Of a stretch of 12,863 nucleotides of DNA, positions 1-12,863 are shown piece after piece; within the stretch, counting starts at the first letter, position 1; every line of letters starts with the position of its first letter. Below the pieces are notes generated by a model, which saw only the letters and a list, made by a program, of their open reading frames with translations, was not told where the DNA came from and ran no database searches. Source of the DNA: Pavlovales sp. CCMP2436 (lineage: Eukaryota; Haptophyta; Pavlovophyceae; Pavlovales); the NCBI GenBank assembly GCA_026770615.1, contig MU631391.1:267771-280633 (forward strand). Reading direction: 5' to 3'. Made by a program: the position numbers and the translations under genes.

Positions 1-23
1 GGGGGGGGGGGGGGGGGGGGGGG
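1..23. repeat. Homopolymer G run at window edge
   Basis: Twenty-three consecutive G residues followed by TGGGG. It has no telomeric period. It may be a genuine homopolymer or an assembly or sequencing artefact; position alone cannot decide. Confidence 0.9.
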
Positions 24-101
24 TGGGGAACCTGTAGCATCTACGACGACTTCGTAAACAACTTCACCTCCACTACCCCTGCTGCCAGGACTGATGTCTG
101 A
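21..101 (+). CDS. Possible C-terminal coding tail, partial at the window edge
   Basis: A short frame runs from the edge to a TGA at 99-101. It reads a peptide containing IYDDFVNNFTSTTPAARTDV. Most codons end in C (TAC GAC GAC TTC AAC AAC TTC ACC), as in the better-supported genes here, and the peptide is not low-complexity. No start is present and the poly-G run blocks the upstream view. I do not recognise the protein. It may be the last exon of a gene lying left of the window, or chance. Confidence 0.25.
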   Translation, partial: GWGTCSIYDDFVNNFTSTTPAARTDV

Positions 102-132
102 CGTCGACCAAGTCTATGAGTAAAAACCATCT

Positions 133-362
133 GTTGAACCATGTTGAGCCGCCGATCGCCGATGTTTGTAATACGGTTCTGGCCTTATCCAACAGCAAAA
201 AAAAGGAACGCCGGAGCCTGTAAAATATTTCTGATCGGGATTCAAGCTGGCGTCTGACTGTCCTGGAAGTTGTGCTAGTCTGAGCGTTGCGCCGCCCATT
301 GCCTGCTGCGTGCCGTAGTCGGCTGCGCTGGCTTGGGCGCCACCGCGCGTGCAGATGGATCT
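133..362 (-). repeat. Dispersed repeat family R1, copy 1 (inverted)
   Basis: Positions 222-362, read on the minus strand, match 8371-8510 and 11486-11568 over most of their length. All share GGCACGCAGCAGGCAATG and CAGTCAGACGCCAGCTTGAAT. A second block at 133-152 matches the AGCGGCTCAGCATGGTTC tail of copy 2, so copy 1 carries about 70 extra bases between the two blocks. The minus frame is open throughout (GTQQAM..., QSDASLNP..., AAQHGST) to a TAG near 114. The same frame is open in copy 2, so this may be a repeated piece of a transposon coding sequence; differences between copies are mostly non-synonymous, so selection is not evident. Confidence 0.8.
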
Positions 363-368
363 ATGCAT

Positions 369-778
369 GCGGCTCGGCAGTTTGCAACTGATCTGGGTCT
401 GAGAGCTTCATGCCAACACGCAGCAGAGAAGGCATTGGGCGGGAGTCGTAGCCGAGACTACAGACCACCGCCCCTTATGCCTTATGCATGGTTCTACCTG
501 CTGTCACATCCGTCACTGCCCTGTGAATCCCCCTGTGCAACTTCTGCCATGGAACACCTCTGTGTGTCATCTGCCGTGTGTGGCCTATGAATAGTCGTAG
601 CCAGTCTGCCTGCTACTGTCCCTCGCCCGCTAAGCACTACATATATGAAGCGCAAACTATATATATTCGCCCCTCCCACAGGTGGGCGATTTCGGGCAGG
701 AGGCCTGCACTTGCGCCTGACGGGTGCGGCGGCTTTTCGCAGCTGTGGGTGGGCGCACAGGTCAGCCTGCCGTCTCCC
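369..778. other. No supported gene
   Basis: I see no convincing gene in these ~400 bases. Short frames on both strands overlap without a recognisable domain. One plus frame after a possible acceptor (CCCTCCCACAG, about 671-681) reads LAPDGCGGFSQLWVGAQVS, which is weakly coding-like but unsupported. Two ATATAT tracts sit at about 640-665. Confidence 0.5.
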
Positions 779-953
779 AAACACACACGCACACACACAT
801 TATTTTCATGCCCTGCTGCTGCTGCCGCCGCCGCCGCCGCCGCCGCTGCTGATCCTGATTCTGCTGCTGCTGCTGCTGCTACTGCTGCCTCTGCTCCTGC
901 TCCTACTCCTACTGCTGCTGCTGCTGCTGCGGCGGCGGCTGCTGCTGCTACTG
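779..953. repeat. CA tract followed by GCN trinucleotide microsatellite
   Basis: An interrupted (CA)n tract (779-799) is followed by about 140 bases of GCT/GCC/GCG/CCT trinucleotides (814-953). All frames are open because the repeat lacks stops, giving poly-Ala, poly-Leu or poly-Ser readings. I regard these as by-products of the repeat rather than as genes. Confidence 0.9.
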
Positions 954-1204
954 ATATAAATAACACACCGTATATGTGTACATACATTTAAAATAGTCTG
1001 CGGGCGTCGCGTGTGTCGAGCTACACGGAGCGCCCCGCCAGCCCTGGACACGCGTGCACAAGCTGCGCGCGCCTGCAGTTGCTCTGGAGGCAAGTTATGC
1101 TATGTTATGGTTCCACTTCTACCTAAGGCAGTCTCTGCGTCCAGGTGGCTCCGGGTGTCAGCGTCTGATCGTCACTCTGTTGAACTTCAGCGTCACCTTC
1201 TGGA

Positions 1205-1328
1205 GGCAAGTTGCACACTCTACTGACCCCCCTTTTTTCAATTGATACGTACATCATTTGAAAAGCGGCAAGTTGCACGCTCTATTGACCCCCCCCCTGC
1301 ATAATACTCATTTCACTTGAATAGTGGC
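1205..1328. repeat. Tandem duplication, ~62-bp unit
   Basis: The units 1205-1266 and 1267-1328 both begin GGCAAGTTGCAC, continue with CTCTAYTGACCCCCC, and end in an ATNATACNNNCATTTNANTTGAA-like stretch. A partial relative (GGAGGCAAGTTATGC) lies at 1086-1100. The divergence suggests an old duplication. No gene is visible between 954 and 1483. Confidence 0.75.
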
Positions 1329-1483
1329 ACCCGCGCGCACACCTCCTCGTCGCGGGCTGCAGCGACAACGCCATCTCGGTGCGCTGCCCGATATTATTTA
1401 TCCGATATTTGTTCATGCGATATTTATGCGCAGGCCTCACCGCTCAGAACCCATCTCTGGCGACTCCGATCCGGCTGCTCTGT

Positions 1484-1701
1484 CAAGGGTGTAAGGGCTG
1501 GCAACTCACGCTTCCCTTTATTTTAACCGTGTCGCCAAATTTCGAAACGTCCGATCGAAAAGTCCTTATAATTAGAACGACGTTTATTTTAACTGGGTGT
1601 TCAAAGCTTATAATTATAAGGTCTTTTCGATCGGACGTTTCGAAATCTGACGACACGGTTGAAATAAAGGGAAGCGTGAGTTGCCAGCCCTTACACCCTT
1701 G
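1484..1701. mobile_element. 218-bp foldback MITE with 91-bp arms
   Basis: The arms 1484-1574 and 1611-1701 are inverted repeats with only about four mismatches and a 36-nt centre. Both ends begin CAAGGGTGTAAGGGCTGGCA. The flanks GCTCTGT (1477-1483) and GCCCTGT (1702-1708) may be a 7-bp target duplication with one mismatch. It has no coding capacity, so it would be non-autonomous and mobilised in trans. Its superfamily cannot be assigned. The few arm mismatches imply fairly recent origin or repair between arms. Confidence 0.85.
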
Positions 1702-1786
1702 GCCCTGTGTAGCTTAGAGCTTCTGCTCTCTAATTACTTGGATATATCTCCCAGGCGTTGCCTTCTAGCTTTTACGAGCAAGCTGA

Positions 1787-2017
1787 GACCGCGCGTGGTC
1801 TGCTGGAGCCAGGACCCTGCTCCCTGTTAATCCCTTTGGGTGAGGGAATTACCAGTGCGATTTTGTATTCCGGATAATTGTGACCTGTAAACTGGTTATT
1901 TTATTTCCTTTTCCCAGCTACCGAGGCCTGACACCAGCAGCGGAGGTCTTGCTCAGTAATGCAAGGGAGCAATTGCTGCTCAAGGGGCTGAGCGCCTTCT
2001 CCCAATTGAGCGGATAA
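1787..2017 (+). CDS. Two-exon C-terminal fragment of an unknown protein (1787-1839 + 1918-2017)
   Basis: Exon a (1787-1839) ends CCCTTTGG before GTGAGG. Exon b begins at 1918 after TTATTTTATTTCCTTTTCCCAG, a strong pyrimidine-rich acceptor. Removing the 78-nt intron (1840-1917) joins the frames at a Gly codon and yields a coherent peptide of about 50 residues, through LLPVNPFG and YRGLTPAAEVLLSNAREQ to LSAFSQLSG and a TAA at 2015-2017. A TGA at 1784-1786 blocks the frame upstream, so an earlier exon or a frame break must precede; CTTCTAGCTTTTACGAGCAAGCTGAG offers a possible acceptor. I do not recognise the family. The intron is inferred from consensus sites and frame continuity only. This may be a terminal exon pair or a relic. 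Confidence 0.4.
1840..1917 (+). other. Putative spliceosomal intron, 78 nt
   Basis: Donor G|GTGAGG at 1840. Acceptor CCCAG at 1913-1917, preceded by a T/C-rich stretch (about 1897-1915). A possible branch region is CTGTAAAC (1885-1892). Its removal keeps the surrounding frame open. Confidence 0.4.
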
Positions 2018-2074
2018 CATCATGAGGCTACTACCCCACGCCTATGGCGCTGGAGTGTATGAGAGGACTCAAAT

Positions 2075-2096
2075 CAAAACAAAACAAAACAAAACA
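2075..2096. repeat. (AAAAC)n microsatellite
   Basis: About four units of AAAAC, directly before a degenerate R1 fragment. The pentamer tract could be the A-rich tail of a retroposed copy, but no target duplication was found. Confidence 0.8.
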
Positions 2097-2110
2097 GCAC
2101 AAATCTCTGA

Positions 2111-2151
2111 CTGGCGTCTGTCTGTCACCGTCCTGCTGATCTGAGCGCTGC
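2111..2151 (-). repeat. Dispersed repeat R1, degenerate fragment
   Basis: Read on the minus strand this contains GCAGCGCTCAGATCAGCA and ends CAGACAGACGCCAG. These match the centre of R1 copies 2 and 3 (GCAGCGCTCAGACCAGCA, CAGTCAGACGCCAG) with an indel between the blocks. Confidence 0.6.
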
Positions 2152-2185
2152 AGCCACGCGCCCTGTCCGGCCGGCAAGAGACCCC

Positions 2186-2533
2186 TTGTTGGGAATCGTG
2201 GCAGGGGGGAAGGAGATAACAGACGCCCTCTCAAAAAGGGGCAGGCTCGGCGAGCTGCGCACAGCGCACGTCATTAGAATATTGTTGTATATTACGGTTC
2301 TGGTCACGCAGGTGCTCGCGTCTGTATCCGAGCCGCAGGAACTCGACGACACCGACGCGCGGGATGAAGCGTGCGATGAGGGGGCGGTGGCAGTGGCCAG
2401 CGGGTTGGCGGTGCGCACAGCGGCGGGCGCCACTGGAGCAGACACTGGGAGAGCGGACACTGGGGCGGACACTGGAGATGCCAGCACAGCCGGGGCCACT
2501 ACTGGGGTGGAATCGAGTGACGGGCTCCCGGTG
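2186..2533 (+). CDS. Uncertain acidic coding segment without a Met
   Basis: The frame is open from 2111 to a stop at 2618-2620 but contains no ATG, so it could only be an internal exon or a relic. The peptide has a hydrophobic stretch (VIRILLYITVLVTQVLA), then an acidic region (EPQELDDTDARDEACDEG), then short repeats (TGADTGRADTGADTGD) from GCGGACACTGG repeats at 2440-2475. A consensus donor GTGAGT at 2534-2539 would end the exon at 2533, before the frame reads into a T-rich tract. The opposite strand is also open here, as expected for GC-rich DNA, so strand is uncertain. No family is recognised. From 2621 to 2739 there is AT-rich sequence with a small palindrome (CGAAAAATAAATATTTTTCG, about 2702-2722) and no gene. 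Confidence 0.2.
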
Positions 2534-2739
2534 GTGAGTAGCCAACCTACGAAAACCAATCCCACTTCTCCCGCCTCTGCCCTGGAAGATATTCATTTTT
2601 TGGGGTGTTTTTTTTGGTAAAGCGTTAAAACTATTATCAAAACAAAATGCCACACTTTCATCATCATCAAAATATATTTACTATATACGATGAATGAAAA
2701 GCGAAAAAATAAATATTTTTCGTATAACGTTGAAATGAT

Positions 2740-2765
2740 CAGACATTGCAGTGATCCCTAGATAG
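2740..2765 (+). repeat. Left terminal inverted repeat
   Basis: Matches the reverse complement of 4659-4684 at 25 of 26 positions. A second GTGATCCCTA follows at 2773-2782. Confidence 0.85.
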
Positions 2766-2782
2766 TGAGTAAGTGATCCCTA

Positions 2783-4128
2783 AACCGTAGAGCTCGACCG
2801 AGGCGATCGCGATTTCGTTGTAGCTGTTGACAGCGACGTCCAGCGCGTCGGTGCGCAGCGGCCACGACACGACAATATTGGTCGAGGGTAGGCTGAACTC
2901 GCTGCCGTACAGCGGCGAGCCCGAGCTGATATACGAGTTCGAATCGGAGAATGTGATGCTCTACGAGCCGAGCGCGGCGTCTGTGGCGTATGCAGGTGCG
3001 CCCATGGTGGTGAGGCTCGAGTAGCCATACGCGTCAACGCTGCGAGATCCAAACGCGAAGGAAAAGGCTGACGACGGCAGGGCGGTGGAGAAGCCCTGCA
3101 TCGCGTGGAACGTGAGGCTACTCGCGGTTCTGTCACCGGTCGCGCTGAGGTAGCCAGTGGTCGTCTCGAGCTGCAGCTGGGCGAAGCCCTACGCCGATGG
3201 TTTTGATACCGAATATCTTCGTAGCAGGGCGGCGCTCGTGGTCGAGCCCGTCCGTAGGCCAAAGGCGACCGTTGCGGAGCGGTAGCCCAGGTAGTTGTCA
3301 CCGACCGTGCTCGAATTGCCAGATAGGCGCATCGGTAGTCGAGCGAAGGCCTATCCGTCGCATTGAAGACGATGACGTTGCTGCCCGGGCCTTTGCCCGT
3401 ACGCACGCTGCGGCTCCGCGGCGAGTCGCCGGTGCTAAGCGATAGGTCAACCGTCGCTGCATCAACGGGCACTGTGGTCGAGGTGATCCCGGTGTACATT
3501 CGCACATCGCGATAGGCTGCGCCCGCAGGCCCCGTGAAGTAGAGGTCGTGCTTAGTCGTGAATGCCGAGGTGAGAGAGACAGTTGTGCTGACCAAAACGC
3601 CGTTCATGCAGACTGCTGCGGTCCTAAGCACCGGTTGGAAGAGCGTAAAATGCGTCCAGGCCTTCTGCGGGACGAGCGTCGTCGTCACGCCGCTGTAACC
3701 ATTGACGGCTCCAGTAAAGGTGGCGCTGTTCTGGCAAGAGCAGTACACGTAGCCTGCGGCCGTGACGCCCCATTTCCACCAATACCCCGAATTGTTGGAC
3801 GTCTTGCCGATTGTCAGCAAGCGCACGTCGGCAGTGATCGTTGGAAGGTAGACCCAAAACGAGTACGTCACATTGTGGTGACCGGGCAGTTGTTCGAGAA
3901 AGCAGTCATGACCGGCTGCACGTTGTAGAGCGATGACGTTGCGCTTGTGAGGAGCGCGGCGGCTTTGCCGCCCACGGTCGTGTAGGAGATGCCGTTCAGC
4001 TCGGAAGCGTCGTAGCGACCGGTCGCGTCGGTGCCAAACGCGGTGAGCGCCCATGTCAGCACCACGCTTAAGTCGACGGTGAGCGTGTTGTTCTCAATTG
4101 CGCCGTCGTACTCGCGAATGGGTGATCC
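2783..4128 (-). pseudogene. Broken concanavalin A-like/LamG-domain protein gene
   Basis: The minus strand encodes a Ser/Thr/Gly/Ala-rich, beta-type protein spread over several frames. The first part (4128-3868) reads TDATGRYDASELNGISYTT, resembling the opening strands of LamG domains. After a frame break near 3870-3905 the next part reads YSFWVYLP, SGYWWKWG, WTHFTLF and YRDVRMYTG, the usual LamG order: core strand, aromatic strand, then a DVRIY-like closing strand. Further breaks lie near 3320-3350 and possibly 3185-3230 (or simply a TAG at 3189-3191), and a TAG interrupts at 2961-2963. The C-terminal half (GDNYLGYRS..., SITFSDSNSY, VELYG) is a second beta-rich region, which would suit a secreted adhesin or a fibre-like protein. 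There is no ATG at the 5' end; a TAG inside TAGGGATCAC (4129-4131) closes the frame. Codons strongly favour G/C endings. The domain is recognised with fair confidence; the biological role is not. Confidence 0.65.
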
Positions 4129-4131
4129 CTA

Positions 4132-4600
4132 GGCGGGGCGCCACAAATCTGAGTGAGTGATTCCTGCTCTCACTCAGGAGCCCCTGCGGCCGAGTGATCC
4201 CTGTCAGCCAACGAGAGAGCAGGGATACACCCGCCACATAAGAAATTCTGAAGGATACCTAAAATCTCGCACATGTGGCTGGCGGATCCTTGCTGTCTCA
4301 TTGGTTCTTCGTTCGTCTGTTCATTCGTTCGTTCGTTCGTTCGTTCGTTTTTTTTTTTTTTGCCCGCACCTCTGAAAACTTTGTCTAGCGATAGCGATGC
4401 CGTTGGCTTTCGCTTTCGCGCGGCTTTTGCCGCTGGGCCTTGATCAGTTAATCCAGTCAGGAATTAGTAGTTTTACACAAGTTAATTCTTATTTGTTGTC
4501 GACCAATATGAGAATATTTGACAACTTAATTTATTCATATATTTACCGATTGGCTCTCACTCGGCGGTCGAGTGAGATGAGTTCTAGAGGGCGGAGTCGC
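4132..4600. other. Non-coding right half of the TIR element, with (CGTT)n and T tract
   Basis: I see no gene here. A (CGTT)n run and a T tract occupy about 4310-4361. TCCTGCTCTC (4162-4171) pairs loosely with GAGAGCAGGGA (4213-4223). The 4440-4550 part is AT-rich, unlike the gene next to it, so the element looks like a composite. Confidence 0.6.
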
Positions 4601-4631
4601 CGAATGAGTGATCCCTGGATAGACTTCACTC

Positions 4632-4673
4632 GATAGGGATCACTCACTCGAGTGATCCCTATCTAGGGATCAC
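4632..4673. repeat. Two overlapping palindromes at the element's right end
   Basis: GATAGGGATCACTC at 4632-4645 pairs with GAGTGATCCCTATC across a 4-nt spacer. AGTGATCCCTA (from 4651) pairs with TAGGGATCACT across TC. They share the middle arm, so alternative hairpins or a cruciform are possible. The arms are the element's own GTGATCCCT motif. Confidence 0.8.
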
Positions 4674-4684
4674 TGTAATGTCTG

Positions 4685-5052
4685 GAAATTATTATCAAAG
4701 AAACGGCGTGCAGAGGACGCGCCGCACTCACAGGTATAATATATTGTACATTGGTATCATGTTCGGTGTGATCAAGACCGTTTGGCCCCTACACTCCTGG
4801 CGGGTGCAAGACCGTTCTCGCGCAAACGTGTACACACCCTCCACCTCGGCTCGGTGAGAGTCGAGGCCTTCCCCGCGCCTGCCCGGGCGGTGGAGGACTC
4901 TACACCGGCGGCAAAGCAGTCCCGGCGGCCCCTGCAGTGCGCAAGGGTCACGCTTGGATGCACGCACGCGTGTCAGGGGCTGCGGGGGGTATGGAGCGGG
5001 TTTAGCGCCTTGAGGGCGAGTCCGTATTCATATAGTAACTAACTAACAATAG
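4685..5052. other. Spacer upstream of the PIP-box gene
   Basis: No convincing gene. A plus frame (4782-5042) is open but unrecognised. GGTGTGATCAAGACCGT (4764-4780) recurs as GGTGTGATCCCGACCGT at 6085-6101, on the other side of the PIP-box gene. CTAACTAACAATAG (5039-5052), just before the ATG, looks like a branch point plus an acceptor, though the spacing is very short. Confidence 0.4.
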
Positions 5053-5055
5053 GCG

Positions 5056-5808
5056 ATGGCAGTCGATGGCGCGGGGTTCGAGGAGGGCAGTCCTGGCGAG
5101 CTTGCTCCGTGCGAGGGGGGCAGGGCGACCTTGCTTGCGGAAGGCGCGCCGAGCACACTCTGGCCGCTCCATCCCGCGGCTGCGAACCAACTGGCTGCTG
5201 ATGCTGCTGCTACGGCTGCCGCTGCTGCTACTGCGGCTGCTAATGCTGCTGCGGCTGCTACCAATGCGGCTGCCACGGCGGGAACGAGAGCGCGCCTGCC
5301 CCCGCGTGCCTCGGCTGGGCTCTCTCCCCTCATGCGCCTCCCATCGCACGCCTCGGCAGGACTCGCTCCCCTCGCGCGGAGGCCGGAGCCGGCAGCGCCA
5401 GCTCTGCACGCAGCCCCGCGCGTCAATTTGCTCAGTCGGGCGTCTTCCTCCGCCTCAGCCGGTCCGCCGTCCCTCGTGCACAGACGACCGCAGCCCGCAG
5501 CGCCTTCTGCGCTGGGCGCAACTGCCGAAAAGAGAACTGCAGCCCAGCCGCGGCAGAGTGCGTCCAGGGCGCCGCAAGCCTCCAAGTCGACTGTTTCACC
5601 GGTCGCAACCTCGACCTCAGCCCCGGTGGCGCGTGCGCGCATGGGCTTGGCTCCGATGGCCGGGGAGAAACCTGCGGTCGCCGCACGTGCAACAGGAGCC
5701 CAGCCCGCCGCGGCGGTTGGGAGCGGGGCTGCTCCTGCGCCGCCCGCAGCCACCAAGCAGGCCAGCCTGATGAGGTACTTCACCCCCGCAGCTCGTCAGA
5801 GTCAGTGA
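5056..5808 (+). CDS. Ala/Pro-rich disordered protein with C-terminal PIP box
   Basis: A 250-residue frame starts at ATG 5056 (context GCGATGG, purine at -3 and G at +4, in-frame TAG at 5050) and stops at TGA 5806-5808. Residues 47-75 are nearly all Ala/Thr/Asn, encoded by a GCN repeat. Then come tandem LPxxASAGLxPLxR units (about 80-110) and a long Pro/Ala/Ser-rich basic segment. The extreme C-terminus has KQASLMRYFTP (residues 234-244), matching the PCNA-interacting peptide QxxLxxYF followed by a TP/KP tail. Known proteins with a disordered region and a terminal PIP box act in replication or repair at the sliding clamp (for example POLD3/Pol32, RNase H2B). The protein would act in the nucleus if real. 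No enzymatic domain is visible, so it may be an adaptor, an inhibitor or the last exon of a larger protein. The opposite strand is also open but begins without ATG. The frame is believable; the function is inferred from one motif. Confidence 0.55.
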   Translation: MAVDGAGFEEGSPGELAPCEGGRATLLAEGAPSTLWPLHPAAANQLAADAAATAAAAATAAANAAAAATNAAATAGTRARLPPRASAGLSPLMRLPSHASAGLAPLARRPEPAAPALHAAPRVNLLSRASSSASAGPPSLVHRRPQPAAPSALGATAEKRTAAQPRQSASRAPQASKSTVSPVATSTSAPVARARMGLAPMAGEKPAVAARATGAQPAAAVGSGAAPAPPAATKQASLMRYFTPAARQSQ

Positions 5809-6345
5809 TCTCTACAGTTCGAACGCCTCCGTTCATAAGTGAGTCGCCGCGGTGACTACTATATTGTTCTGTTTGCCGCTGTCGAACGCCTCCGTCATGT
5901 GCCCCCCTTCCCCCTCCCGGCTCCGCACCACCACCACGCCCGCAGAGGAATCTGCAACCTCGTGCACACCACCCGGCGCCCTCATACTGTGAAAGCAGAG
6001 CAGGGGTGCGCAGCTGTAATGCTGCAACGCTTGGCCGCGAGAACTGCCTAGGCCCCCCGGGCAGTTCCCCGCACGCCTCCGTTCCGGTGTGATCCCGACC
6101 GTCTGAGTAATGTCTGCTCGGTAGGTTTAAAATGAGTCTTTCTGTTTAACTAAAAAAGACTCATACGCCATTATGAGCGCGAACGCAAGATGCGCGGGCA
6201 ATGGGGTGTCGACAATGATCGCCCACCAGACCCCTGCGGCCAATGGTTTACTCTGCCCTGGAGAAGCATCATGCATGCAGTCCCTTGTAGCGCCTGCACA
6301 TCGTTGAGACCGTGGCGGCCGCGCTCTCCCCCGTAGCGATTATTG
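5809..6345. other. Intergenic, with short repeats and a hairpin
   Basis: No gene is supported. CGCCTCCGT recurs at about 5823, 5886 and 6075, the last leading into the GGTGTGATC motif also found at 4764. ATGAGTCTTT (6132-6141) and AAAGACTCAT (6155-6164) form a 10-bp stem with a 13-nt A/T-rich loop between the convergent PIP-box and zinc-finger genes, so a role in 3'-end formation is possible but unproven. Confidence 0.5.
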
Positions 6346-6404
6346 AGACGCGTACGGCCGCTCGCCGCTGTGCGTGCGCTTGTGCACGCGCACCCCGGCT
6401 CGTT
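6346..6404 (-). pseudogene. Relic zinc fingers downstream of the zinc-finger gene stop
   Basis: Just past the TGA at 6405-6407 the same frame reads NEPGC. A neighbouring frame then reads RVHKRTHSGERPYA (6349-6393), the typical end of a C2H2 finger plus its linker. After PYA the expected Cys is Ser (TCT). These are remains of a third finger with an internal deletion and of the start of a fourth. Preceding text LPYA-stop-NEPGC suggests the TGA replaced a Cys codon (TGC or TGT). Confidence 0.65.
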
Positions 6405-6770
6405 TCACGCGTATGGCAGCTCGGACAGAGGCTCCTCGGAAATTTTGCACACTAGCTCGTGACACTTAGTCGCGTGCGCCGTAGAGGCGGTGTAGTCGCA
6501 CCTTAGCGAGTCGCAGGCGAACGGCTTCTCACCAGTGTGCGTGCGCGTGTGCCTCGTGAGGGGACCCGTCCAAGTGGCGCTGTACTCGCAGCCCGGCTCG
6601 CCGCACGGGAAGTGGCGCTCGGGCTCCTCGTCCGGCGAGGCCGAGTCCGAGCCCTTGTCGTTGTCGCGCGCGCCTCCGACCAGCGTGCAGTACTCGGAGA
6701 CGCCGAGCACGTGCACGCACCCCCGGCGAGTGCACGCGTGTGTCCCGCTGCCGCGCGTCCGCTTCGCCAT
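6405..6770 (-). CDS. C2H2 zinc-finger protein, probably truncated
   Basis: A 121-residue protein starts at ATG 6770 and ends at TGA 6405-6407. Finger 1 has Cys56, Cys61, His74 and His78 (C-x4-C-x12-H-x3-H), followed by the classical linker TGEKPF. Finger 2 has Cys86, Cys91, His104 and Cys108, a C2HC variant. The GCEYSATWTGPLTRH core is a common protist finger type. An N-terminal Cys trio (13, 18, 28) and an acidic linker (36-51) precede. Such proteins bind DNA, or sometimes RNA, in the nucleus; two fingers alone usually give weak binding, which fits the view that a longer array was lost. Codons end mainly in G/C. ATATATATAG near 6870-6880 is a possible TATA element about 100 bases upstream. 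Finger identity is firm; whether the short gene is functional is uncertain. Confidence 0.75.
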   Translation of the reverse strand: MAKRTRGSGTHACTRRGCVHVLGVSEYCTLVGGARDNDKGSDSASPDEEPERHFPCGEPGCEYSATWTGPLTRHTRTHTGEKPFACDSLRCDYTASTAHATKCHELVCKISEEPLSELPYA

Positions 6771-6778
6771 GTAATCTT

Positions 6779-6850
6779 GAGCTCAGCGTCTAGACTCCAC
6801 GCGGGCTGGTGGACGGATGTGATCTCGAGCTCTGAGCGTCTATACTCCAC
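6779..6850. repeat. Direct repeat upstream of the zinc-finger gene
   Basis: GAGCTCAGCGTCTAGACTCCACG (6779-6801) recurs as GAGCTCTGAGCGTCTATACTCCACG (6827-6851), 48 bases apart. Both lie between the ATG and the TATA-like tract, so they are in the 5' leader or promoter. Paired protein-binding sites or a simple duplication are both possible. Confidence 0.65.
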
Positions 6851-6867
6851 GGCCACGCTTGTGTAAA

Positions 6868-6881
6868 TATCTATATATATT
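6868..6881 (-). promoter_or_regulatory. Possible TATA element for the zinc-finger gene
   Basis: ATATATATAGATATTT on the minus strand lies about 100 bases upstream of ATG 6770. Similar (TA)n tracts occur elsewhere without genes, so this is weak. Confidence 0.25.
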
Positions 6882-6903
6882 AGCGGCTCAGCATGGTTCA
6901 ACA
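6882..6903 (+). repeat. Dispersed repeat R1, tail block only
   Basis: AGCGGCTCAGCATGGTTC follows an ATATAT tract, exactly as at 8511-8528 in R1 copy 2. The following AACAG also matches copy 1. No gene is evident from 6904 to 7043; the plus strand there contains TATCTATATAAACG (7041-7054). Confidence 0.7.
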
Positions 6904-7043
6904 GGTGTTGTTCAGTCACTGGCTTGGTTGACGGCAGGCTGAGGTCGAGCGATCGACCCGAACCCTCAAGCACCAGCACTTACATCAAAGGGTGTGAGTG
7001 TGTGCGCCCCGGCCCCAACGTCCCGCCTCGGCCGCGAAAATAT

Positions 7044-7775
7044 CTATATAAACGTTAGGTCCCGTTCGCGGTCTCCAGGTAAAAAAACCTGGAACCAGCT
7101 CCCGAGCCCCCGGATACCGTCCTCCCCGCTAAGACTGATCAGGCACACGACGACTATCGATGACACTCGACTTGCGCGCTGATCAAACTCTGCTGCATCT
7201 CGCTCGTCTCGAAATGCGGCTCGCCTGCTCATGCACCGCACCTGCAGCACATAATACATGCAGCCCCCCCCCACCCACACCCTCTCCTTGCTTGTCAGTT
7301 GCTCTACTAAATTTCTCGTGTCGCCTCGAAGAGTGTCATGTTGGCGTCGATGGTGATTACGCATATTTTCCTGCCTTGCCCGCTGCGCGATGCCGTGAGC
7401 ATTTCTCTGGGAGTCTTATTCTGGCGTGTTCTGCCTCCTGTATAGGGGATCGCGGGCAATAAGAAACCTTCGTGTTTAGAAACCGAGCCTTTATTGCATG
7501 GTTTGTATGTAATTTAAGCAAATTTTAAGCATTTTTTGTATCTAATTTGCTAAGAAACTCAGCCTCAGCCTCAAAAAGCGCCATTCTTATTGCCCGCGAT
7601 CCCCTGTAGTGGTTCGGTGTATCCATGTGGTACCGCCGATCCGCGGGTGGTGCGGGATGTATGCGTAATATACGTCGATATTGTCGCCCACTTTGACGGG
7701 TTCTCTGCTTAGTTTCAGCACTGCGATGTCTGTTTCCATGACTGTCGCTATGCTGTGGAGCACGTTGTCTGACAT
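7044..7775 (-). pseudogene. OTU-like protease relic B, interrupted by a MITE
   Basis: The minus-strand peptide begins at 7775 with DNVLHSIATVMETDIAV, then VGDNIDVYYAYIPHHP. It is homologous to relic A (INMFYSIATILRIDIAI; about half of aligned residues identical). The spacing suits the WxxxxxLxxLAxxLxxxIxV core of OTU-like cysteine proteases. A TAG directly upstream falls where relics A and C have Trp, and a (TA)n tract lies beyond it. The frame runs into a MITE (7443-7606); if the MITE and one TA copy are ignored, the same frame stays open for about 40 more codons (IDANMTLFEATREI) to a TAG at 7307-7309. A neighbouring frame then continues as NLVEQLTSKERVW to 7044. The catalytic N-terminal part (GDGNC-type Cys loop) is absent. 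The family is inference; homology to relic A is visible. Confidence 0.45.
7443..7606 (-). mobile_element. MITE family M1, copy 1 (164 bp)
   Basis: The ends are inverted: the minus strand starts CAGGGGATCGCGGGCAATAA and the plus end differs only at the first base (T for C). TA lies directly outside both ends (7441-7442, 7607-7608). TA duplication and CAG termini fit Tc1/mariner-like MITEs. The interior matches copy 2 (10126-10292) in opposite orientation, including GCGCTTTTTGAGGCTGAG and GAGTTTCTTAGCAAATTA. It has no coding capacity. Confidence 0.9.
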
Positions 7776-7776
7776 C

Positions 7777-7792
7777 TATATATATATATATA
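7777..7792. repeat. (TA)n microsatellite
   Basis: Sixteen bases of perfect TA repeat, bordering relic B. Confidence 0.9.
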
Positions 7793-8370
7793 GCGTTTTT
7801 ATTATAGCCTCCCCACTTGCAGCCCCTGGTCGGGGACGTAGGGGCATGGCACCTGACTTACTATCTCATAGTTACTATTTCGTGTCATCTTTGCATTGAC
7901 TAACATTGCCATGCGCATGTGTATGTGTATGTATATCGATCTAACATGTGTATGTGTATATCGAGCAGTGGTTCTTCCCTCTCCTCGCTCTCCACGCCGA
8001 CGGACATCCTCTCCCGCAGTGCCTCTGTCTCCTCCCTCTCCTCCTCCTTCCCCTCCTCCTCCTCCCTCCCCTCTTTCCTGCCCCACCCCTACGATACCGT
8101 CTGCAACACGCCGCAAGTCAACTGGCGGCGTTGCAGACGGCAGCGAACGCCTCGCACCAGTCGCGGCCCTCCTCCTTCTCCTTCTCCTCCTCCTTCCCGC
8201 GTGCCTCGCAGCCGCCGCCAATCAACCCAATCAACAGCGCCGAATTTCAAAGGCGGCCGATGAGTGGAGGGGAGTGGCAGCAAATCAACGCACTCACCGC
8301 ACAGCGCCAAAGCGGACAGCCAGTCAGGTGAGTCCCCCCCCCAAACGCCCTTGCCCGGGCACACTACCGG
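7793..8370. other. Unassigned region with long polypyrimidine tracts
   Basis: No gene is firmly supported. 8005-8090 and 8165-8206 are C/T-rich (CTCC/TCC) with few purines. A frame ending near 8327 reads SAEFQRRPMSGGEWQQINALTAQRQSGQP just before a perfect donor CAG|GTGAGT (donor at 8328), so a single exon here is possible, but its 5' part would be encoded by the polypyrimidine tract. All three plus frames are open, which lowers confidence. Confidence 0.4.
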
Positions 8371-8528
8371 AGATCCATTGGCACGCGCGGTGGCGCCCAT
8401 GCCAGTGCAGCCGACTATGGCACGCAGCAGGCAATGAGCGACGCAGCGCTCAGACCAGCAAAACATTCAGAACAGTCAGACGCCAGCTTGAATCCCTATC
8501 ACAAATATATAGCGGCTCAGCATGGTTC
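8371..8528 (+). repeat. Dispersed repeat R1, copy 2
   Basis: The fullest copy. It begins AGATCCATTGGCACGCGCGG, contains GGCACGCAGCAGGCAATGAG, and ends with ATATATAGCGGCTCAGCATG. One frame is open throughout (ASAADYGTQQAMSDAAL..., DASLNPYHKYIAAQHGS) and matches the open frame of copies 1 and 3. It is nearly identical to copy 3 over their shared 80 bases, so they separated recently. Confidence 0.85.
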
Positions 8529-8534
8529 TGACAA

Positions 8535-9070
8535 CTATCCGGCCTGATTCGTTGGGAAGTGGTAAAGGCCGTGTTTTGCCTGCGCTGCTATTGGCCAGAA
8601 GTTGGGTCGCTTATTATGGTCTAGATCGTTCCTCATGGGGTCATCCGGGTCTATATCCGGTCTGCATAGCCTGAGGGCCTTCTTAACCTCCACCGGGAGG
8701 GCGATTGCTAGTGTGATTGCCGCCTCCCGTATTTGTATGGCTGCGTTCCAGCTGGTGGACGGATAAAACAACAAATTGAAAAGGGGATGGGTGGTGGTGG
8801 GAGGAGAGGGCGGTGTGGGGGGGGAGGAGGGGGCCGGGGTGCAGTATTTGTAGTGGGCATTAATTTCCGTGCACAATGTAACAAGCGCTACGGTAGTAAC
8901 TCCCACCTCGCCATGACAGTTTGGACATCTCAGAACCCCGACGTGCTCAGTGTGCAGGTGCCTGTTGTACGCGCCTTCTCGAGTGAAGCCCTACAAACTT
9001 GCGCCAGCGAGCGCGGCTTTCGAGTTCCTTTAAATTCCGAGCACGGTTTTAAATATTCGCACGGAGCGGA
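8535..9070 (-). pseudogene. Zinc finger plus OTU-like relic C
   Basis: From about 8987 to the TAG at 8535 one minus frame is open. It begins FTREGAYNRHLHTEH (8943-8987), with the F-x5-Y-x2-H-x4-H spacing of a C2H2 finger, then LRCPNC (8916-8930). Upstream, a neighbouring frame supplies QVCRA, the likely Cys side, so a small deletion broke the gene near 8990; that frame continues back through KPCSEFKGTRK. Downstream, after a proline/threonine run encoded by the G-rich tract, it reads WNAAIQIREAAITLAIALPV. Its Trp, Leu, Ile and Val positions fit relic A and the OTU C-terminal core, and it ends KHGLYHFPTNQAG, where OTU enzymes carry the catalytic His. No Met starts this frame. A zinc finger plus a protease-like domain would suit a retroelement or host ubiquitin factor; both are inference. 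Confidence 0.45.
8784..8841 (+). repeat. G-rich, purine-biased tract
   Basis: GGG runs separated by short loops, with few pyrimidines except single T residues. It meets the loose pattern for G-quadruplex formation on the plus strand. It lies inside relic C, encoding a Pro/Thr/Ser run on the other strand, and may have expanded after the gene decayed. Confidence 0.75.
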
Positions 9071-9111
9071 GGTTTGGCGCCAAACCACTCGTGTGGTCGG
9101 CCGGGTCGCCC

Positions 9112-9360
9112 ATGACTGATGTGAACGTGGTCTAGAAGATCGTGAACAGGCGCATGCACGGCCACAACACCGAATACCAGGTCAAGTGCACAACCCGGTG
9201 TCCGAGGCCTTGGAGGCGGGGACGGCGATGCTCGAGTTGTGGCTCAACTTGATAATCTGGTACAAGAACCGCACGATGGCGGGATTCATCACCAGCTTGT
9301 TGCGCGCCGTGGACAAGAAGGTCGCCAATGGGTACACGTTGATCATCGCTACCTGCCTCT
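9112..9360 (+). pseudogene. Chromodomain-like relic
   Basis: From ATG 9112 the plus frame reads MTDVNVV, a TAG, then KIVNRRMHGHNTEYQVK. This resembles the first half of chromodomains (VxKIlxxR...EYxVKW), seen in chromovirus integrases and in heterochromatin proteins. The next codon is TGC where the family has Trp; one missing G there would also shift the frame into HNPVSEALEAG and MLELWLNLIIWYKNR, open to about 9360. So one stop and one deletion may have broken it. The opposite strand is also open (9182-9346, MINVYPLATFLSTARNK...), and because both frames share the third-codon position, composition cannot choose between strands. The match is short. Confidence 0.25.
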
Positions 9361-9835
9361 GCGCTCCATTCCGACACGCTTTCCGCCGACGCACTCGGTG
9401 CCGACGCGCTTGCTGCTCACGTGCTTACCGCCGCCACGCTCACCACTGACGCGCTCGCCACCGCTCGCCACTGGGCTACGCGCTCCGCTCGCCACCAGGC
9501 CTCGCGCTCCGCTCGCCGCCGGGCTACGCGCTCCGCTCGCCGCCGGGTTTTGCACTCCGTTCACTGCCGGACATCACGCTCCGCTCGCCACTGAGCTTTG
9601 CCCGCTTGCCGCCGGGCTTCGTACTCCGCTCGTGGCCTACCTCTCGCGCACCGCTCGCCGCTGGGCCTCGCGCTCCGATCGCCGCTAGGCAAAGCGCTGC
9701 GCTCACCGCCGGGCCCCGCGCTACACTCGCCGCCGGCTTCGCGCTCCGCTCACCGCTGGGCTTTGCGCTCAGCTCGCCGCCGGGCTACGCGCTCCGCTCG
9801 CAACCCGGCCTCGCGCTAAGCTCGCCACTCGCCGC
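9361..9835. repeat. 24-bp minisatellite
   Basis: About 19 degenerate units with consensus CGCTCGCCGCCGGGCTACGC plus GCTC. Because 24 is a multiple of three, all frames keep an 8-residue repeat (APLAAGLR on the plus strand, SGARSPAA on the minus). I take the long frames here as products of the array. The units are most regular at 9470-9560 and degrade outward. Confidence 0.9.
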
Positions 9836-10058
9836 CAGTCTCACACGAGGCCAGCGCCGTGTTCGTTTCGATTTGTTTTGCTGAATTGTTTTCACTGCCG
9901 GTCCGGCAGTCAAAAACTGAATAAAAGGGCCTTTTTACCAATAATCGTGTTTGAACGAACTAGGAATTGTGAAGACATCTCTAGACGCAGAATTGAGCGA
10001 GGAACAACTTCGGTGGTGCAACCCGACGCGTGATTATAGCAGGAATGACGAGAAATCG

Positions 10059-10121
10059 GCCTCCAAAGTAAGGTCGGTATTTTGACTCGGATGCTGAAAA
10101 TACCACCCTAACTTCGGAGGC
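10059..10121. repeat. Short foldback, 25-bp arms
   Basis: The arm starting GCCTCCAAAGTAAGGTCGG (10059-10083) is inverted at 10097-10121 with four mismatches and a 13-nt loop. It ends four bases before MITE M1 copy 2. Confidence 0.7.
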
Positions 10122-10125
10122 TCTA

Positions 10126-10292
10126 CAGGGGATCGCGGGCAATAAAAACGGCGCTTTTTGAGGCTGAGACTGAGTTTCTTAGCAAATTACATACAACCAA
10201 TTGTTAAATTTTGGTTAAAATTACTATTGAAGGGCAAAAAAACGAGGCTCAGTTTCTTAACACGACGGTTTCTTATTGCCCGCGATCCCCTG
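10126..10292 (+). mobile_element. MITE family M1, copy 2 (167 bp)
   Basis: Perfect CAGGGGATCGCGGGCAATAA inverted at both ends, with TA directly outside (10124-10125, 10293-10294). It is collinear with the reverse complement of copy 1. Arms hold subterminal similarity (CTGAGTTTCTTA against TCAGTTTCTTAA). No coding capacity. Confidence 0.9.
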
Positions 10293-10418
10293 TATTCTTG
10301 TCTTTTCCTTCAGAATCACGTGTCGGTCTATAGCACCGAAGTTTTTCCCCGTTGAATTCAGCGTCTAGTTGTACCTCCAGAATTTCAAATAAGAAATGAT
10401 TAATACATAATCATTTAA

Positions 10419-10769
10419 TATAATTTCTCAAACGAACACGGTGCTGGCCCGGTCAGAGCTACCTCCTCCCTGTTCGATTGCCACAGCACCGCTCCCATGT
10501 GGTCGATGGCATACCAGGCAAAGGAAGGCGGTTGGATACACATTAACATGTTCTACAGCATAGCAACCATCCTCCGGATCGACATAGCAATAGCCACTCA
10601 CAAGCAAGTGGGAATAGACGTGACCTCAACCTTATTTATTTATATGGCAGGCCCAGACCCCAACCTACTTCACCCAGCCCATCCACTACCAAATCAATTT
10701 AAAAGCGTCCAATGGGCGCCACCAGCAGCACCAAACCAGGGGCACGGAGGTTCCGACAATATTCACTAA
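10419..10769 (+). pseudogene. OTU-like protease relic A
   Basis: The plus frame is open from 10419, with ATG at 10497 and a stop at 10767-10769. The key segment is AKEGGWIHINMFYSIATILR then IDIAIA, followed by TLFIYMAGPDPN. KEGxW, the aliphatic positions and the spacing agree with the C-terminal core of OTU-like cysteine proteases (W, then EL-x-ALA-x-x-L-x-x-x-I-x-V). Relics B and C share this core. The active-site Cys loop is missing and no clear HY pair follows, so it cannot be an active enzyme alone. It may be a fragment of a retroelement or host deubiquitinase. The first 31 bases overlap the inverted end of the 601-bp unit, which may have severed the gene. Confidence 0.4.
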
Positions 10770-11062
10770 TAACACTGATAAACACACCCAGACAAACAGA
10801 CCTCGGACATACGCCCATTCGCGTGATACACAACGCAACATCGGCGCAGATCGGCGTGCGGTGCTCGGTGCTCGGCGGCGCGCTTGGCGGGCGCTTGAGG
10901 CAGCGCTTAGCGTCTAGGTGCACAGCGCCGAACGCACAGCACCGACCGGACAAAGCTCGGCGGAGCGTGCTTGGCGCAGCGTTCCCGGCGCAGCGACCTC
11001 CGGGCCCCTCTCTCGGCGCAGAGCCAACCGCAGTGCCAACCGCGCGTGGCTGGGAGCAACAT
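10770..11062. other. GC-rich region with GGCGC-type short repeats
   Basis: Repeated CGGTGCTCGGCGGCGC, TTGGCGCAGCG and CACAGC(G/A)CCGA motifs produce open frames on both strands, including a plus frame at 10712-11089. No domain is recognised and I do not call a gene. Confidence 0.5.
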
Positions 11063-11262
11063 AGGGGGATGCATTCAACGTTATGCTGAATAAAAAAAAT
11101 GACGGGGGGGGGGGGTGGTCATTCGCGGCCGCAGGCTGCGAGCTCAAATGTAAGGGGGGTACATTCAACTATCGCGGCCGCAGGCCGCGGGGTAGGGGGG
11201 TTACATTCAACACTCCCTCCCGAATGTGCCCACCGAAGGATAAAGGGGGGGTTACAAAATGA
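11063..11262. repeat. Degenerate G-run / TTACATTCAAC tandem repeats
   Basis: Units of about 40-50 bases combine a G run of 5 to 13, (T)TACATTCAAC and TCGCGGCCGCAGGC. G runs start near 11063, 11104, 11155, 11195 and 11244; the NotI-like GCGGCCGC block occurs at 11125 and 11173. It is probably a decayed satellite. From 11263 to 11485 there is AT-rich sequence without a gene. Confidence 0.7.
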
Positions 11263-11485
11263 CGTATTAGCGTCATTCTCCAAAGTCAAAATTTTAACTT
11301 AGCGCCATTCTCGCGAAAAAATCGAATTACATAGTTAAAGGTCTTAAGGTTGACTTTTACATAAAAAATTAGGTGCATCGTGATCCACTCATCGGCGCCG
11401 ACCCGATGGTGCAGCTACCTCGAATCAGGGTCTCCGCTCCAAAAAGGCCTTTTCTATTTAGCGCCGCCACAAATGATATAAAAAA

Positions 11486-11568
11486 GGCACGCAGCAGGCA
11501 ATGGGCGACGCAGCGCTCAGACCAGCAAAACATTCAGAGCAGTCAGACGCCAGCTTGAATCCCTATCA
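11486..11568 (+). repeat. Dispersed repeat R1, copy 3
   Basis: Matches 8411-8493 with very few differences, from GGCACGCAGCAGGCAATGGG through CAGACGCCAGCTTGAATCCC. It lacks the first ~40 and last ~35 bases of copy 2. The same frame is open (GTQQAMGDAALRPAKHSEQS) until a TAA just outside. Confidence 0.85.
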
Positions 11569-11608
11569 GTCAATATAAAGTGAATACAGTACATCTTTGC
11601 CCAGTTTA

Positions 11609-11866
11609 ATTGGCCGCTTTGCGTTTTTTTTTATGTGCGAGTTCCAAACTTTTTGAGTTTTTTGTCGCAAGATAACGAAACACGAACAGGGCCATCATCT
11701 AGTTTCACGTGACTTAATCGCCGTCACTTGTCAATTTCTTATTGCGTTTTCGATGTGGCTTAAAGCGCCTTAGATCGACCAACGAGGTTAAACCGACGTA
11801 GCTTAAACCACTCGCAAAAAAAAAAAAACGGAAAACTTACGGGGGAAAAAAAGACGAAGCGGCCAA
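11609..11866. mobile_element. TTAA-flanked inverted-repeat element (258 bp)
   Basis: TTGGCCGCTT (11609-11618) is inverted at 11857-11866, with TTAA directly outside both (11605-11608, 11867-11870). T/A runs follow in both arms, and TGCGAGT (11636-11642) is inverted at 11810-11816, so the arms are homologous with an insertion in the right arm. TTAA duplication is typical of piggyBac and Kolobok elements. It has no coding capacity. Confidence 0.55.
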
Positions 11867-11870
11867 TTAA

Positions 11871-12429
11871 TCTGCGCAGCGCTGTAGGGACTCAAGCGCA
11901 GGATCGCGACGGTTTGATGCGAAGATGACCAAAGCGATCGTGGCGGAGAGAAGACGCGGAGAGTATGATAGAACATGAGATGATCGATGCGCTGACCCTT
12001 CCATGCCATGCCCGTACGCCGATGGGCTGCAAGTCGGGGGACGTTAAAAGAACTATTATTAGAAAAAGTTGGCGTCTGACTGTCCTAAAAGTTGAGTAAA
12101 TTAATTTCGCTATGAAAACGGACTTGAGCCTCAAGGCATCACGCCCGTGCGCCCCATACCCCCCGCAGCCCTTCGGAATTCACTATTCTACTGGGACTGC
12201 CAACCTAGAGACCGAAATATTGATTCTTCAGGGGCTTAATTAAAGACACGCAAATCTTTTGCAAGTGGTAGCCATAATACAAAATTCACGTTTTGATATG
12301 TATTTTGGACGTATTTTGATACATCCTATTCGTGCCTGCCTAGGGCTAGACTGTTCACTCCCAATCAAGCAGAGCGAAACTAAGAACACGGTTTCTTAAA
12401 TGTCTGCAAGTCTTAGTTATATTATATAA
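11871..12429. other. No supported gene; holds an R1 fragment
   Basis: A minus frame from 12009 (MAWKGQRIDHLMFYHTLRVF...) is open up to the TTAA element and might be a coding fragment, but another minus frame is open too and neither is recognised. 12100-12429 is AT-rich without a usable frame. Confidence 0.4.
12071..12094 (-). repeat. Dispersed repeat R1, short fragment
   Basis: The minus strand reads CAACTTTTAGGACAGTCAGA followed by CGCC, matching R1 copy 1 (CAACTTCCAGGACAGTCAGA) with two differences. Confidence 0.65.
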
Positions 12430-12531
12430 GTTGATCTTAGCGCCCCGACGCAGGACGCAGGCTTCCAAGCGTTACGCCAAAGTGGGAAACTGCCGGTAGA
12501 AGAGGTGGATGACGAGGACGCTGAAATATAG
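12430..12531 (+). CDS. Short acidic C-terminal coding fragment
   Basis: An open frame after TAA at 12427-12429 runs 33 codons to TAG 12529-12531. It reads SAPTQDAGFQALRQSGKL and then PVEEVDDEDAEI. The strongly acidic tail and non-repetitive composition look coding. There is no ATG; TTGATCTTAG (12431-12440) or CCCCGACGCAG (12443-12453) could be a splice acceptor. It would be a terminal exon whose upstream exons are not identified. I do not recognise the family. Confidence 0.3.
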   Translation, partial: VDLSAPTQDAGFQALRQSGKLPVEEVDDEDAEI

Positions 12532-12621
12532 AAGTTAAAAAGAGTCGAGTTTTGTATCACCAGTCATCATAATCTTAACTTGACGCGGATACTTCGTGCG
12601 CACGATTCAGCCGAGCACGTC

Positions 12622-12807
12622 TCAGGAGATGCTGAGTTTGTGCCTCGGCTGCGCGATCTTGCTATTCAGCGCCGTAAGGTCGTCGCGGAGGCGCGCATGC
12701 TGCGCGGTGCGCTTCACTGAGCGCCTCCGCTCGAGCTTCTCCACCTCGCGCTCGATCAGCGCGAAGTCGTCGTGCGGGATTGCCGTCGTCCCGGCAGGCA
12801 CCACCTA
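12622..12807 (-). CDS. Partial coiled-coil exon, unknown protein
   Basis: The minus frame ends at TGA 12622-12624 and reads DDFALIEREVEKLERRR, then RLRDDLTALNSKIAQ. Leu/Ile/Val spacing and alternating Glu/Arg/Lys suggest a short coiled coil. Codons are almost all G/C-ending (GAC GAC TTC GCG CTG ATC GAG CGC GAG GTG), the best codon signal of any unrecognised frame here. No ATG precedes; the frame meets TAG at 12808-12810 in CACGTAG|GTG, which would serve as a splice acceptor with the exon starting at 12807. Upstream exons would lie beyond the right edge. Coiled coils mediate oligomerisation, but no specific role can be assigned. Confidence 0.45.
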
Positions 12808-12827
12808 CGTGCACAGGAGTTCACAAG

Positions 12828-12863
12828 GGTGAGTTTGTGAGTGAGTGAGTGTGTGTGGTGTGT
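12828..12863. repeat. GTGA / GT simple repeat at the window edge
   Basis: (GTGA)n passing into (GT)n. On the minus strand this is a CTCAC/CACA-rich stretch just upstream of the presumed acceptor, and so may be intronic. Confidence 0.8.

What the first reader, a model, noticed from the sequence alone, without database searches (positions are those of the whole stretch)
2740..4684. A LamG/ConA-like gene packaged in a previously unnoticed TIR element
Terminal inverted repeats match at 25 of 26 positions, an 8-bp flanking duplication matches at 7 of 8, and many subterminal GTGATCCCT copies are present, yet the only gene inside is a broken beta-rich LamG-type protein with no transposase. Non-autonomous DNA transposons carrying an adhesin- or fibre-like gene are unusual. 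It could be gene capture by a hAT-like element, or the remnant of a small mobile virus-like element. Seen: TIRs, duplication, domain motifs. Inference: class and origin.
Basis: partly seen in the sequence, partly recalled or inferred. Interest (0 to 1): 0.75.

Follow-up and report, generated by a model that had tools for sequence, protein, structure and literature searches.

The report
Small transposon interrupted by LamG-gene fragment
In what is very probably an Arctic haptophyte alga, a small non-autonomous DNA transposon, one of a family scattered through the genome, carries a decayed piece of a LamG (lectin-like) gene; the element is real, but a gene fragment lodged in a miniature transposon is a known kind of event and nothing shows that the two ever moved together.

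Summary
In detail: the ends match 25/26, flanks GAAATGAT/GAAATTAT 7/8, and eight GTGATCCCT motifs lie inside, none elsewhere in the window. The genome (very probably Pavlovales sp. CCMP2436) has 63 matches to the 20-bp end (up to 3 mismatches), reversed control 0. Of 20 scored end pairs, 7 have an 8-bp duplication at 7/8 or better, against 4 of 380 cross pairs. Many copies are about 0.5 kb: a MITE family. In three cargo-free copies the MITE runs straight through the cargo site, so the LamG piece (2796-4108) is an insertion into a MITE, with no target duplication or inverted ends seen. The composite was found once, and the piece is decayed (frame change, two in-frame stops). Its larger relative (C8, 70%) lies beside ribonucleotide-reductase and weakly exonuclease-like sequence between copia-like frames, so a viral source is possible but unshown. 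No transposase could be linked to these ends; 'hAT-like' rests on duplication length alone. 'Gene inside a TIR element' is partly supported; 'virus-like remnant' is not. New member of a known kind, modest interest.

The parts
2732..2739 (.). left target-site duplication GAAATGAT
   Evidence: 7/8 with 4685-4692
2740..2795 (+). left arm of the MITE, with terminal inverted repeat 2740-2768
   Evidence: TIR 29 nt 93%; matches L009, L010, L013 and others
2796..4108 (-). inserted fragment of a LamG-repeat gene, decayed; in-frame stops at about 3189-3191 and 2961-2963
   Evidence: absent from cargo-free copies L009, L010, L013; only full-length place in the genome search; frames and stops, stop positions read
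3536..3889 (-). LamG/ConA-like domain (PF13385) inside the fragment
   Evidence: 27.5 bits, cut-off 27.6; 29.4 bits
4109..4387 (+). right part of the MITE, first half
   Evidence: 82.5% to L009; alignment with L009 and L013
4388..4507 (+). dispersed ~120-bp repeat nested in the MITE, perhaps part of a longer repeat
   Evidence: copies up to 95% identical on other contigs; three copies read have different downstream flanks, two share a stretch upstream; no such sequence at this place in L009
4508..4684 (+). right end of the MITE with terminal inverted repeat 4656-4684
4685..4692 (.). right target-site duplication GAAATTAT

Best explanation
A copy of a non-autonomous TIR transposon (MITE, commonly about 0.5 kb) with 8-bp target duplications inserted here. 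Such copies are presumably moved in trans by a transposase that recognises CAGACATT...GTGATCCCT ends (inferred; not found). The copy was interrupted in its left part by a 1.31-kb piece from inside a LamG-repeat gene. The join shows no target duplication and no inverted ends, as expected of a DNA fragment joined in at a double-strand break (inferred). A 120-bp dispersed repeat interrupted the right part. The LamG piece is now a pseudogene and probably does nothing. Shown: the family, its duplications, the uninterrupted MITE in three other copies, the decay. Inferred: break repair, and that the insertion came after the last transposition (about 2 to 1 over before).
For: 63 end matches, control 0; 35 variant ends, control 0. 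8-bp duplication at 7/8 or better in 7 of 20 end pairs (5 exact) against 4 of 380 cross pairs; exact pairs at other lengths: one at 4 bp, one at 6 bp, none at 5, 7, 9, 10. L009, L010 and L013 join window 2795 directly to 4106; L009 and L013 read GAGCTC-C-TACT where this copy reads GAGCTC-[cargo]-TACT, and I see no repeated MITE bases at the join. The cargo query finds this place and two partial relatives only. Decay: two aligned frames, two in-frame stops. Other long copies also carry nested inserts; the C87 insert has 173-bp direct repeats 98.8% alike, i.e. looks LTR-like.
Against: No empty-site allele: a 650-base left-flank search found no second full copy of this locus. 13 of the 20 scored pairs match at 6/8 or less, and one more pair that I left out matches 4/8 by eye. 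This element's own duplication is 7/8, not perfect. A single copy cannot time the insertion. One MITE base at the join differs (C in L009 and L013, G or lost here).
Confidence: 0.8

Rival explanations
1. Pack-TYPE-like gene capture: the MITE acquired the LamG piece before its last hop, and the 1.9-kb composite transposed here as a unit.
For: Both ends are present and the flanking duplication is 7/8; the cargo is coding DNA, as in Pack-TYPE elements (PMC8903248: passages, section 9).
Against: One composite found. The cargo splits one MITE cleanly, whereas the model in PMC8903248 (two neighbouring elements mobilised by their outer ends) predicts captured DNA between two elements. No donor matching the whole cargo was found in the genome.
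Confidence: 0.25
2. The cargo comes from a large DNA virus whose DNA entered the alga in pieces; one piece landed in this MITE and another lies on C8 between copia-like frames. It concerns the origin of the cargo and is compatible with the best explanation.
For: Only two relatives were found in the genome, both partial matches. Differences between the cargo and C8 are concentrated at third codon positions (60/249, 49/250, 98/249), so the genes diverged under protein constraint. On C8 the LamG frame lies beside RNR large-subunit sequence (PF02867) and a frame with a weak pol III epsilon match (E 0.005), between an RVT_2-like frame (30.3 bits, cut-off 31.6) and further frames that I read as copia-like. 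The RNR piece is 68% identical to an IMG/VR contig; its human counterpart in the PDB listing is more distant by eye.
Against: No IMG/VR contig was found to encode the LamG relatives; no homologue outside this genome. The nine capsid-like loci are on other contigs. The C8 LamG frame is open for 430 aa and is an annotated protein of the alga, so it may be a host gene. This RNR was the only RNR match in the genome (2 candidates scored), so it could be the host's. The later copia-like frame tested gave no Pfam match.
Confidence: 0.2
3. Remnant of a small mobile virus-like element (Polinton-like) whose ends are these TIRs.
For: The genome holds nine capsid-like (PF04451) loci, 7 over the cut-off.
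Against: The same ends bound ~0.5-kb cargo-free copies with 8-bp duplications; no PF04451 match on C85.
Confidence: 0.03
4. Assembly artefact joining a MITE and a LamG sequence.
For: Draft assembly; the same MITE insertion appears on two contigs, C14 and C36.
Against: Both MITE halves continue each other at the join, which random misjoining would not give.
Confidence: 0.03

Closest known systems
MITEs (miniature inverted-repeat transposable elements)
   Same: short, TIRs, target duplication of constant length, dispersed copies, subterminal repeats
   Different: this copy carries a 1.3-kb gene fragment and a 120-bp repeat; superfamily unassigned
Pack-TYPE elements of plants (PMC8903248: passages and section 9 seen)
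   Same: non-autonomous TIR element holding a piece of a gene
   Different: one composite found, the cargo splits one MITE cleanly, host a haptophyte, no full donor found
hAT elements and MITEs in the haptophyte Tisochrysis lutea (PMC5963040: passages seen)
   Same: haptophyte host; TIR/hAT and MITE both reported there
   Different: 'captur' has 0 occurrences in that main text; ends not compared
LamG/ConA-like (PF13385) proteins
   Same: domain match at the cut-off
   Different: fragment and pseudogene; no homologue outside this genome at the sensitivity used

Membership tests
MITE | terminal inverted repeats | tested here: met
MITE | target duplication of constant length | tested here: met
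   8 bp: 7 of 20 scored pairs at 7/8 or better against 4 of 380 cross pairs
MITE | multiple short copies without a transposase gene | tested here: met
   paired ends 0.49-0.57 kb apart at C80, C381, C403, C14, C416, C276, C85:164k and others; outliers 105 bp (C408), 133 bp (C678) and 620-2,164 bp (C535, C48, C579, C162, C87). Coding content of each copy was not scanned; about 0.5 kb is too short for a transposase (my judgement)
hAT superfamily | 8-bp target duplication | tested here: met
   hAT = 8 nt in a passage of PMC8903248; other superfamilies also make 8 bp (recalled)
hAT superfamily | hAT transposase with the same ends | tested here: inconclusive
   PF05699: 0 matches, control silent. 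PF14291: 8 hits, 0 over the cut-off, all on contigs without a TIR match.
Pack-TYPE element | gene fragment between the TIRs of a non-autonomous element | tested here: met
Pack-TYPE element | the composite has transposed with its cargo | tested here: inconclusive
   one composite copy found, with a 7/8 duplication; neither shows nor excludes a hop with cargo
Polinton-like virus remnant | capsid gene in or beside the element | tested here: not met
   9 PF04451 loci in the genome, none on C85
LamG/ConA-like domain | PF13385 match over the cut-off | tested here: inconclusive
   27.5 against 27.6 bits; 29.4 bits, over it, in the genome search; model mean pLDDT 31, uninformative

The most novel reading that the evidence does not exclude
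A miniature transposon of a haptophyte has taken up a LamG-repeat gene fragment of a large DNA virus that was endogenised in pieces, so that virus-derived coding DNA sits inside an element that a transposase could move: a route by which viral genes could be shuffled by MITEs.
Probability: 0.13. Interest if true: 0.55.

Novelty: new member of a known kind. Interest (0 to 1): 0.3.

Why it matters
It describes a MITE family with 8-bp duplications in what is very probably a Pavlovales alga, with one clean insertion of protein-coding DNA into it. Judging by titles and opening lines of abstracts, none of the papers listed (7, 0, 2, 1, 10 of 19, and 8 papers) is about gene-fragment-bearing MITEs in haptophytes; the texts were not read for this. 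If the LamG and RNR pieces on C8 are viral, it would link endogenous virus DNA with transposons in an alga. As it stands it is an ordinary nested insertion.

Tried and rejected
Virus-like remnant: rejected, because cargo-free copies share the ends and no capsid-like locus lies on this contig.

Cargo as a mobile element in itself: disfavoured; I see no target duplication at its join, the self-comparison shows no repeats in it, and no second full copy was found.

Tandem-fusion capture: disfavoured, because the two MITE halves continue each other without overlap.

Autonomous partner: three longer copies were read (C87 2,164 bp, C579 1,234 bp, C48 1,165 bp). The C87 insert has LTR-like direct repeats; parts of the C48 and C579 inserts match other held loci. 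C162 and three loci with a related end were read; their open frames of 120 aa or more were listed and judged by eye only, not searched against Pfam. PF05699 gave 0, PF18758 4 hits (2 over the cut-off), PF14291 8 (0 over the cut-off); the nearest to a TIR match is the KDZ hit on C168, about 68 kb away (against 12, 34).

Structure: AlphaFold on a 3-row alignment of the LamG slice gave mean pLDDT 31, so no fold search was made. NCBIfam, PHROGs and PDB sequence searches gave nothing convincing. Rfam: 0 matches in the window. Empty site: the 650-base left flank matched in full only here; the other 40 scored matches are a dispersed repeat.

The third reading frame of the cargo is now marked as my reading.

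Full report
Source. The window is G000:C85:267771-280633 of a 119.4-Mb, 703-contig assembly. A protein from contig C8 of that assembly is 100% identical to T492DRAFT_832166 of Pavlovales sp. CCMP2436. The organism is therefore very probably this Arctic haptophyte, although the published assembly is larger (165.4 Mb, 2,243 scaffolds; PMC9756366, passages seen).

Observation. The ends at 2740 and 4684 are inverted repeats (29 nt, 93%; 25 of 26 over the first 26 nt, read), flanked by GAAATGAT and GAAATTAT (7/8). GTGATCCCT occurs 6 + 2 times inside the element and nowhere else in the window.

A transposon family. CAGACATTRCAGTGATCCCT has 63 matches within 3 mismatches, control 0. A variant end has 35, control 0; 6 places are in both lists. 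Many are paired 0.49-0.57 kb apart, e.g. C80 (568 bp) and C381 (539 bp); there are shorter (105, 133 bp) and longer (620-2,164 bp) pairs too. I compared the 8-bp flanks of 20 end pairs: 5 exact (C381, C80, C120, C48, C535), 2 at 7/8 (this element, C39), 13 lower; 4 of 380 mismatched pairings reach 7/8. At other lengths there is one exact pair at 4 bp and one at 6 bp, none at 5, 7, 9 or 10. One further pair (C149) was left out; by eye it matches 4 of 8. The family is a MITE with 8-bp target duplications.

Anatomy of this copy. The cargo-free copy on C86 (L009) matches window 2749-2795, then 4106-4377, then 4505-4692; its outermost left bases are lost. Two interruptions set the window's copy apart. 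One, about 4388-4507, is a dispersed repeat with copies up to 95% identical elsewhere; of three copies read, the downstream flanks differ and two share a stretch upstream, so it may be part of a longer repeat. L013 has other sequence at that place. The other, 2796-4108, is the LamG piece. At its join L009 and L013 read GAGCTC-C-TACT and this copy GAGCTC-[cargo]-TACT. I see no MITE bases repeated there, and the cargo's self-comparison shows no repeats.

The cargo. On the minus strand it encodes a piece of a LamG-repeat protein (PF13385, E 3.9e-6, 27.5 bits, cut-off 27.6). Aligned with the C8 protein it needs two frames and has two in-frame stops; a third frame for its first part is my reading. 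The genome search found two relatives: C8:712455-713212 (70% DNA identity) and C101:8496-8626 (82% over 131 bp). Against C8 the codon positions differ at 60/249, 49/250 and 98/249 sites (24, 20, 39%), so much of the divergence arose in coding genes. No copy of the whole cargo was found elsewhere. IMG/VR gave no relative, and each of two protein searches returned only the query's own record.

The C8 relative. Its LamG frame is open for 430 aa, so it need not be dead. It lies beside ribonucleotide-reductase large-subunit sequence in two frames (PF02867, E 5.6e-46 and 4.3e-45) and a frame with a weak DNA polymerase III epsilon match (E 0.005). An RVT_2-like frame (30.3 bits, cut-off 31.6) lies on one side and frames that I read as copia-like on the other; the one tested gave no Pfam match. 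The RNR piece is 68% identical to an IMG/VR contig that also has a frame I read as dUTPase, but it was also the only RNR match in the genome. Nine capsid-like loci exist in the genome, none on C8 or C85. A viral source is possible, not shown.

Mechanism. A MITE copy inserted, duplicating 8 bp (shown by family behaviour). A LamG-gene fragment was joined into it, most simply at a break (inferred). Because the composite was found once, capture before the last hop cannot be excluded (about one in four). The Pack-TYPE model of neighbouring insertions mobilised together (PMC8903248, section 9) is not what the clean split suggests. The transposase was not identified: PF05699 gave nothing with a silent control; PF18758 gave 4 hits and PF14291 8, none near a listed TIR match (against 12, 34).

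Verdict. New member of a known kind.

Noticed in passing
window 1484-1701: Near-perfect palindrome: 94-nt arms, 95% complementary, 30 nt between; looks like a foldback-type MITE.
   Followed up: no
window 2159-2285: Dispersed repeat beside the element; 40 further scored matches at 78-91% in the genome, a lower bound.
   Followed up: no
window 225-362, 8371-8508, 11486-11569: Dispersed inverted repeat copies, 89% alike.
   Followed up: no
window 7441-7609 and 10123-10294: Two inverted copies of a repeat that itself has 25-nt inverted ends; perhaps another small TIR element.
   Followed up: no
window 6405-6770 (-): Frame with C2H2 zinc-finger matches below the Pfam cut-offs.
   Followed up: partly
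window 9461-9826: 24-bp tandem repeat, 15.4 copies.
   Followed up: no
L028 (C8:708000-717900): RNR large-subunit sequence in two frames, a weakly exonuclease-like frame and a LamG frame, lying between copia-like frames (copia partly my reading): possible endogenous fragment of a large DNA virus.
   Followed up: partly
C169, C28, C377, C536, C176, C103, C84, C131, C147: Nine NCLDV-type capsid (PF04451) loci, 7 over the cut-off, five in open frames of more than 500 aa: possibly endogenous Polinton-like viruses.
   Followed up: no
L061 (C87:59800-63000): A 2,164-bp MITE copy whose insert has 173-bp direct repeats 98.8% alike: perhaps a short LTR-like element nested in the MITE.
   Followed up: partly
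C14:182374 and C36:447357: The same MITE insertion with reverse-complement flanks on two contigs: haplotig or duplication.
   Followed up: no
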